DNA of 64,000 nt from Cohnella kolymensis (GTDB taxonomy: Bacteria > Bacillota > Bacilli > Paenibacillales > Paenibacillaceae), in contig NZ_JXAL01000004.1 of the NCBI RefSeq assembly GCF_000829465.1, positions 1 through 64,000 on the forward strand, given 5' to 3'. A program made the translations under genes and the position numbers. Below the pieces are notes generated by a model that searched no databases, was not told the origin of the DNA, and saw only the letters and a program-made list of their open reading frames with translations. Of this stretch, positions 1 to 64,000 are shown piece by piece; the first letter of the stretch is position 1; each line of letters begins with the position of its first letter.

Positions 1-188
1 ACTGTTTATCCGGTCTTAGCATTCGTTTCCGAATGTTATCCCGATCTTGTGGGCAGGTTGCCTACGTGTTACTCACCCGTCCGCCGCTAAGCATCAGAGA
101 AGCAAGCTTCTCATCAACTCCGCTCGACTTGCATGTATTAGGCACGCCGCCAGCGTTCGTCCTGAGCCAGGATCAAACTCTCCATAAT
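1..188 (-). rRNA. 16S ribosomal RNA, 5' end (partial)
   Basis: The reverse complement begins with the universal 16S start GAGTTTGATCCTGGCTCAG, followed by the conserved GACGAACGCTGGCGGCGTGC block, the V1 loop with GAAGCTTGCTTC, and GGCGGACGGGTGAGTAACAC. Only about the first 185 nt are present; the gene runs off the left edge. The V1 region resembles Paenibacillus and relatives. The exact 5' boundary is estimated from other Bacilli. Confidence 0.97.
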
Positions 189-282
189 AGAGAGCCATGA
201 AGGCTCAAAATGCTGACTTAAAAAAGTAAATCGTTGTCTATCGTCCCAAAGGACGACAGGAACCGTATTACGCTCGATGTTC

Positions 283-298
283 AGTTTTCAAAGAACAA
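283..298 (-). promoter_or_regulatory. boxA-like antitermination site in rrn leader
   Basis: On the minus strand the leader contains TTGTTCTTTGAAAACT, which matches the boxA element found upstream of 16S in Bacilli, where Nus factors assemble an antitermination complex. It lies between the promoters and the 16S start. A short hairpin (TCGTCC/GGACGA) follows at about 241-256. Confidence 0.6.
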
Positions 299-343
299 TG
301 TTACTGCTTTTTATTACCGTGCCGCTCAAGAGGCGACTTGAAT

Positions 344-482
344 AATATATCACAACCGACTACCTAGATGCAACAACCAATTTATTCCTAATCGGTTGCC
401 GCCTGTTGCTTTACTGCCTCCGCGTCCAACCTTGTTTTCAGCGGCGAGTAATAATTTATCACAGAAACAGAGCCTGAGTCAA
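344..482 (-). promoter_or_regulatory. tandem rrn promoters P1 and P2
   Basis: Two sigma-A-like promoters face the 16S gene. P1 has TTGACT (477-482), an 18-nt spacer and TAAATT (453-458). P2 has TTGCAT (368-373), an 18-nt spacer and TATATT (344-349). Both -10 boxes are preceded by TGTGA. Tandem promoters are typical of Bacillus rrn operons. The rest of the 189-512 interval is leader sequence with no gene. Confidence 0.6.
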
Positions 483-512
483 CGCCAATTTTCTACATAT
501 TATTAGCCAAAA

Positions 513-1403
513 CTATAGTTGTTTCATCGATGTATAACACAGCTCCATAAGACCCTCGCCGCGATCGCGGGCGGACCTTGCTACCTCCCGGATGCAACCG
601 CGCTTCACAAGCTTTTGCAGCAACAGCGGCAGATCCAACGATAACCCCGATAATTCCGGGTGCTGCCGCAGTTCCGCAACGCTCCAAAATTGCTCACGGC
701 TTTCAATGATGCGAATAAGAAGTGAACAGCACGACTCCATCTTCGTTAACAGCGAAAACTCACAGGCCAGCAGCACCAGTTCAACCCGCTGTTCCAATGT
801 TTCCGAGCTGGTCGTAAGTTCTTCAAACAGCTTGTACAGCCCCGGGTTAACGCGCCGCATTTGTTCCCAGACCGTAAGTTCAGGGTGCAGACCCTGCTCG
901 ACCAGCGCGATATCCGCCCAATAATGAAGAGAAGCCATTACGTGAGAGTACGCGTCGAGAGCCTGCCCATCCTTCAGATCCTGTCTGGCCCGCGAATAAG
1001 TGCCCACAAAGCGGGAGAATTCGCATAACAACCTTTGCTCGCGTAAAAGCGGTGACCACTCGATCAGCCGGCTGCGCAAATTTTCCAGATAGCCCGTATC
1101 ATCAATGAGAATATCGCCTTCGAGCAGCCATTGTACGATTTTCCGATTCTCCCCGCTTACAATCCAACGCTCCAGTGTGTCAGGCGTCACCCTGTGGAGT
1201 TGTATGCGGGAATCATCCTTAAGCAAATGCTCGGTCTGCTTATCCGCGCTAACTTTCTTCATTACGACTACAGCTAAAAGATCAATACCGTCATTGAAAG
1301 GCCGGTAAGAAAATGGATTCGACATCACAAGCAGCCCGACGAGCCCCTGCTCCGCCTTCAACCAGCCGATGTCCATCGATTCCCGATTATCCACACGGAC
1401 CAC
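513..1403 (-). CDS. ygxA: YgxA-like nucleotidyltransferase-fold protein
   Basis: The product of about 290 aa resembles YgxA of Bacillus subtilis, a conserved protein with a degenerate nucleotidyltransferase-like N-terminus (about residues 15-120) and a helical C-terminal part ending in a winged-helix-like segment. Its role is unknown. In Bacillus it also sits beside an rrn operon and ygzB, and this synteny supports the call more strongly than any motif. The start is uncertain: GTG at 1403 or at the fourth codon, or ATG at 1376, none with a classical ribosome binding site. Expression from the rrn side is possible because the gene is co-oriented with and upstream of 16S. Confidence 0.75.
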   Translation of the reverse strand: MVRVDNRESMDIGWLKAEQGLVGLLVMSNPFSYRPFNDGIDLLAVVVMKKVSADKQTEHLLKDDSRIQLHRVTPDTLERWIVSGENRKIVQWLLEGDILIDDTGYLENLRSRLIEWSPLLREQRLLCEFSRFVGTYSRARQDLKDGQALDAYSHVMASLHYWADIALVEQGLHPELTVWEQMRRVNPGLYKLFEELTTSSETLEQRVELVLLACEFSLLTKMESCCSLLIRIIESREQFWSVAELRQHPELSGLSLDLPLLLQKLVKRGCIREVARSARDRGEGLMELCYTSMKQL

Positions 1404-1600
1404 CCCATCACATGAAAGCTCGTTACCCGACAGGCCGCATCCCCTGTTGTGGAGTGGTCTGTCCGCCGATTGTAGGCTATAATGAATTTTACGAGTAAGG
1501 TCTAGTTCTACAAAAACATCCCATTTCCTGCCTTAGCTGAGAGATGGAATAAGGAGAGGCCGCAGATCGGCCTTACAGAATGATGGGAGAATAAACAAAC

Positions 1601-1984
1601 ATGAAATGGAAAGCCAGCAAAATCTCCACCATGCGCACCTGGGGGCTTCTGCTCGTACTGACGGGGATGGGCGTTATGGTGTTCGGTACGAGCGGTATTT
1701 TACTATTCGGCAACACCGGGAAAATTATCGCCGCCATTTTTATGGTTCTCGGTATGATCAGCTGTTTTGTCAGCATGGGCATCTACTTTTGGGTGGGAAT
1801 GCTATCGACCAGCGCCCCTGTCATTGAATGTCCGCACTGCGGCAAACGCACCAAAATGCTTGGCACCACCGACCGATGCATGTATTGTCATACGATTCTG
1901 ACCAACGACCCTGCGCTGGCCACTGAAAACTCCGAAGAACAACCGTCGGACAGCAGCTCCGCCACGATTCCAAGCGCAAAATGA
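1601..1984 (+). CDS. ygzB: UPF0295 membrane protein YgzB with zinc ribbon
   Basis: The 127-aa protein has two predicted membrane segments (about residues 12-33 and 38-68), followed by a cytoplasmic zinc-ribbon-like motif CPHCGKRTK...CMYCH (about residues 78-98) and a polar tail rich in Ser and Glu. This is the arrangement of UPF0295/YgzB proteins of Bacilli, which have no assigned function. It diverges from ygxA. A perfect -10 TATAAT lies near 1470, though no good -35 is visible, and a small AGGCCG/CGGCCT hairpin (1556-1573) precedes the start. Confidence 0.85.
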   Translation: MKWKASKISTMRTWGLLLVLTGMGVMVFGTSGILLFGNTGKIIAAIFMVLGMISCFVSMGIYFWVGMLSTSAPVIECPHCGKRTKMLGTTDRCMYCHTILTNDPALATENSEEQPSDSSSATIPSAK

Positions 1985-1985
1985 C

Positions 1986-2033
1986 AAAAACCTCCGCACA
2001 GTGACAATAACGTCAACTTGTCCGGAGGTTTTT
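1986..2033. terminator. bidirectional intrinsic terminator
   Basis: The arms AAAACCTCCG (1987-1996) and CGGAGGTTTT (2022-2031) form a 10-bp stem with T runs on both strands. It sits between convergent ygzB and the GH18 gene and can serve both. Confidence 0.85.
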
Positions 2034-2035
2034 TG

Positions 2036-3769
2036 TTAGTCGCTGCTCTGCAGCGTTTTGTCCAGTACGCCCCAAATATCCGATGATTCGAATCCCCGCC
2101 GCCAGCTCGCCACTCCGGCCAAATCGTACTTTTTAGCCAATGCGGCACGCGCTTTAATGGAGAAAGCATCCTCGATCCAGATTCTTTTGAGCGTTCCACT
2201 CTCGCGGTATTCGACGTAATTCTGTCCGCTTTCCGCTGAGTGTGACGGCTTGAGCTTCTTCTCTTTGATGATCTCATGAGCGGACTCCATACTGAGCGTT
2301 TTGGAGCTCACTTTCACACCGCCGTTCCCGTCCGGCTCCTCCGTCCACAAACGCATATATAGAGGTATCCCGAGCAGGAGCTTACCCGCAGGCACGTTAT
2401 CTTCGCTCAAAATACGCTGTACCGATTTCTCCGCCCAGCCGAGCGAGGATACGGAGCCCGCAACCGGACTTGCCGCCCAATGTTCGTCGTAGGCCATCAC
2501 CATCATGAAGTCCACGATCTGCCCAAGCCTCTGTCTATCCAGAAACACCGACCACATTTCAGTGGACGACTTCGGGGTGACGTCGATGGAGACGATCAGG
2601 TTCTGCTGGTGCAGCAGCGGCGTCATCTCCCGCACAAATTGCACAAGGTTCTCTTTATCATGCGTATACACATTTTCAAAATCGATATTGATGCCCTGAA
2701 GTCTGAATGTTTTGGCATAAACGAGCAATTGCTGAATCATCCTCAGGCGAGTCTCGTAAGACCCTAGCGCAGCATGCGTGCGGTCCGGCTCGAAGCCGTT
2801 GCTGAACAACCCCCAAACCTGCATTCCTTTCGCACGCGCCCACGCCGAGTAGCCGGCATCCGCATTGCTTTTAATATCGCCGTTACCGTTCAGAAGCTCG
2901 AACCACGTGGGACTCACGACATTCACACCAGGCAAATCCCCAATCTTACGCGTATCGGGGTTTGCGCCATACACGGCCTCCCAAGTAAGGTTAATCTTCT
3001 TGCCGGTTCCTTTCCATGCCACGAATGGGGCAGTTTCGCCTGCCGAGGAGGTTACCTTCTCGGTTTTCGCTGCATTCACACTTTCTTTAGGCACGTATCC
3101 GATATGGCCGGAAGAGGATTGAGCTTTATACCAGCCTTCGCTTTCCCCCCATACCCGCACACCGGCGCCGGAAGCCAAATCTTCGATGATAGCAAATGAC
3201 TTGTCCGGCCCCTCACGGAGCTTGATTCCCTTTTTCTTATCGCTCGGCACAACGGCACGCGAAATGGAGTCTCCTGGCATCATCAATGTAATAATGCTTG
3301 TTGTTTTAGCGGTCTCCGCTTTCACTCCGAACAACTCGGTCAACGGCGCAATCGGTAAATACAGCTCTCCGTTCTTCTTCTCCGCAGCAAACCGCAGCGC
3401 GAACGGCTTACGATTCAAGCTTCCTTCCAATTCCCCGGTTTTAAAATGAAGCACTTTCGTGCTTGTGGTGAGAATGATCGATTCCGTCTTTTCCTCGTAT
3501 CTGACTCCTTCCCCCATCAGCTTCTGAGCGACGGACAACGGAATGCGAAGCCCTTCGGCTTGTCCCAATGCGAACGTCTCGGTCCACTGGCCTTTGACCA
3601 TGATCGGATGGGGCTTTGATACGTAGGAAGGAACAACATAGGAAGAGTTGGGCTGGCCCGCGATCCACCAGAAGGCGGCAGCACCGGCGATGCAAAATAA
3701 TAATAAGGCGATGGAACTCCCTTTCCGTCGTCGACGACGGCGAGGTCCGGCTTTTGGAGCCGCACTCAC
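2036..3769 (-). CDS. membrane-anchored GH18 glycosidase-like protein with SH3 domain
   Basis: The 577-aa protein starts with an Arg/Lys-rich cytoplasmic tail (residues 9-16) and one membrane anchor (about 18-38). Next come a copper-amine-oxidase-N-like 'stalk' domain (about 60-165), a bacterial SH3 domain (about 175-235, LREGPDKSF...GYVPKESV) and a GH18 barrel (about 255-570). The catalytic strand reads QGINIDFEN, which keeps the D-x-E acid pair but has Gln where DxxDxDxE normally begins. Related multi-domain proteins in Bacilli act on peptidoglycan during spore cortex processing or remodelling, so it probably binds the wall and cleaves N-acetylhexosamine links. The start is GTG with GGGGAG upstream. 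Confidence 0.85.
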   Translation of the reverse strand: MSAAPKAGPRRRRRRKGSSIALLLFCIAGAAAFWWIAGQPNSSYVVPSYVSKPHPIMVKGQWTETFALGQAEGLRIPLSVAQKLMGEGVRYEEKTESIILTTSTKVLHFKTGELEGSLNRKPFALRFAAEKKNGELYLPIAPLTELFGVKAETAKTTSIITLMMPGDSISRAVVPSDKKKGIKLREGPDKSFAIIEDLASGAGVRVWGESEGWYKAQSSSGHIGYVPKESVNAAKTEKVTSSAGETAPFVAWKGTGKKINLTWEAVYGANPDTRKIGDLPGVNVVSPTWFELLNGNGDIKSNADAGYSAWARAKGMQVWGLFSNGFEPDRTHAALGSYETRLRMIQQLLVYAKTFRLQGINIDFENVYTHDKENLVQFVREMTPLLHQQNLIVSIDVTPKSSTEMWSVFLDRQRLGQIVDFMMVMAYDEHWAASPVAGSVSSLGWAEKSVQRILSEDNVPAGKLLLGIPLYMRLWTEEPDGNGGVKVSSKTLSMESAHEIIKEKKLKPSHSAESGQNYVEYRESGTLKRIWIEDAFSIKARAALAKKYDLAGVASWRRGFESSDIWGVLDKTLQSSD

Positions 3770-3873
3770 AATTAACTCCCCATTTCAGTCATTCTGGATG
3801 TCCGCTGGCTGCGTCTTTCCTTAATCTACGAGCCGAACTCCACAAAAGTTGCGAACGAGCGGTCAAATAAAAA

Positions 3874-3905
3874 ACGCGCCAAGGAATATCGATCCTAAGC
3901 GCGCT
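3874..3905 (-). terminator. intrinsic terminator after perR
   Basis: On the minus strand a GCGCGC...GCGCGT stem with an inner AGGA/TCCT helix is followed by TTTTTT. It lies 20-50 nt after the perR stop. Confidence 0.75.
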
Positions 3906-3923
3906 CATTGCATTAAAAAGAAT

Positions 3924-4355
3924 TTAAGCTTTCATTGCTTTACATGCCGGACATATTCCGTAAATTTCCATGCGATGACCGTGTACGCTGAATCCCGTTG
4001 ACGCAGCGGCAGCCTCCTCAACCTCTCGTACCGGCTCGTGATCGAAATCGACCATCGTGCCGCAGCTCGTGCATATCGCGTGATAGTGGTCCGACAGATC
4101 CGCATCGAATCGGCTCGAGTCATCCCCGTAAGTTAATTCACGCACCAAACCGGCGTCGACAAACACCTTCAGGTTGTTATAAACAGTAGCTACGCTAAGG
4201 CTCGGAAATTGCGGAGAGAGAGCCTGATATATATCGTCTGCCGTCGGGTGAACGTATGATTCAATGAGAAAACGAAGTATGGCATACCGTTGCGGAGTCA
4301 TCCGGACACCGCCGGATTTGAGCTGGCCCACGGCATGCTCCACCCTGGAGTCCAT
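3924..4355 (-). CDS. perR: peroxide-responsive Fur-family repressor PerR
   Basis: The 143-aa product aligns along its length with B. subtilis PerR, including HPTADDIYQAL, SVATVYNNLKVF in the recognition helix, ELTYGDDSSRFD and SDHYHAIC. The structural zinc site is formed by CTSC and CPAC. The regulatory metal ligands (His of HPTADD, Asp of SRFD, His/Asp of SDHYH) are present. PerR uses Fe(II) to sense H2O2 by histidine oxidation and represses catalase, Dps-type and haem genes. The ATG at 4355 matches the family N-terminus; an upstream GTG at 4364 with AGGAAAGG is an alternative start. A terminator follows directly, so it is monocistronic. Confidence 0.93.
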   Translation of the reverse strand: MDSRVEHAVGQLKSGGVRMTPQRYAILRFLIESYVHPTADDIYQALSPQFPSLSVATVYNNLKVFVDAGLVRELTYGDDSSRFDADLSDHYHAICTSCGTMVDFDHEPVREVEEAAAASTGFSVHGHRMEIYGICPACKAMKA

Positions 4356-4431
4356 GCTCTTCACAGCCTTTCCTGTATATAGAACCATTTTACGTTTCCA
4401 CTCCGAACCTTGTCAATGGAGGTTCGGCGTG

Positions 4432-5619
4432 TCAGGGCTGACGCTTCTGCAGCGACAGATCACCGTGCGTATTCACACGAATACGGTGTGTGCCGTCTCC
4501 GAGCGTGCCGCTGACCTCATGATCGCGTACATCCAGCGCCCAATCCGTATTAATATCGCCGAACGAGGAGTTCCCATTCACCGTAACGTCTTCTCCATCA
4601 GGCCAGGTCAGAACCACGTCGCCGATCACGCTTGAAACATCCCACGAACCTCCGACCTCCGCACTCGTTACATGAATACGGCCGTTAGCCGTGTGCGCTT
4701 TGAGATCCGCATGAACATCGTTCAACGTAATGCTTCCGTTTTTCGTGTCCGCTGTCAGTGAACTGGCAACCTGATCTGCCCGGATACTGCCATTCATCGT
4801 TTCCAGCGTTGTTTCCCGTTCAAGCCCGGCAAACTGGATCTTGCCGTTAAATACAGTGACATCCAGCCTCGCATCCACACCGGAGCCCCTCGCGTCCCCA
4901 TTTTTCACCTCGACAACAATGATCTGCTCGGAGCTCAGCTGCTGCAAATCCACCGCTCCGTTATCGACGGAAATGTCCAACTCGGGCAGCGGGCCCTGGG
5001 GCAAGGTAACGGTCAGATTGATTCTCGGTTTATGCATTTTAGCTGCGCCGTAGGGCTTTCCATTTGCAATAATCTGGGCGTGATCCCCGTCTCGAACCTC
5101 AACTGCGGACTGCCTCGCGATCTCCGCCGCCTCTTCTGCAGCCGCACCGCTCACATATACGGTTGAATGGATTTCAACTCCGTTCACCGGGCCTTGCTTC
5201 ACAATAATTCGGCCGTTGCTGTTTTTAAGGCTGATCTTGCGGGTTCTATGATCGATGCCTGGGGTGATCGTACCTTGGTCAAAAGCAACTCCCGATTCGT
5301 CGGAGTATTGATGAACGATACCGTCAAACCATTGCGGCAGCCAAGTGAGCTTAAGTTGATTGCCGTTCACTGCGATCACGACGAAGCCGGTCAGAATCGC
5401 CGCAGCGATAAAGCCCCCGAAGTCAAAACGCATGCGCTGTGCCGGATCCCGATAAATAAGCTGCATGAACAGAAGCTCGATGCCGAACATTAACAGGAGA
5501 ACCGGCCACCAAGCACCGATAATCGCCATGGAATCGAGAACCGCAAGATGATCCAATACCAATAGCTCGCCTGCCGCAATCATACCGAGCGCTGCCGTGT
5601 ATCTGCCGATTCGTATCAT
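4432..5619 (-). CDS. DUF4097-type adhesin-like membrane protein with LiaI/LiaF-like N-terminus
   Basis: The N-terminal 110 residues hold four hydrophobic segments of the LiaI/LiaF-like (DUF5668) type. The remaining 280 or so form a right-handed beta-repeat region of the DUF4097 family, with recurring NG, NGKI, NGSI and NGRI turns. Such proteins are usually tied to cell-envelope stress sensing, as LiaF and YvlB are. The chosen ATG (5619) has CGGGGTG 5 nt upstream; an upstream ATG at 5649 would overlap the preceding gene by 17 nt. It is the second gene of a pair with the TM2-like protein, translationally coupled or nearly so. Confidence 0.8.
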   Translation of the reverse strand: MIRIGRYTAALGMIAAGELLVLDHLAVLDSMAIIGAWWPVLLLMFGIELLFMQLIYRDPAQRMRFDFGGFIAAAILTGFVVIAVNGNQLKLTWLPQWFDGIVHQYSDESGVAFDQGTITPGIDHRTRKISLKNSNGRIIVKQGPVNGVEIHSTVYVSGAAAEEAAEIARQSAVEVRDGDHAQIIANGKPYGAAKMHKPRINLTVTLPQGPLPELDISVDNGAVDLQQLSSEQIIVVEVKNGDARGSGVDARLDVTVFNGKIQFAGLERETTLETMNGSIRADQVASSLTADTKNGSITLNDVHADLKAHTANGRIHVTSAEVGGSWDVSSVIGDVVLTWPDGEDVTVNGNSSFGDINTDWALDVRDHEVSGTLGDGTHRIRVNTHGDLSLQKRQP

Positions 5620-5632
5620 GAAGGCACCCCGG

Positions 5633-6289
5633 TTATTGTTTTGGGCCATGGTGCCCGCGCATTTCCCAGAGCCATAAGCCGGCGCCGGCTGCGATCAGCA
5701 GAACCGCTCCGATGATGGAGCCTGAAGAGTTAAAAAGCCAACGGTTCCAACTGATGTCCGTCATCATAAGAACGATGATTGCGGCAGCGCCTAGGAACAG
5801 AATGCTTCCCGCGGTAATTCCTTTGGTCCCGCTGCGGACTGCTTCAGGAGGAGCTGCCGTCCAGCCGGATTGCGGCGTCCAACCGCCTGTCGCGGTGAAC
5901 CGGTCATTCACGTTGTCCGTGCTTTGCAGTGCGTCGAACAAATTATAAAAATAGATGATCGGCAGCAGCAAGCTGAGCAGGACGATAGAAAGCACATTCT
6001 CACCTTCGATGGAAACGTACACGATCGCGGTGATATTCAAAGCGATTAACAGCATAAAGACAAGACCTTTAATCATCTGCCCTAAATAAAAATGCCCGAT
6101 GCCCGGTATTAAGAAAGCGAGCAGACCAGCCAGCCATTTGCTCTTTTTACGCGAGTACCGGCCGGGATCATAAGGATGACCCTGCGGCATGCTGTATCCC
6201 GGATAACCGTGTTGCTGCTGTTCATGCGCATCCGGACCGGGAGGCGATTGATAGCTTTGACCGTTCATTCCTCGATCTTGCTCGTTCAT
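5633..6289 (-). CDS. TM2-like multi-pass membrane protein
   Basis: The 218-aa protein has a Gln/Pro/Gly-rich cytoplasmic N-terminus (about residues 1-45), then a TM2-like hairpin with LIPGIGHFYLGQ (about 58-85) and three or four further membrane segments ending in a short basic tail. It is immediately upstream of the DUF4097 gene in one transcription unit, which suggests a joint envelope-stress role. No enzymatic motif is visible. Confidence 0.7.
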   Translation of the reverse strand: MNEQDRGMNGQSYQSPPGPDAHEQQQHGYPGYSMPQGHPYDPGRYSRKKSKWLAGLLAFLIPGIGHFYLGQMIKGLVFMLLIALNITAIVYVSIEGENVLSIVLLSLLLPIIYFYNLFDALQSTDNVNDRFTATGGWTPQSGWTAAPPEAVRSGTKGITAGSILFLGAAAIIVLMMTDISWNRWLFNSSGSIIGAVLLIAAGAGLWLWEMRGHHGPKQ

Positions 6290-6308
6290 CCTGACAACCT
6301 CCGATTTT

Positions 6309-7021
6309 TCATTGTACCGCCGTTACGGACCTGACACCTTCAATCCGATTGAATTCATCGGCGATTGTCAGCAAATATTCCTTCTGAGGCAGGGAAACCG
6401 TCAACAGAATATGCTGGTGTCCGACCTTTCCTTGGTCTTCCACCTCGTCCGCATCGAGGAACCGCACCTTCAACAATTTCGCTCCATGCTGCAATAACAG
6501 CTGCTGAAAGCTTTCGACAGGCGGCGTCTTCGAATCGGTCGTCACGGTGAAATAGCAATCGCGCCGCTGCTGCATGTATCGCCTTTCCACTATATTTAAT
6601 CCCCACAGAATGAGCAGCACAAGTACTCCGGACAGCACCGCCGGCATGTAGAATCCCGCGCCGACCGCCAGCCCGACAGCCATGACCACCCAATGGAAGC
6701 TGCTGTCGTGAGGCCTTTAATTGATTTTCCCGTAAATAATATCGTTCCGGCTCCCAGAAAACCGACACCCGTTATCACCTGAGCCGCAAGACGGGCCGGA
6801 TCCAATCGAACATTCGGTTCATGGGCAAATTCGGCGAAACCGTAAATAGAGAGGATCATGATAAGACAGGAGCCGAGGCAAACTAAAGTATGCGTACGCA
6901 AGCCTGCCGCATGATTGTTCCGTTCCCTTTCATAGCCGACCAAAGCGCCCAATAATACGGATAATAAAAGCCGGAGAACGATATGCGAGTTCTCGATTAC
7001 CCATGGATCGCGCATATACAT
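6309..7021 (-). pseudogene. MgtC/SapB-family membrane protein, frameshifted
   Basis: The first frame (7021 down to about 6692) encodes the MgtC N-terminal membrane domain, with LLGALVGYERE, GLRTHTLVCLG and GVGFLGAGTI. The second frame (about 6692 down to 6309) continues with VVMAVGLAVGAGFY and an ACT-like C-terminal domain of about 80 aa. The frames meet at about 6691-6694, where ATTGGG stands in place of the ATTTGGG that would read SIWVVMAVG, so one T is missing. Restored length is about 237 aa, normal for the family. MgtC proteins are inner-membrane proteins linked to Mg2+ limitation and F-ATPase modulation. Both halves are well conserved, so the break is recent or an artefact. Confidence 0.8.
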
Positions 7022-7105
7022 CCCCTTCTTTCAAATGATTTCCACCCATTGTATCATGGGTGATTTTGACCCGACAACGGTTTTCGGACGGAGTATCGAC
7101 CTGGA

Positions 7106-7567
7106 CTAAGGTCTGAATTGCATGCGAACCATAGTGATATCGAACACCGGCTGGAACGTTTCGGTTCGTATAAACCCGGCGCGCTCATAAAGCTTGATTG
7201 CCGGAACATTGCGGATTTCCGCAGTCACATTGCATATTGCCCCGGATGGCAGCTCGGACAGCAAGTGATTTACCAGCTGACTGCCGATTCCTTGGCGAAA
7301 ATATGCCGGATGCACCATCAAGCGGCACAAAGTGTACTGCATTTCTCCTTCTTGTTCGAAGGAGACTGCGCCCGCGAGCTCCCCGTCCGGAACGCGATAG
7401 CCGAAAAAGGTTTCGCCGCAGACTTGCAGGGATTCAACCGTATCCTGCAGCGGCGGCAAATCCAATACGCCGATTAACGCCGCCTCCGCCCGATAAGCCG
7501 GGTGCTGAAGCGACCAAACTTCCTCGGCCGTATCCCTGTCCTTGATGTTTAACGTCACGATACCCAT
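7106..7567 (-). CDS. GNAT-family N-acetyltransferase
   Basis: The 153-aa protein has the GNAT acetyl-CoA-binding core: LCRLMVHPAYFRQGIGSQLV (motif A with Q-x-x-G-I-G, about residues 80-99) followed by NVPAIKLYERAGF (motif B, about 118-130). It would transfer an acetyl group from acetyl-CoA to an amine, but the substrate cannot be read from the sequence. It stands alone between mgtC and gatB. Confidence 0.85.
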   Translation of the reverse strand: MGIVTLNIKDRDTAEEVWSLQHPAYRAEAALIGVLDLPPLQDTVESLQVCGETFFGYRVPDGELAGAVSFEQEGEMQYTLCRLMVHPAYFRQGIGSQLVNHLLSELPSGAICNVTAEIRNVPAIKLYERAGFIRTETFQPVFDITMVRMQFRP

Positions 7568-7649
7568 TAACGGAGCGATCCCTTCTTATTAGAATGAACA
7601 AAACGACACACCCGCCCTAAAGCGGATCTGCCGTTTCCCCATACTCCAT

Positions 7650-9092
7650 TCAACCGTTCAGTCTATCGGTGAGCAGTTTGTTCACCAGACCCGGATTCGC
7701 CTTGCCCTTCGTTTCTTTCATGACCTGGCCGACCAGGAAACCGATCGCTTTATCTTTGCCGTTGCGGAAATCTTCAACCGACTGCGGATTGGCCGCGATA
7801 ACTGCATCGACTATCGAGAGTATGGCACCTTCATCGCTGATCTGCACTAAGCCTTGTTCTTCAACGATCTGCTGAGGCGACTTTCCGGTTTCAACCATTC
7901 CCTTGAAGACGGTTTTCGCGATTTTACTGCTAATTGTACCCTTCTCGATCAGTTGAATCATTTCGCCGAGGCCTCGTCCTGTAATCCTCACGTCATCCAG
8001 GTCCAAGCCGTTCGCGTTCAAATAACCGAGAAGCTCGCCCATAATCCAATTGGCGGAGGCTTTGGCGTCTGCCGTGTGCTTCAGGCTTTCCTCGAAGAAA
8101 TCGGCCAGCTTCATCGAGCCGGTAAGCACATCCGCGTCATAGGAGGATAATCCATACTCCTGCATATAACGGGCCTTGCGCGCATCCGGAAGTTCCGGAA
8201 TCGACGTCTGTACACGGGCTTTCCATTCTGCGTCGATATGCAGACGGACCAGATCCGGATCCGGGAAGTAGCGATAGTCATGAGCTTCCTCTTTGCTTCT
8301 CATGCTGATCGTTTTTCCCTGCGCTTCATCCCAGCGCCGGGTTTCCTGAACGACGCGGCTGCCGCTGTCCAGCACTTCGGCCTGCCGTATCTCCTCATAT
8401 TCCAAGCCGCGCTGCACGCCCCGGAAGGAGTTCATATTCTTCAGCTCGGTACGGGTTCCGAACGGCTCTTGCCCGTAAGGGCGAATGCTGATGTTCGCGT
8501 CGCAGCGGAGGCTGCCTTCCTCCATCTTGACATCGGACACGTCGCAATACTGCATGATCGCTCTCAGTTTCTCCAAATAAGCCTTGGCTTCTTCCGGAGA
8601 ACGGATATCGGGCTCCGATACGATTTCGATCAGAGGTGTCCCTACACGGTTGAAATCGGCCAACGAACCGAAGCCGCCTTCGATATGAGTGAGCTTACCC
8701 GCATCTTCCTCCAGATGGAGACGGGTGATGCCGATGCGTTTGGTTTTCCCGTTTACTTCGATGTCGATCCAGCCGTTCAAGCCGATCGGCTGATCGAATT
8801 GCGAAATTTGATAAGCTTTCGGTGAATCGGGATAGAAATAGTTTTTACGGTCGAATTTACACCATTCGGCAATCTCGCAATTGAGAGCCATCGCCGCTTT
8901 CATGGCGTATTCTACCGCTTGCCTGTTCAATACAGGCAGCACTCCCGGATGCCCGAGACAAACCGGGCAAGTGTGCGTATTGGGCGGCGCGCCGAAAGAT
9001 GTGGAGCAGCCGCAGAAGATTTTGGATTTCGTATGCAGCTCCACGTGCACTTCCAGCCCGACGACCGTTTCATATTTGGAAACGACAGACAT
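7650..9092 (-). CDS. gatB: Asp-tRNA(Asn)/Glu-tRNA(Gln) amidotransferase subunit B
   Basis: The 480-aa protein begins with [18 protein letters not shown], the GatB signature, and contains the CSTSFG...CPVCLGHPG zinc region (Cys pairs near residues 28-43). The cradle and kinase-like fold continues to about residue 290, followed by the helical and YqeY-like tail (about 300-480) that contacts the tRNA. GatB phosphorylates the misacylated tRNA glutamate or aspartate before amidation by GatA-supplied ammonia. The ATG has GGAGG upstream. It is the last gene of gatC-gatA-gatB, 12 nt after gatA. Confidence 0.97.
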
Positions 9093-9104
9093 ATTATGCT
9101 CCTC

Positions 9105-10565
9105 CTAAGACAACGCCGGACGCGAGTTGTGATGCTCGGTATGGCTTTCATATGCGTGTGCGGCCCGCAGCACCGCCGGTTCGTCGAACGGCTTGCCGAT
9201 GATTTGCAGGCCGACGGGCATTCCGTCAGCCAATCCGCATGGCACACTAATGGCCGGTAAGCCTGCCAAGCTGACAGGGATCGTACATATATCATTCAGG
9301 TACATCGTTAACGGATCATTAATCTGCTCGCCGAGCTTAAAAGCAGTAGTAGGCGCGGTAGGTCCGATGATCAAATCGAATTGTTCGAATACCTGGTCGA
9401 AGTCGCGTTTGATTAATGTTCTGGCCTGCTGCGCTTTTTTATAATAAGCATCATAATAACCCGAGCTAAGCGCATAAGTGCCGAGCATAATCCTGCGTTT
9501 CACTTCCGCACCGAAGCCTTCGCTGCGGGATCGCCGGTATAAATCCAGCAAGTTCGCCGGATTCTCGGCCCGCACTCCATAACGGACGCCGTCAAAACGC
9601 GCCAGATTGGAGGACGCTTCCGAAGACGCGAGCAAATAATAAGCCGCAACGGCATAGTCCGTATGAGGCAGGGATACTTCCTCCCATACGGCGCCCATGG
9701 ACTCAAACACTTTTAAAGCTTCCAGCACCTTTTCCTTCACTTGAGGGTCGATTCCCTCGCCGAAGTATTCTTTGGGCACACCGATTCTAAGCCCTTTGAC
9801 ATCTCCGTTCAAAGCGGACAAGTAGTCGGGAATATTAACATCAGCGGAAGTGGAATCTCGCTCATCGTGTCCGGCGATCGCTTGCAGGACATAAGCGGTG
9901 TCCTCCACATTCTTCGTGATCGGGCCGATCTGATCCAGCGAGGAAGCGAAAGCAACCAGGCCGAAACGGGACACAAGCCCGTAGGTCGGCTTCAGCCCCA
10001 CGACTCCGCAATAAGCTGCGGGCTGCCGGATCGAGCCGCCGGTATCGGAGCCAAGCGAGAAATAGACTTGTCCTGCTGCGACTGCCGCTGCGGAACCCCC
10101 GCTTGAGCCTCCCGGTACCCGTTCAAGATTCCAGGGGTTGCGGGCCGGACGATAGGCCGAGTTTTCGTTGGATCCGCCCATGGCGAACTCGTCCATATTA
10201 TTCTTCCCGATCGTAACGGATTGCGCCTTGCGAAGTTTCTGCACGACCGTTGCATCATAAATCGGATCGTAATTCTCAAGAAAGCGGCTGCCGCATGTCG
10301 TCCGAAGCCCTTCCGTAACCATATTATCTTTAAGCCCGCCCGGCAAGCCGAACAACAAGCCTCGTTCCCCTCCGGAAGCCAGCTGCGCATCCAACTCGGC
10401 AGCCTGTTTTCGGGCTCCGTCTTCGTTCAAGGCAAGGAATGCCCCGACTTTATGATCCGTATCGGCAATCCGCCGGAATGAAGCCTCCGTAAGCTCGGAG
10501 ACGGATAATTCTTTGTTTGCAAGACGGTTATGAATTTCTGATAACCGCATATCGAAAAGCGACAT
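9105..10565 (-). CDS. gatA: Asp-tRNA(Asn)/Glu-tRNA(Gln) amidotransferase subunit A
   Basis: The 486-aa amidase-signature protein has the Ser-cisSer-Lys triad: Lys in GGLKDNM (about residue 78), cis-Ser and the nucleophile in [16 protein letters not shown] and [12 protein letters not shown] (about 150-180). It releases ammonia from glutamine and passes it to GatB. Length is normal. The ATG has AAGGAGG upstream, and the gene lies about 20 nt downstream of gatC in the same operon. Confidence 0.97.
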
Positions 10566-10587
10566 TGTTCAGAGGTCCTCCTTATCG

Positions 10588-10875
10588 TTATTCCAGAACA
10601 GCCGGCACCTTGAACTGGCCGTTTTCCTCATCCGGAGCGTTGCGAAGCACTTTTTCAATCGGCCACGACGGCCTTACCTGATCCTCCCTCATCACATTCG
10701 CCATGGGCATAACGTGGCTGGTCGGTTCAATCCCGTCCGTATCAAGTTCATTTAATTTCTCGGCATATTTAAGAATAGCGTTCAACTGTCCGGCGAACTG
10801 TTCTTTCTCCGTCTCCGTCAGTTCCAGGCGCGCCAAGTTCGCTACATGCTCGACGTCCTTCAAGTTGATGGTCAT
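10588..10875 (-). CDS. gatC: Asp-tRNA(Asn)/Glu-tRNA(Gln) amidotransferase subunit C
   Basis: The 95-aa protein shows the GatC pattern: VEHVANLARLELTE at the start, a central LNELDTDGIEPTSHV, and an REDxV...P element (REDQVRPSWP) near residue 68. GatC wraps around GatA and stabilises its contact with GatB. It is the first gene of the operon, with GGAGG about 12 nt before the ATG. Confidence 0.96.
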   Translation of the reverse strand: MTINLKDVEHVANLARLELTETEKEQFAGQLNAILKYAEKLNELDTDGIEPTSHVMPMANVMREDQVRPSWPIEKVLRNAPDEENGQFKVPAVLE

Positions 10876-11017
10876 GCTTGTCAGGGGCCTCCTTACATCC
10901 GCTTATCCAGTCATTCTTTTCATTATATCGGACACGCCCTGGGAACTCAATCAATAGGATTCACATGCCGGATTTCTGGGTAATAATAGAAAATACTATA
11001 GTTTAGGAGGGGATGTT

Positions 11018-12083
11018 ATGTCCCATTATCATATAAACAAGCCATCCGTTCCTTTGCGAGATTCCGGCTTTATCGAATTCAAAGTAGATTCGGACACTGC
11101 GCGCACCCTGGTGCGTAAAGGCATCAACGATGCTTCTCTATCGGAGGATGTTCCTTTGGGGCTCTATTACAGCGACCAGGAGAAATTATTGCGTCTGATC
11201 AGCAAGCTTCAAAAGCGGCTTTCCGAACGCGAAGCGCGCAATGTTCACTGCCGCATTATTTATAACAACGAGCAGCGCGTCGATCCCGAGTATATGGAAG
11301 CTTTGGAGCAGGCTTGGTTCCCTGTCGGTAACCTTTTCGGCAGCCTGGGAGGACGCAGCGTTGCGGATTATATTTTACACGGGCTGTACACCACTCATTT
11401 GCAGCCTATTGTACAGCCGAACAGCGCGATCGTAGGATATGAGTTTCTGATGCGGCCGCTGCCTGAGCTGTTACCTTTCCGCCCTGCCGAATTGTTCGAG
11501 ACTGCGCGCACCATCGGGCAGCATTCCTTTCTCGATCGGGCCGCGAGACATTCGGCGATTCGAATGGCATCCTCCCATTTGCAGAACGGCACCAAACGGT
11601 TCATCAACTTCCTGCCCTCTTCCCTTCACAGTGAGGAGTGCCTGAAAAGCACTTTTGCCATGATCAGCGATACGGAGACGGATCCCGGCGATTATGTGTT
11701 CGAAGTCAATGAAACGGAGAAACTGGACGATCCGGCCTTCAAAAAAAATATTCGAAGTATACCGTGAACAAGGTGTACGCCTCGCGATGGACGATGTAGG
11801 CAGCGGCTATGCGACATTGGATGCGGTATCCTTACTGCAGCCTGATTATGTCAAAATGGACCGGCAATGGGTCGACAATTGTGACAGCGATGCGAATAGG
11901 CAGCGGTATATCGACGATCTGCTTGAGCGGGTCTCGCGGTTCAATGGCGTCGTTCTTGCCGAGGGTGTGCAACGCGAGGAAGAGTGGACTTATTTACGTA
12001 AGGCAGGTGTACCGCTATTCCAAGGCTATCTGTTCGGAAGAGCGGCACCCGTCCCAGCTGCGTCCGGGGTACGGGTTCGATAG
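11018..12083 (+). pseudogene. EAL-domain c-di-GMP phosphodiesterase, frame broken in an A8 tract
   Basis: The first frame (11018-11767) carries an N-terminal region of about 120 aa without clear family and the start of the EAL domain (QPIV...GYEFLMR, so E-F-L replaces E-A-L; FINFLPSS; VFEVNE). The second frame continues from about 11741 to 12083 with MDDVGSGYATLD, KMDR, LAEGV and FQGYLFGR. All usual metal and catalytic positions (E, N, E, DD, K, E, Q) are present once joined. The join is at A8 (11741-11748); seven A would restore the frame and give about 355 aa. The ATG has TAGGAGGGG. The family hydrolyses c-di-GMP to pGpG. Confidence 0.85.
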
Positions 12084-12140
12084 TAACGACAAAGGTCCCG
12101 GGCCGGTCGCCCGTTATGTTGAAAAACTTATAGGTATGAA

Positions 12141-12173
12141 AGCAAATAGCGGGCCAAGGGCCCGCTATTTGCT
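12141..12173. terminator. 15-bp perfect hairpin between convergent genes
   Basis: AGCAAATAGCGGGCC and GGCCCGCTATTTGCT pair perfectly around a 3-nt loop. It lies between the ends of the EAL gene and the IDEAL-like gene. There is no proper T tract, so it may act as a weak bidirectional terminator, an mRNA 3' stabiliser or a dispersed repeat. Confidence 0.6.
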
Positions 12174-12195
12174 TCATGCTATACTTATAGGCTTG

Positions 12196-12573
12196 TTAAA
12201 TCCAGGCCTTTAAATTCACTTGCCGGATAAAATCCTCGCGGGTTTGTACTTCCTTGTTCACTTCTTCCATGACCGGCTCTTGATTTCCGTTCATGATGCG
12301 CTTGAACAGTTCCTCGTTGCGGGTAGCGAGCGCGAAGTCGATCAGCGCTTCCCTCTCGACTCGGTCCGCTTCCATCTCCAGCAGCGTCTCTTCCAATTCC
12401 ACGTCGGAAGCCGGCACATAAAATTGCCGGTTGGCTTTCGGTACACGGATTATATAGTCAAACGCACTATCGTTATTACGATCGTATGCGATCACAAAAC
12501 CGTATTCGCCCAAAGGCAAATTCTGCTCGAACCGGTCGTCAACGATGACGATTCTTTCCCCTAGCTTCAGCAT
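12196..12573 (-). CDS. IDEAL-domain-like small protein
   Basis: The 125-aa protein has a beta-rich N-terminus (KLGERIVIVDD, GEYGFVIAYDRN, YIIRVP) and a C-terminal helix resembling the IDEAL motif, ALIDFALATRNEELFKRI (about residues 79-96). IDEAL domains occur in Firmicute regulatory proteins such as YpiB and ComK-region proteins and mediate protein contacts. The ATG at 12573 is chosen because AAGGGAGA lies 7 nt before it; an upstream ATG at 12591 has none. Function is unknown. Confidence 0.6.
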   Translation of the reverse strand: MLKLGERIVIVDDRFEQNLPLGEYGFVIAYDRNNDSAFDYIIRVPKANRQFYVPASDVELEETLLEMEADRVEREALIDFALATRNEELFKRIMNGNQEPVMEEVNKEVQTREDFIRQVNLKAWI

Positions 12574-12663
12574 CCCGATTCTCCCTTTCATGATGCGTAT
12601 GTGATACTACTTCTATCCTACTAGAAAAGTTTCGCATTATGCAAATAGTTGCGTTCTTTACTA

Positions 12664-13875
12664 TTACAGCTCAAAAATCTTCTCGGGCGAGAGAGTTAAC
12701 GGGCGGCAGCCGGTGTCAGTGATGAGATATGTGTTCTCGACACCTACAACGCCCCACTCGGGAAAAGTGAATTTAGGCTCGACTGCGATGACCATCCCCG
12801 GCTCCAGCGGTTCCTTGAAGCCCTTGGCGAGCACCGGCCATTCGTCAATCTCGAGGCCTATGCCGTGTCCGAGAAATTTCACTTGATCTGGCCCAAAGCC
12901 CATGAAATGCTCGGATAGTCCTGCTCCCGCGGCTATTTGTAACGCTTCTGTATAAATGTCTTCGGGTTTGCTGCCCGGTTGAAGCAGTTCTTCGCTGCGT
13001 CTTAATATTTTATCGGCTGTCTCATATGCTTTTTTAAGTTCCGGCCGTAATTCTCCTATGACGGCAGTGCGGGTTTGATCGATTACATACCCGTCAATAC
13101 AGCAGCCGATATCGATCAGAATAGGCTCATCGCGGCGGATCGGACGGTTGCTCACGCTTTGCGGCGCGGCAGGTGTCAGGCCTCGGCCTCCTGCAGGGCC
13201 GTCGAAATAAGTAGGTTCGGCGGCAGCTTCTCCGGCCGCGACCATCCCTGTCACCAACTCTTGATTGTAGCCTCTCATCCTCATCAATCCCACATGGCCT
13301 CGCCGGCGCATCACAGTCTCGATCACGGACATCAATTCCAGCTCCGTCATTCCTTCTCTAAGAACCGAGAGACCTTCTTGCAGCGCTGCTGCCGCCGCTT
13401 CGGCCGCTTTGGAAATACACGAGACTTCATATTCAGACTTGACGCTCCGCACCCGCCGAAGCAGCATGGAAGCGTCCGACCATTCCGCATGCGGGACGGC
13501 CCCGGTCAGCCGGAGGTACAATTGTGCAGGCATCACATCCAGATCGGCACCGATGCGAGGGTGTGTGTCGGCCGAGCCCTGACCGAACACATCCGGATAA
13601 TCTTCGGCCAGCTGCTCGCCGAATTGTCTGAACGACCCGAGCTCTACGGTATGCACCTTGGACTCCTTCAGAGCACGCGTTAAGCTTCTTCGTACATAAT
13701 AAGTCGGATCCCCTTGCGCGGGAACAAACAAATAACCGGTCTGCATCGAACCGGTCAAATAATAGATTCCTATGTTTTGCGAGATAAGACAGCCGTCCAG
13801 TCCTGCCTCTCTCATCAGTTGCTGTGTCCTGTCGCGGCGAATCAACCACTCTTCCGGCGGAGGAATGACTTCCAT
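12664..13875 (-). CDS. M24-family Xaa-Pro aminopeptidase-like protein
   Basis: The 403-aa protein has a creatinase-type N-terminal domain (about residues 1-135) and a pita-bread metallopeptidase domain. The five metal ligands are visible: Asp in LIDIG, Asp in YVIDQTRT, His in FLGHGIGLEIDE, Glu in IAVEPKF and Glu in GVENTYLI. It should remove N-terminal residues next to proline using Mn or Co, although creatinase-like members with other roles exist. The ATG at 13875 has AAAGGGG upstream; an earlier ATG at 13905 lacks a ribosome binding site. It sits just downstream of the Tad operon on the same strand but separated by about 80 nt. Confidence 0.85.
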   Translation of the reverse strand: MEVIPPPEEWLIRRDRTQQLMREAGLDGCLISQNIGIYYLTGSMQTGYLFVPAQGDPTYYVRRSLTRALKESKVHTVELGSFRQFGEQLAEDYPDVFGQGSADTHPRIGADLDVMPAQLYLRLTGAVPHAEWSDASMLLRRVRSVKSEYEVSCISKAAEAAAAALQEGLSVLREGMTELELMSVIETVMRRRGHVGLMRMRGYNQELVTGMVAAGEAAAEPTYFDGPAGGRGLTPAAPQSVSNRPIRRDEPILIDIGCCIDGYVIDQTRTAVIGELRPELKKAYETADKILRRSEELLQPGSKPEDIYTEALQIAAGAGLSEHFMGFGPDQVKFLGHGIGLEIDEWPVLAKGFKEPLEPGMVIAVEPKFTFPEWGVVGVENTYLITDTGCRPLTLSPEKIFEL

Positions 13876-13953
13876 TGTCGCAGGCACCCCTTTGCTGATT
13901 CGCATTTGATACCATTACAGCAAAGTGACGGTTCGCCGTCAACTGTTGTTCAC

Positions 13954-14436
13954 CTAATAAACCAATTCTGCAGATCCTTTCAAGTTCCATTCCACCGGAG
14001 CGAGAACGCCGAACAGCCGCGGATACTTCACATGGACGATGAGGACGACACCAGGCCGGTCGAGTGTAATTTCATACTGATATTGCGAGTTTCGATATGT
14101 ATACGGGTACTCCAGGTTCTCATTCAGAATTTCGAACACCCGGACTTCAACCGGATCACGCAGGAAGCTGCCTGAAACCGGCTTCAGCCCAGCGTCCAGC
14201 GCCAGATTGCCTCGAAGGTACTGGGCTGCGGCATTTTCCGCCATTTCCGGATGAACTGACAGCACCCCCATCTCAAGCTTCTCTCTATCTATCTGCTGTG
14301 CGGCTGCATGCGCAGCCCGATCGACGGCTCGTTTCGCTTCATGTACCGTACCCATGGCTAACTCTTCATCCATCTGCAGCGCATGCAGCATCCACCAAAT
14401 GACAATCATGAGCACACTGAGCACCAATTTGGCCAT
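13954..14436 (-). CDS. TadE/pseudopilin-like single-pass protein (Tad operon)
   Basis: The 160-aa protein starts with a short hydrophobic helix (about residues 3-19) followed by a long amphipathic stretch rich in Ala and Glu, and then a beta-rich extracellular domain. This build is typical of TadE/TadF and other pilin-like minor subunits. No family-level motif is recognised. It is the last gene of the Tad-type operon, 17 nt after the previous gene. It probably forms part of the extracytoplasmic appendage. Confidence 0.6.
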   Translation of the reverse strand: MAKLVLSVLMIVIWWMLHALQMDEELAMGTVHEAKRAVDRAAHAAAQQIDREKLEMGVLSVHPEMAENAAAQYLRGNLALDAGLKPVSGSFLRDPVEVRVFEILNENLEYPYTYRNSQYQYEITLDRPGVVLIVHVKYPRLFGVLAPVEWNLKGSAELVY

Positions 14437-14453
14437 TCCCGCACCAATTCTCC

Positions 14454-14879
14454 TTAAGGGACATATTCGCTCATTTTCATTCCCCTGCCGGAAATACGCG
14501 CATTCGCCGAAGGCGGTTGTATACCGATCAAACGGTCGATGTTGAGCAAGTTTTCGTAAGGGTACGTAATCGACAACCGAATTCCGACACCTCTCGTAAC
14601 AGGCGCTTGCGCATTGTCCCCTTCTGCGCCGGTGGTGGTCGCAATCTCATAGTTGAGTGAAGCGGCGTTGAAGCCATATTGGCCTAACCGATTCCGAGAT
14701 TCCGCCACCATCGCCCCGTCGATATATCCGTATTTGCCGCTAGCCCCGATCTCCAGCAAATAGTCCGTCTCCTGCTGGAGCAGCGCTTGACGTATAACCA
14801 GTACATGCTTGTAAATAGGAGAAAACATAAGCCAGCAGAACATAGCCGCAAACAAGACAAACACTAACAGCTGTTTCAC
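14454..14879 (-). CDS. pseudopilin-like single-pass protein (Tad operon)
   Basis: The 141-aa protein has an N-terminal hydrophobic helix (about residues 3-20) and a soluble domain with a region containing SRNRLGQYGF and ISGRGMKMSEY. The build matches that of the next gene, and both look like minor pilins or TadE-type proteins. The GTG start overlaps the stop of the upstream 48-aa gene (GTGA), so translation is coupled. No cleavage motif for a prepilin peptidase is obvious. Confidence 0.6.
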   Translation of the reverse strand: MKQLLVFVLFAAMFCWLMFSPIYKHVLVIRQALLQQETDYLLEIGASGKYGYIDGAMVAESRNRLGQYGFNAASLNYEIATTTGAEGDNAQAPVTRGVGIRLSITYPYENLLNIDRLIGIQPPSANARISGRGMKMSEYVP

Positions 14880-15022
14880 GGGCTGATCCGGGAAATTTGC
14901 TCAGCCATACGGTTTCCGGACGCGGTAATTTGCTCCTTCGTCCCGCCGTTACCCCCCGCAATCTGTGTATACAGGAGCACAACGGTCATGATCAGTAAAA
15001 CGGTCATCAATATTTGCCGCAA
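14876..15022 (-). CDS. 48-aa single-pass membrane protein, mini-pilin candidate 2
   Basis: A TTG start with GGGGAGGA 7 nt upstream gives a 48-aa protein that begins MRQILMTVLLIMTVVLLYTQ and ends in a short polar tail with Asn, Gly and Lys. It is clearly related to the 49-aa protein encoded just upstream (both read MRxILxTV followed by a hydrophobic helix of about 16 residues). The size and position suggest an Flp-pilin equivalent, but the usual Gly/Glu processing signature is absent. It overlaps the next gene by 4 nt. Confidence 0.65.
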   Translation of the reverse strand: MRQILMTVLLIMTVVLLYTQIAGGNGGTKEQITASGNRMAEQISRISP

Positions 15023-15035
15023 GCAAATTCCTCCC

Positions 15036-15185
15036 CTAAGGCTGCATGCTGCCGAGTGTAGTGTTGGCCGTCGTGCCGTGCGCTTCAATCCGTGCGCGAG
15101 TGCCCGTATTGTCCTGGGCCACGATCGTGTTGAACATCAATGCCACGACGATCAGCATCATGACGGTAATCAAAATATTGCGCAT
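15036..15185 (-). CDS. 49-aa single-pass membrane protein, mini-pilin candidate 1
   Basis: The ATG is preceded by a strong GGAAGGAGG. The 49-aa product begins MRNILITVMMLIVVALMFNT and has a 28-residue polar, Thr-rich tail ending in MQP. It precedes its paralogue by 13 nt. Both lie between the TadC-like membrane protein and the TadE-like proteins, the position where pilin genes occur in some Tad loci. A structural pilin or an assembly peptide of the inner-membrane platform are the two likely roles. Confidence 0.7.
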   Translation of the reverse strand: MRNILITVMMLIVVALMFNTIVAQDNTGTRARIEAHGTTANTTLGSMQP

Positions 15186-15200
15186 GAAAACACCTCCTTC

Positions 15201-16095
15201 CTATGGATTAAGAGCATCAAACAGCTTCGCCGCTTCCTGTACCCAAGGGTAAAGAAAGATTTGAAAGGTATAGAGAATCGGAATTCCCGCCAGCACGAAC
15301 AGCAGATAAGAAGTCGTCTCTTTGCGGCTGTCTTTCGCGAGGACGATTTTGGCTTTATAATCTCTCACCGATTCCCGCAGCAGATCATAAATATCTTCAC
15401 TCTCATTAAGGCGCAGTGACCGCAAGCTCTCGGCGAAGCCGTACGCTTCATCTGTGCCCAGCCGGTCCTTGAACCGTTTCAGCGCATGGTCCGCATCATG
15501 GTACCACTCATTGAGAAGCAGCCCCATTTCACCTCGGATGTGACGAGTCAAATAGAGGCATTTCATCAGCTTTCCATGAAGGTGCAGCCTGGAGCCCGTG
15601 TAATAGAGCAGCTGGCTGCTCACCGCCACGATTTCACCCCGGATCCGGTCCGTACGGTAGCGCCGAAAGGATTGCAGCCATACCCGATCATACGCAGCGA
15701 CAGCTGTAACAGCCAGCAAAAAAAAATAACAAGTTCCAACAGGTCAAAACCGGTATAGATCCGTTTAACCGTAATAAATAAATGACCGCTGCGGCTCCCG
15801 GCAGCAGCGCCAGCACAAAGCGCCGATAAGCCAAATAATCCTCTGGAAGAAGACGAATTCCGCAGCCTGCAAGCAGCACCCTGCGCTCTTGAAGAGTGAT
15901 GCTTTCCTTATCTGTGCGCCACAGTTTGAGAAACCAGGACGGGGTCTGCCTGCGGCGCCAGCCTCTGAAGTTAATCCGCCATCGGTTACGGGGCATGAAC
16001 AACAGCCTGACGACGACAGAAAATGAGATAAACAAGATCATAAATTGAATGAACCAGCTAACCCCGAACATCAAGCTGCGGCTGTAATCTGTCAA
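15201..16095 (-). pseudogene. tadC: TadC-like type II secretion F-domain protein, frame broken in a T9 tract
   Basis: The first frame (16095 to about 15718) encodes an N-terminal membrane helix and a cytoplasmic helical segment. The second frame (about 15719 to 15201) continues LLAVTAVAAYDRVW and the T2SF-type helices to a C-terminal pair of membrane segments. The break is at nine consecutive T on the coding strand (plus strand 15718-15726); eight would join the frames into a protein of about 298 aa. TadC pairs with TadB as the inner-membrane platform on which the ATPase acts. The start is TTG with AAGAAGG. Confidence 0.75.
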
Positions 16096-16115
16096 GGCAT
16101 CGCACCTTCTTTGTG

Positions 16116-17051
16116 TTACATTTTTTTGCGGGATAAATAGAGACCCATGATCAACGAACCGAACAGCAAAACCACCGCGTTAAGCAACATGCTGCGACCT
16201 GCAGAATCCAATATGTAATACATGTAGCTGCCTTCCGGATTCAGTCTGAAGTTGATGCCCATAAACAACGACAAAAATAACACGGGAGTAAAGTTGGCCA
16301 GACGGATTTCCAGCAGCCTATGGCGCTCGACATGATTAGCCATCTGGGCTTTACGCATATCGGCTATGATTTCCTTCAGATTATCCGCTACATTATTGCC
16401 TTCTTCGAGCGCCACCTTCAGAATGCTGCCGAAATAATCGGCCCACACATGCCCGAAAGCTAGACTAAACCGGCGCAAGCTTCCTTCATCGTCTCCATTG
16501 ACGGAGAGGCTGCGGTACAGCTGATCGAAAGCCGCCTGCACTTCCCCGGGAAGCCTCCGCTCCTCGACCGTCTTTTGCAAAGCGGTGCGCACGTGTCTGC
16601 AGCCGGTGACAAGATAACATTGATAGAACAGCTCCACGGCCGGCAGAAATTCCAGCCTTGTCGCCATCTGGCGGTTCACCAGCGACATTCTGAGCAGCAG
16701 ATAGGGCAGACTGCCTAAAATAACAAGCAGCAGAAAAACCGATCGTAAAGACTGAAACACCATCACTCCCGCGGAACTTCCCAGCAATCCCAGGCAAAGG
16801 GATATTAACGCAAAGCCGTTTGGCGTCATGCGCCAGCCCAACGTCAAGAGCAAATCGGCTACATGCTCGTACGGCCTGCCCAGGCGGCTCATTTGCAATG
16901 ATACGGCTTGATTCCATGCCGATTCTCTGTACGCATTCAGCCGCCGTTTGCGGGAACGGTTATCCGACCAGGCGGATAATGCAAAACGCAGGCTCACATA
17001 CAGAAGCAGGAAGAGGAGTGTGATGAGAGATACGACGGCGAGCTTCAGCAT
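16116..17051 (-). CDS. tadB: TadB-like type II secretion F-domain membrane protein
   Basis: The 311-aa protein has an N-terminal membrane helix, two central hydrophobic segments (about 75-115) and a C-terminal pair (about 245-305), with the cytoplasmic T2SF domain between them (LEFLPAVELFYQCYLVTG...VALEEGNNVADNLKEII). It forms the inner-membrane platform with TadC. The ATG lies inside the last codons of tadA (7-nt overlap), so the two are coupled. Confidence 0.85.
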   Translation of the reverse strand: MLKLAVVSLITLLFLLLYVSLRFALSAWSDNRSRKRRLNAYRESAWNQAVSLQMSRLGRPYEHVADLLLTLGWRMTPNGFALISLCLGLLGSSAGVMVFQSLRSVFLLLVILGSLPYLLLRMSLVNRQMATRLEFLPAVELFYQCYLVTGCRHVRTALQKTVEERRLPGEVQAAFDQLYRSLSVNGDDEGSLRRFSLAFGHVWADYFGSILKVALEEGNNVADNLKEIIADMRKAQMANHVERHRLLEIRLANFTPVLFLSLFMGINFRLNPEGSYMYYILDSAGRSMLLNAVVLLFGSLIMGLYLSRKKM

Positions 17052-18451
17052 GGGTTAATGGCTCCCAAAGCCTGCAGCGTCTGGCCTCCCTCCGGGTCGT
17101 GCCGGAATATCCTTTGCGATGCACGGCTTGAGAGCGGCTCGGCAAATATCCAACGGCCGAGAGAATCTTCATAGCGTACGACATCACGAACCTTGATCTC
17201 CCCATTCAGCCATTCGTATTCCCCGATCCGCACCAGCTTGCGGAAACCGCCGATCATCCGCATTTCAAAACCGATCTGGGTCACATGCTCGACAATGCGC
17301 CGGGTCATCCGGCCGGCATTCATGCCGCGGCCATCCAGCATGCACATGTCGGTAATGGTATCCGGCACATCTTCAAGAGTGTTGGCATGAACGGACGTGA
17401 TGCTGCCCTCATGGCCTCTGGTGCAGGCTCTCACGTATATATTCGCGTCTTCATCGCGGATCTCCGCATGGCAAATACGCTGCGGCGATTGACGAAGCGC
17501 AAGCTTAAAAGCCTGCCTTGGCCCATGAAGGGGGTCGTCTTCATCCGATTCGTATTCGATCACATTCTTGCCCGGAAAGTCCCGTGCCAGCATCAGTTCG
17601 AACCGGCCCTCGATCGTTACGATTCTTTCCTCGTCCGGCATTGCCGCGATCAATGCTTTAATGAGGTGCGTCTTTCCGGTATTCGTTGCACCAATGACCA
17701 CCATATTGAAACGACTTCGAACAATAACTAGAAGCAGCTTGAGCATATCCTCATCGATCGTCCGGTACTCCGGGCGCCAAAGCGTCTCAAGATTGAATCG
17801 CTTGACCGTATAGAACCGGATCGTCAACGTCGGCTGCGCGGTAAAACCGAATCCCGTCATCGTCACTCTTGAACCGTCCGATAAAAGCACTTCCGCCCAT
17901 CTTTTTCGCGGGTTGATCCGATCATTATTGAATAACACCAAATTTTGCTGAATCCGCTCGACGTGGCTTATATCCTGGAATCGGTAAGGCGATGCGGCCG
18001 CCCTGCCGTCGCGCACTTCAAAGATCCCCGTACCGACGACCTGCACTTCCTCCAACCCCTCACGGTTGCGCAGCACAAGTTCAAGCACGTTCATGCCGAT
18101 GACTTCCGCAAACAGCGCTTCCGCCAGACTGCCATAGGGAAGATTGCCGAAAGGCATATGCTGGAGCCTTTTTTTAATTAACCAGTCGGCTATGATCGCC
18201 AGCATCTCGGCCCGCTCCTGCGGAAATCCGATGACGGCCCGATTCAGCTTCTCGGCATATTGCCGCCGCTGCTCGTCGCTCCATCCGCGAGGCGTGGCAA
18301 GCATTTGTCGGACTTCCTCCGTATACGCTTGCAATGAGGATAATCCGCCGGATAGATGGCGGGCCGATTGAGGCGGTTCAGCTATCGACGCTTGAAGATC
18401 CGCCGCATAGGCGGAAGTTGAAAACCGTTTGGAGGCGCCGTCCGCTGTCAT
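17045..18451 (-). CDS. tadA: TadA/CpaF-type secretion ATPase
   Basis: The 468-aa ATPase has the type II/IV secretion fold: an N-terminal helical domain (about residues 1-160), then Walker A VVIGATNTGKTHLI, an Asp box region, and a Walker B/His box reading CHAEIRDEDA and TRGHEGSITSVHANT. It powers pilus assembly or protein export at the TadB/TadC platform. The ATG at 18451 is chosen because it has GGAGGG upstream and overlaps the preceding stop as ATGA; a longer reading from 18595 would overlap that gene by 148 nt. Confidence 0.92.
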   Translation of the reverse strand: MTADGASKRFSTSAYAADLQASIAEPPQSARHLSGGLSSLQAYTEEVRQMLATPRGWSDEQRRQYAEKLNRAVIGFPQERAEMLAIIADWLIKKRLQHMPFGNLPYGSLAEALFAEVIGMNVLELVLRNREGLEEVQVVGTGIFEVRDGRAAASPYRFQDISHVERIQQNLVLFNNDRINPRKRWAEVLLSDGSRVTMTGFGFTAQPTLTIRFYTVKRFNLETLWRPEYRTIDEDMLKLLLVIVRSRFNMVVIGATNTGKTHLIKALIAAMPDEERIVTIEGRFELMLARDFPGKNVIEYESDEDDPLHGPRQAFKLALRQSPQRICHAEIRDEDANIYVRACTRGHEGSITSVHANTLEDVPDTITDMCMLDGRGMNAGRMTRRIVEHVTQIGFEMRMIGGFRKLVRIGEYEWLNGEIKVRDVVRYEDSLGRWIFAEPLSSRASQRIFRHDPEGGQTLQALGAINPC

Positions 18452-19284
18452 TTTTCCCTCCGGCGGTGAACCATAAGTCTTCTCATCCAAGGACGTTCCG
18501 TCTTTTGCAGCCTTTCTGCCCAATTCAGCTTCGTAAGCAGCGGTGAGGCGATCGCATCGAATGCAGCCGCATTGCGCTCCTCCGCAGCAAGCCATTCATC
18601 CAATCTGCCGCTGTCCAACTGCAGATGCACGCTCTCCATCAACCGCAGCTCTGTAAACTCGGAACATCCGGTTTCCTTGCGAATTTCTTTCACACGAAAT
18701 CCCCCCGTCAGTCGATGAGTGCCCTGCAGCAGCACCAATTGAAATTGCTCCGGCATTATACCGAACATAGACCCAACCTGACCGGTCCAACGATGTACGT
18801 CCTCTTGAAAATGGCTCAGGTTGTCCGTTGTGACTAAAAATTTGTCGTCCGCTTCGCGCATCGCGCAGACAGTAGCCGCATTATCCCAATAAGCGCTGAC
18901 ATCCGCGATGGTGAGATCAAATGCCTCACGCGACGCCGCAAGCAGCTTAAGCATGTCTTCGGCTTCGTAATATTCCGCTTGCTCTCTGGCCATATTGCCG
19001 AACAGAACGTTCAGACCGCCAAGTTTGGGCGAACGAAACGCGTACTGACGCAATTTGTCAGCTGTCAGTGTGCCTGCCCGCAGTTCGGGCCTTAGCCCGT
19101 CCAGCGTAATATCCGGTTTGTCGACTCCCAAATACAGGTGCGTCTTAGCGCTCTTGAGATTAAGGCATAAATAGCCGACCCGGCGGCCGGTCAAAGCCGC
19201 AATGCGATAAGCCGTTCCGAACGCCGTCAATGATGTTCCGATATTCGGCGTTGAACCGGCAAAGGCGGCAAGTCTTCCGGACAT
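18448..19284 (-). CDS. TadZ/CpaE-like ParA-fold protein with degenerate Walker A
   Basis: The 278-aa protein resembles the ParA/MinD-fold localisation factors of Tad systems (TadZ/CpaE). Where a deviant Walker A (KGGxGKTT) is expected it reads AGSTPNIGTSLTAFG, lacking both lysines, so ATP hydrolysis is doubtful. A Walker-B-like FDLTIADVSAY (about residues 123-133) follows. TadZ proteins place the secretion machine at a pole or focus. The ATG overlaps the preceding stop (TAATG). Confidence 0.75.
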   Translation of the reverse strand: MSGRLAAFAGSTPNIGTSLTAFGTAYRIAALTGRRVGYLCLNLKSAKTHLYLGVDKPDITLDGLRPELRAGTLTADKLRQYAFRSPKLGGLNVLFGNMAREQAEYYEAEDMLKLLAASREAFDLTIADVSAYWDNAATVCAMREADDKFLVTTDNLSHFQEDVHRWTGQVGSMFGIMPEQFQLVLLQGTHRLTGGFRVKEIRKETGCSEFTELRLMESVHLQLDSGRLDEWLAAEERNAAAFDAIASPLLTKLNWAERLQKTERPWMRRLMVHRRREK

Positions 19285-19991
19285 TATTCCCCCTCCTTCT
19301 GTATTGCGGATGTTTGATAAGCGATAACGAGTTTCGCGGTTCCTCCTTTGCAAGCGGAATCCATTAACAGCCATTGCTCTTCCGTCAGATTTAAATTAAT
19401 CGAATCAATCGTTCCGTTAGCATCGCGGCGGGATGCATACATTCCTTCCTTGTCATTGTTGGCCAGCGAAAGCAAATTCGGATTCTTCGGGTTGTCGATC
19501 TCGAGGTTAGCCGCCGTCTTCACCCCGGCCACCCGAATGGGGTCGGCGAACAGACGCTTGGAAGGAACCGCCTCATCCGACAGATAAACCGCAATCTCAT
19601 CCCCCGCCCGGATCCCATTCGAAATGGACTTCACATACTCACGCGGAATTTGAAACGTGGACTCCCCGGTACGGGGAAGGAGTCTGTATTTATCCACTTT
19701 CCACTTAAGCAGCGGTTCATTGCCGCCGAGCGGGACCGATGTTTCCATACCTACGGTTTCCGTTAGATTCCTGACCATGTCCGGTGTTACCGCCCGGCCG
19801 GGAAGCTGAATCACCTTCAGGTGATCCTTGCTTAGAATGGTGCCGGTCTCGATAAACTGCTTCGGTGCGACAACATCGATTGTTTGCTGAAGCTTGATTT
19901 GCCGCAATTGCAGTAAATACACGCCATATACTAGCAATCCTGAAATAACCGCGGCCGATATGCTGATTGTGATCTGCCTGCGCCGATTCAC
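19284..19991 (-). CDS. SAF-domain (CpaB/RcpC-like) membrane-anchored protein
   Basis: The 235-aa protein has one N-terminal membrane helix (about residues 8-26) and a SAF-type beta-clip domain (IETGTILSKDHLKVIQLPG, about 45-100), the architecture of CpaB/RcpC proteins that organise the extracytoplasmic side of Flp pili. It leads the operon. The GTG at 19991 has GAGGGTGA upstream. A longer reading frame from 20030 would run through the T tract of a terminator and is rejected. Confidence 0.8.
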   Translation of the reverse strand: MNRRRQITISISAAVISGLLVYGVYLLQLRQIKLQQTIDVVAPKQFIETGTILSKDHLKVIQLPGRAVTPDMVRNLTETVGMETSVPLGGNEPLLKWKVDKYRLLPRTGESTFQIPREYVKSISNGIRAGDEIAVYLSDEAVPSKRLFADPIRVAGVKTAANLEIDNPKNPNLLSLANNDKEGMYASRRDANGTIDSINLNLTEEQWLLMDSACKGGTAKLVIAYQTSAIQKEGE

Positions 19992-20011
19992 CTCATCACC
20001 CTCTTTTCCGG

Positions 20012-20066
20012 AAAATAAAAAAAAACGCAAGCGAGGAGTTATCTCCTTCGCCTGCGTTCTTCGCAG
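20012..20066 (-). promoter_or_regulatory. leader terminator/attenuator immediately before the Tad operon
   Basis: On the minus strand the arms AACGCAGGCGAAGGAG (20058-20043) and CTCCTCGCTTGCGTT (20038-20024) form a stem of about 15 bp with one bulge. It is followed by a T run ending about 20 nt before the GTG of the first Tad gene. A competing hairpin CTGCG-AAGAA-CGCAG (20066-20052) uses part of the 5' arm. The structure lies downstream of the promoter at 20095-20123 and therefore in the operon leader, which suggests conditional termination. Confidence 0.7.
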
Positions 20067-20094
20067 TGAACATGAAGCCTATATTGCTTGTTAA

Positions 20095-20123
20095 CGCCAA
20101 CTATAGCAAATACTTGTCTGCGT
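20095..20123 (-). promoter_or_regulatory. sigma-A-type promoter of the Tad operon
   Basis: The minus strand reads TTTACA, a 17-nt spacer and TATAGT. The predicted transcript would start near 20088 and enter a leader of about 95 nt before the first start codon. Confidence 0.65.
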
Positions 20124-20200
20124 GTAAAGTCCTTTTTTGACATTTTACTGCAGGTTTCGCTTATTCAACTTTACTTTTACGCCCAAAACTAATGTCCGTT

Positions 20201-20285
20201 CGTCAGGGGACGAATTAAGCCGCTGCCAGCGGTTTAAAGGGTGCAAAAAAGTCGTCAGGGGACGAATTAAGCCGCTGCCAGCGGT
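20201..20285. repeat. two direct copies of a 33-nt double-hairpin element
   Basis: Identical 33-nt units occupy 20201-20233 and 20253-20285 with a 19-nt spacer. Each contains two small hairpins, CGTC-AGGG-GACG and CCGCT-GCC-AGCGG, joined by AATTAAG. They lie in the 360-nt interval between the metallo-hydrolase gene and the Tad operon promoter. No third copy was noticed in the window. Function is unknown. Confidence 0.8.
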
Positions 20286-20384
20286 CTATTTGCCAATGAA
20301 CAAGGAACAAGGTGGAACAGAAATATATAGAGACTTATGCGAGGAGTAGGGCAATTCACTTTCAGCTTTCAGCAAAGATAAATA

Positions 20385-20427
20385 CAAAAAACGCAAGCGA
20401 GGAGTTTTCTCCATCACCTGCGCCTTT
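20385..20427 (-). terminator. intrinsic terminator after the MBL-fold gene, near copy of the Tad leader terminator
   Basis: On the minus strand GCGCAGGTGATGGAG pairs with CTCCTCGCTTGCGT and is followed by T6. The 3' arm and T run are identical over 20 nt with the leader terminator at 20012-20058, and differences in the 5' arm keep pairing. Confidence 0.75.
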
Positions 20428-20441
20428 TCAGTTACTCTCAA

Positions 20442-21068
20442 TTATCTTACAAAAGGGTTGCCCTTTTTTTCTTCGCCGATCGTCGTTTCCGGGCCATGGC
20501 CGGGCAGAACGATGACGGAATCCGGCAAAACATAGAGCTTCTCGCGAATCGACTTGAACAGCTGATCCTGGTTGCCGCCCGGCAAATCGGTCCGGCCGAT
20601 CGATCGTTGGAAGAGTACGTCCCCCGAAAATAGTAAATCCCCGCACAACAAGCTGACGCTGCCCGGAGAATGCCCTGGGGTGTGCATCACTTTAAACGTT
20701 TCGCCTAAAAACTCCAACGATTGTCCGTCCTCAAAATAATGATCGGGCAAGCTTGTCGTAATCGGCGGAGTCACTTCTGCCCAGCGGGTGGAACCGTTCT
20801 TGCCGGCATCCGTCAGCCAATCCTTCTCCAAGGCATGAAGGTATACCGGGCAGCCATATCGCTTGCGAAGCTCATCCACACCGCCGATATGGTCGAAGTG
20901 CGCATGAGTCAGCCAGATGGCCTCTACCTTTAACCCTTCCAATTTGCGCATTAACGCCGGATCTGCAGTTCCCGGGTCAATAATGATGGCGTGCGTGCGA
21001 TCGGAGTTAATGACGACGTAGGCGTTCGTCTGGAGCGCACCGAGTGAAAATCTTTGAAAAGTCAGCAT
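20442..21068 (-). CDS. MBL-fold hydrolase (glyoxalase II-like)
   Basis: The 208-aa protein has the metallo-beta-lactamase zinc motif THAHFDHIGG (about residues 54-63), a second-site Asp in GDVLF, and the C-terminal LPGHGPETTIGEE. Its length and pattern match short glyoxalase II-like hydrolases of Bacilli (YqgX type), which act on thioesters such as S-lactoyl-bacillithiol; the substrate here is inferred only. It is followed by its own terminator. Confidence 0.85.
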   Translation of the reverse strand: MLTFQRFSLGALQTNAYVVINSDRTHAIIIDPGTADPALMRKLEGLKVEAIWLTHAHFDHIGGVDELRKRYGCPVYLHALEKDWLTDAGKNGSTRWAEVTPPITTSLPDHYFEDGQSLEFLGETFKVMHTPGHSPGSVSLLCGDLLFSGDVLFQRSIGRTDLPGGNQDQLFKSIREKLYVLPDSVIVLPGHGPETTIGEEKKGNPFVR

Positions 21069-21080
21069 GATATTAAGGCC

Positions 21081-21647
21081 TCACACCCGCGAAAGAAGAT
21101 CGCGCAATTCTTTTAAAATAACCGTTTGATATCCGGTATCCTCACCGTAGCGGGCCATCATTTCTTTGCGGGCAGCCGCCAGATTGTCTTGATAATCCGC
21201 AGCTTCGCGGTCCGTGTTTCGCTGTTTGAATTCAATCATCACTTCTTGTACGTGTTTCGGCCGGGGACCCCATTGAGCCAGCAGGTGACCGCCGGTGTCG
21301 GTAATCAGCACAACCGGAATCGAGCGTCCGCCCATCGTCAGAAATTGATCGATGAAATCGAGATGCTCTTCCATGATGAACACTTCCGTCGGAATGCCCG
21401 CTTTCTCCATCGCCTGAAAAACGACCGGAACGTTGCGCACAACGTCTCCGCACCAATCCGCCGCGATGATCATACAACGCAGATCATCTCGATTGTTGAG
21501 AGACTCGTAAAACTCCTCCAGACCGGCGTCGTTCCACCGGAATTTTTCATGCCACGAAGCAAATGCCTCTTGATTCTTTGTCATGCCGTCCATGAATTGA
21601 CGCGGTAAAATGCCCTGATTCACTTTATCCGCCAGCTGCCGGCTCAT
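21081..21647 (-). CDS. thioredoxin-fold protein with single active-site Cys (WCGD)
   Basis: The 188-aa protein resembles the Thioredoxin_9 family. The segment MIIAADWCGDVVRNVPVV (about residues 70-87) has the thioredoxin position but reads Cys-Gly-Asp-Val, so the resolving cysteine is missing and a classical disulfide exchange is unlikely. SIPVVLITD supplies the cis-Pro. ATG 21647 is preferred over GTG 21683. It lies 12 nt upstream of the MBL-fold gene and is probably co-transcribed. Confidence 0.7.
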   Translation of the reverse strand: MSRQLADKVNQGILPRQFMDGMTKNQEAFASWHEKFRWNDAGLEEFYESLNNRDDLRCMIIAADWCGDVVRNVPVVFQAMEKAGIPTEVFIMEEHLDFIDQFLTMGGRSIPVVLITDTGGHLLAQWGPRPKHVQEVMIEFKQRNTDREAADYQDNLAAARKEMMARYGEDTGYQTVILKELRDLLSRV

Positions 21648-21686
21648 AGCTCCATCCCTCACTTTTCCTAGATATGTATCCACATT

Positions 21687-22298
21687 CTAAATGGTCTTGC
21701 CTCTCTTGCGCAAATACTGGTAAAGGAAAAAAACGATCAGCAGCGCAATAGCGCCCAGAATGATCGGCTGCACATAAGGTGCGGCTTTCTCACCGATCGT
21801 CTCCCAATTTTCTCCGAGTGTCGAACCCAGCCAGACAAACAGGATCGACCAAGGGATGGAAGCGAGTATAGTCAAATAAGTGAATTGCCATAAGTTCATG
21901 CGGGCCATTCCTGCCGGAATGGATACGACTTGACGCATGACCGGCACGAACCGCCCGGTGAACACGATGATCGGCCCGTATTTGTCGAACCACCTTTCGG
22001 CGATGTCGATATGCTTCGACTTCAGATGCAGGTATTTGCCGAATCTGTCCAGGAACGGACGACCCCCGAATCGGCCGATCGCATACAACAGCCACTGCTG
22101 CAGAACCGCGCCGATCGTACCGCACATGACCGCAATCGTAAAAGAAATGTCCCCTTTGGACACGAGGTAACCCGCATAGCCTAACACGATTTCGCTCGGA
22201 ATGACCTCGATAGCAAGTCCGATAATAATGCCCCAATAACCCAGACTCTCGACCCATAGCAATACCTGGGCTAACCATTCATGCAGCGTATCCATCAT
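21687..22298 (-). CDS. DedA-family membrane protein
   Basis: The 203-aa protein shows the DedA pattern: PSEIVLGYAGYLVSKG near the N-terminus, FGGRPFLDRFGKYL in the first loop, and FTGRFVPVMRQVVSIPAGMARM, which carries the conserved Arg residues needed for lipid transport. DedA proteins act as scramblases or flippases for undecaprenyl phosphate or phosphatidylethanolamine. Four or five membrane segments are visible. The ATG has GGGAGCAGG. Confidence 0.92.
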   Translation of the reverse strand: MMDTLHEWLAQVLLWVESLGYWGIIIGLAIEVIPSEIVLGYAGYLVSKGDISFTIAVMCGTIGAVLQQWLLYAIGRFGGRPFLDRFGKYLHLKSKHIDIAERWFDKYGPIIVFTGRFVPVMRQVVSIPAGMARMNLWQFTYLTILASIPWSILFVWLGSTLGENWETIGEKAAPYVQPIILGAIALLIVFFLYQYLRKRGKTI

Positions 22299-22455
22299 GA
22301 TAAGAACCTGCTCCCTTTGACGTTTTGACCGTATCTATTCTAGCACACGCCGACAGGCTTCTTCCACTTATGCAACAGGCGGCAGGCTTGTCATGACGGG
22401 ACGGGCCGGCGCATACACTTCGGTAGATGGACAAAGTTGAAGAGGAGAGAGCGGC

Positions 22456-22911
22456 ATGAGTAGAATCGTTGTGCTGAGCCGAAAAAAGATTCAATTTTAC
22501 ACGATTTTGGCGGTGGCTGTTATATTGACGGGTGCTTATATCGGCTGGCGGCAGTCCGATCCGGCAATGGCGCCGGCAGCTGCGGAGCAGAATGCGCGGG
22601 TGATCGAGCTTGTCACAGGGGAATTTAACGCAACCTCCGACGGCGGCAAAAAGCTGGAAGCCTATCTCTTCTATCCCGGAACGATCATCTTAGAAAAGGG
22701 CGAGCCGGTGGAATTACGGATTAAAGGGGTCAACGGACAGTCTCATCCGTTCGTGATCGAAGGCCTGAACATATCCGGTAAAGTGCTGAAAGGCAAAACG
22801 ACGGTCGTCCGCTTTACTCCCCAGGAGGAAGGCGTCTACCGGATCGTCTGCACGACGCACACCGACATGAATTCCGGCGGTCCGATGGTCGGTTATCTGG
22901 TCGTGGACTAA
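22456..22911 (+). CDS. membrane-anchored cupredoxin-domain protein
   Basis: The 151-aa protein has an N-terminal anchor (about residues 12-30) and one cupredoxin domain (about 55-150). The copper ligands can be read as His in SHPFVIEGL and the loop CTTHTDM (Cys, His, Met), as in type-1 copper proteins or CuA-like domains. It may handle electrons or copper outside the membrane. It diverges from dedA. The ATG follows GAGGAGAGAG. Confidence 0.8.
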   Translation: MSRIVVLSRKKIQFYTILAVAVILTGAYIGWRQSDPAMAPAAAEQNARVIELVTGEFNATSDGGKKLEAYLFYPGTIILEKGEPVELRIKGVNGQSHPFVIEGLNISGKVLKGKTTVVRFTPQEEGVYRIVCTTHTDMNSGGPMVGYLVVD

Positions 22912-22959
22912 TGTGACGCACCCCCTCTCTTGCGCATAGGGTATGAGGAGAGAGGCACG

Positions 22960-23280
22960 GTGAACTGTATGAAAATGTTTCAGGAGAAGCATTCGGCACC
23001 GCTTCCCACCCCGCGGAGCATTCGCAGAACATGCAGCAACGAGCTGTACCGTACGGCGAAAAGATTGAAGCAGCACATCCCCCCTACGTTACTCGGGCAA
23101 GCGGAGGCGTTCTATGTCCGAAAGGTCATTGACAATCTGTCATGGATTGCGCAGAATCACAGCAACCGCAAGCTGCTGGCCGATTGGTGGGATGAGCAGA
23201 TCAGCGAAGAGATCGCAGCGATGTGGAATGTGGATCGGGAGCGGTTGAAGAAGGCGTTCCGCGACGCATTCGGCGGATGA
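22960..23280 (+). CDS. conserved small helical protein, unknown function
   Basis: A GTG with GAGAGGC upstream gives 106 aa. The protein is mostly helical, with a Trp/Asp/Glu-rich C-terminal part (ADWWDEQISEEIAAMWNVD), and has no signal peptide or membrane segment. An internal ATG three codons later is an alternative start. It lies 48 nt after the cupredoxin gene and shares its terminator, so the two may form an operon. The family was not recognised. Confidence 0.55.
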   Translation: MNCMKMFQEKHSAPLPTPRSIRRTCSNELYRTAKRLKQHIPPTLLGQAEAFYVRKVIDNLSWIAQNHSNRKLLADWWDEQISEEIAAMWNVDRERLKKAFRDAFGG

Positions 23281-23282
23281 AC

Positions 23283-23332
23283 GGGCTGGCTTAGGTCGTG
23301 ACAACGACTGAAGGCCAGCCCCTTTTATTTTG
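23283..23332 (+). terminator. intrinsic terminator
   Basis: GGGCTGGC...GCCAGCCC with an inner GTCGT/ACGAC helix is followed by TTTTATTTT. It ends the cupredoxin unit. Confidence 0.85.
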
Positions 23333-23340
23333 CAACGGTG

Positions 23341-25458
23341 TCAATTTGACGAGCCGGTGTCGAGCAGCTTCTGTGCCTCTTCTTTCCATTGCCCTTCATC
23401 TTCCGCAATCACTTCCAGCAATAATACATGGGCTTCGTCCGTACGCGCCAATATCAGCAAGCATTTGGCGGCGTTGAACTTGGCTGAAGTCGTGAGCGCA
23501 AAGCTTTTGCCGTTGGCGGGACGGTCCATGGCCGTCACTTCAAGATCGAGCGCGCGGTATTGCCGGAAGAACGATACCGCAGCTTCCGCCGCCTCGCGTG
23601 CCCGCGGCTCATCGCCGGCGGATTGCCGGCTTTCGGCGAAACGGGCCATGCTCGCGATCGCGGCGGTCTGGTTGTCGCGGTTGAACCGCTCCAACCTCAA
23701 ACCCTCGCGCAAGCCGCTGCGCGCTTGCGCAACATCGCCGAGCTCGGCATAAGCCATGCCGAGCTCGAACCATAGCGGCGGGGCCAGCGGCTCATACCGC
23801 AGCCCCGCCTCAAGCATGCTCGCCCGCTCCCGTGCCGGGAGCATCGGGGCGAGCTCCAGGCGAATCCGCGCCCACGCGGGATTCGCATCAAGCGCCGCGC
23901 GCAGCTGTGCTGCCCGCGCGGCAGGTGCCGCCGCTGCGCCGGCGGCGCTGCGGGCGCTGGCGGCGGCGTCACCGCGCCAAGCCGCCCAGAGCCCGACCGC
24001 AGCGCTGCCTAGCAGCAGCGCAGACAGGGCGGCGCGGCCAGCCGGCGCCGCAGTGCGCGCCGGAGCGCGATGCCCGCCATGCACTGCCGGCGGGACATGC
24101 AGCATGACCCATGCAATGAGCAGCAGCCATACGTAAGCATAGGACCAATCAAAGTCCACGGCCGCATGAACCAGTAAAACGGATGCCGGAGCAATCGCAG
24201 TCCGATCATAGCGCCACATTTTTACTATAAACACAACCAGCATGAACAGCAGCAGCGCCAACCCGGCCAGCCCCGTATCGAGCAGGATTTCAACATATCC
24301 GCTGTGCACTTCATTGCCCACGTAAGGCTGACGTTGATACAATCCGAACAGCATCCGCCAAGTCTCGCCGCCCCAGCCGAGCCACGGTGAATCCTTGAAC
24401 ATCTCCCAAGCATCCGCGTAAAAAAGCCGCCGCGAAGCGACCGTCCCATAATTTGCGGCCACCCGCTCCCCTGCCGCACCGAATACGAGCCAGCCGGCAA
24501 TCAGTGCCCCAATAGCGGCAGCCAGCCACGGGACAATCCGCCGCACCCATGATCTGCGCCCAAACCATTCATACCGCCAATTACGGTCAAGCAAGATCAG
24601 CAGACCGGCAGCCGCTAGACAGCAAGCCGCCGCTGACCAGACGGCTCCGACCTGATGCTCAAGCAAGTAACTCCATGCTTGTTTAGCCGTAACAGCGGAC
24701 AGTACCGATGCGACACCTGCGGATACGAGCAGCCTCGGGCGTGCCTGACGATCGAGCAGCAAGCAGCTGAGAGCAATTCCAAGCAGCAATGCGAGGATTG
24801 CGCCTCGCGATTCCGTTAGCAGCAGCGCAGCTCCGAAGGGAACGATGGAGAACGCGGCCACAAACCGCGCCGAGCCTGATCCCCGTCCCCAAGTCTGCAG
24901 CTGCATAAGCAGAAATGCGGCAAGAACGGCACCGTAGGCATTCGGATATTGCATAAAGCCCGCCAAGCGTGCCCCGGTTGCAGACAGCTCCGCATCGTTA
25001 AACCTGAGTACGATATCCGGGAACGAAAGCCACCCGAACCAGCCGGCCCAGCCCCCGGCAAGCAGGAGCAAACCGGAAGCCTGAATGGCTGCCCATCCCC
25101 ATTTACGTCTGTCTTTGTTGTGCCATAATGCTGAGCACAGCACCGAGCAGCAAGCATAAGCCGTCCACCGAAGCGCTGAGTCCGTGCTCCCTTTCACCGA
25201 CAACGGCTCCGCAGCAAGGTGTATTGCATACAGCAGCGCCATACACAGCGGAAGCAAGCTCCAAAGCGGCACATCCATTCTGCGCTCCCTGAGCAGTCGA
25301 ACGGCCCACCACACACAGAAAGAGATAAATAGAACGATTTCCAACCGATAGAAATCGGTATCAAAAAACATTCCGCTGCGGTAAGCCGACCATCCTAATA
25401 CGGACGCCGCGCCGACGAATCCGAGCATCGCCGGTAAATCCTTGCGCAGCCAACTCAT
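23341..25458 (-). CDS. O-antigen ligase/polymerase-like (Wzy_C) membrane protein with TPR-like tail
   Basis: The 705-aa protein has about 11-12 membrane segments over residues 1-480. A Wzy_C-type region contains LLLTESRGAILALLLG and, in the large outer loop, LGWGGETWRMLF...EVHSGYVEILLDTGLAG with the conserved His. The last 200 residues are Ala/Arg-rich, helical and TPR-like. Such proteins polymerise or ligate lipid-linked glycans outside the membrane. The alanine-rich stretch (about 495-525) is low complexity and very GC-rich. The ATG at 25458 is preferred to the GTG at 25476. It follows the PilZ gene, separated by a terminator. Confidence 0.8.
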   Translation of the reverse strand: MSWLRKDLPAMLGFVGAASVLGWSAYRSGMFFDTDFYRLEIVLFISFCVWWAVRLLRERRMDVPLWSLLPLCMALLYAIHLAAEPLSVKGSTDSALRWTAYACCSVLCSALWHNKDRRKWGWAAIQASGLLLLAGGWAGWFGWLSFPDIVLRFNDAELSATGARLAGFMQYPNAYGAVLAAFLLMQLQTWGRGSGSARFVAAFSIVPFGAALLLTESRGAILALLLGIALSCLLLDRQARPRLLVSAGVASVLSAVTAKQAWSYLLEHQVGAVWSAAACCLAAAGLLILLDRNWRYEWFGRRSWVRRIVPWLAAAIGALIAGWLVFGAAGERVAANYGTVASRRLFYADAWEMFKDSPWLGWGGETWRMLFGLYQRQPYVGNEVHSGYVEILLDTGLAGLALLLFMLVVFIVKMWRYDRTAIAPASVLLVHAAVDFDWSYAYVWLLLIAWVMLHVPPAVHGGHRAPARTAAPAGRAALSALLLGSAAVGLWAAWRGDAAASARSAAGAAAAPAARAAQLRAALDANPAWARIRLELAPMLPARERASMLEAGLRYEPLAPPLWFELGMAYAELGDVAQARSGLREGLRLERFNRDNQTAAIASMARFAESRQSAGDEPRAREAAEAAVSFFRQYRALDLEVTAMDRPANGKSFALTTSAKFNAAKCLLILARTDEAHVLLLEVIAEDEGQWKEEAQKLLDTGSSN

Positions 25459-25498
25459 GGACCGCTTCCCCCTCACCTATCAACGAGCCTGCCGCAAA

Positions 25499-25526
25499 TA
25501 AAAAAAACAGGCCGCAGGTCGGCCTG
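25499..25526 (-). terminator. intrinsic terminator after the PilZ gene
   Basis: On the minus strand CAGGCCG-ACCTG-CGGCCTG is followed by a T run of about eight. It separates the PilZ gene from the Wzy-like gene. Confidence 0.85.
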
Positions 25527-25565
25527 AATCTACGCTATGTACACGAACGGCCTGAATCGCAATGG

Positions 25566-26243
25566 TTAGAACGACCGCTTAGTCTGAGCGGGGTTCTGGC
25601 GCTGCTGAGCGTGTTTTTCAACCTGCTGCCGTAAAATGAGCGCTCGAAGGGGACGAATCATTTCCGGATCCAGAACATTCATCTTCGCTCCGCAAAGCAC
25701 CTGGTCTTCTTGTAAGTCCCGCCGCACGATTTGCAACTCGCAGTTAAAGCCGAAGCCAAGCTGCATATGGGCCGTCACACGTGTGTTTCTACTGAGATAC
25801 GGCGAATCGGGTCCCATGAAACTGACACCTGCAAGGCTGATGTCGTTGATCGCAATTTCCAAAGGCTGCTCGAGCAGGGTCTCATTGCCTGCGTCATCAA
25901 GCACACCGAGTATATTCGCCGATCCGGACACCGGCACACGCGGATGCTCCCGTTTCTCCGTGAAACGCTTCTGGAACTCAGGCGGTTGGAGCAGCGCAAT
26001 CGCACCTTCGTATTTGGCGAAAACAATAGATTGGATGGATTGTCTTCCCGCTGGAGAATAGATCGTTAACTTGACCGTCTCACCCAGCTCGAAAAGCTCA
26101 AATTCGGGGAGTTCGATTTCAATGAGCTCTCCCTCGACGTGAGTCAGGATGCCGGTGGATACGAAGTTCTGTTTCTCCACAACGGTTCGGCAGTGAAGCA
26201 GCAAACTTAGTGATAGAGGAGAATCCCGGTCTGTGTTGGCCAT
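25566..26243 (-). CDS. PilZ-domain c-di-GMP receptor protein
   Basis: The 225-aa protein has a YcgR-like N-terminal beta domain (about residues 5-95) and a PilZ domain (about 97-205). Both binding motifs are intact: RxxxR in EKREHPRVP and DxSxxG in NDISLAGVSF. It should bind a c-di-GMP dimer and change a partner's activity, as YpfA/DgrA does for the flagellar motor. A c-di-GMP-I riboswitch with terminator precedes it, so both its level and its activity would follow c-di-GMP. ATG 26243 fits the family start; earlier ATGs at 26321 and 26279 lie in the riboswitch tail. Confidence 0.88.
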   Translation of the reverse strand: MANTDRDSPLSLSLLLHCRTVVEKQNFVSTGILTHVEGELIEIELPEFELFELGETVKLTIYSPAGRQSIQSIVFAKYEGAIALLQPPEFQKRFTEKREHPRVPVSGSANILGVLDDAGNETLLEQPLEIAINDISLAGVSFMGPDSPYLSRNTRVTAHMQLGFGFNCELQIVRRDLQEDQVLCGAKMNVLDPEMIRPLRALILRQQVEKHAQQRQNPAQTKRSF

Positions 26244-26280
26244 AGCTTCATGCCACCTCTCAAAACTGCAAAATTTCATA

Positions 26281-26312
26281 AAAAAAGCAGCTTCCGTTAG
26301 AAGCAGCCTGCG
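26281..26312 (-). terminator. riboswitch expression-platform terminator
   Basis: On the minus strand AGGCTGCTTC and GGAAGCTGCTT pair with one mismatch and are followed by a T run. The hairpin is directly downstream of the c-di-GMP aptamer, as in transcription-controlling GEMM riboswitches. Confidence 0.7.
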
Positions 26313-26334
26313 ATCCGCCAACGCCCAGGTTTAG

Positions 26335-26431
26335 GACTTTTCGGCGGCCAGGCTGTCATCGTTCTTGCGAACATTAGACCCTATAGCTTTGCGCCCCTGC
26401 TTTTCAGCAGGTTTGCTATTATCGTGTCTGC
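26335..26431 (-). ncRNA. c-di-GMP-I (GEMM-I) riboswitch
   Basis: The minus strand shows the ordered GEMM-I landmarks: CACG, ATAGCAAACC, a CTGC-TGAAAA-GCAG helix with a GAAA-type loop, GGGCGCAAAGCTAT, GGGTC, a second helix GTTCGCAAGAAC, and GATGACAGCCTGGCCGCC. AGCAAACC and CGCAAAGC are the conserved tetraloop-receptor and ligand-pocket blocks. It precedes the PilZ gene and a terminator. The candidate promoter TTGAAA-N17-TATTGT lies at 26461-26489. Confidence 0.92.
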
Positions 26432-26510
26432 ATGACTGTCGGAAATAATTCTATCACAAAACAATAGAGATAGTATCCTAATTTTTCAAGTTATCGACTT
26501 TATTCGTCAT

Positions 26511-28173
26511 TTAACGCGCAATTACGACACGATTGCGGCCATTGTTCTTCGCCATATACAAAGCGGTATCCGCGCGGGCGAACAATTCTCTTAAATACTC
26601 CTTCGTATCGTCGAATTGAAGACCTTCGCCGGACTCGGAAACAACGCCCATGCTGATCGTCACATTGACTTGTTCCGTACCCGTATCCACACGGTTATCG
26701 GCGATGGCGTGCATGATGCGATCGGCCAAAAGATGCGCTTGCTCGCGACTCGTATGAGGTAGGTAAATCGTAAATTCCTCTCCGCCGTAACGCGCGAGTA
26801 TATCGGTCTGCGCAGTGTGTCACGGACGATATTCACCGTACTGCGAATGACTTCATCTCCGACAAGATGGCCGTAATGATCGTTAATCTGCTTGAAATGG
26901 TCGATGTCGAACAGCAGGATCGAGTAGGGGATACGATAGCGCATATTCAAAAGCACTTCATGTTCGAGCTGCTGCATAAGATAACGGCGGTTGAAGCACC
27001 CTGTCAACCCGTCGGTGATCGCCATCTGTTCGAGCTTCTGATTGACGCGGAACAATTCGTCCTGGATTGCGATCAATTCCATATTCCGTTCATGCAGCGC
27101 TTCATTTTTGCGGTTCATCTCGTCAACCAGCTTGCGCAGCTCCGTGACGTCATGAAATGTAATGATCCGGCCGAGCAGCGTTCGGCGGTCGTCGAGCACG
27201 GGAGAGATTTGAATCGAGACATGGCGGCCGTATTCTTGCAGCGAGAATTCCATTTGCATTCTCTCGTTCGGGTGGTGAAGGTACCTGTACAAAAACTCAT
27301 AGGCTTCACCATGAGTCTGCAAAGGTTCCAGAAACTTGTCCATTTCAAAAGTGTCGCCCTTGTTGATCTGCAGGAACGGGGCAGCGCCGCGGTTAACCTC
27401 CAGCACTTTGCCGTTCTCTCTACGACAACGATTCCTGTAGCCATATGCTGAAAAATGTCTTTCTGAGCCAAGCTCAATATATCGAACATGCCGAACCTGG
27501 AAATCGCGACCACGAAACAGACATCGGATAATAAAATGCCTAGAGCGAGCAGCCCTGGAATGATCGGCAGGACCACTGGGCCAAAAGAACGTTCACGAGA
27601 CAAATCGAGCAGGCCGAAGCCTGTGAGCACGAACATACCGATGAGAGCCGTTGCGAGCTGCCTCCGCTGATTCAGCGATTTGACGGTTTTGAGTGCGTGG
27701 AACATGCTCATTAAAGCGCTGAAGAAATAGGCGAACTGAACCAGCACAAGCACCCAGAACAAGGGTCCGTAGACGCGGTCGATATAACTGCCGCCGACCG
27801 GCGACATGAACAGGTGCTGGGGATTCCAGGCTGCGGCGATGATACAGAGTAAGGAAGGCGCAAAATAAGCGAGGATTTTTCTCGGTGTGAGCTCGTTGAC
27901 GCGCCCTGTAAGAAAGAAGACAAAGATAAGCCATCCGGGACCCAGCATACCCATCGCCAAGAACGAAATATTGACGAAAAAAAGTTGAATGCCCGGATAC
28001 TCGGTCAACACGACTGCAAACTGTCCGAGCGGCCAGAGCATCATAAGAAAATGGAAAACCAAATAAACTTTGTGCGTCTGCGTGATCCGATTGAATGCCA
28101 TAACACATACAAACAAAATAAACAGGAGTGCGAACAACATTAAATCAGGCCAGAGCAATGCCAAAGCATTCAC
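26511..28173 (-). pseudogene. 7TM-PAS-GGDEF diguanylate cyclase, two frame breaks
   Basis: The first frame (28173 to about 27410) has seven or eight membrane segments of the histidine-kinase-N-like 7TM type. The second (about 27410 to 26815) has a PAS-like domain (EFSLQEYGRHVSIQISP...FHDVTELR) and the first half of a GGDEF domain (DGLTGCFNRRYL, FDIDHFKQINDHYGH). The third (about 26815 to 26511) contains RYGGEEFTIYLP, FARADTALYMAKNNGRN and the end. Active-site GGEEF is intact and no RxxD inhibitory site is seen before it. One base is missing near 27410 and one near 26812. Restored length would be about 554 aa. The likely activity is c-di-GMP synthesis in response to a membrane or PAS signal. 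Confidence 0.85.
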
Positions 28174-28263
28174 CTTTTCAGAAAAAGTAAAATAAAAGAT
28201 AGGGACGAGCTATCTTCTAATTTTACCATAATGTTGCACTTTCTAACAGCATTTTAAGGACTT

Positions 28264-29466
28264 TTAGCTCTTAATATTTAAGACTTTTGACACATTTTCA
28301 GCGAGCCCTTGCTCCATAAAGGGCCGGATTCCTAAAAAATCGCGGAATACTTCATATTCACGGGCAGTGTCCTCTTCGCCTGTTTTACGTCCTTTTACCG
28401 CGCGGATCAGAATATTTTTGGCGGTATGCTCCATATCGATAAACTCCAGCAATTGGGTCCGGTAACCGGCGACTTCCAGCAAATTGGCCCGCACCGCGTC
28501 CGTTACGAGTGCTGTAAAGCGTTCCTTCAATATGCCGTGCTTGAGCAAGGGCTTCAGGGCGGGCTGCGAAATTTGTCTGAACAGCTCGTGCTGACAGCAA
28601 GGAACCGATAGGATGACACTCGCGTTCCAGCCGATTGCTTTCAACAGCGCCGCATCGGTTGCCGTATCGCAGGCGTGAAGCGTGACGACCATATCGACGT
28701 CCGTCCGCCCTTCATATTTCGAGATATCGCCGACCGAGAATTTCAGATCGTCCCATTGCAAATCTGCAGCGATGCGGGAACAGGTTTCGATGACGTCAGC
28801 CTTTAAATCCAGGCCGATAATCCGCACGGGGAACTTCTCTTTGATTGCAAGCAGATGATACAAGGCGAATGTCAGATAAGATTTGCCGCACCCGAAATCG
28901 ACCACCGTCAGCTGCTTGCCGCGGGGCAGATCGTCAAGCACATCGGATACCATCTCGAGGAACCGGTTGATCTGGCGAAATTTATCGTATTTGGCTTTGA
29001 CCACTCTGCCCTCTGATGTCATGACGCCAAGCCGAATCAGGAAAGGGACGGGTTCTCCTTCTGGGATGACATAGGCCTTGCTCCGGTTATGCGCCGTTGC
29101 CTGCCGGTCTGCCTTCGCGGTAGGAGAACCGCTGATCAGTGTGATTCCGCCTTTCTTATCTGCGAGCACCTGGATGTCCGCTTCGGGGGACTTGATGAGC
29201 GCTTGCTTATAAAGCTCCATGGCGTCCAGTAGCTTGCCGGCCGCCTCGTCCTCCGAGATATTTTCATGAAATGCTTTGTTGTCCTGAAGGCGCTCGAATT
29301 GATAATACATTCCGGTTTTAAGCGTCACAGGACGAACCGTTAATTTACGTGCGGTGTCCCCGTCCTTGCGCCGCGGTCCGCTGAACGTCGCTTGCAGCAG
29401 GCGGCCGTTCGATACGATTTCCTGCACGAAATCCCGCCATTGCTGCGAATCCATTTTACTGCTCAT
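28264..29466 (-). CDS. SAM-dependent methyltransferase (Methyltransf_32-like)
   Basis: The 400-aa protein has an N-terminal domain of about 140 aa without recognised family, followed by a Rossmann methyltransferase domain: VVDFGCGKSYLTFALYH (motif I), IIGLDLKADV (motif II), VTLHACDTATDAAL (motif IV with Asp/Ala) and SVPCCQHELF. The pattern resembles METTL25-like and related predicted RNA or small-molecule methyltransferases. The substrate is unknown. The ATG has GGAGAAGG. Confidence 0.75.
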   Translation of the reverse strand: MSSKMDSQQWRDFVQEIVSNGRLLQATFSGPRRKDGDTARKLTVRPVTLKTGMYYQFERLQDNKAFHENISEDEAAGKLLDAMELYKQALIKSPEADIQVLADKKGGITLISGSPTAKADRQATAHNRSKAYVIPEGEPVPFLIRLGVMTSEGRVVKAKYDKFRQINRFLEMVSDVLDDLPRGKQLTVVDFGCGKSYLTFALYHLLAIKEKFPVRIIGLDLKADVIETCSRIAADLQWDDLKFSVGDISKYEGRTDVDMVVTLHACDTATDAALLKAIGWNASVILSVPCCQHELFRQISQPALKPLLKHGILKERFTALVTDAVRANLLEVAGYRTQLLEFIDMEHTAKNILIRAVKGRKTGEEDTAREYEVFRDFLGIRPFMEQGLAENVSKVLNIKS

Positions 29467-29502
29467 TACACCTTCTCCTTCTTGATGAAAAAGACCTTTC
29501 CC

Positions 29503-30303
29503 TTACCTGCTGCCCTTCCGGTCAAGGAACTCGAGAATCGCTTCGGCGAAAGCTTGCGGCGTTTCCATCATTCCCATATGTGCGGCGTCTTTCAGCGTGA
29601 TTGCCGTAATGTTATCGTCAGATACCGGGAATCTGTTTTCCGGAGGAATGACGGCATCTTGTTCCCCTGCCAGCAAGAGAACCGGAAGGTCCGATCCTGA
29701 CAACACCGCAGTTCGATCCGGCCGCTGCCTCATTCCGAGCGCGCAGCCGACCGCAGCTTGCGGTGACGTGGCGTAACCGATCTCCTTTGCCTGATCGACC
29801 TTGTGACTCTTGCTCTTCTTATGTTCCTCGCTGAACAATTTCGGGATCAGGCCGTCCACAAAGGCGTTGACCCCTTTGGTTTGAATCGTTTCTACAGCCT
29901 TCACGCGATTTTCCTTGGCGGTTTCACTGTCCGCCAGCGAAGTGGAATGCATCAGTCCGAAGCCGAGCAGCCGATCCGGGTACTGTTCCGCAAAGGCCAG
30001 CGAGATGTAGCCCCCTAAGGAGTGGCCTAACAGATAGACCTTTTGCAGTTTCAATTCATCCATAAGCTCCGCCGTATCGCCGGCTAACTGTTCCATTGTG
30101 TAAACGCCCTCGCTCGCCGAGGACGCGCCATGACCGCGCAAATCCGGAGCGATGACACGATAGCGTGCCGACAGCAAGGGAATCACATCATCCCAATAAT
30201 GATGGCTCCCGCAATATCCATGCAGCAGAACAATCGGGGTACCGGTACCCGCTTCATCGTATGCAATCATTTTTCCGGTCGATAAATGTACTTTTTTCAT
30301 CAT
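29503..30303 (-). CDS. alpha/beta-fold hydrolase
   Basis: The 266-aa protein has an oxyanion-side LLHGYCGSHHYW, APDLRGHG, the nucleophile elbow GHSLGG (Ser about residue 97), an Asp in LAGEQDAVIP and a His in DAAHMGMMETP. It is a complete esterase-like or epoxide-hydrolase-like enzyme of unknown substrate. It sits 4 nt downstream of yyaC on the same strand. Confidence 0.88.
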   Translation of the reverse strand: MMKKVHLSTGKMIAYDEAGTGTPIVLLHGYCGSHHYWDDVIPLLSARYRVIAPDLRGHGASSASEGVYTMEQLAGDTAELMDELKLQKVYLLGHSLGGYISLAFAEQYPDRLLGFGLMHSTSLADSETAKENRVKAVETIQTKGVNAFVDGLIPKLFSEEHKKSKSHKVDQAKEIGYATSPQAAVGCALGMRQRPDRTAVLSGSDLPVLLLAGEQDAVIPPENRFPVSDDNITAITLKDAAHMGMMETPQAFAEAILEFLDRKGSR

Positions 30304-30307
30304 ACCC

Positions 30308-30841
30308 TCACAACCTTTCCTTTGATCGGGACGGCCATTGACGGACGATGGCTTCCGTAATTTCAGCCGCCATGCCCATTACCCGGTAAAGCGAAGTCGA
30401 TTGCAAATTCCAATACGGTTTCGGACCCGAGACATTCACAACGCCTGCTATGCTGTACGTTCCGACAGGCGGGAATGCTTTACCGACGGAACGCGCCGGA
30501 GTTAGCGGGCCGGTCGCAACCAGATAAGCCCCTACAGCCTCGGGCCGGCCGAGACAAGCGTCCACTGCAACAATTGTACCCATTTGCGCAAGGGATGGAA
30601 TCATTTGCGGCAGCCGAATCGAGTCGCAAGGCTCCGGCAGTGTGCCGATGACTCGGGTAAACCCGCGGTCCTTGAGCATCGTTCCGACCCAAGGCCCAAG
30701 ACTGTCTCCGGTAGAACGATCGGTTCCGATGCATAGAAAAGTCAATTCATCCAAAGAGTGCGAAGCCGCCACTTGCGCCATGAAAGACGCCAAGCCCGCA
30801 GCATCCGTTCTCTGTGCCAAATACGGATTCCGGTCCGCCAT
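30308..30841 (-). CDS. yyaC: spore protease YyaC (DUF1256)
   Basis: The 177-aa protein has the DUF1256 signatures IGTDRSTGDSLGPWVGTML and AVDACLGR, with VGTYSIAGVVNVSG in the second half. YyaC-like proteins are related to the germination protease fold and occur only in endospore formers; their targets are not established. It precedes the alpha/beta hydrolase with a 4-nt gap. Its presence supports a sporulating host. Confidence 0.88.
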   Translation of the reverse strand: MADRNPYLAQRTDAAGLASFMAQVAASHSLDELTFLCIGTDRSTGDSLGPWVGTMLKDRGFTRVIGTLPEPCDSIRLPQMIPSLAQMGTIVAVDACLGRPEAVGAYLVATGPLTPARSVGKAFPPVGTYSIAGVVNVSGPKPYWNLQSTSLYRVMGMAAEITEAIVRQWPSRSKERL

Positions 30842-30996
30842 GTATGTCCGCCTCAGCTTTCACACGGTGCGTTTTATTTTCAGGTTACCATTCCGTTAAG
30901 CGGAATGCCACCGAACGGAAGCAGGGAAGCTCGGCGCGCGTGCGGTTTTGTATGGTACAATATCGTCAAACCTATATCCGGAGAGGAAGTTTCGCC

Positions 30997-31218
30997 ATGA
31001 ACTTGAACGAGCCGACCCCGCAAAACATTGAATATATGATCGAAGCCATCAAAACCAAGCTGCGCATGGCTACAGGCGCCGCAATGCAGTCCTCAAGCTT
31101 TTCCGTGGACAAATACGAGGATATCAAAGATATTTACGACATGGTTGCCTCCAAACAAAATTTCAGCATCAGCGAAGTGGAAGCTCTCGTATCCGAGCTC
31201 GGCAGATTGAGAGCATAA
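30997..31218 (+). CDS. yfkK: DUF1128/UPF0435 protein (YfkK-like)
   Basis: The 73-aa protein matches YfkK of B. subtilis: MNLNEPTPQNIEYMIEAIK, the KYEDIKDIYDMV segment and FSISEVEALVSELGRLR. It is a small helical protein of unknown function conserved in Bacilli. The ATG is preceded by GGAGAGG. A longer reading frame upstream is not supported. Confidence 0.88.
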   Translation: MNLNEPTPQNIEYMIEAIKTKLRMATGAAMQSSSFSVDKYEDIKDIYDMVASKQNFSISEVEALVSELGRLRA

Positions 31219-31262
31219 TTTCACGGCACGGACGCATGTTCGCGAGATAAGCTTGGCGACCT

Positions 31263-31361
31263 TATTAACGGGCCTCCGGGCCGTTATTCCGAGCTTGAGG
31301 CCCGTTAATGCGAGATTTCAGTTAGTTTCAACAGAATTAGCGGGCTGCAGGCCCGCTTTTT
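31263..31361 (+). terminator. two hairpins after yfkK, the second an intrinsic terminator
   Basis: ATTAACGGGCCTC (31264-31276) and GAGGCCCGTTAAT (31297-31309) form a perfect 13-bp stem. A second hairpin AGCGGGC (31339-31345)/GCCCGCT (31351-31357) is followed by a T run. The remainder of the 31219-31520 interval shows no gene. Confidence 0.75.
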
Positions 31362-31520
31362 CTTTTGTACCTGCGCCTGAATACCATAGTAAGTGAGCCT
31401 GTCAGGCTTGGTGGCGTTTCCATCATTTATTTCGATTACAGTCATGAAAAAGGCTCGCTAACTGCTTCGCCCCCCTCGCTGTTATGATGAGCAAGTAAAA
31501 TATTCGGGAGGCGAAAAAAG

Positions 31521-31682
31521 ATGTTGATTCATGATTATTCTACCTATAAAATATGGGAAACCATCCAATTAGAGCAAAAACATCGGTTGGAAAAGGTACG
31601 CTTATTGAGATCCTTAAGGTTGGACCATGGCAGAGGACGTCCGCGCGGCGTTGCGGCAATTTTTCTAAAACTCATTCGGTGA
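31521..31682 (+). CDS. 53-aa basic protein of unknown function
   Basis: An ATG with GGGAGGCG 9 nt upstream opens a 53-aa frame beginning MLIHDYSTYKIWETIQLEQK and continuing with many Arg and Lys residues. No membrane segment is visible. It ends 23 nt before the LysR start and may be a leader or a small partner of that operon. The good ribosome binding site is the main support. Confidence 0.5.
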   Translation: MLIHDYSTYKIWETIQLEQKHRLEKVRLLRSLRLDHGRGRPRGVAAIFLKLIR

Positions 31683-31705
31683 CGGTTACTAAGGACGGTG
31701 GTCCG

Positions 31706-32629
31706 GTGGATTTGCTTTACCTGAAGTCATTTCTGGAAGTGGCGCGCTGTCAAAGCTTTACGAAAGCGGCGGAAAATCTGGGGTACGTACAGTCCAGTGT
31801 AACCGCGCAAATCCAGAAGCTCGAAAATGAATATGGCGTCATGCTGTTCGAGCGTTACGGACGATCGATGCGTTTGACATCGGCCGGCGAGCAGCTGCGC
31901 GATACTTTCGAGCAAATCGTTAACATGTATGAAGACTCCAAGCGCCTCATATCCCGGCAGGTGAAGGGGCATCTGGAGATCGGCACAATCGAGTCGCTGA
32001 TGGCTTTCTTTCTTCCTCCATTGTTTCACCGTTTCTTGCAATCCTTCCCGCAAATCAACCTCCAAGTAAATCCGCTCATACATGCAAACATCTTTCAATT
32101 GGTGAAAACGGGCGAACTGGATTTAGGCATCATTCTCGATCGGCCTGTCGAGGATGAAGATATCGAAGCGATTCCGATACGCAGAGAACCTCTTGTTCTG
32201 GTAGCTGAACCCGGCCACCGGCTGTGCTTGGCAGACCGGGTAGGATTCGCGGAGTTGGATGGCCAGTCGCTTATTGTGACGGAGCAGGGCTGCACTTATC
32301 GCGCAGCGTTTCAGCGCCTGCTCGGTGAGCATGGGGTAACTTATCATATTCACCATGAGTTCGGCAGCTTAGAAGCGATCAAGCAGTGTGTCGCATATGG
32401 ACTGGGCATCGCTCTTGTGCCTCGCATTGCAGTAGCCCGCGAATTAGAGGATAAGCGGCTGGTCGCTCTCCCTTTCACCCATTCCGACATCACCTTCTAT
32501 ACACAAATCGTCCATCACAGGAAGAAATGGCTGAATCAGGCCGTGAGGCATATGATCAAGCTGCTGACGGATGCCGGAACCGGCGGCGAACAAGCGTACA
32601 ACGAGAAATCCCGCTCCACGAAATCGTGA
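31706..32629 (+). CDS. LysR-family transcriptional regulator
   Basis: The 307-aa protein has an N-terminal winged helix (LKSFLEVARCQSFTKAAENL, SSVTAQIQKLENEYGVMLFER) and a LysR substrate-binding domain (about residues 90-295). The effector is unknown. The chosen GTG has AAGGACGG upstream and gives the standard LysR N-terminus; an upstream in-frame extension to 31553 overlaps the 53-aa gene and has no LysR similarity. A hairpin TCCCGCTCC...GGCGGGAT with T run lies just at the stop. Confidence 0.9.
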   Translation: MDLLYLKSFLEVARCQSFTKAAENLGYVQSSVTAQIQKLENEYGVMLFERYGRSMRLTSAGEQLRDTFEQIVNMYEDSKRLISRQVKGHLEIGTIESLMAFFLPPLFHRFLQSFPQINLQVNPLIHANIFQLVKTGELDLGIILDRPVEDEDIEAIPIRREPLVLVAEPGHRLCLADRVGFAELDGQSLIVTEQGCTYRAAFQRLLGEHGVTYHIHHEFGSLEAIKQCVAYGLGIALVPRIAVARELEDKRLVALPFTHSDITFYTQIVHHRKKWLNQAVRHMIKLLTDAGTGGEQAYNEKSRSTKS

Positions 32630-32646
32630 GGCGGGATTTTTGATCG

Positions 32647-33581
32647 TTATTTTTCAACATATGTCAGTATCTGCTCCACAGCTTGCTGTTCCGAACCGTT
32701 TTTCAAATCAAGCCCTTTAACCACATGCCAGGTTTCCGTATGGACAGCGGTAGACCCGGACTCGACCGTCTGCAGCTCGCCTAAGGTTTCCAACTCGAGC
32801 ATCGAGCTGTTCGTGTAAAGTTCGAACGAAACGCCGTAATCCGGATAAACGCCTCCGGCAGCCGGTTCATACCGTTTGACAAAAGTATCACCATGATTGC
32901 TGTATGCCGCCCAACCCGCTTCGTTGTCACAACCGAATTTGTAAGGAGTCGGTCCCTCCCCTTGATTCACGACAATTGCCGATTCCGTAAAAACGACGCG
33001 CGGATCATTCAGACGATTGTATGGCCATAGGACGAAGCGGCGATTCGGAAGCAGCCCGGTGTCGTTCGCGGTCATCGGCACGACTGCCCGGCCTCCTGCA
33101 CTCATCACGGACAGCGACCATGGTGCGAATGTAATCGGCCACGCTCCGTTGTTCGTAATCCGGTGAATGACTTTCACGTTCAGTCCTGCCGGATCCATCT
33201 GAATCTCGATTTCCTTGGTGAGCTGATTCCATCGCTCCGGAGTCGCTTTAAACACTACAGTAGTCTCGCCGTTCTGGTTCCAATCCACCGGCTCGTTATC
33301 CGGGTAGGCGTCCGCGGTACCCGCTCAGGGCTTGTCCATAGACGGTGTCCGCCATACAATTTGAAGTTTCCGCCGCCGACGGGATCGAAAACCGGATCTC
33401 GCTCTTTGCGGATGTCCTGTTTTTCTTCTTCAAAAAACAAGTTGCTGCCGGCTGCGGAGGAGAGATGAATAATGCGCGGTCCGAACTCCACTGTGACCAA
33501 GAGTTCAATGCTCCCGTTGTTGATGGATACGACGCGTCCCCATTTTTCATGATGGATCTCCTTGATAGCTATCGTTGCCAT
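32647..33581 (-). pseudogene. DUF4380-like carbohydrate-related protein, frameshifted
   Basis: The first frame (33581 to about 33310) encodes GRVVSINNGSIELLVTVEFGPRI and a GGHRLWTSPE motif. The second (about 33310 to 32647) continues AYPDNEPVDWNQNGET and the rest of a beta-sandwich protein. This is similar to DUF4380 proteins with an aldose-epimerase-like fold. A single base appears lost around 33306-33315 (CGGAC for CGGGAC). Joined length is about 310 aa. It follows galK-galE-galT on the same strand after a 38-nt gap, which suggests a link with sugar metabolism. Confidence 0.65.
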
Positions 33582-33618
33582 AAGTGCGATTTCTCCTTTC
33601 GCTAATGAAAGTACGTCG

Positions 33619-35205
33619 TCAGATGACAGCAGCCGCCTTCAAGAAACGGTGAAATGCTTCACGTCCTTGGGAATCTGTTTTGTAGACGCCGGCGTCCTGC
33701 AGCACAGCATAGAACTTGTCACCCACTGCAGCTTTTATTAACCGCTCTGCAGAAGCTTCAGATTGCGTAGTCCCATGATTATCGACAAGGCCGGCGATCC
33801 ATGAGGCGTGCTTGTGAAGCGGATGATCTTGCGCAGCCAGTGCCTCCGGATCGTAAGCCGTTCGTCCTGCCAAAATTCCGGCGATCTGGCCGAGTTCCAT
33901 CTGCAGCCTTCCCGGCAGCACAGCAAGACCCATGACCTCGATCAAACCGACATTCTCTTTCTTGATGTGATGCAGCTCTTGATGCGGATGAAAAATACCG
34001 TCCGGGTGACGCTCGCTCGTACGGTTGTTCCGCAGAACAAGGTCTAGCTCATACTCGCCGTTATCCTTCATTCGCGCGATGGGAGTGATTGTATTATGCT
34101 CGACATGTTCGTTTCCCTTCTCCGAGAAAGCCAGTATGTCGGCATCCGGATCGCTGTAGCTTCGCCACACGGTCAGAATGTGAGCCGCTGCTCTCAGCAG
34201 AGCGGACCGATCCGGAGAGGTTAATCGAATGACGGACATGGGCCACCGAACGATTCCTGCCGCTACGCCCGGCTCGCCGACAACTGTGTGCCAATCATTC
34301 ACTGGAGCCTTCTCCATGGGGAAGACATGGCGTCCGGCTTGAAAATGATCATGATTCAATATCGATCCGCCCACGATCGGCAAATCGGCGTTGGAGCCTA
34401 TAAAATAGTGCGGAAATTGCTCGATAAAATCGAAAAGCCGCGCAAAAGTGGCGGGCGAAATCTTCATCGGCGTGTGGCGGCCGCAGAAAACAATGCTGTG
34501 TTCATTGTAGTAGACGTAAGGCGAATACTGGAAATACCAGAGCTCCTCTTGCAGTGTCAAAGGCAGAATCCGCAAGTTTTGCCGCGCCGGATGATCGGGA
34601 CGACCCGCATAGCCGACATTCTCTTTGCAGAGAAGACACTTAGGATAATTGCCTTGCGGCAGCGTTTTGAGCAAGGCGATTTCCTTCGGATCCAATTCCG
34701 GCTTGGACAGATTAACGGTGATCTCAAGCTCCCCATCCGGTGTCGCATGCTTCCAATAGCCGTTTCTCTTGATTCGATCCATCCGAATATAGTTGGCATC
34801 GATATTCAGCTGATAGAACCAATCGGTGGCGGCCGCAGCCCCGTCGTGCTGCACGAGCTCACGAAACTTACGGTTGGTTTCCGACGGCCGCGGCATCAAC
34901 AAGCCCATGATGCGGGCGTCGAACAGATCCCGGCGGGTCGAGGTGTCGTCAGGCAGCAGGCCTCTTGCAGCCGCGGCGTCCAGCAGGGGCTCAAGCAGCG
35001 GTACCGGGCTATCCGGAAGTTGTTCAGCGTGCACATCAGGCGCCGGTTCCGTCAGCTCAAACAAGTCCAATAGAGCGTTCCGCGATGCGTCGACATCAAG
35101 CGGCTCGATCAGTTCATTGGCGAGCGCGAACGCAACGAGCCTTTCAATGTGCAGCGCCAGCTTTGCCCCGGAATCGTCGGCGGATGCGTAAGCTGCCTTA
35201 TTCAT
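33619..35205 (-). CDS. galT: UDP-glucose:hexose-1-phosphate uridylyltransferase (type 2 GalT)
   Basis: The 528-aa protein is of the long Firmicute GalT class. It contains CLLCKENVGYAGRPDHPARQNLR, YNEHSIVFCGRHTPM, GGSILNHDHFQAGRH (the catalytic HxH region) and HPHQELHHIKKENVGLIEVMGLAVLPGRL. It exchanges UDP between UDP-glucose and galactose-1-phosphate. The ATG at 35205 has GGGGAGG 8 nt upstream; a longer reading from 35397 would run into galE. Last of galK-galE-galT. Confidence 0.93.
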   Translation of the reverse strand: MNKAAYASADDSGAKLALHIERLVAFALANELIEPLDVDASRNALLDLFELTEPAPDVHAEQLPDSPVPLLEPLLDAAAARGLLPDDTSTRRDLFDARIMGLLMPRPSETNRKFRELVQHDGAAAATDWFYQLNIDANYIRMDRIKRNGYWKHATPDGELEITVNLSKPELDPKEIALLKTLPQGNYPKCLLCKENVGYAGRPDHPARQNLRILPLTLQEELWYFQYSPYVYYNEHSIVFCGRHTPMKISPATFARLFDFIEQFPHYFIGSNADLPIVGGSILNHDHFQAGRHVFPMEKAPVNDWHTVVGEPGVAAGIVRWPMSVIRLTSPDRSALLRAAAHILTVWRSYSDPDADILAFSEKGNEHVEHNTITPIARMKDNGEYELDLVLRNNRTSERHPDGIFHPHQELHHIKKENVGLIEVMGLAVLPGRLQMELGQIAGILAGRTAYDPEALAAQDHPLHKHASWIAGLVDNHGTTQSEASAERLIKAAVGDKFYAVLQDAGVYKTDSQGREAFHRFLKAAAVI

Positions 35206-35221
35206 TGTCATAACCTCCCCG

Positions 35222-36208
35222 CTAGCTCTTGAAACCTTCCGGATGGGTTCGATGCCAGTTCCATGAACTTGAGATGATATCCTCAAGCCTGCTGCGTGAC
35301 GGACTCCAGCCGAGCTCATCGCGCGCCCGGGCCGATGAGGCCACCAGTACCGCAGGATCTCCGGCACGACGGTCGCGGGTGACCGCCGGAATCGCATGGC
35401 CGGTAACGTGCCTCGCCGTTTCTATCACCTGCTTGACGGAATAGCCCAGCCCGTTGCCCAAATTATAGACCGCGCTCTCACCGCCTTGGCGCAGGCGATC
35501 GAGCGCAAGCAGATGCGCATCCGCCAAATCGCTCACATGAACGTAATCGCGGATGCATGTGCCGTCTTCCGTCGGATAATCGTCGCCGAAGACGGTTATG
35601 TGCTCGCGTTGTCCCAGCGCCACTTCCAGCACGAGAGGAACAAGGTGGGTTTCGGGATGATGATCCTCCCCGATTTTCCCGGACTCGTGTGCGCCCGCCG
35701 CGTTAAAATAACGTAAGGAGATGGATTTGATGCCATGAGCCGTATCGAACCAGCGTATCATCTTTTCCATGGCCAGCTTGGTTTCTCCGTACGCATTGGT
35801 CGGCACCGTCCGGTCGTATTCGTCGATCGGCACCCGTTCCGGCTCCCCGTAAGCCGCCGCAGTCGAAGAAAAGACGATCCTTTTGACACCGGCTTTTTTC
35901 ATCTGCTCAAGCAGGCATAATGTTCCATAAACGTTATTGTGGTAATACTTACCGGGGTCTTCCATGCTTTCGCCGACAAGAGAATTGGCCGCGAAGTGGA
36001 TGACGCCGTCGATGTCGTTCTCCCCGAATACTTGAGCAAGGAATTGTTCGTCCCGCAGGTCGCCGATATAGAGCTTGCCGCCAAGAACCGCCTGTTCATG
36101 GCCTTGATAAAGGCTGTCTGCGATAACGACTTCTTCACCTTTTTCCAGTAACGCCGCCACCGCGTGCGAACCGATATATCCCGCTCCACCCGTTACAAGC
36201 ACTGCCAT
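35222..36208 (-). CDS. galE: UDP-glucose 4-epimerase
   Basis: The 328-aa short-chain dehydrogenase has the NAD-binding GGAGYIGSH at its start, FSSTAAAYG (catalytic Ser region), the YGETKLAME active-site Tyr/Lys pair and LRYFNAAGA. It interconverts UDP-galactose and UDP-glucose. The ATG has GGGGGAGG and lies 2 nt after the galK stop; an upstream in-frame extension is rejected. Central gene of the Leloir operon. Confidence 0.95.
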   Translation of the reverse strand: MAVLVTGGAGYIGSHAVAALLEKGEEVVIADSLYQGHEQAVLGGKLYIGDLRDEQFLAQVFGENDIDGVIHFAANSLVGESMEDPGKYYHNNVYGTLCLLEQMKKAGVKRIVFSSTAAAYGEPERVPIDEYDRTVPTNAYGETKLAMEKMIRWFDTAHGIKSISLRYFNAAGAHESGKIGEDHHPETHLVPLVLEVALGQREHITVFGDDYPTEDGTCIRDYVHVSDLADAHLLALDRLRQGGESAVYNLGNGLGYSVKQVIETARHVTGHAIPAVTRDRRAGDPAVLVASSARARDELGWSPSRSRLEDIISSSWNWHRTHPEGFKS

Positions 36209-36210
36209 AT

Positions 36211-37392
36211 TTACGCCTCCCCCGTTAACTTTCGGACACCGTCGCCGATGTCGCAAACATAGAATGCCGGGCTTAATCCTGTCTCCCTTTTATATGTATT
36301 GCCTACATCCTGAATGAACCTCTCAACAGAATCCAGATGAACAAGGGATACCGTACATCCTCCGAAGCCTGCTCCGGTCATGCGGGAGCCCAGCACTCCA
36401 GGCACAAGCCGTGCGGCATTCACCATCGTATCCAGCTCGATGCCTGTCACTTCGTACAAGTCGCGAAGCGAATCATGAGAAGCATTCATCAGCCTGCCGA
36501 AAGCCGCGAGGTCGCCTTCGCCGAGCACCTGAATCGAGCGTGCTACGCGATCGATTTCTTCCACCACATGGCGCGCGCGCCGGCGAACGATATCGTCGGA
36601 AATCAAGTGCTCGTTCGCCACATACTGTTCCAAAGTCAACTGACCCAGCAGAGCAAGCTCCGGAAAAGCTTGCTGCAGCTCCTGCACCGCCTGCTCGCAT
36701 TCGGATCTGCGCTCGTTATATTTCGAATCTACTAAGCCGCGCCGCTTATTGGTATTGCCGATGACCAGCTTGTAATCACCGGATTGAAACGGGACCAGTT
36801 TGTACGCCAGCGTATCGCAATTCAACATGATGGCATGATCTTTACGCCCGTTGGCGACTGCGAACTGATCCATGATGCCGCATTTTACCCCGACAAACTC
36901 ATTCTCCGCATGCTGGCACCAGCGCGCAATTTCCACAGTGTCGGCCGGTTTTCCCTCCAAGCTGAGCAGCGCATAAGCGGTAACCACTTCAATGGACGCT
37001 GACGAGGACAAGCCGGCACCGTTCGGTATTTCCCCGTGAAACAGAAAATTGTATCCCCGGCTCAGCCGAATGCCTCTATGCCCGAGCTCCCAGACGATCC
37101 CTTTGGGGTAATTAATCCAATCGTCCTGCTCCGAAAAAGCAATCTGATCCATGGCGATCTCTTTGGTCAAGGCAAAATTGGTGGATGCGAATCCTAGCCG
37201 GCGGTCGGACCTCGGCGCTATCAGTAACGTCGTCCCGAAAGTGAGCGCGGCAGGAAAGACGGAGCCTCCGTTATAATCCGTATGTTCGCCGATCAGATTG
37301 ACCCGTCCCGGCGCTTGGAATACGGAAATGTCATCCGCCTTGCCTCCGAACCTCCAGACAAACTCCTGTTTCAAATGAGCGAGCTGTTCCAT
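36211..37392 (-). CDS. galK: galactokinase
   Basis: The 393-aa GHMP kinase shows the galactokinase signature GRVNLIGEHTDYNGG (about residues 25-39), the phosphate loop GAGLSSSASIEV (about 121-132) and the C-terminal SRMTGAGFGGCTVSLV. It phosphorylates galactose at C1. ATG 37392 fits the family length; ATG 37401 is possible. Upstream frame extension to 37527 is not supported. It is the first gene of the gal operon and begins about 110 nt after a terminator; a weak TATACT -10 is seen near 37430. Confidence 0.94.
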   Translation of the reverse strand: MEQLAHLKQEFVWRFGGKADDISVFQAPGRVNLIGEHTDYNGGSVFPAALTFGTTLLIAPRSDRRLGFASTNFALTKEIAMDQIAFSEQDDWINYPKGIVWELGHRGIRLSRGYNFLFHGEIPNGAGLSSSASIEVVTAYALLSLEGKPADTVEIARWCQHAENEFVGVKCGIMDQFAVANGRKDHAIMLNCDTLAYKLVPFQSGDYKLVIGNTNKRRGLVDSKYNERRSECEQAVQELQQAFPELALLGQLTLEQYVANEHLISDDIVRRRARHVVEEIDRVARSIQVLGEGDLAAFGRLMNASHDSLRDLYEVTGIELDTMVNAARLVPGVLGSRMTGAGFGGCTVSLVHLDSVERFIQDVGNTYKRETGLSPAFYVCDIGDGVRKLTGEA

Positions 37393-37495
37393 TACCCTCA
37401 TCTCTCCCCGGAAGGCCATGTTTCTCTTAAGTATATCGAAAAGGTTATAATCGCGAAATGGCGGAAAGTGCTTTTCATTTTTGCAAGTGAAAACC

Positions 37496-37522
37496 AAAAA
37501 AAGCCCAACCGCCGGATTGGGC
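37496..37522 (-). terminator. intrinsic terminator after the GT2 gene
   Basis: On the minus strand GCCCAA-TCCGGCGG-TTGGGC is followed by T7. It separates the PMT/GT2 unit from galK. Confidence 0.85.
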
Positions 37523-37544
37523 CACAAGTCGACTATTTATTGCA

Positions 37545-38537
37545 TCATGCGCGTTCGGTCGAATCGCTATGATCCCTCTGCGGCGCTTCGCCGGGACGGC
37601 TGCTGAAATTCAACTGATCGGACACGAGATACAGCGGCCGCCTTTTGGCTTCTTCGTAAATGCGTCCGATATACTCCCCCACTACCCCGAGCAGCGACAA
37701 AGTAATGCCGTGGAATAACAGGCTGATCGCGATCAACGAAGTCCAGCCCTGTGTCGTCGTCTCCGTGAAAAAATGCTGAAATAATACGACAATCAAATAA
37801 ACGAAGCCGGCCGCGGATAAAAGAAAACCGAGAATGCCCGCCAGTTTGAGCGGTTTCGTCGAAAAAGATGTGACCGCGTCGAGCGACAGCCGGATCATTT
37901 TGCGCAGCGGGTATTTCGTTTCTCCCGCCGCCCTTTCATCGCGGACATATTCCACCGAGGTCTGACGGAATCCCGCCCAGCTCACCATGCCCCGAATAAA
38001 GCGGCTGCGTTCTCGCATCTCGGACAGCGCATCGCACACTTTGCGATCCATCAGCCTGAAATCGCCGGTGTCTACCGGAATATTCACCGAAGTCATAGAG
38101 CGCAGAAAACGGTAGAACAATGAGGCTGTCGTTTTCTTAAACCAGGATTCGCCTCTGCGTTCGACCCTCCGCCCGTAAACCACATCAAAGCCTTCCCGCC
38201 AGCGTGCAACCATCTCGATAATCAGCTCCGGCGGGTCCTGCAGATCGGCGTCGATCAGCACAACCGCCCGTCCGGCGGCATAATCCATACCTGCAGTGAC
38301 CGCAATCTGATGCCCGAAGTTACGGGAAAATTCCACTAACTTCACACGCGAATCTTGCTCGCAAAAGCGTCGTACGATGGCGGATGTGCGGTCCCTGCTG
38401 CCGTCGTTCACGAATACGATCTCATAGGTTTCGTCGAACGTTTCCAATACCGCCGTCAATCTGCGATATGTAATTTCGATCACTTCTTCTTCGTTGTACA
38501 TCGGCACGACAACGGAAAGAAAACAATGCTGTTTCAA
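37545..38537 (-). CDS. GtrB/DPM1-like family 2 glycosyltransferase
   Basis: The 330-aa protein begins with a GT2 domain: SVVVPMYNEEEVI, FVNDGSRDRT and LIDADLQDPPELI (the DXD-like site), followed by the RGMVSW...RFIRG region and two C-terminal membrane helices (about residues 228-255 and 265-290). Members make polyprenyl-phosphate-linked sugars, for example undecaprenyl-phosphate glucose or mannose. The TTG start at 38537 has AAAGGGG. It directly follows the PMT-type mannosyltransferase gene, which would use such a lipid donor. Confidence 0.88.
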   Translation of the reverse strand: MKQHCFLSVVVPMYNEEEVIEITYRRLTAVLETFDETYEIVFVNDGSRDRTSAIVRRFCEQDSRVKLVEFSRNFGHQIAVTAGMDYAAGRAVVLIDADLQDPPELIIEMVARWREGFDVVYGRRVERRGESWFKKTTASLFYRFLRSMTSVNIPVDTGDFRLMDRKVCDALSEMRERSRFIRGMVSWAGFRQTSVEYVRDERAAGETKYPLRKMIRLSLDAVTSFSTKPLKLAGILGFLLSAAGFVYLIVVLFQHFFTETTTQGWTSLIAISLLFHGITLSLLGVVGEYIGRIYEEAKRRPLYLVSDQLNFSSRPGEAPQRDHSDSTERA

Positions 38538-38584
38538 CTTGTAAACCCCTTTCAATGCAGCGCCGGCTCTCGCAGGAATGCTTA

Positions 38585-40375
38585 TTAGAAACCCCAGCTT
38601 GGCAGCCAGCGGATGGCATCATTCATCCATGCCCGGGAAATTGTCATGCCGGTAAGCACCGGATAGAACCAGATCAACAGCACCGCCGCTGTGCAGACAA
38701 CTCCAGCCGTCCACCGGTAGCCGTAACGGCTGCGCTGTTCAACCCAACGGAAATTCCACACAAGGAACAATATAAGCAAAGGTACCATCGGAAAATAGTG
38801 ATACAAGAAAGTGATGCTTCGCGGCGCGACCATCCAAGGCACATAGAACGATAAAAAAGCGACACTCAGCGTGAGGACGATGCGATCCCTGCTTCGGAAT
38901 CCGAACCACCAAGCGGTCAGCATGGCCAGAAGCCCGCCCCACCAGACGACCGGATTGCCGATCGCGGCAATGCTTTGAGCTTGTCCATTAGGCAGGTCCT
39001 TGCCGCCGTAATACCATACCGGCCGCAGCATCAAGGGCCAGGTGTACCATTTGGATGAATACGGATGCTTTTCTTTCACACCTTTATGATAATGGTACAT
39101 ATCTTTCTGATACTGCCATAAATCTGTATAGTTATCGTCCTTTGCGGTTGCCTCTATGTACGGTTTGTAAGATACGGTGTAGATCCCGACAGGAATCGCA
39201 ATAAAGAAAATCATGCAGGCCATAAGCGTCAGCACGATCCGCCGGGCAGTTCCGCGCCGGCCATCCCTGCGCGCTTCCCGCCAGCGCCTGAACAGGGCGA
39301 AGCCCAGCAGAACGGCCAAGCCCGCGCCGCCGTACAGATAGTTCCATTTCACCGCAGCCGCGGCTCCGAAGAAAATGCCGCTGAGCGCCAGAGGCCCCAA
39401 GCTTCTGCGGAAACCCCCGCTTCGCCACTGCATCTCTCCGTATCGGTGCATCGCGTAGAACATGATAATGGTGAACGTAACTCCGAAAATATCAACGTTC
39501 GCCATGCGCGAATGAACGAGATGGAAGCCTTCCAGCACAAGCAGCAATGCCGCCAGAAAAGCGTATCTCGTACGCCCGAAATAGCCTTTGGCCACCGCAT
39601 AAAAAACGGGCACCATCAACGTTCCGAACACCGCCGCCATGAAACGCCAGCCGTAAGGAGTCATTCCGAACAAGTCCACTCCAAGGGATAACAACAGTTT
39701 CCCGAGCGGAGGATGAGTGTTCTCGTAAGGCTCCATTTTTTCAATGAACTCATATGCGGTTCGGCCATGATATATTTCGTCAAAATACATGCTGTTGCGG
39801 TAATCCGGACGGTACGGAGCAAGCTCTTGCTCGTCAAATACGAATTGGCCGCCGTCGGCTCCGTTTCCTGTTTCCCTCAGCGGTTCAATTTGGGCCGCTG
39901 CGAGCGGAGCTGCGCTTTCCTTATTAAAAAAGGCGGCTTCATATAAGCGATACCCGGTTCGTTCGGTAATAAACCTCATGTAACGCGTCTCAACCGGCTT
40001 GTCCTCATGCTTCCACGTGAACACGCGGTTTGTGTGATGTTCTACCTTTAAATAGAGTTCCCAATTTTGCCCGTCAGCCGACGATTCGATTTTCGTTTCG
40101 CCTTTGGCGCCGGGTCCTTCGTACAGATTAATGCGATCGACATGCTGCAGCCGGCCGAAATCCACAATAAAGCCTTCCCCGGCCTTTTCGGGCTTCCAGA
40201 AGGTTTGCGGCGCCGTACGCTCTCCTAAATCGGCAAAAGCCATTAAGCCGGCAATCAGCGTCAACAGCAGCACCAATACAACATCCAGCGGTTTCCATCG
40301 CCGATCCCCGCTCTCACCTAAATAGCCGCTTCCCCAATGAATCGGCGATGATCTGTAGGAATCCCTGTAGTCCAT
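38585..40375 (-). CDS. dolichyl-phosphate-mannose-protein mannosyltransferase-like (PMT, GT39) with discoidin-like loop
   Basis: The 596-aa protein has a first membrane helix (about residues 30-50), then an outer beta-domain (about 55-170) resembling an F5/8-type discoidin module inserted before the PMT core. The PMT hallmark MYFDEIYHGRTAYEF with the catalytic Asp-Glu, and ENTHPPLGKLLLSLG, follow (about 197-230), then about ten membrane segments. It probably transfers a sugar from a polyprenyl phosphate to secreted proteins. The start at 40375 has AGAGAGAGG; longer forms are possible. It heads a two-gene unit with the GT2 gene. Confidence 0.85.
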   Translation of the reverse strand: MDYRDSYRSSPIHWGSGYLGESGDRRWKPLDVVLVLLLTLIAGLMAFADLGERTAPQTFWKPEKAGEGFIVDFGRLQHVDRINLYEGPGAKGETKIESSADGQNWELYLKVEHHTNRVFTWKHEDKPVETRYMRFITERTGYRLYEAAFFNKESAAPLAAAQIEPLRETGNGADGGQFVFDEQELAPYRPDYRNSMYFDEIYHGRTAYEFIEKMEPYENTHPPLGKLLLSLGVDLFGMTPYGWRFMAAVFGTLMVPVFYAVAKGYFGRTRYAFLAALLLVLEGFHLVHSRMANVDIFGVTFTIIMFYAMHRYGEMQWRSGGFRRSLGPLALSGIFFGAAAAVKWNYLYGGAGLAVLLGFALFRRWREARRDGRRGTARRIVLTLMACMIFFIAIPVGIYTVSYKPYIEATAKDDNYTDLWQYQKDMYHYHKGVKEKHPYSSKWYTWPLMLRPVWYYGGKDLPNGQAQSIAAIGNPVVWWGGLLAMLTAWWFGFRSRDRIVLTLSVAFLSFYVPWMVAPRSITFLYHYFPMVPLLILFLVWNFRWVEQRSRYGYRWTAGVVCTAAVLLIWFYPVLTGMTISRAWMNDAIRWLPSWGF

Positions 40376-40443
40376 ATTTGTCCTCTCTCTCCACATGTTG
40401 CTGTCCCTATTGTAGACGAAAGCGCTGTCCTCGGAAAGACTAC

Positions 40444-40470
40444 GTTTCATTTTAATAGGGGGGAGGGTAA
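40444..40470 (+). promoter_or_regulatory. sigma-B-like promoter of the glsB/ytxH-type unit
   Basis: GTTTCA (40444-40449), a 15-nt spacer and GGGTAA (40465-40470) match the sigma-B consensus GTTTAA-N12-15-GGGTAT. It lies 65 nt before the start of the GlsB-like gene. Confidence 0.65.
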
Positions 40471-40534
40471 AGGTAAACAAGGACGGCATAACAAGCCAGA
40501 CGCCTTATACCGTTTGAAAAGGAGGTAGATCGGA

Positions 40535-40792
40535 ATGTGGGGAATCATCATCAGCATTGTCATGGCCGTTCTGATCGGCATCATCGGTGATTCGCTGGTC
40601 CGACACGATATGCCCGGCGGTGTGCTGGGTTCCATGATTGCCGGATTTGCCGGCGCATGGGTCGGGGCTTACCTTTTCGGTTCCTGGGGCCCTGAAATTG
40701 CAGGTTTTGCTGTCATACCGGCAATCATCGGTACGATGCTGTTCGTCTTTGTGCTGGGTTTGCTTGGTTCCGTGCTCCGCAGAGCGGCGTGA
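40535..40792 (+). CDS. GlsB/YeaQ/YmgE-family stress membrane protein
   Basis: The 85-aa protein is almost wholly hydrophobic with three helices and the family features GIIGDSLV, PGGVLGSMIAGFAGAWVG and a C-terminal glycine-rich helix. These transglycosylase-associated-like proteins accompany general stress responses but have no proven activity. A sigma-B-like promoter precedes it and a YtxH-type gene follows after 44 nt. The ATG has AAGGAGG. Confidence 0.88.
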   Translation: MWGIIISIVMAVLIGIIGDSLVRHDMPGGVLGSMIAGFAGAWVGAYLFGSWGPEIAGFAVIPAIIGTMLFVFVLGLLGSVLRRAA

Positions 40793-40836
40793 ATCGGCTG
40801 ACTAAACTATTCTGAAAGACCGAAGGAGGACTTCCC

Positions 40837-41166
40837 ATGGCTCAGACGAGTGAGAACAAAGGTGGAATGTTGAAAGGTGTTTTGATCGGAGGCGCGATCG
40901 GCGCAGCTGCCGGCATGCTTTTCGCCCCTAAACCGGGTCGTGAATTGCGCGGAGATATTAAGATGCGCTATATGGACGCACAGGATCGGACGAAACAAGC
41001 GCTGACTGATGCAGGCGCCAAGACCTCGGAGATGGTCCAGCAGGTTGGGCAGCAAGCGACGGATATTATGGCTAAAACCCGCTCCGCTGTAACTGCAGCC
41101 AAAGACGAAGTGCAGACCTGGAAAGAAGAGCAAAAAAACCCGAAAGACGGTTCAAGCTTTAATTAA
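40837..41166 (+). CDS. YtxH-domain general stress protein
   Basis: The 109-aa protein has the YtxH signature GVLIGGAIGAAAGMLFAPKP at its N-terminus (membrane helix ending in APKPG), followed by a long amphipathic helix rich in Ala, Lys and Glu. YtxH of B. subtilis is controlled by sigma-B and sigma-H. It lies 44 nt after the GlsB-like gene with AAGGAGG before the ATG, so both probably share the sigma-B promoter. Confidence 0.85.
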   Translation: MAQTSENKGGMLKGVLIGGAIGAAAGMLFAPKPGRELRGDIKMRYMDAQDRTKQALTDAGAKTSEMVQQVGQQATDIMAKTRSAVTAAKDEVQTWKEEQKNPKDGSSFN

Positions 41167-41199
41167 TCCGCAATTGTAAATCTCTCGGCAACAATAACA

Positions 41200-41236
41200 G
41201 GCCATACCCGGCGATTAATCGCCGGGATTTGGCCTA
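41200..41236 (+). terminator. hairpin after ytxH-type gene
   Basis: AGGCCA...TGGCCT flanks a CCCGGCGATTAATCGCCGGG inner stem. No long T tract follows, so termination strength is uncertain. Confidence 0.55.
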
Positions 41237-41265
41237 TCTTGTTGACTATGAAAGGGGAAAAGCAT

Positions 41266-41766
41266 ATGAAAACGAAACAGTTGATGATGCTTAGCGGCCC
41301 GTCGTCCCACGTGAAGGAAGCTTTATCTCAGCTCGGATTCGTTCGGGATTCCGTTATCCATCACTCGACTTTCCGTGCGGAATTGGAATCCACCAAAGGC
41401 GCCTACGTTTTCCAACTGCCCTATCAAGAGCAAGACGGAACGATAACGCTGGATGGTGAAGCTTCCTATTTCGACGGGGTTTCCGATTCCGACGTCCCCG
41501 AAGAGGTTCGCAACGTTGCTCTTGAGAGATGGTACGCTCTCCGCTCGCGCATTGTCGGTTCGGAGGGTAAAAAAGCGTATTCCCCGGATCGCGGCGACCG
41601 CCGCCCATCCGGTCCTACCGCCGCGAAGCCGATTGAGACCGCGAAGAACGGATCGATGGTCCAGGACTTCGAGGATATGGAGCGAATGGGCCGCGACCTG
41701 AGCCGGTTGAAAACCGGGCAGCAGCTCAAAGAAGAAGGCCTGATCGACGATCCGATCCAACATTAA
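41266..41766 (+). CDS. conserved hypothetical protein
   Basis: The 166-aa protein starts MKTKQLMMLSGPSSHVKEAL. It has an alpha/beta N-terminal half (about residues 1-85) and a charged, Pro/Lys/Asp-rich C-terminal part with GSMVQDFEDMERMGRDLSRL. No membrane segment, signal or known motif is visible. AGGGG lies 9 nt before the ATG. Its placement between stress genes and sigB suggests stress association, without direct proof. Confidence 0.55.
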   Translation: MKTKQLMMLSGPSSHVKEALSQLGFVRDSVIHHSTFRAELESTKGAYVFQLPYQEQDGTITLDGEASYFDGVSDSDVPEEVRNVALERWYALRSRIVGSEGKKAYSPDRGDRRPSGPTAAKPIETAKNGSMVQDFEDMERMGRDLSRLKTGQQLKEEGLIDDPIQH

Positions 41767-41777
41767 ATAGATGTACG

Positions 41778-41821
41778 CAAAGTCCCGCCCGGAGGCCAAA
41801 CGGCAGCCGGGCGGGACTTTG
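41778..41821 (+). terminator. intrinsic terminator
   Basis: GCAAAGTCCCGCCCGG and CCGGGCGGGACTTTG form a stem of about 15 bp around a 14-nt loop, directly after the hypothetical gene. Confidence 0.8.
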
Positions 41822-41881
41822 TCGTGCCCGAGCATACGAGAGGCATGGCATGGCAAGGACTCGGGAAACCCGCGCCCACAC

Positions 41882-41914
41882 AAAAAAAGCCGATGCCCCG
41901 GTTGGGGCATCGGC
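41882..41914 (-). terminator. intrinsic terminator
   Basis: On the minus strand GCCGATGCCCC-AACC-GGGGCATCGGC is followed by T7. It ends the 112-aa gene. Confidence 0.9.
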
Positions 41915-41922
41915 GAGTGAAT

Positions 41923-42261
41923 TTAGATGTACATAACGGCTTGTTCTTCATCCAGCATACTCCGCATCTGTTCGGCTGAAAGACGCGAGCTGAGCAATTC
42001 AGGTACATGGATGGGATCCTTGCCTTCTTTCTGAAGCTTTGAACTCTCCAGATGATACCCGTATTCCTTGGAAAGCGCATACATTTTGCAAAACTGCTCC
42101 GCCGCATCTACAGCTGCCCCGAGTGACTCGTACTCGGCGAGCTTGTTACCGAAACTCAGTGGGTTGACGCGGGCACCGATCGTCAAATGGTACCCTTCCT
42201 GCTTCTCCAATACGAAAATGTCACTTTCAGCGCACCGGATCCGATATTTTACCGTCATCAT
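41923..42261 (-). CDS. conserved hypothetical protein
   Basis: The 112-aa protein (MTVKYRIRCAESDIFVLEKQ from the second codon) is a soluble alpha/beta protein with a C-terminal acidic region (SAEQMRSMLDEEQAVMYI). No catalytic motif is recognised. Two successive ATGs are possible starts; AAGGAGTT lies upstream. It has its own terminator and lies downstream of sigB on the same strand, separated by a long hairpin. Confidence 0.6.
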   Translation of the reverse strand: MMTVKYRIRCAESDIFVLEKQEGYHLTIGARVNPLSFGNKLAEYESLGAAVDAAEQFCKMYALSKEYGYHLESSKLQKEGKDPIHVPELLSSRLSAEQMRSMLDEEQAVMYI

Positions 42262-42343
42262 TTACAACTCCTTTACGGAAATTGGGGATTGCCGGTATAG
42301 AATATTACCCCCCACAGAAGGGATGAAACGGGATGCCGCAACA

Positions 42344-42417
42344 TTAAAAAACCATTTGAGAAGCGGTTCGGCGCTGATTGATCGCTCGAGTGAATGCCGC
42401 TTATCAAATGGTTTTTA
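42344..42417. terminator. long hairpin terminator after sigB
   Basis: AAAAACCATTTGA...TCAAATGGTTTTT pairs over 13 bp with a further GAAGCGG/CCGCTT segment. T runs follow on both strands. It lies just downstream of the sigB stop. Confidence 0.75.
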
Positions 42418-42423
42418 TCTTTT

Positions 42424-43200
42424 TTATTCATCCTCATCGGCGTGTTCGGCCAGAAGCTGCTTGAGCTTGTCGATCGCTCTTTTTTGGATGCGTGAGATGC
42501 TCATCTGGGAGACGCCGAGTTCATCGGCAATGGACCGCTGCGACAGCCCACTCTCGAACACCATCAACAGTACTTGCCGTTCCTCCGGCTTCAGCTGCTC
42601 CATCGCTTCCTCAAGATCAAGCTTCCTCTCCAGCGCGCTGAAATCGTCGATTGGAGAACCTATCAATTCGCCTAACACGGCCGTATTCTCATCATCCGAG
42701 ATGGGCGTGTCCAAGGATACATAATGGTATAAGTCCCTGCCCGCTAGAATCTCGAGCGTTTCTTCCGTTTCCAGTCCGAGATACGCCGCAATTTCTTCTA
42801 CGTTAGGAGAGCGCTCGAGGGTGACCATCAACTCGTCTATGGCCTGCTGCACGACGAGCCCCTTCTCCTTAATCCGCCGAGGAACTTGCACATACCAGGA
42901 CTTGTCCCTCAAGTAGTTTTTCATGTGGCCGATAATGCTTTTCATCGCATACGGTTCGAACGGCATTCCGAGCTCGGGGTCGAACTGCTTCAGAAGCCGG
43001 AACAACGACATTTGCCCTACTTGGAACAAATCGTCGAACAGATCAGGACGATTGCGCGACATTTTGTTTGCCGCCATTTTAACCATCGGTTCATAATTGC
43101 GGATCAGCCATTCGGCCAAATCGTTGGCAAGCGTCTTTTGATATTCCAGTAGTACCTTAATCGCGTCGTCGGGCATACGCGCGGATTGTGGTGAACTCAT
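42424..43200 (-). CDS. sigB: RNA polymerase sigma factor SigB
   Basis: The 258-aa group-3 sigma factor contains region 2 (DLFQVGQMSLFRLLKQFDPELG, PFEPYAMKSIIGHMKNYLRD), region 3 (ERSPNVEEIAAYLGLE) and region 4 (LSQRSIADELGVSQMSISRIQ). It directs RNA polymerase to GTTTAA/GGGTAT promoters of the general stress regulon. It overlaps rsbW by 4 nt in the rsbV-rsbW-sigB operon, and a sigma-B-like promoter upstream of rsbV suggests autoregulation. Confidence 0.95.
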   Translation of the reverse strand: MSSPQSARMPDDAIKVLLEYQKTLANDLAEWLIRNYEPMVKMAANKMSRNRPDLFDDLFQVGQMSLFRLLKQFDPELGMPFEPYAMKSIIGHMKNYLRDKSWYVQVPRRIKEKGLVVQQAIDELMVTLERSPNVEEIAAYLGLETEETLEILAGRDLYHYVSLDTPISDDENTAVLGELIGSPIDDFSALERKLDLEEAMEQLKPEERQVLLMVFESGLSQRSIADELGVSQMSISRIQKRAIDKLKQLLAEHADEDE

Positions 43201-43637
43201 GCGGATTCTTCCGTCGACATCCTTTTCTTGGTCAGCACTACCGCCGTGCCCCCATTATGATGTACTTCAACCCGGTCCATTAGCGCTTGCATCAAATACA
43301 GACCCAATCCGCCCGACTGGATTTCGTCAATGGACTTGCCGTGAAGGGAAGGCGATTCTTTGGTATCGGCAGCGGTGAAGCTCATGCCGTTATCCCTTAC
43401 CGTTATGGTCAATTCTTCGACGCCAACGACGAATTGTATCTCAATCTGCCCATCTTCTCCGCCGTAGGCATGAAGGACGGCATTATTACAAGCTTCGGAA
43501 ACCGCTACTTTCATATCTTCGATTTCCTCGAACGTAAATCTCATCTTACTTGCGATTCCATACAAGGTAAGCCGGACCAAGTCGACGAACTGGGCTTGTG
43601 CCGGTACAGTCAGCGTAACATCTCTATCTTTTGTCAT
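43197..43637 (-). CDS. rsbW: anti-sigma-B factor / serine kinase RsbW
   Basis: The 146-aa GHKL-fold kinase has the N box KVAVSEACNNAVLHAY, the G1 box VRDNGMSF and the G2 region SGGLGLYLMQALMD. It sequesters SigB and inactivates RsbV by phosphorylation. The start ATG lies 34 nt after the rsbV stop and has GAGGAGA. Length is slightly below the B. subtilis protein. Confidence 0.95.
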   Translation of the reverse strand: MTKDRDVTLTVPAQAQFVDLVRLTLYGIASKMRFTFEEIEDMKVAVSEACNNAVLHAYGGEDGQIEIQFVVGVEELTITVRDNGMSFTAADTKESPSLHGKSIDEIQSGGLGLYLMQALMDRVEVHHNGGTAVVLTKKRMSTEESA

Positions 43638-43671
43638 GGATGGGTCTCCTCATTCCTCTCTTTGTGATCGC

Positions 43672-43992
43672 TTATTCCGCCTTCGCAAGAAACGGAGTAA
43701 TGCCTGTCATGTCGAACAGCTTGCGAATATTGTTCGGAACATGCTCTACGTCAAAAGGAGCGTTACGCGCGTGGCGTGCCTTTACAACGGATATGAGAAT
43801 TCCGATCCCGGTGCTGTCGATATATTTCAAATCCCGAAGGTTAAGCGTCAACCTCCTGTCGGACAACTCCATCAAAGGTTCCATGGCTGCTCTCATTTGC
43901 GATGCGACCTCAAGATCGAGTTCTCCGCTTACAAAGACGATCGTCTGGCCCTCCCGATTTTCTGTGCGCAGCGAGAATTTATTAGATAACAT
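43672..43992 (-). CDS. rsbV: anti-anti-sigma factor RsbV
   Basis: The 106-aa STAS protein has the phosphorylation site in YIDSTGIGIL (Ser about residue 57), with ELDLEVASQM earlier. Unphosphorylated RsbV displaces SigB from RsbW. It is the first gene of the operon; the ATG has GAAGGGAGA, and a sigma-B-like promoter lies about 70 nt upstream. Confidence 0.95.
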   Translation of the reverse strand: MLSNKFSLRTENREGQTIVFVSGELDLEVASQMRAAMEPLMELSDRRLTLNLRDLKYIDSTGIGILISVVKARHARNAPFDVEHVPNNIRKLFDMTGITPFLAKAE

Positions 43993-44062
43993 GAAAATCT
44001 CCCTTCTTCCTTCTACATGGAACGGAATTTACTTGGTTTAAAAAAGTGCTCTAAGTTTGTTA

Positions 44063-44088
44063 TAACCCGAATCTTTTCACTTTGAAAC
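44063..44088 (-). promoter_or_regulatory. sigma-B-like promoter of rsbV-rsbW-sigB
   Basis: The minus strand reads GTTTCA, a 14-nt spacer and GGGTTA, 71 nt before the rsbV ATG. The same -35 GTTTCA recurs upstream of two other stress genes in the window. Confidence 0.7.
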
Positions 44089-44113
44089 ATAAAAAATTTA
44101 TCATAATATGGAA

Positions 44114-44139
44114 GTTTGGTTTTTTCATGGAAGTGGTAA
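44114..44139 (+). promoter_or_regulatory. weak sigma-B-like promoter candidate
   Basis: GTTTGG, a 14-nt spacer and TGGTAA lie 62 nt upstream of a 52-aa membrane protein gene and diverge from the rsbV promoter. The match is weaker than the others. Confidence 0.35.
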
Positions 44140-44201
44140 ACGGTATTATTACCGAATTACAAGAAATTGCAGTCACATTTTAGATAGGAGGGGAGTATAC
44201 C

Positions 44202-44360
44202 ATGGTCGAACGCGATGTGGATATTGAAGAGCGCCGTGTAGAGCATAAGTCGGACTCCAGCTTAGTATTGTCCACTTTTATCAAGTATGCGGCCTACCTC
44301 ATCATCTTTTTCGGGATTCTGTACTTTGTCGTCATGTATGTCTTTCCGTGGTTTAGGTAA
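44202..44360 (+). CDS. 52-aa single-pass membrane protein
   Basis: The ATG is preceded by TAGGAGGGG, an excellent ribosome binding site. The product has a highly charged N-terminus (MVERDVDIEERRVEHKSDSS) and one C-terminal membrane helix (TFIKYAAYLIIFFGILYF and following), ending in FPWFR. A strong terminator follows 13 nt later, so it is an independent unit. It diverges from rsbV, and a weak sigma-B-like promoter precedes it. The family was not recognised. Confidence 0.75.
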   Translation: MVERDVDIEERRVEHKSDSSLVLSTFIKYAAYLIIFFGILYFVVMYVFPWFR

Positions 44361-44372
44361 AACAAAAGAGGG

Positions 44373-44407
44373 AGGCTTCCAGGTTTACTCCTGGGAGCCT
44401 TTTTTTG
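44373..44407 (+). terminator. intrinsic terminator
   Basis: AGGCTTCCAGG and CCTGGGAGCCT pair around a 6-nt loop and are followed by T7. It ends the 52-aa gene. Confidence 0.9.
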
Positions 44408-44436
44408 TTCCCTAAATTCCGCCCGGAGGACACACC

Positions 44437-45656
44437 ATGACCTTGCATTTCGGAACGCTGTACTGGCCCACTACCCACCAATCCGCCGTTACCCCGCGCT
44501 GCGCGGCACTATAACGACTCATACCGTGATTATCGGCGGGGGAATGTCAGGTGCGGCATGCGGATACATGCTGTCCCGCAGCGGCATTCCGGCCGTCTTG
44601 ATCGATCAGGGAAGAATCGCTTCCGGCAGTACTTTAGCGAATACCGGCCTGCTTCAATACTCGAACGATCTGACGTTGACCGACATGGCCGAACAATTGG
44701 GGGAAGCGGACGCGGTAAGCTTCTATAGAGCCTGTAAACACGCCGCAGAGCGTCTGGCCGATATAGCGGAGAACTTAAACAGGGACGTGCAGTTCAAACG
44801 CCGCTGCAGCTTGTATTACACAACCACGCCCGATGATCTGGATATGCTGCGGCGGGAATATGAAATGCTTCACACACATGGATTTGACGCGGAATGGTGG
44901 GATGAGAGCAAGATCAAAGCTCATTTCCCGTTCAGCCGCGCCGGCGCAATCGTTACACGCGGAGACGCTGAAGTAAATCCTTTCCGATTCGTGCATGCGA
45001 TGGCGGAAGACGCTTGTCAGCACGGACTTCGAATATACGAGAATACTTCCATGCTCTCGGTGGAGCCGTCGGCGACGGGATACCGGGTCGTTACGCAGCA
45101 GGGCCAGATTGAAACGGAACATGTCATCTACGCAACGGGTTATGTGCCGGAAACTGCCGGCGGCCGCTGGATACGTCCCAAATTGACTCGTTCTTACGTA
45201 ATCGTGACGGATCCGATCGACTCCTTGTCCGAGTGGCACGAGCGCTTCATGCTTTGGGAAACGGCCCGCCCTTACTTGTATATCCGCACGACACACGATA
45301 ATCGTATCGTCGCCGGGGGGCTGGACGAAGACTTGCGTGAACCGCTCCTGTCCGAAGATCACCTGCACAATCGTTCAATGCGGCTGCTCGCCGACCTGCA
45401 CGCTTTGTTTCCGAGCTTCTCCCCGCAGATTCGCTATCAATGGTGCGCCACATTCGGCGAGTCCGCTGACGGGCTGCCATGGCTCGGAGAAGATCCCGAC
45501 AGGCGTAACCAGCATTATTGCTTGGGTTATGGGGGCAACGGAACGATATACAGCATGCTGGGCGCACACATTATCCGGGATCGGCTGCTCGGTGTCGACA
45601 ACCCCGCTGCAGCCTTGGTCCGGCCCGATCGCCTGAAGCTGGGCGCCCTCAGCTGA
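44437..45656 (+). pseudogene. DadA-type FAD-dependent oxidoreductase, frameshifted near the start
   Basis: An ATG at 44437 with CCCGGAGG opens MTLHFGTLYWPTTHQS, the usual N-terminus of Paenibacillus homologues. After about 17 codons one base seems lost near 44486 (GCCG for GCCCG), and the following frame gives RYPALRG...VIIGGGMSGAACGYML (the FAD-binding GxGxxG-like site) and the rest to 45656, including GYGGNGTIYSMLGA. Read alone, a frame from GTG 44526 gives 376 aa but lacks the N-terminal strand and a ribosome binding site. The enzyme type oxidises amino acids or N-methyl amines; the substrate is unknown. Confidence 0.8.
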
Positions 45657-45665
45657 TCAAAGAAA

Positions 45666-45694
45666 AATCCCGGCCGCTGTAATCAGGGTCGGGA
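45666..45694 (-). terminator. intrinsic terminator of the stress-protein gene
   Basis: On the minus strand ATCCCG...CGGGAT with flanking pairs is followed by TTTTT. The 180-aa raw reading frame runs through it, which argues that the true stop lies upstream. Confidence 0.7.
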
Positions 45695-45711
45695 TAATGA
45701 TGCGGATCCGT

Positions 45712-46199
45712 TTAAGCGATGACTTGCCTGGCTCCCGCATGATGCAGCAAAGCTTCAGTATTCGTTCCGACACGGAGCGGCACAGAAGCAAGTACTGGCC
45801 CGCTTTCACCGCGTCGTCACCGATTTCTGCGAGCTGCGCAGGGATTCGGATGTCTTCAAGAACCGCTTCTGTCGTATCGTCATCATAAGTGTCATGGGTC
45901 ACTTGCACAAATGCTGCCGCCGCTGCCCCGCTCCCTGCTTGTCCGTTTCCGCCGGTAAAGGTCGAGGCGAACGGGAAAGCGGCGGCCGGCACAGCGTCGA
46001 TGCCTTTTCTATCCCCGGTTGTCTTAATCGCATTCAATTCCTCTATTGGAACATCCCTCTGCGTTGACAGCAGAGGGGCTTCTTCCAGATTACCCAGAAT
46101 AATTCGCAATTCCTCCTGCTCGATGCCCGCTTCGCAGAGCATGCGAACGGCGTCCATCACTCGCTCTTCCTTGTCAAAAATACCTATAATGACCGACAT
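45712..46199 (-). CDS. GSP17M/YflT-like stress protein, frameshifted near the 3' end
   Basis: The protein starts MSVIIGIFDKEERVMDAVRM, a ferredoxin-like fold as in general stress protein 17M, with a low-complexity middle (Gly/Ala-rich) and IPAQLAEIGDDAVKAGQYLLL. The unbroken frame ends at 45657 inside a terminator with an atypical tail. A shift of one base near 45785-45793 instead gives VPLRVGTNTEALLHHAGARQ and a stop at 45712, which is a natural ending. The ATG has AAAGGGGAT; a sigma-B-like promoter precedes it. Confidence 0.6.
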
Positions 46200-46245
46200 G
46201 TCGATCCCCTTTCACGTATAGCCTTGTTCAAGTCTTCCATTAGCT

Positions 46246-46271
46246 ATACCCGCGGCTGGAATATATGAACC
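46246..46271 (-). promoter_or_regulatory. sigma-B-like promoter of the stress-protein gene
   Basis: The minus strand reads GGTTCAT, a 13-nt spacer and GGGTAT (a perfect sigma-B -10), 46 nt before the ATG at 46199. Confidence 0.6.
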
Positions 46272-46294
46272 CGGCACCCGGCCGGTGTTTCACA

Positions 46295-47944
46295 TCAACC
46301 CGGTTCGAATACTTGTTCAGACGCAGGCAGATTTGCCGGCCACTCAAAGGGCGCGACGTTGACGGAGCATATGAAATGAGATCCGTTGCCGTGGTCATCC
46401 TCCAAACGGATCGAGCCTCCCATTGCTTTGGCCAGCGCCTGGCTCACTGCCAGGCCCAAGCCGATCCCCCCATACTTCCGGGTCATGGACGAGTCCATCT
46501 GGGAAAACGGCAGGAACAGCAAATCTTTTTTCTCTTCCGGTATACCGATTCCCGTGTCCTTCACCGAAGTTTCCAACGTCAACCGCCCGGCCTGATCGGA
46601 ATAGCAGCGTACAAGGACGTGTACGCCGCCTTTCTCGGTAAACTTGACGGCATTGCCAATCAACCGCGCAAGAATTTTGCGATATCGCAGCGAGTCGCCC
46701 ACGACAAGTTCCGGAACCTTCTGATCCAATTGCAGCGAGAACTTCAGGGATTTGCGACCCGCTTCCTCTTCGAACAAGCCCATCGCGTCACTCACCGCTT
46801 CACGGACACTGAACGGCATTTCATCCAATTCCAAACGGTCGGACTCCAATTGGGTGAATTCCAATATATCGTTCATAACGGACAGCAGGCGGTCCGAATT
46901 TTCCCTTATCGCTCGCGCGAAATCGGCTTGTTCTTCAGCCAGCTGCGTCTCCAGCAGCAAATCGCTGATCCCGATCAGACCGTTCATAGGCGTGCGAATT
47001 TCGTGGCTCATCACGGCCAGAAATTCACTCTTCGCCCGGGAAGCGCGTTCAGCGGCATTTTTGGCCTCCGTCAGCTGGCGGAGCGTGCCTTTACGCTCCG
47101 TAATATCCCGGACCGTACAAGCAAACAGTCTGTCCTGATTAATGACGGCTTCCCCCAATTGAATTTCCGCCTCAAAAGCCGCACCGTCCCGGCGGAGAGC
47201 TATCATTTCACTTACAAGTCCGGTCAGATAACGCGTCTCCCACCCGGCCGCCCCGTTGGCAACGGGCGCGGGCCTGCGCATTTCGGCTATGTTGGGCAGC
47301 ACAATTTCCGCGCTTGCGCCGACCAATTGCTCGGCCGGATAACCGAACAGCCGCTCCATCGCGGGATTCACCGAGCGTATGATATCGTCACCGCCAAATA
47401 GGAACATACCGTCGATCGAGGTATCGAATATCATCCGCGACTTGGCTTCTTCCGTAGAAAGATCATAGGTTACGCGAAGCAGCTCTTTGTTGACCGCTTC
47501 CAGCTCGGTCTTCTGACGATGCATCATATTCCGCTGCGATTCCAATTCGCGATTGCTTTCATAGAGTCTGACAAAGGCAGCGATTTTCGCTTTTAGAATG
47601 GTGGTCGACACCGGTTTCACGAGATAATCGATAGCGCCTGCGGAATATCCTTCGAATTGGTGCACCGCTTCGCGGCTCGTCGCAGAGATAAAGAGGATCG
47701 GGGTGTCTTTTGTTTTTTCCCGAGCTTTGATCAGTCTTGCCGTCTCGAATCCGTCCATGCCGGGCATCTGGACATCCAGAACGATGACCGCAAATTCTTC
47801 GCGCAGCAAATGACGCAAGGCCGCTTCTCCCGAATCGGCCCGAACCAGGCGATAGCCTTCACCTGACAGAGAGGCCTCCAAAACAAGCAAATTTTCGGCA
47901 TGATCGTCAACAATCAATAGCGACACTGGCTTGCCATCCCGCAC
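46295..47944 (-). CDS. response-regulator/PAS/histidine kinase (REC-PAS-HisKA-HATPase)
   Basis: The 549-aa protein has an N-terminal receiver ([13 protein letters not shown], phosphoacceptor in [12 protein letters not shown], Lys in LVKPVS), a coiled linker, a PAS domain (about residues 165-285), a HisKA H box [17 protein letters not shown] and a HATPase ([32 protein letters not shown]). It has no membrane segment. It follows rsbM by 21 nt and probably belongs to the RsbK/RsbY circuit as an additional input. The start is GTG with GGAGGGG. Confidence 0.92.
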
Positions 47945-47965
47945 CCCGTCCCCTCCTCTCTTATT

Positions 47966-48805
47966 CTATCGGGCTTTACGGAATATCCGATGCTGGTCGT
48001 TCAACGTTTCGTAACGGTCCGCCATCGGCGTAAAAGATAACGATTCTTTGCCGCCCAGGATCAGATAACCTTTCGGCGACAGGCTGTCATAGAACAGCTG
48101 ATGCACCTGTTCCCGCAGCTCATTATTGAAATAAATCATCACATTGCGGCACATGATGACATGGAATTCATTAAAGGAACGATCCGTCACCAGATTGTGA
48201 CGTGCGAACACAATGTTCCGGCTTAAAAACGGCTTTAACATCACAATTCCGTGGTCCGAGACATAGTAATCCGAAAATGTGTGCTGCCCGCCGGCCGCTT
48301 GATAATTTTTGGTATATAGCTTCATTCTGTCAATGGGTATGGTTCTTTCGTTCGCGCGCTTCAATGCCGCCTCGTTGATATCCGTAGCATAGATTCGGGA
48401 TTTTTCGAGCAGCCCCTCTTCATGAAGCAGGATGGACATAGAGTACGCTTCTTCACCTGTCGAGCAGCCGGCATGCCAAATACGGATATACGGCAGCATG
48501 CGCAAAGCCGGAAGGACATCCCTTCGCAACGCGAGGTACATTTCAGGGTCGCGGAACATCTCGGTGACTGGAATGACCAGATCGTTCAGCAGCCTTTGAA
48601 AGGCCTCAAAATCATGCATTACCCGTTCCTGCAAAGATGAAACATTGGCCGCGCCTTCCAGATGAATCCGATGCCATATCCTGCGCCGGATAGAGGCGTA
48701 CGAATAGTTGCGAAAGTCATAGCCGTACCTGCGGTATATTCCTTCAAGAAGAAGTGCGATTTCGATTTTCTCCAGTTCGCCGTCCATGAGTTCGTTATTG
48801 CTCAT
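47966..48805 (-). CDS. rsbM: CheR-type methyltransferase (RsbM-like)
   Basis: The 279-aa protein has a CheR N-terminal helical domain (about residues 1-75) and a SAM-binding domain ([43 protein letters not shown]). It has no pentapeptide-binding tail. In Bacillus cereus the CheR-like RsbM methylates the RsbK hybrid kinase and damps sigma-B activation; the identical order next to rsbK supports the same role. It overlaps the REC3 segment of rsbK by 4 nt (ATGA). Confidence 0.88.
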
Positions 48806-49168
48806 CTATAAAGCCACACTCTCATTAAGGACAATAGTTGATCGGTGTTAACCGGCTTTGTGATATAATCCGACGCTCCTGCTTCAATACATTTGTTGCG
48901 ATCGTCTTTCATAGCTTTGGCAGTCAAAGCGATCACGGGAATTTTGCTCCACTCCGAATGATCCCGCATCCGTCTCATCGCTTCATAACCATCCATTTCC
49001 GGCATCATGATATCCATCAGCACCAAATCGATGTCAGGCTCCGCTTCAAGCCTTTTTAAAGCCTCCACACCGTTCTCGGCATACACGACGGTCATTTGCC
49101 GATGCTCAAGCACACTGGACAAAGCAAACACATTGCGTACGTCATCATCTACGAGCAGTATTTTTTTT
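48802..49168 (-). pseudogene. third receiver domain of RsbK, separated by an A8 frame break
   Basis: The frame encodes a complete receiver: [40 protein letters not shown] (phosphoacceptor Asp) and VIALTAKAM...ITKPVN. It begins in the last codons of the 1123-aa rsbK frame at eight consecutive A (plus strand 49161-49168 read as T). With seven A the sequence runs [11 protein letters not shown] and the kinase would gain this domain, about 1240 aa in total. It has no ribosome binding site of its own. Confidence 0.85.
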
Positions 49169-52100
49169 GTTATCGAACGCGGCTTCCGGCCTATGCAGCT
49201 TCCTAAGCATGTTACGCTGCCCTTCCGGAAGATCCGCCTCCACGCGGTGCAGGAACAATGCGGTCTCCTCAAGCAGCCGTTCGGGCGATTTGACATCCTT
49301 GAGCACAATTCTGCTGGCAAGTTGACGGTACTTACGCATGGTCGCATCGTCTTCCGCGCCATCGTTCCCGCCAAGCAAAATAATCGGTATTCGCCGAAAC
49401 TCTGCGGACCGCTGAATTTGTTCGAGGAACGCAAGCCCCGAGCCTTCCGGCAGGCTCGCATCCAGGACGATGCAATCGAAAACTTTTTCCTGCAGCTTGC
49501 TCCACGCTGAATCCGCATCCGCTGCGGCCGTGACCGCAACGTCATCATGGCCGATCAATTCGCTTAGGCCCCGGCGCTGCTCCTCGTCATGTTCTACTAA
49601 CAGCAGATGCTTGGGAACGCGCTCCAATACTGCGCTGATATTCTCAAACACCTTTTCCAATTGTTCACCGGTAGCCGGCTTCTGCAGATGATCAATGGCA
49701 CCCATTCGCAGTCCTTGGGGGCTTTCTTCGGTTACGGAGATCACATGCACCGGAATATGGCGGGTGTCGGGGTCGGTCTTCAATTCGTTCAGAACGGACC
49801 AGCCGTCCGTGACGGGAAGCTGGATGTCGAGTATAATCCCTTGCGGCTTCAGCGATCTCGCCAGATTCAAGCCTTCATCTCCCTGAAGAGCGACGACGGC
49901 TTTAAATCCGCGGGAATGAGCCATCTCGAGCAGCACCTTGGCAAAATTGACATCATCTTCGACGATGAGCAGCACCTGGTCGCCGTCGGCCAACCGTGCG
50001 CGGTCGTCCTGCGGCCGGTTTTCCGCCGATGTGTTCTCTTCCGCCGTTCCCGGCTGGGCACGATCCGGTTTATAGATAAACGGCATCGAGTTCAAGCCGA
50101 ATGCGGCTTCTGACGAGGCGGCAGCCTGGTCGAAGCCCGTTTCCGGTGTATTGTCCTCAGGCAGTACCGGACGGTCCGCCATGCGCTCCGGAAGAACCAA
50201 AGTAAACGTACTTCCTTGGCCTGTCACCGTCTCCAAGTGAATCCAGCCGCCCATCAGGCGGGCCAGCTCCCGGCTGATCGTGAGGCCCAAGCCGGTTCCG
50301 CCGTATTTACGGCTCGTTGTTCCGTCAGCCTGGCGGAACGCTTCAAAGATAAGCTCGCTTTTGTCCGGAGCAATGCCGATGCCTGTATCCTTGACGGCAA
50401 ATGCGACATAAGGCACTCCTTCTTGGCGCAAAGACGATTGCAATTCCTGTTCGTTCGGGCGCCTCAAAAACAGTTGTACGGAACCCGAGTGAGTAAATTT
50501 GACGGCATTGGACAACAGATTCCTTAAAATCTGTTTCAACCGGTGTCCGTCCGTCCAGACGACATCCGGGATTTCGTCATCGACCTCAATCGAGAAGGAT
50601 AATTGTTTCTGAGCGGCGACCGGCGCATACATATGCTCCAAAAATGCCTTAATATCTCCGATCGCCATCCATTCAGGATGGATGTCCATTTTTCCCGCAT
50701 CCACTTTTGACAAGTCCAGAATCTCATCGATCATCTTGAGCAAATCATTGCCTGAATAATGAATGGTCCGCATGTACTCCCGCTGCTTGTCAGTCAAATT
50801 GCCTTCCTTGTTCTCGGCGAGAAACTCGGAAAGAATAAGCAGGCTGTTAAGCGGTGTCCTTAATTCATGCGACATATTGGCCAGGAATTCGGATTTATAT
50901 TTGCTCGTCATCGCGAGCTGCAACGCCTGCTTCTCGAGCTGCGTGTTCGCTTGCGCAATTTGCCGGTTCTGCGATTCGACCCGGTTGATCTGCTCCTCCA
51001 GCGCCAACGTTTTGATTTTGAGTTCCTGATTGGCGTGCTCAAGCTCTTCCTGCTGCACCTGCAGCCTTTGTTCCGAATGCTTCAAGCTGTTTGTTTGGCC
51101 TTCCAGCTTATCATTCGTCTGCCTCAGTTCTTCCTGCTGAGTAATCAGTTCCTCAGATTGGGCCTGCAGCTCTTCCGTCATCGCTTGGGATTCGCGGAGC
51201 AGCTCCTCAACCCGCTGGCGGGAACGGAGGTTATTAACCATCGTGGCGAATTTCCCGCTCAGCGACTCAAGCAGATCCAGGTCGTCTTTATGAAAGCTTT
51301 TGATGGAGGCAAGTTCCACAACACCCATCACTTCATCGTCGAAGAGGATCGGTTGAACGATAATCTGTTTAGGATCGGAGGCTCCGAGGCCTGAAGAAAT
51401 TTTGATATACCCTTCCGGCACATCTTCAACGACGATTGATTTTCCTGTTATTGCGCACTGACCGACGAGTCCCTCTCCGTAACGAATGGAATTCTGCGTT
51501 TCAGGATCGCCGCCGTCCTGCCCGAAACCGGCATAGCTGCCGCACAGCTCCAATCGCCGTTCCTTGGAGTCCCGCACTAAATAGACCGCGGCATAAGAAG
51601 CGCCGAGAACCGGTGAGAATTCCGTAACGAAAGATTGCGCGAGGCTTTTCATATCCGACGTCAGCAATTCGGTAACCCGGGCCATTTGCGCATCGATCCT
51701 GCTTTGCCTTTGCTGCGCAGCGTACAACATGGATTCCCGTTCATTCTTCGCTTGCATGTCAAGCGCAATCTGCTTGAATAAACTTGCCAGAACGCCAAGC
51801 TCGTCTTGGGATTTGATATCGTATTTGGCAAAGCCCCGCAAGCGGCCTTTACTGAATAGTTCCGCCATTCGGCTCAGCAGGCTGAGACCTTTGTTGATGC
51901 TCGGGAACACCCAGAGCACAATGAGCAGTCCGAGCAGCAAACCTGCCAGCGTCAGCATCGCCACCATTTGCACGGATCTGTCGTACAGGGCTTTCGCATC
52001 CGTCATCTCTTGACTTAGCGCGGTCTGCTGAAATTTAACCAATCCGTCCATAGAGTCGATAACCGCTTGCTGATCCGCGCGCAGCGCATTGGAGTAAAGC

Positions 52101-52516
52101 GTTCCTGCCTCGTCCAATTTACCTGCATTCACCAGTTGGACGAAATTCCGAAGCGATTGACCGTAGTCGTCGCCGATCTTTATTACTCCGTCATAGATCT
52201 GCTGCTCGGCAGGCTCCATTCGCTGGCTGCCCAGCGCTTTGTATTGCTCTGAGGCACGGGTGAGCCTCTGCGTAATTTCTGCGACCCCCTGTTTCGGGTC
52301 CTTTTCATGAAGGAGCATGTCGCTGATTATGCGGGCGGAAGAATTGACTTCCGCTCGGACAGCAACGGCCGCTCTGACTTTTTCGAAGCGATTCTCATAG
52401 AAATGATTCATCGTATCGTTCATTTGGGTTAATCTTTCATAACCGAAAGATGTGATGCCTACCATTAATCCGAGAAGTAAAGCGAAGCCGATGATGAGCT
52501 TTGTTTTTATTTTCAT
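49145..52516 (-). CDS. rsbK: hybrid sensor histidine kinase RsbK-like
   Basis: The 1123-aa protein has a first membrane helix (about residues 7-25), an extracytoplasmic four-helix CHASE3-type domain (about 28-185), a second helix (about 187-207), HAMP (about 208-260), GAF (about 285-430), a long coiled coil (about 435-550, Glu/Gln heptads), HisKA with [17 protein letters not shown], a HATPase ([32 protein letters not shown]), and two receivers ([28 protein letters not shown]). A third receiver follows in another frame. In B. cereus RsbK phosphorylates RsbY to activate sigma-B. It starts right at the rsbY stop (TAAATG). Confidence 0.88.
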
Positions 52517-53668
52517 TTACGCATTCTCCCCCGGCAGCACTTCTACACGTACGAGACAGCGGTCATCCGAACGGCCGTCCAAAGGCTTGCAGTCGATCAG
52601 CTGTTCCACGCTGTCTTCGTCTGCTTGCGCTTGATGCAGGAATGCGGTCAATTGCTCGATCTGGGCCTCGTCTTCCCCGTGGAAGGGTCCCAGAATCCCG
52701 TCCGTATACAAGTATAGCTGGTCACCCGGCGCAAAATTGATTGTCCGCGAGACGACCTCCAAGGTGTCGAACATCCCGAGCGGAGCGGAGCTTGCCGGCA
52801 GCTTCTCGGGCGGCAGCTGACCTCCCCGATACAGCAAACCCGGAGGATGCCCGGCGTTCGCATATTCCAGCTTACCGCGCTTCAAATCCATCGTCACATA
52901 AATACCGGTGCAATAATAATGAATAAGCTCGTCTTCAATCTGAAGACCCATCAGACGGCGGTTGAGCTCCCGGAAAACCCGTTCCGGCGACCATAATGTC
53001 CGCATCGACTCCTTGAGAATGGATGCGATAAACATGCTCACCAAAGAAGACGAGATTCCATGCCCCATCGCATCGATCACCGCGAACGCCCAACGGTTCT
53101 GGTCGATTCTGTGCCATGCGTACAAATCTCCCGCCAATTCCTCGGAAGCTTTGAAAAAAGCCCTCGCCCTTACATTGGATTCATCGACTCCGTCAGGCAA
53201 CACGGATTCCTGCACCTGCCGTGCGAGCCGCAGCTCTTCGCGGACGCGGTGGTCCCGCTCCTTATGCCAGTCCAGCTCTCGCTTCAGTCTGAGGGCCGAG
53301 CGGATCCGCGCAAGCAGCTCCGTTTTGTTAATCGGCTTCGTCACGAAATCGATGGCGCCCGCATCCAGCGCTTCCGCGAGCTTACGGGAGTCCCCGATCG
53401 CCGTGACCATAATCACGGGTATATCTTTATATAAACTATCCGCTTGCAGCCTGCGGCAAGCCTCAATTCCATCCATTGCAGGCATCATCATATCGAGCAA
53501 AATGAGATCCACTCCAGGGTCGGCTATACCGTTAGCTCCGGACTTCAGCTGTTCAAACATCTGTTCGGCGGAATACGCGATGCTGATGTCGTTATAACCC
53601 GCTCTCTTCAACATTTCTTGAATGACCATTACATTCATGGCGTTATCATCTACGATCAAAACATTCAT
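52517..53668 (-). CDS. rsbY: receiver-PP2C phosphatase RsbY-like
   Basis: The 383-aa protein has a receiver (NVLIVDDNAMNVMVI, LILLDMMMPAMDG, FVTKPIN), a linker helix and a SpoIIE/RsbU-type PP2C domain (ELAGDLYAWHRID, VIDAMGHGISSSLVSMFIAS, ANAGHPPGLLYR, LYTDGIL). The metal-binding Asp residues are intact. In the B. cereus system phosphorylated RsbY dephosphorylates RsbV and so frees SigB. It is followed by the coupled rsbK gene. Confidence 0.9.
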   Translation of the reverse strand: MNVLIVDDNAMNVMVIQEMLKRAGYNDISIAYSAEQMFEQLKSGANGIADPGVDLILLDMMMPAMDGIEACRRLQADSLYKDIPVIMVTAIGDSRKLAEALDAGAIDFVTKPINKTELLARIRSALRLKRELDWHKERDHRVREELRLARQVQESVLPDGVDESNVRARAFFKASEELAGDLYAWHRIDQNRWAFAVIDAMGHGISSSLVSMFIASILKESMRTLWSPERVFRELNRRLMGLQIEDELIHYYCTGIYVTMDLKRGKLEYANAGHPPGLLYRGGQLPPEKLPASSAPLGMFDTLEVVSRTINFAPGDQLYLYTDGILGPFHGEDEAQIEQLTAFLHQAQADEDSVEQLIDCKPLDGRSDDRCLVRVEVLPGENA

Positions 53669-53723
53669 TTATTTTCTTCGTCCCCTCATAATTGAGTGTG
53701 CAGACAACGCCGGCAACAAACGC

Positions 53724-53766
53724 GAATAAGGAATGAGCGGCACAGCTGTGCCCTCATTCCTTATTC
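53724..53766. repeat. perfect 13-bp inverted repeat around a palindrome
   Basis: GAATAAGGAATGA and TCATTCCTTATTC flank GGCACAGCTGTGCC, itself a perfect palindrome, giving a hairpin of about 40 nt between the gsp17M-like gene and rsbY. No T tract follows. It may be a terminator or processing site. Confidence 0.7.
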
Positions 53767-53781
53767 CCGTATGCTCCCGGT

Positions 53782-54105
53782 TCAATGCCGGGCCATTACC
53801 AATACTTTGCCGCTATCCAATTCCTCTTCGTACATGCTTGCTTCATGCCGATCGAATCCCATGGATTCGATTTTGCTCCGAAGAGCGTCTCCGCGAGTCC
53901 GGAAGAGATTGGCGATCGTATCGAACATCCCTTCTTCCGACATGCCGACCGTATTTGCGTCGGTGACGTCGGTTAGCCGGTTCTCCCGATCTTTCTCATG
54001 CGCCAATACATAAATCTCTTTCTCCGAATAGCCTTGGCGGTGCAGATCGTTAACGACTCCGACCGCCTCCAAGCCATTGTTGACGAGTTTCGCATAAGCT
54101 TTCAC
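53782..54105 (-). CDS. yflT: general stress protein 17M (YflT-like)
   Basis: The 107-aa protein begins VKAYAKLVNNGLEAVGVVND, typical of YflT/GSP17M, and contains GYSEKEIYVLAH and SMGFDRHEASMYEEELDSGK. YflT is a sigma-B-dependent general stress protein of B. subtilis of unknown activity. GTG 54105 has GGAGGAGA; the upstream ATG extension to 54153 is disfavoured. A sigma-B-like promoter lies about 40 nt upstream. Confidence 0.88.
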   Translation of the reverse strand: MKAYAKLVNNGLEAVGVVNDLHRQGYSEKEIYVLAHEKDRENRLTDVTDANTVGMSEEGMFDTIANLFRTRGDALRSKIESMGFDRHEASMYEEELDSGKVLVMARH

Positions 54106-54143
54106 GCGTTCTCTCCTCCTATTCTCTTTGTCTATCTCTCTAT

Positions 54144-54169
54144 ATAACCTCAAAGGCTTCTATTGAAAC
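54144..54169 (-). promoter_or_regulatory. sigma-B-like promoter of the gsp17M gene
   Basis: The minus strand reads GTTTCA, a 14-nt spacer and GGTTAT, closely matching the candidate upstream of rsbV (GTTTCA and GGGTTAT). Confidence 0.65.
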
Positions 54170-54187
54170 GGTGATTTGTTAACAACA

Positions 54188-54649
54188 TTAAACGCCGCAA
54201 GGGTCTGCGAACAGTTCTATGGAGAGGAGCTTCCCTCGGTTATCAACGAACACCTTCAGCGCTTCCTCGCCTTTTAATACACCCCAGCCGTCGTCGGCGA
54301 CGAACGCGGGTTTCCCAAGCGCCTGCTTTAATTTGGATTGTACCATAGGAACGGATTTCCTGTTAATGACGGCGGATCCGGCCTCAGCGGTCACCTGCAC
54401 GAAGGATACGACTCCGTCGCACATTCCGACACTTTTGCCTTCCCGGTACTTCCAGACTTTGCAGCCCGTCAGGTTGTCTTCCGCGACTTTGAAAGGATTG
54501 CCCCAGGCACCTTTCACGCGGGAGGCCTTATCGCCCAGCTGGATCCCGTCCAACTTCCACTGTTGGACGGCAGCGGGCGGTTCGGCCGCTTTTGCAGGCG
54601 TCGCTACATTAAAGATGGCCGCCAATACTATCATCACTGTGAGCCACAT
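54188..54649 (-). CDS. secreted hypothetical protein
   Basis: The 153-aa protein has a clear signal peptide (MWLTVMIVLAAIFNVATPAKA, cleavage probably after AKA) and a soluble domain with Cys residues near 62, 76 and 151 that could pair. The repeated pattern GDKASRVKGAWGNPF resembles SmpA/Omla-like or related secreted folds, but no family is certain. It overlaps the DUF948 gene by 1 nt and is likely co-transcribed with it. Confidence 0.6.
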   Translation of the reverse strand: MWLTVMIVLAAIFNVATPAKAAEPPAAVQQWKLDGIQLGDKASRVKGAWGNPFKVAEDNLTGCKVWKYREGKSVGMCDGVVSFVQVTAEAGSAVINRKSVPMVQSKLKQALGKPAFVADDGWGVLKGEEALKVFVDNRGKLLSIELFADPCGV

Positions 54650-55161
54650 CAGATCTCACCGTGCTCGTAGGTTTCGGGCCGCTCCGTCTGTTTCCAAATC
54701 GGCCGATTCGGCTGTTCGGCCTGCTTCCATCCATACTTGAAGCCCATTGCGACCCGGGACCCTAGCGCGGCCCACTTCACCCAAGAAGGCGATTCCTTTG
54801 AGTTCGTATCGATGGCGGCAGCCTTCTGGCGGACAGCTTGCGAGATGTTGTGGGTTGCGACACGAGCCGTTCCCGTTACCTGGCTCAGAATCTGACCTAC
54901 GTCCTGCACAACTTCGAATAACGGATCCGTTCTGCGCAGCTTGCCGGTTATATCAGTCGCTACGAAATTAACCGTTTCCGCCAGCTTCTTCACTTCACCT
55001 TGTAATCCTTCTACCGTTTCCTTCACTTCCTGCATTGCGGATTGCGCGGTGACCAGAGAGCGCTGCGCGGTCCTAAGAAGTGAAATCAAAAATGCGCACA
55101 ACACCACGAACGCTACCGCTGCAATTGCAATACTCCATGTGACGACATCGTTGTTATCCAA
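54649..55161 (-). CDS. ytxG: DUF948 stress protein (YtxG-like)
   Basis: The 170-aa protein has one N-terminal membrane helix (about residues 8-28) and a coiled-coil DUF948 region (TAQSAMQEVKETVEGLQGEV, KLAETVNFVATDITG), then a positively charged tail. YtxG of B. subtilis is the DUF948 member of the sigma-B-controlled ytxGHJ operon. The TTG start has AGGAGGG. A sigma-B-like promoter lies about 50 nt upstream. Its ytxH-type partner is elsewhere in the window. Confidence 0.8.
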   Translation of the reverse strand: MDNNDVVTWSIAIAAVAFVVLCAFLISLLRTAQRSLVTAQSAMQEVKETVEGLQGEVKKLAETVNFVATDITGKLRRTDPLFEVVQDVGQILSQVTGTARVATHNISQAVRQKAAAIDTNSKESPSWVKWAALGSRVAMGFKYGWKQAEQPNRPIWKQTERPETYEHGEI

Positions 55162-55210
55162 GTGCAGCCCTCCTATTCATAACACGTTAATCGTTACGTG
55201 TATCGATACG

Positions 55211-55237
55211 TTACCCGCCGGCACAGTGCTGCGAAAC
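55211..55237 (-). promoter_or_regulatory. sigma-B-like promoter of the DUF948 gene
   Basis: The minus strand reads GTTTCG, a 15-nt spacer and GGGTAA, 50 nt before the TTG start at 55161. Confidence 0.65.
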
Positions 55238-55346
55238 AATTTGCCGGGAAAGATTCACTGTCGAAAATAGCGGGTAAGCAATCACCATCACGGAATTCAG
55301 GTCAGCGCAATTGGTGCGGCCGATCCAAATCAAAGGAGGAATTACC

Positions 55347-55511
55347 ATGCTACACTGGGCTCTTGTGTTTCTAGTAGTCGCTATTATAGCTGCGATTTTT
55401 GGTTTCGGCGGTATTGTTAGTGCCGCAGCGGGTATCGCTAAAATTTTATTCTTCGTCTTCCTTATTCTCTTTATCGTTTCACTGTTTACCGGACGCCGCA
55501 GCAGAGTCTGA
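55347..55511 (+). CDS. DUF1328 small membrane protein
   Basis: The 54-aa protein [20 protein letters not shown] is almost all hydrophobic, with two membrane helices and a basic tail (GRRSRV). It matches DUF1328/YtjA proteins, often associated with stress. The ATG has AAAGGAGG. It diverges from the DUF948 gene. Confidence 0.88.
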
Positions 55512-55642
55512 CGGCGGAAAGCAGGCAATGGTACTGTCTATGTCTCCTCTTCCTCTATGACAACGAAGTAATTGCTGAATTTGGGAAAGAGACAAGGCTC
55601 ACCTTCCTCTTTCCGGAAACCAAAAAAGTATTGCAAGATCGA

Positions 55643-55685
55643 GACGCTTCCCTGTGCTTTTCGCATAGGGGAGCGTCGTTTTTTT
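55643..55685 (+). terminator. intrinsic terminator
   Basis: GACGCTTCCCT...AGGGGAGCGTC forms a long stem with AAAG loop region and is followed by T7, about 130 nt after the DUF1328 stop. The intervening sequence holds no supported gene. Confidence 0.85.
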
Positions 55686-55780
55686 AAACCCCGGGTGATT
55701 GAAACATAGAGTTTTGCGGTTAAAAGGTAGTCAGTTGACCCTGCGGTTAACACCTAATTCGAACGGAGGTTGATCCATTC

Positions 55781-56823
55781 ATGAAAGCATTATCCTTGCC
55801 GGAGGTTTAGGTACCAGACTACGCCCGTTGACGGAGCATCTTCCGAAACCGATGGCATTGGTGGGTAACCGCCCATGGTTGGAGCACTTGCTCCTACATT
55901 ATAAAGAACAAGGCGTGAACGAATTCGTCATCGCCGTCAAACACTACCGTGAGCTGATCGAGAGTCATCTCGGCGACGGTTCCAAATATGGCGTACGCAT
56001 TGATTATGCGGTTGAGAAGGAATTGCTCGGCACTGCCGGCGCAATCAAAAACGCGGAAGAGTTTCTGTCGGACCGCTTCATCGTTGTGAATGCGGATATC
56101 ATCCATCAAATCGACCTCGCTTCGGCCATGAAATTTCACGAAAGTCATGGCGGAGCCGTAACGATATGCTTGACTGAAGTGGACGATCCTTCGCATTACG
56201 GGGTTGTGGAACAAACCGATGGCGGCCAAATCGTCAATTTCGTCGAAAAGCCGAAAAAAGAAGAGGCGCCGTCCAACCGGATCAACGCCGGTATTTATAT
56301 CATGGAACGCAGAGCGCTTGACTTCGTTCCTGCAGGTAAGCCGGTATCCATCGAGAAAGAGACATTCCCTTTGCTGATCGAGAACGGCAGCGGAGTCTAT
56401 GGCCACCCGATCGGCGGTTATTGGATGGATATGGGTACCAAAGAACGTTATCGCCAGCTGCACTGGGATTTGCTTGACCGACGCTTTCCCGTCAGGATTG
56501 ACGGTAAAGAAATGGAAGATAAGGGAATCTGGCTTGGAGAAAATGTCCGTGTCGGACAAGGTGTGCTCTTCGTCCCTCCCGTTATGATCGGCGACGATGT
56601 CACGATCGGCGATCGCGCCATTGTCGGACCTTATGCTGTAGTCGGCAATGGAACCCGGATAGGCAATCAAGTCCGTTTGTCCAACTCCATTCTCTGGGAT
56701 CGCTGCAAAATCCGCGCGGGAGCGCAGCTTAACGAATGCATCTTCGGATCCGGCATGCGGGTGGGACCGCATATTCTGCACGAAGCGGTATGTAACCGGA
56801 CGCTGGAGGTGCAGCACCGATGA
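55781..56823 (+). pseudogene. sugar-phosphate nucleotidyltransferase, frame problem at the start
   Basis: From about 55789 the frame reads IILAGGLGTRLRPLTEHLPK, the NDP-sugar pyrophosphorylase loop, followed by VGNRPWLEHLL, NADIIHQIDL, WMDMGTKERY and a left-handed beta-helix tail with hexapeptide repeats (IGDDVTIGDRAIVG, about residues 255-330). An ATG at 55781 (GGAGG 11 nt upstream) is out of frame: ATGAAAGCATTATC needs one extra A to give MKAIILAGG. Alternatively translation starts at ATT 55777, 7 nt after GGAGG. The gene would make GDP-mannose or a related sugar nucleotide. Its 3' end overlaps the GT4 gene (ATGA). Confidence 0.8.
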
Positions 56824-57998
56824 GTCGACTGCCTCAAATCGCTTATCTAAGCACCTTTGTTCCTAAAAAATGCGGACTTGCAACCTATACCCAACATTTG
56901 AGAGAAGCCATCAGCCACGCCAAAGGAAATCGGCCCCAGGATCCGGTAATCACCATGTGCAATCCGGAAGAACGCATGGATTATCGCGAGCCTTGGATGA
57001 TGCCTCTTCTCAAACAGGATATAGAAGATTATAAGAGGCTGGCTGACACCATTAACCAAAGCTCGGTAGATATCGTTTCCCTGCAGCACGAATTCGGAAT
57101 CTTCGGCGGGGATGCCGGCTCTCATATTATTGAATTCATGCGCCGCGTTACGAAGCCGATCGTCACGACATTCCACACCGTATTCGAGCACCCTGTGGAG
57201 CCGTACGCCTCGATTCAGAAGGAAATTGCCCGGCTCAGCGATCACCTGCTTGTCATGAACCGAAAAGGACTCGGTTATCTGAACGGCAATTTCGGCGTTC
57301 CTTTAGAGAAAATCTCCTTTATTCCTCACGGCACACCGGTGCCCAACAGCTCGGACCGCGATAATGTGCGCCGCCGGGAAGGATGGGAAAACAGAAACGT
57401 GCTGTTTACGTTCGGGCTGCTTGGGCGCAGCAAAGGAATAGAACTCATTCTCAAATCGCTTGCATCCGCCGTTCAGGCCGTTCCCGAACTGCTATATGTG
57501 GTCGCCGGTCAAACGCATCCCGAGGTGCGCAAGCAGGAAGGCGAATCGTATCGCGAGGAGCTCATGGCGATGGTTAAGGAGTTCGGCCTGGATCATCACG
57601 TGCAATGGATCGACCGTTATGTGCCTGAAGATGAGCTGGTCTCTCTGATCGCCGCCAGCGATCTGTATGTTACCCCTTATCCGGGTATGGGACAGATTAC
57701 AAGCGGCACGCTCGCTTATGCGGCGGGTCTCGGACGGCCGATCCTTTCAACTCCGTATGTTTACGCGAAAGACTTGCTGCAAGACAACGAAGAAATGCTG
57801 TTGCCATATGGCGATGCGGACGCTTGGAGTGCGAAGCTTATCGAATTGTTCACCTATCCGGGAATGCTCGCCGAATGGGAAAGAAACATGGCGGAAATAG
57901 GGCGAAGCATGCACTGGCCGCAAGTGGGGGCGCAACATCTGCGGCTATTTCAGCAAATTGCATTCCATCAAAGGGGCACTATCGCCGATGTCGGCTAA
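56820..57998 (+). CDS. family 4 glycosyltransferase
   Basis: The 392-aa GT-B enzyme has an N-terminal LSTFVPKKCGLATYTQHL and HEFGIFGGDAGS, the donor-binding LFTFGLLGRSKGIEL, and a C-terminal DLYVTPYPGMGQITSGTLAYA, which replaces the usual ExxxxxE. Similar enzymes often accompany mannan or phosphoglycan synthesis. Donor and acceptor cannot be read directly, but the upstream pyrophosphorylase suggests an NDP-sugar made locally. It overlaps the preceding stop by 4 nt. Confidence 0.88.
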   Translation: MSRLPQIAYLSTFVPKKCGLATYTQHLREAISHAKGNRPQDPVITMCNPEERMDYREPWMMPLLKQDIEDYKRLADTINQSSVDIVSLQHEFGIFGGDAGSHIIEFMRRVTKPIVTTFHTVFEHPVEPYASIQKEIARLSDHLLVMNRKGLGYLNGNFGVPLEKISFIPHGTPVPNSSDRDNVRRREGWENRNVLFTFGLLGRSKGIELILKSLASAVQAVPELLYVVAGQTHPEVRKQEGESYREELMAMVKEFGLDHHVQWIDRYVPEDELVSLIAASDLYVTPYPGMGQITSGTLAYAAGLGRPILSTPYVYAKDLLQDNEEMLLPYGDADAWSAKLIELFTYPGMLAEWERNMAEIGRSMHWPQVGAQHLRLFQQIAFHQRGTIADVG

Positions 57999-59202
57999 TT
58001 ATGCGCAGCGTCCGGAGAGCCCCCCTTCATTCGCTCATCTGCGCCGCATGACGGATGATACCGGACTTTTGGAACACGCGCTCGGCCGTACTCCGAGGCG
58101 TGTCGAAGGCTACTGTGTAGACGATAATTGCCGAGCTCTGTGGACCGTTACCGAATGGCTTTCCCTTGACCGGAATACGTTATCGGAAGAGGACCGCGAT
58201 GAACTTACGCGCATGGCGGATATTTATTTGGCGTTCTTACTGTGGACGCAGCCCGAGAACGGCTGGTGGCACAATAATATCGCGTACGACCGGTCGCCTG
58301 AAGACTTGCCGCCTTCGGACGATTGCCAAGGCCGCGCCATTTGGGCTTGCGCGGATGCTTGGATCCGGTTGGATGGTCCCCAGCTCATGACCGCACAACA
58401 TTTGTGCGAGCGCGCGATACCGACGTTAACTCAGATCGAGTCCCAACGGGGCCAAGCTTGGGCTATGGCAACATGCGCTCATTTGCTGGAAGCGGCAGAC
58501 ACAGGTGTTATTGAACTTCAGGAAGCTGTGAAGAATGAGCTGAAGCTCAACTTGGAACGATTGGAAGCGATGTTCACCGGCGCATTCCGACACTTCTCGG
58601 ATGACAATTGGCATTGGTTCGAGCCCGGCATGACTTACAGCAACGGAATATTTTCATGGGCTATGCTTAGAACCTACCGGTATACCCGCCGGCCGGACAC
58701 ATTGGATATCGGGCTGCAAAGCTTGTCGTTCCTGCTCGAAGTCATGACTGCCGAAGAAGGCTGGCTTCGCCCGATCGGCAATCAAGGCTGGGGCAGTGCG
58801 GACTCCGTAAGCCGCTGGGACCAGCAGCCGCTCGAAATGTTCAAGCTGGCGCTTGCTTTGGAAGAGGCTGCTGCTGCAGTTTCCCTTCCGGAAGAGAAGG
58901 ATTCTTCCCAACTGGTAACCAGCTCGATCGGCACAGCCGGCAAGCAGTCGGTTGTCAGTGCCGCAAGTAATAAGGCTGGGGTAAACAAGCGCACGGAATT
59001 AACGAATCACTCTCATTATCGTGCGATGCGGGATCTTTGCCGAAATTGGTTCTACGGAGACAATGACCTGCAAGTGCCGATGGCGGATCCCACGGACGGC
59101 AGCTGCTGTGACGGCCTGCGCAAGAACGGTGCGAACCGGAACTGCGGTGCGGAATCCACTCTCTCCTATCTGATGACGGAAGCGTTATGCCGCAGAGCTT
59201 GA
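57988..59202 (+). CDS. helical-toroid glycosidase-like protein
   Basis: The 404-aa protein is built mainly of helices with repeated Trp/Asp-rich segments: VEGYCVDDNCRALWTV, WHNNIAYDRSPEDLPPSDDC, GRAIWACADAWIRL and HWFEPGMTYSNGIFSWAMLR. This (alpha/alpha)6-like pattern occurs in glycoside hydrolases and in partner proteins encoded with GT4 enzymes. Acidic residues in VDDN and SDDC could be catalytic. ATG 57988 overlaps the GT4 stop by 11 nt. An insertion around residues 295-330 is low complexity and variable. Confidence 0.75.
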   Translation: MSANYAQRPESPPSFAHLRRMTDDTGLLEHALGRTPRRVEGYCVDDNCRALWTVTEWLSLDRNTLSEEDRDELTRMADIYLAFLLWTQPENGWWHNNIAYDRSPEDLPPSDDCQGRAIWACADAWIRLDGPQLMTAQHLCERAIPTLTQIESQRGQAWAMATCAHLLEAADTGVIELQEAVKNELKLNLERLEAMFTGAFRHFSDDNWHWFEPGMTYSNGIFSWAMLRTYRYTRRPDTLDIGLQSLSFLLEVMTAEEGWLRPIGNQGWGSADSVSRWDQQPLEMFKLALALEEAAAAVSLPEEKDSSQLVTSSIGTAGKQSVVSAASNKAGVNKRTELTNHSHYRAMRDLCRNWFYGDNDLQVPMADPTDGSCCDGLRKNGANRNCGAESTLSYLMTEALCRRA

Positions 59203-59210
59203 TCCATCTG

Positions 59211-59262
59211 AAAAAAACCTTTCATTTAGCTGCCTCCAGGCTCTAAATGAAAGGTTTTTTTT
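59211..59262. terminator. bidirectional intrinsic terminator
   Basis: AACCTTTCATTTAG and CTAAATGAAAGGTT form a 14-bp stem flanked by A7 and T8. It ends the glycan operon and may also serve the opposing strand. Confidence 0.9.
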
Positions 59263-59393
59263 GCTTTTATGCGCATGCCCGTCCTGTTTGACAGCAGGTA
59301 TGCGAGCTCTTTTGCCGGTATCCCCTCGGCTCAGATACGGCTGAAGCTTGCAATTCTGAGCGAATGGGATATCGGCAAAAGGCCGCCGAGATG

Positions 59394-60398
59394 CTATCTA
59401 TGGCGCAGCCTGTTCAGCGCCTGACTGATGTCATCCGGAAGAGGAGCCGTAACCTGCTGCTTCTCTCCTGTCCAGGGATGGCTCCACAGCAACTTTTGGC
59501 CATGCAAAGCTTGGCGGGAAATGACACCCCGCGATCCTCCGTAAAGACCGTCCCCGGCCAGCGGGTGGCCGATTGACGCCATATGTACGCGAATCTGGTG
59601 TGTGCGGCCGGTTTCCAGACGAAGATGTACGAGCGTATGATTAGGCAGCCGTTCAATAACTTCATAATGGGTCACCGCAGCATCACCGGTTTCACTTACC
59701 CTCCTGCGGGTGGAATGATGGCGGTCCTGCCCGATCGGCTTGTTGATCGTCCCTTTATTCTGTTCTAACATTCCTTCCGCCAATGCCACGTAGAGTCTCT
59801 CGATCTTTTTCTCCCGCATGGCCTTGTCGTATTGATAGTGCGCGAATTCGTTCTTGGCATAAAGCACCGGACCCGTCGTTTCCTTGTCGATCCGATGAAT
59901 GTGGCGTACCCTCACATCCTGTCCGGTCATTTCATAGTAGGCGGCTACCGCATGAGCAAGCGTCCGGCGCTGACCTTTTTCACTGGGGTGCACCTCGATG
60001 CCCGCCGGCTTATTGACGATCAGCGTGAACTCGTCCTCATACAGAATGTTCAGCTCCATCCAGTCCGGGGGAAAATCTCTCTGTTCCCGCGGAAACAGAT
60101 GCAGCCTCAAGTTCGGTCCTTGGAGCAGCAAACCGCGATTGTGCATCAGCTTCGAAAGGAGCTTCGGAGCCAGCGGCAGCTGTTTCGTGATCTTCCCCAT
60201 CGGAGCCCCGAGCAGCTGATCGGGCAAACGAATTTCCATCCATTCGCCTCTCACGCGGCCCATCTTCAATACCGTTCCGGGGTTTGTGTCTCCGCGTTGA
60301 TTTTGATGACTGTGAGGTTTCCCTCCCTTTTGGCCCGGCGGAACATTCCCCCTGCTGCGTCCTTGGCTATTTTGCCGATTTCTCCCGTCACGACTCAT
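59394..60398 (-). CDS. RluA-family pseudouridine synthase
   Basis: The 334-aa protein has a disordered basic N-terminus (about residues 1-45, rich in Arg, Gln, Gly and Asn), an S4-like region and the catalytic domain with HRIDKETTGPVLYAK (Asp of the RLD motif read as RID), GRTHQIRVHMA and GHPLAGDGLYGG. It converts uridines in rRNA or tRNA to pseudouridine. The ATG has GGAGG. The basic extension is longer than in many RluA members. Confidence 0.9.
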   Translation of the reverse strand: MSRDGRNRQNSQGRSRGNVPPGQKGGKPHSHQNQRGDTNPGTVLKMGRVRGEWMEIRLPDQLLGAPMGKITKQLPLAPKLLSKLMHNRGLLLQGPNLRLHLFPREQRDFPPDWMELNILYEDEFTLIVNKPAGIEVHPSEKGQRRTLAHAVAAYYEMTGQDVRVRHIHRIDKETTGPVLYAKNEFAHYQYDKAMREKKIERLYVALAEGMLEQNKGTINKPIGQDRHHSTRRRVSETGDAAVTHYEVIERLPNHTLVHLRLETGRTHQIRVHMASIGHPLAGDGLYGGSRGVISRQALHGQKLLWSHPWTGEKQQVTAPLPDDISQALNRLRHR

Positions 60399-60620
60399 AT
60401 CTTTAAACCTCCGAATGCAAGCGGCCCTGCTTAGATCATGCTTTGCCGAACAATATACGGGAACTTACGGCGGTTGTCAAACGCGTATGCTGTTGGATTT
60501 TTCTATACTTCCGCGTATTCCCCGAATTTTCCTCATAGGAACCTTTGTCGTTATTTACGGATTAGACTCGACTTGTCCCGCTTTCGATCAAACCCGTCTT
60601 TTTCCTTCAAAATAACACCG

Positions 60621-60647
60621 TTGCCATATTTTTACTTTAGATATAAC
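60621..60647 (+). promoter_or_regulatory. candidate promoter of the acidic protein gene
   Basis: TTGCCA, a 15-nt spacer and TATAAC lie 56 nt before the ATG at 60703. The spacer is short for sigma-A. The rest of the 60399-60702 interval is AT-rich and has no gene. Confidence 0.35.
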
Positions 60648-60702
60648 TTTGATTCGAGGGGACTGACAATATCCCTAAACACTTCTCGGGAGGGTAATCT
60701 AA

Positions 60703-61020
60703 ATGGAGTTGAATTCGGAAGAAGTAATTGCGCTCGAAGGTTCGGAAGAGAACGCTGAGGTAGCAGCAGCGGAAGAAGTGGAAGTTAACGCGGAAGCTCA
60801 GGAAGATGCTATTGAAAAATCCGCTGAAGAGGTAACGGCTGAAGCAGAAGAAGCTGCTGAAATCGCAGCTGTCGAAGCTGAGCCGGTTGAGGCTGAAGCT
60901 GAAGCTGTTGAAGAAGCGGAAGTTTCTGCCGAAGCGCAAGCGGAAGCGGACGAGCCTGCTCTGGCTGAAGTTGCAGCCGATGAAACGGAATCCTCCGAGT
61001 CGGAGTCCGTTGCGGACTAA
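60703..61020 (+). CDS. 105-aa highly acidic Glu/Ala-rich protein
   Basis: The protein is composed mostly of Glu, Ala and Val with only one Lys and no Arg, aromatic, Cys, His or Trp residues, in degenerate EAEAVEEAE-type repeats. It has no membrane segment or signal. It must be intrinsically disordered and strongly anionic. The ATG has GGGAGGG and a terminator follows, so expression is plausible. No family was recognised. Confidence 0.7.
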   Translation: MELNSEEVIALEGSEENAEVAAAEEVEVNAEAQEDAIEKSAEEVTAEAEEAAEIAAVEAEPVEAEAEAVEEAEVSAEAQAEADEPALAEVAADETESSESESVAD

Positions 61021-61038
61021 TTCAATTTAATCCCTGAT

Positions 61039-61085
61039 CGGGCTTTCCTGTAGGTCGATGCCGGCCGTTGCGGGAAAGCCCTTTC
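61039..61085 (+). terminator. intrinsic terminator
   Basis: GGGCTTTCC and GGGAAAGCCC pair and are followed by a short T stretch just after the acidic protein gene. Confidence 0.75.
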
Positions 61086-61107
61086 GGTTGACACACGAAA
61101 ACGGGGC

Positions 61108-61779
61108 TTAAGAGCGGCCGCGCCATAAGCTGCGTATGGCCCACTTGCGTTCATGGCGTTTCATATAACGCGGAAGCGCACGATAGAGCTTACGTGCTTC
61201 ATGGAAAGCGGCAGCCGCCTCTTCACGATTTCCCATCGCCGAGTACGCCAATCCTAATCGGTAATAGGCCTCGACGGAAGAAGAATTGACCTCTTTAAAT
61301 CGCTGCAAGTAAGCCAGCGCTTTGGCCGGATCCTTTTTCGCGAAAGATTCCGCCAATCGCAAATACGGCTGTCCGTACTTCACTCTCGGACTGATCGATA
61401 TCGCATTGAGCATCTCACGCTCCCCGTCCTCCAAATGACCAAGCGCGAGATCGCAAGCGCCCAGGTCGCTCCAATACTCTGCAGAGTGATCCATTTGATT
61501 CTGAATGCCGAGCAGGATTTCACGCGCTTGGCGATATTTTTTACTTTCGATCAGCAGACGCGCCAGCTCCGATTTGGAGGATACGTCATGAGGACTCATT
61601 TGCAGCTGCCGCTTCCATTTGGCTATTGCGCTTCTCCTGCGAAAAGGACGAACAATGCTCGGCGACAAGCCGATAAACCGGCGTTCCAGCATGTATAGGA
61701 CAATCAGCAGCACCAGTATCGCTACGAACGGGTTGCCGAATAACCACCACAATGCTCCGAACAGTAAAACTTTGACCAT
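61108..61779 (-). CDS. membrane-anchored TPR protein
   Basis: The 223-aa protein has one or two N-terminal hydrophobic segments (about residues 3-32), a basic stretch (RPFRRRSAIAKWKRQ) and at least three TPR units (SELARLLIESKKYRQAREIL, YWSDLGACDLALGHLEDGER, AYYRLGLAYSAMGNREEAAA). It probably acts as a scaffold at the membrane. The ATG has GGAGGGG. Confidence 0.8.
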   Translation of the reverse strand: MVKVLLFGALWWLFGNPFVAILVLLIVLYMLERRFIGLSPSIVRPFRRRSAIAKWKRQLQMSPHDVSSKSELARLLIESKKYRQAREILLGIQNQMDHSAEYWSDLGACDLALGHLEDGEREMLNAISISPRVKYGQPYLRLAESFAKKDPAKALAYLQRFKEVNSSSVEAYYRLGLAYSAMGNREEAAAAFHEARKLYRALPRYMKRHERKWAIRSLWRGRS

Positions 61780-61935
61780 TTTTGAATGTCCCCTCCATTT
61801 CTCCCGATTGTACCTTTTTCGCTAAACCGTCTCCGATTCCTGCACCGCGATCTGCAGTCCCTCACAGCCCGGTTGCGGTAAAAGAATAATATCCGCTTGC
61901 ATTTGACAACCTTTTACCAAAAAGGATTTCCAACA

Positions 61936-63315
61936 ATGGTCAAGAAAAAGCGGCTGCTTGCAGCAGTAATCATTGCAGCCGGTATTGCAGCGGTGATTTC
62001 TCCCTTTCTCGGTCAGCCCAAATATGACGTCGTTGTGCTGGGAAGCGAACCCGAAGCTATCGCGGCTGCGATTGCCGCGGCAAGGGAAGGCCAACATACG
62101 CTTCTGCTCGATACGCACGCACACCTCGGCGGTGTTTTTACACGTTCCAAGCTGAATACGCTGGATATCAGCTATGCGCCTGATCGCAAGACGACTTTAA
62201 CGAAAGGCATTTTCGAGGAGTTTTTTAACGGCGTGCATCGTAAAACCTCTTTTGACATTGAGGACGCGTCGCGGGTGCTGCGCCAGCTTGTAAAGAATGA
62301 GTCTCGACTGAAAGTACACCTCGGTGTGAAATCCATAGATTTAACAAAAGATCAAGGGCTCGTGCGGCAGCTCGCCTATACCGATTCGAGCGGAAAACAG
62401 AGGCTCGCAGCCTTAAGGCAGCTTATCGACAGCACGCCTGATGCAGACTATGCTGCGAGGCTAGGAGTGCCTTTTACTTACGGCCAGGAAGATTTTCGAG
62501 GGGCAGCGGACACGATGTGCGCCACCCTTATTTTTGAGCTGCGCGGCGTGAATTGGCACAAGGCGGCCATTCACCTGCGCAATGACGGGAATCCCGCGAC
62601 CGATATCGATGCTCATTCTGCGTGGGGCTTCCCGGAAATGGCGGCTTACAGGGCGGCCAATGCGTACATCGGCGCAAGAGCTTTGAATTTGGGAAAGCAG
62701 TCGAATGGAAACGTGCTTGTGAACGGGCTGCAAATATTCGGCGTTAAGGGCACGGATCCAACTTCTGCAGCACTCGGGCGCAGACGAGCCAAGCAAGAGC
62801 TGCCGGCAATGATCGATTACATGCGGCGATTGCCTGGATTTGATCAGGCTGAGCTGGTATCGACCGCGCCTGAATTGTACATACGGGAGACGCGCCATCT
62901 GAAAGGATTATATCGTCTAACCATTCAGGATGTGCTTCACAACCGTGATTTTGAGGATCGCATCGCTTTCGGCTCGTACCCGGTCGATATCCAGAGAAGG
63001 AATAACCGCGAATCCGATCTGATGCTCGGCAAACCTCGTCAGTATGCCATACCGTTTCGCTGCATCGTTGCTCCGGATGTCACCAATCTGCTCATCGCCT
63101 CGCGCAGTGCGAGCTACGATTCTTTGGCTCACGGGAGCGCCAGAACGATACCTATCGGAATGGCGGTGGCGGAGGCTGCCGGCGTTGCGGCCGCTTACGC
63201 GAATAAACATCAGGTTACATTTGCTGAAATGGCATCGGTTCCCGATTTTTATCACATACATCGAATTCAGAAAATGTTGAACGATAAAGGCGCAAACCTT
63301 TACCCCTTCCGTTGA
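61936..63315 (+). CDS. FAD-dependent oxidoreductase (FAD_oxidored family)
   Basis: The 459-aa protein has an N-terminal hydrophobic segment (about residues 7-27), then a Rossmann FAD site VVVLGSEPEAIAAAIAAARE (GxExEA replacing GxGxxG) and C-terminal FRCIVAPDVTNLLIASRSAS. The membrane anchor suggests an envelope or secreted location. ATG 61936 with AAAGGA is preferred over the TTG at 61897. Substrate is unknown. Confidence 0.8.
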   Translation: MVKKKRLLAAVIIAAGIAAVISPFLGQPKYDVVVLGSEPEAIAAAIAAAREGQHTLLLDTHAHLGGVFTRSKLNTLDISYAPDRKTTLTKGIFEEFFNGVHRKTSFDIEDASRVLRQLVKNESRLKVHLGVKSIDLTKDQGLVRQLAYTDSSGKQRLAALRQLIDSTPDADYAARLGVPFTYGQEDFRGAADTMCATLIFELRGVNWHKAAIHLRNDGNPATDIDAHSAWGFPEMAAYRAANAYIGARALNLGKQSNGNVLVNGLQIFGVKGTDPTSAALGRRRAKQELPAMIDYMRRLPGFDQAELVSTAPELYIRETRHLKGLYRLTIQDVLHNRDFEDRIAFGSYPVDIQRRNNRESDLMLGKPRQYAIPFRCIVAPDVTNLLIASRSASYDSLAHGSARTIPIGMAVAEAAGVAAAYANKHQVTFAEMASVPDFYHIHRIQKMLNDKGANLYPFR

Positions 63316-63318
63316 TCT

Positions 63319-64000
63319 CTATTTGCCTAGGGGTTTGGCCCGCCGGGTCGGCTGCGCCTGCAGCGGATCGTCAGGCCAGTAGTGCTTGGGGTAGCGGCCT
63401 TTCAAATCTTTGCGGACTTCAAAATAAGTGTGACTCCAAAAGCTTGCGAGATCGCGGGTCACTTGTACAGGTCGCTGGGCGGGAGACAGCAGATGCAAAG
63501 TGAGAGCAACCTTGTCTCCGGCAATACGGGGAGTCGACGGCAGCCCGAACAGCTCCTGAAGGCGGACAGCCAGAACAGGCGATTCCGGATCGCTGTAATC
63601 GATGGGCAGCCGGGACCCGCTCGGCACCGTCCAATGCGTAGGTGCGCTGCTGTCCAGTTCACGCCGCTGCTCCCAAGTAAGCGTCGACTCCAAAGTTTCT
63701 TTCATATTCAGCCGCTGTAAGTCGGATCGGCTCTTGCATCCGTCGATGTAAGGCGTCAGCCACTCGCTTAACGAGCGGTTCAAAGCTCCATCGGTGACAT
63801 CCGGCCAGGAAGAATCGTAGTTTCTCAGAAAAATGATCCGCTCCTGCAGCTGTCTGGCGGCGCGGCTCCAAGGCAAGATGTCCATCCCTTCCCTGCGTAT
63901 ACCCTCCAAAAGCGCAGCGCGCATCCGGTCTGCGGGCGGGCTTGTCATCGGCGCCTCCTCTAGCACAATAGCGCCCAGTCGTCTCCGCAGACGGCCTCTC
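63319..64000 (-). CDS. hrpB: ATP-dependent helicase HrpB, C-terminal part
   Basis: The frame is open to the right edge and reads RLRRRLGAIVLEEAPM, typical of the segment before the HrpB C-terminal domain. It continues to KHYWPDDPLQAQPTRRAKPL, the conserved HrpB end (RYPKHYWPDDP). The DEAH helicase core lies beyond the window. HrpB is a widespread predicted RNA helicase whose substrate is not established. Confidence 0.9.
   Translation of the reverse strand, partial: RGRLRRRLGAIVLEEAPMTSPPADRMRAALLEGIRREGMDILPWSRAARQLQERIIFLRNYDSSWPDVTDGALNRSLSEWLTPYIDGCKSRSDLQRLNMKETLESTLTWEQRRELDSSAPTHWTVPSGSRLPIDYSDPESPVLAVRLQELFGLPSTPRIAGDKVALTLHLLSPAQRPVQVTRDLASFWSHTYFEVRKDLKGRYPKHYWPDDPLQAQPTRRAKPLGK

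What the first reader, a model, noticed from the sequence alone, without database searches (positions are those of the whole stretch)
13954..20123. Tad-type secretion operon with two 48-49-aa paralogous membrane proteins in place of a recognisable Flp pilin
The order is SAF/CpaB-like, TadZ-like, TadA, TadB, TadC, two mini-proteins and two pseudopilin-like proteins, all coupled or closely spaced. The two tiny genes share MRxILxTV and a hydrophobic helix, but lack a prepilin-peptidase signature. No TadV peptidase, secretin or flp gene is present. The mini-proteins could be the pilins of a Gram-positive variant or peptides that adjust the TadB/C platform.
Basis: partly seen in the sequence, partly recalled or inferred. 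Interest (0 to 1): 0.75.

Follow-up and report, generated by a model that had tools for sequence, protein, structure and literature searches.

The report
Tad-like machine with leaderless mini-pilins
A soil bacterium and many of its relatives carry a pilus-type gene set whose two tiny candidate fibre proteins lack the cut-off leader that such proteins normally need, so the machine may work without the usual processing enzyme.

Summary
The operon is real. It lies on the minus strand (13954-19991) of a Cohnella-type genome, in the order SAF/CpaB-like, TadZ-like, TadA, TadB, TadC, minA (49 aa), minB (48 aa), TadE-like, TadF-like. TadA relatives of at least 51% identity are in 62 of 100 sampled genomes of the order; in a 398-genome phylum sample only the own genome matched. 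Of 80 named loci, 77 have minA and 74 also minB, in the flp slot between tadC and tadE. Both are under purifying selection (dN/dS about 0.13 and 0.25). They are paralogues with no detectable Flp similarity. None of the four pilin-like products has a plausible prepilin site. No peptidase is in the operon, and one relative keeps the operon with no A24 peptidase detected in its genome. Best reading: a Tad-derived machine whose pilin-class subunits are made leaderless. That the mini-proteins polymerise is inferred, not shown. An attenuator-like leader precedes the operon in 79 of 79 loci checked, and prophage-like insertions split it in 3 of 37 genomes of the genus.

The parts
20100..20128 (-). 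sigma-A-like promoter TTTACA-N17-TATAGT
   Evidence: sequence; a matching hexamer pair in the upstream region of 38 of the 60 loci scanned, nearly all of the genus
20016..20065 (-). leader: small hairpin TGCG-AAGAA-CGCA overlapping an intrinsic terminator (attenuator-like), just upstream of the first gene
   Evidence: motif plus T-run in 79 of 79 loci, outer hairpin pairs vary together; terminator-like site in 58 of 60 loci of another, overlapping set
19284..19991 (-). SAF/CpaB-like membrane protein (likely GTG start at 19991)
   Evidence: TIGR03177 E=3e-6, below cut-off; conserved position
18448..19284 (-). TadZ/CpaE-like protein
   Evidence: TIGR03815 E=9.9e-5, below cut-off
17045..18451 (-). 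TadA/CpaF-like secretion ATPase (open frame reaches 18595)
   Evidence: PF00437 68.9 bits, above cut-off 24.9; closest solved relatives CpaF
16116..17051 (-). TadB-like platform protein
   Evidence: PF00482 E=0.033, below cut-off; order
15201..16095 (-). TadC-like platform gene, split in this window into 15688-16095 and 15201-15719 by a frameshift at a T9 run
15036..15185 (-). minA, 49 aa leaderless, one hydrophobic stretch, candidate major subunit
14876..15022 (-). minB, 48 aa paralogue of minA, candidate minor subunit, stop overlaps the tadE-like start
14454..14879 (-). TadE-like protein: N-terminal helix 2-45 plus a small mixed domain, no prepilin site
   Evidence: AlphaFold2 mean pLDDT 93
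13954..14436 (-). TadF-like protein: N-terminal helix 2-46 plus a mixed, mostly beta domain
   Evidence: AlphaFold2 mean pLDDT 92

Best explanation
This is a Tad-derived type IV filament machine, inherited in the order Paenibacillales, in which the pilin-class subunits are made without a leader. minA (likely main subunit), minB (likely minor) and the TadE-like and TadF-like proteins begin only a few residues, one of them basic, before the membrane helix. They would insert N-in/C-out and be moved outward by the TadA ATPase through the TadB/TadC platform without prepilin-peptidase cleavage. Shown: the genes, their conservation and constraint, the flp-slot position, the lack of plausible cleavage sites, the lack of a peptidase in the operon, and one genome with the operon and no detected A24 peptidase. 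Inferred: membrane topology, assembly into a filament, and the roles of A and B.
For: Conservation: 77 of 80 named loci have minA and 74 also minB between tadC and tadE; the other three are one contig end and two loci split by prophage-like insertions. Lengths are nearly fixed: minB 48 aa in 72 of 74. Constraint: median dN/dS minA 0.13, minB 0.25, TadE 0.14, TadZ 0.12 (25 of the 28 loci L118-L145). minA has the highest mean identity (0.78) of the eight operon genes in that call; TadA was not in it. Leaderless: minA starts MRNIL in 77 of 77; minB and TadE-like start M, then (in nearly every row) R or K, one residue and the hydrophobic stretch; TadF-like starts M-x-K-L. [A/G]x4[D/E] lies in the first 24 residues of 1 of 77 minA, 1 of 74 minB and 0 of 76 TadE-like; no alternative upstream start in 50 of 78 minA, 43 of 75 minB, 70 of 77 TadE-like and 66 of 77 TadF-like. 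Same-genome contrast: the two canonical Flps have KDEKG|QGMTEY and NERG|IGTLE sites, and the part after the cut is 51 and 44 residues, about the full length of the minis. Peptidase: G052 (99% complete) has no A24 match at E up to 10, and its only T2SSE-family ATPase is this TadA. minA has the strongest median SD of eight genes (-12.9), minB and TadZ next (-11.2). [quoted passage not shown]
Against: No profile similarity of minA to a canonical Flp of the same genome or of the TadE-like to that genome's canonical TadE; each was tested against one sequence. The AlphaFold models of the TadE/TadF-like proteins gave no convincing solved pilin. minA codon usage is not biased like a very abundant protein. 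minB is absent in Thermobacillus L177 and L181 and was not found in L184. The hydrophilic part after the helix is rich in G, T and N, unlike the continuing helix of Flp (recalled). Peptidase absence rests on one draft genome; 99 of 100 relatives have an A24 peptidase. In 28 of 78 minA and 32 of 75 minB loci an in-frame upstream start exists.
Confidence: 0.5

Rival explanations
1. minA and minB are single-span accessory subunits of the TadB/TadC platform (or of a channel), never polymerised; the machine moves TadE/TadF-like pseudopilins or a secreted cargo.
For: No Flp similarity; no abundant-protein codon bias; minB stop overlaps the tadE-like start in 61 of 73 loci, so its output is tied to that partner; minB can be lost.
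Against: They occupy the flp slot and have about the length of mature Flp; minA and minB have strong SD sites; minA is conserved more than TadB and the C-terminal part of TadC.
Confidence: 0.3
2. minA is an exported peptide cleaved by signal peptidase I (signal-like h-region, often I-[IV]-A before residue 24) and acts outside as a signal or as a small free subunit.
For: Residue 23 is A, S or T in 53 of 57 minA and residue 21 is I or V in 56 of 57; a weak PhrA-like hit of minB, E=0.12, far below cut-off.
Against: The matching position is not small in many minB (V20, A18, T7, I6 of 57), although the two are paralogues; only one positive charge before the helix. No signal-peptide predictor was available.
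Confidence: 0.1
3. The subunits are processed after all by the A24 peptidase of another system in the cell, at a non-canonical site.
For: Peptidase sharing between systems is known, and MSH loci lack their own (PMC6668835, passages); 99 of 100 relatives have an A24 gene.
Against: No plausible site; G052 has the operon without a detected A24 gene; in six genomes the only over-cut-off A24 gene lies about 6 kb from another ATPase and on another contig than this operon, or 90 kb from it.
Confidence: 0.07
4. The mini-ORFs are chance or decaying frames.
For: They are short, and TadC is broken in this window.
Against: Conservation, fixed length, purifying selection.
Confidence: 0.01

Closest known systems
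Canonical Tad/Flp pilus (T4cP), e.g. Caulobacter Cpa and Aggregatibacter Tad
   Same: CpaF-like ATPase, two platform-like proteins, TadZ-like and CpaB-like proteins, gene order, small protein in the flp slot, two TadE/F-type proteins
   Different: No plausible Flp-type prepilin site in any subunit, no TadV in the operon; TadA only about 30% identical to the other TadA proteins found in relatives; no Pfam family for the window's TadE/F-like proteins or for 75 further TadE-like rows beyond scattered weak hits
Gram-positive tad-like loci without prepilin motifs (Clostridium kluyveri, C. cellulolyticum, C. bolteae, C. sp. L2-50, Desulfitobacterium hafniense; PMC3244431, section 12 read)
   Same: Tad-like locus in which no product shows a prepilin signal
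   Different: Those keep tadV; here none is in the operon. Their sequences were not compared here
Micrococcus luteus tad-1/tad-2 (PMC4322843, passages)
   Same: tadA-B-C-(flp)-E/F order, no tadV in the loci, Gram-positive
   Different: Flp carries the G/XXXXEY site and a separate tadV is required; function is DNA uptake there, unknown here
Paenibacillus sp. NAIST15-1 pili loci (PMC5072692, passages)
   Same: Two loci with Tad/Flp assembly-like genes in which the authors found no pilin gene; one may be this system (not tested)
   Different: Deletion of putative pili genes there did not change motility on plates; the authors also list a pre-pilin peptidase among the products of the two loci

Membership tests
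Tad/Flp pilus (T4cP) | TadA/CpaF-family ATPase | tested here: met
   PF00437 68.9 bits, above cut-off; CpaF best among solved structures, E=1.5e-38; but TIGR03819, 104.7 bits, is below its cut-off of 373
Tad/Flp pilus (T4cP) | Two T2SSF-type platform proteins | tested here: inconclusive
   TadB PF00482 E=0.033 below cut-off, TadC pieces no match; order and size fit
Tad/Flp pilus (T4cP) | Flp prepilin with G/XXXXEY site | tested here: not met
   absent in minA/minB; no profile similarity to one Flp of the same genome
Tad/Flp pilus (T4cP) | Prepilin peptidase TadV (A24), own or shared | tested here: not met
   none in the operon; none detected in G052, though 99 of 100 relatives, the own genome included, have one elsewhere
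Tad/Flp pilus (T4cP) | TadE/TadF pseudopilins | tested here: inconclusive
   position and long-helix models fit; no family or convincing fold match
Tad/Flp pilus (T4cP) | CpaB/RcpC and TadZ/CpaE proteins | tested here: inconclusive
   weak hits below cut-off
Tad/Flp pilus (T4cP) | Extracellular filament of the small protein | not testable with these tools
   needs shearing, mass spectrometry, microscopy
Com pilus (ComG) | ComGA equivalog | tested here: not met
   window TadA 32.7 bits against cut-off 300; 0 of 100 relatives over cut-off
SpoIIIA complex | SpoIIIA proteins in the locus | tested here: not met
   only minB against PF12685 at E=0.082, below cut-off; 5 of 39 minis match it weakly, best E 0.013

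The most novel reading that the evidence does not exclude
A type IV filament machine that has done away with prepilin processing: it polymerises pilins synthesised directly in mature, leaderless form. As a further step, it could serve DNA uptake in an order where no ComGA equivalog was found over cut-off (0 of 100) while ComEA is near universal (99 of 100) and prophage-like insertions repeatedly split the operon (I put that further step at about 0.15).
Probability: 0.4. Interest if true: 0.82.

Novelty: new variant of a known kind. Interest (0 to 1): 0.62.

Why it matters
In a review of type 4 filaments, prepilins are defined by their leader-bearing signal, and a prepilin peptidase is listed for each of the five bacterial machineries in its table (PMC10191384, passages). 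A conserved relative whose subunits appear never to carry a leader would separate what the leader is for (delayed release, ordered assembly) from what the helix is for, and can be tested by gene removal in ordinary soil bacteria.

Tried and rejected
Canonical Flp homology: searched by Pfam, NCBIfam and profile comparison; nothing. Weak Pfam hits of the minis (best ODV-E18 4.4e-4, 6 of 39 members, and Conotoxin 2.3e-3, 11 of 39) are scattered over unrelated small hydrophobic proteins and were set aside as composition matches; one member matches the class III signal family at E=0.065.

SpoIIIA relation: rejected.

Position of the B. subtilis comG operon (between yqgX-like and yqhT-like genes, recalled): not used as evidence, because flanking genes vary between loci; the MBL gene was found in 28 and pepP in 62 of 80 loci within the flanks held.

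ComGA against operon presence: no contrast, 0 of 100 over cut-off. ComEA: 99 of 100, no contrast.

Codon bias for minA as a sign of abundance: not seen.

Rfam on the leader: nothing near a gathering score. The leader motif was searched in the own genome: this site plus two others, with one hit of the reversed control, so no regulon is claimed.

Print searches for this system. No listed title or abstract start named it; only an open-licence library was searched, and most papers were seen as listings.
Full report
What is there. The minus strand of 13954-19991 holds nine gene positions in tight order: SAF/CpaB-like, TadZ-like, TadA, TadB-like, TadC-like, minA, minB, TadE-like, TadF-like. TadA is the only product over a Pfam cut-off (PF00437); its closest solved relatives are CpaF motors. 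The other names rest on weak hits and order. The window is the start of a 105-kb contig of a 4.34-Mb genome. Same-genus genomes share contig lengths with Cohnella records, so I take the genus to be Cohnella.

A flaw in the window. TadC lies in two frames that meet at a run of nine T. In the unnamed-genome set the frame through the C-terminal half is 297 aa or longer in 59 of 61 rows. The exceptions are the window genome (180 aa) and L052 (257 aa), a row to be discounted because its contig ends inside tadB. An assembly error at the run is the simplest cause; real inactivation is not excluded. The A24 match on contig 1 of the same genome also falls into two frames.

The mini-genes are real. In the unnamed set, 57 of 61 rows have both minis, one (L045) has minA only, and three have none found (L052 and L069 lie at contig ends; L066 is the genome of L139, split by an insertion). 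In the named set (80 kept of 169 confirmed places), 74 have both, three have one, two have none found and one has no tadC in reach. The two sets overlap. The three with one mini are the two Thermobacillus loci L177 and L181, where tadE follows minA directly, and L184, where a gap of 245 bases remains and the search pattern may have missed minB. The three without are L139 (minA split), L140 (tadA split) and L142 (contig end). minB is 48 aa in 72 of 74; minA is 49 aa in 53 of 74. The minB stop overlaps the tadE-like start by 4 bases in 61 of 73. Nei-Gojobori medians for pairs with dS under 2, among 25 of the 28 loci L118-L145 (L139, L140, L142 dropped; all 25 titled Cohnella), are minA 0.13, minB 0.25, TadE 0.14, TadF 0.19, TadC C-part 0.17, TadB 0.21, TadZ 0.12, SAF 0.20 (23 loci for SAF). 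minA has the highest mean identity of these eight (0.78; TadZ 0.76); TadA was not in that call. minA and minB are paralogues.

Distribution. A TadA relative of this branch (E below 1e-100, 51% identity or more) is in 62 of 100 sampled genomes of the order, including all 37 sampled of the genus, two of which carry it split; 19 others have only a TadA of about 30% identity. In a 398-genome phylum sample at E up to 1e-60 only the own genome matched, with at most three candidates scored per listed genome. Among the 80 kept named loci the titles are Cohnella, Paenibacillus, Thermobacillus and a Paenibacillaceae bin, with one titled Bacillus sp..

Leaderless subunits. minA starts MRNIL in 77 of 77 loci; minB and TadE-like start with M, a basic residue (in nearly every row), one more residue and the hydrophobic stretch; TadF-like starts M-x-K-L. 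The search for [A/G]x4[D/E] within the first 24 residues found 1 of 77 minA, 1 of 74 minB and 0 of 76 TadE-like. TadF-like has it in 47 of 76, but at residue 18 or 19, at the far end of the hydrophobic stretch, which is not a prepilin context. In-frame upstream starts are absent in 50 of 78 minA, 43 of 75 minB, 70 of 77 TadE-like and 66 of 77 TadF-like rows (window included), so a minority could in principle be longer; the window's own minB has one 22 codons upstream. In the same genome, canonical Flps on contigs 1 and 16 do carry the site, near A24 genes.

Peptidase. 99 of 100 relatives have an A24 peptidase. The exception, G052 (99% complete, 110 contigs), has this operon with two mini-ORFs, no A24 hit even at E up to 10, and one T2SSE-family ATPase only, namely this TadA. 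In its genus 50 of 51 have an A24 gene. So the operon can be kept without a detected peptidase, on the evidence of one draft genome. In G039, G051, G055, G074, G077 and G093 the only over-cut-off A24 match sits about 6 kb from another ATPase.

Structure. AlphaFold2 gives confident models of the TadE-like (pLDDT 93) and TadF-like (92) proteins: a helix of about 45 residues from residue 2, then a small mixed domain. This is a pilin-like layout but has no convincing solved match. The minis were not modelled (two jobs only).

Control of expression. Upstream lies a sigma-A-like promoter, matched in 38 of 60 loci. A terminator-like site directly before the first gene is found in 58 of 60 loci of the unnamed set. 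Outside the core, the next pair is T-A or A-T in 76 of 79, and the next is Watson-Crick in 54 of 79, against a shuffle mean of 24 and maximum of 40, and at most 33 when the partner is slid by one or two bases (shuffles ignore kinship). The two structures exclude each other, so an attenuator is likely. What it senses is unknown; Rfam has no match.

Prophages. In G011 and G031 tadA is split by insertions of about 42.5 and 40.3 kb that carry phage-like genes and, next to tadA, a serine-type and a tyrosine-type integrase-like ORF respectively (named by sequence look, no family search). G031's contig has the length of the Cohnella silvisoli contig of L140. In Cohnella sp. AR92 (L139) minA stops after its first residues, and an integrase-like ORF follows. 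That is 3 of 37 sampled genomes of the genus. The own genome's canonical tadA on contig 16 is likewise split by an element with a serine-recombinase-like ORF. A prophage in comGA of Staphylococcus pseudintermedius (PMC7029219, passages) and Tad-dependent transformation in Micrococcus luteus (PMC4322843, passages) make DNA uptake a fair question, no more.

Verdict. Tad-like in layout and probably in working; not filed as a canonical Tad pilus, because the Flp site and the peptidase were tested and not met. New variant of a known kind, with a testable claim of peptidase independence.

Noticed in passing
window 15201-16095: tadC frame break at a T9 run, not seen in relatives
   Followed up: partly
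window 20016-20065: Attenuator-like leader found in 79 of 79 loci, with a hairpin that overlaps the terminator
   Followed up: partly
L201-L204 (G011, G031), L139 9280-10618: Three prophage-like insertions with different integrase-like ORFs inside tadA (two) and minA (one)
   Followed up: partly
L005 1261-3670 and L107 692-1120 (own genome contig 16): Canonical tadA of another system split by about 41 kb with a serine-recombinase-like ORF
   Followed up: partly
own genome contig 1, 574024-574334: A24 peptidase match of the canonical Tad locus lies in two frames
   Followed up: no
window 20200-20233 and 20252-20285: Two exact direct copies of a 34-base stretch between the operon and the MBL gene
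   Followed up: no
window 20380-20430: A second terminator-like stretch similar in sequence to the leader terminator, after the MBL gene
   Followed up: no
L177, L181 (Thermobacillus): minB missing; the tadE-like gene follows minA directly
   Followed up: partly
L057 7329-8708: Transposase-like ORF (by look) between tadC and minA
   Followed up: no
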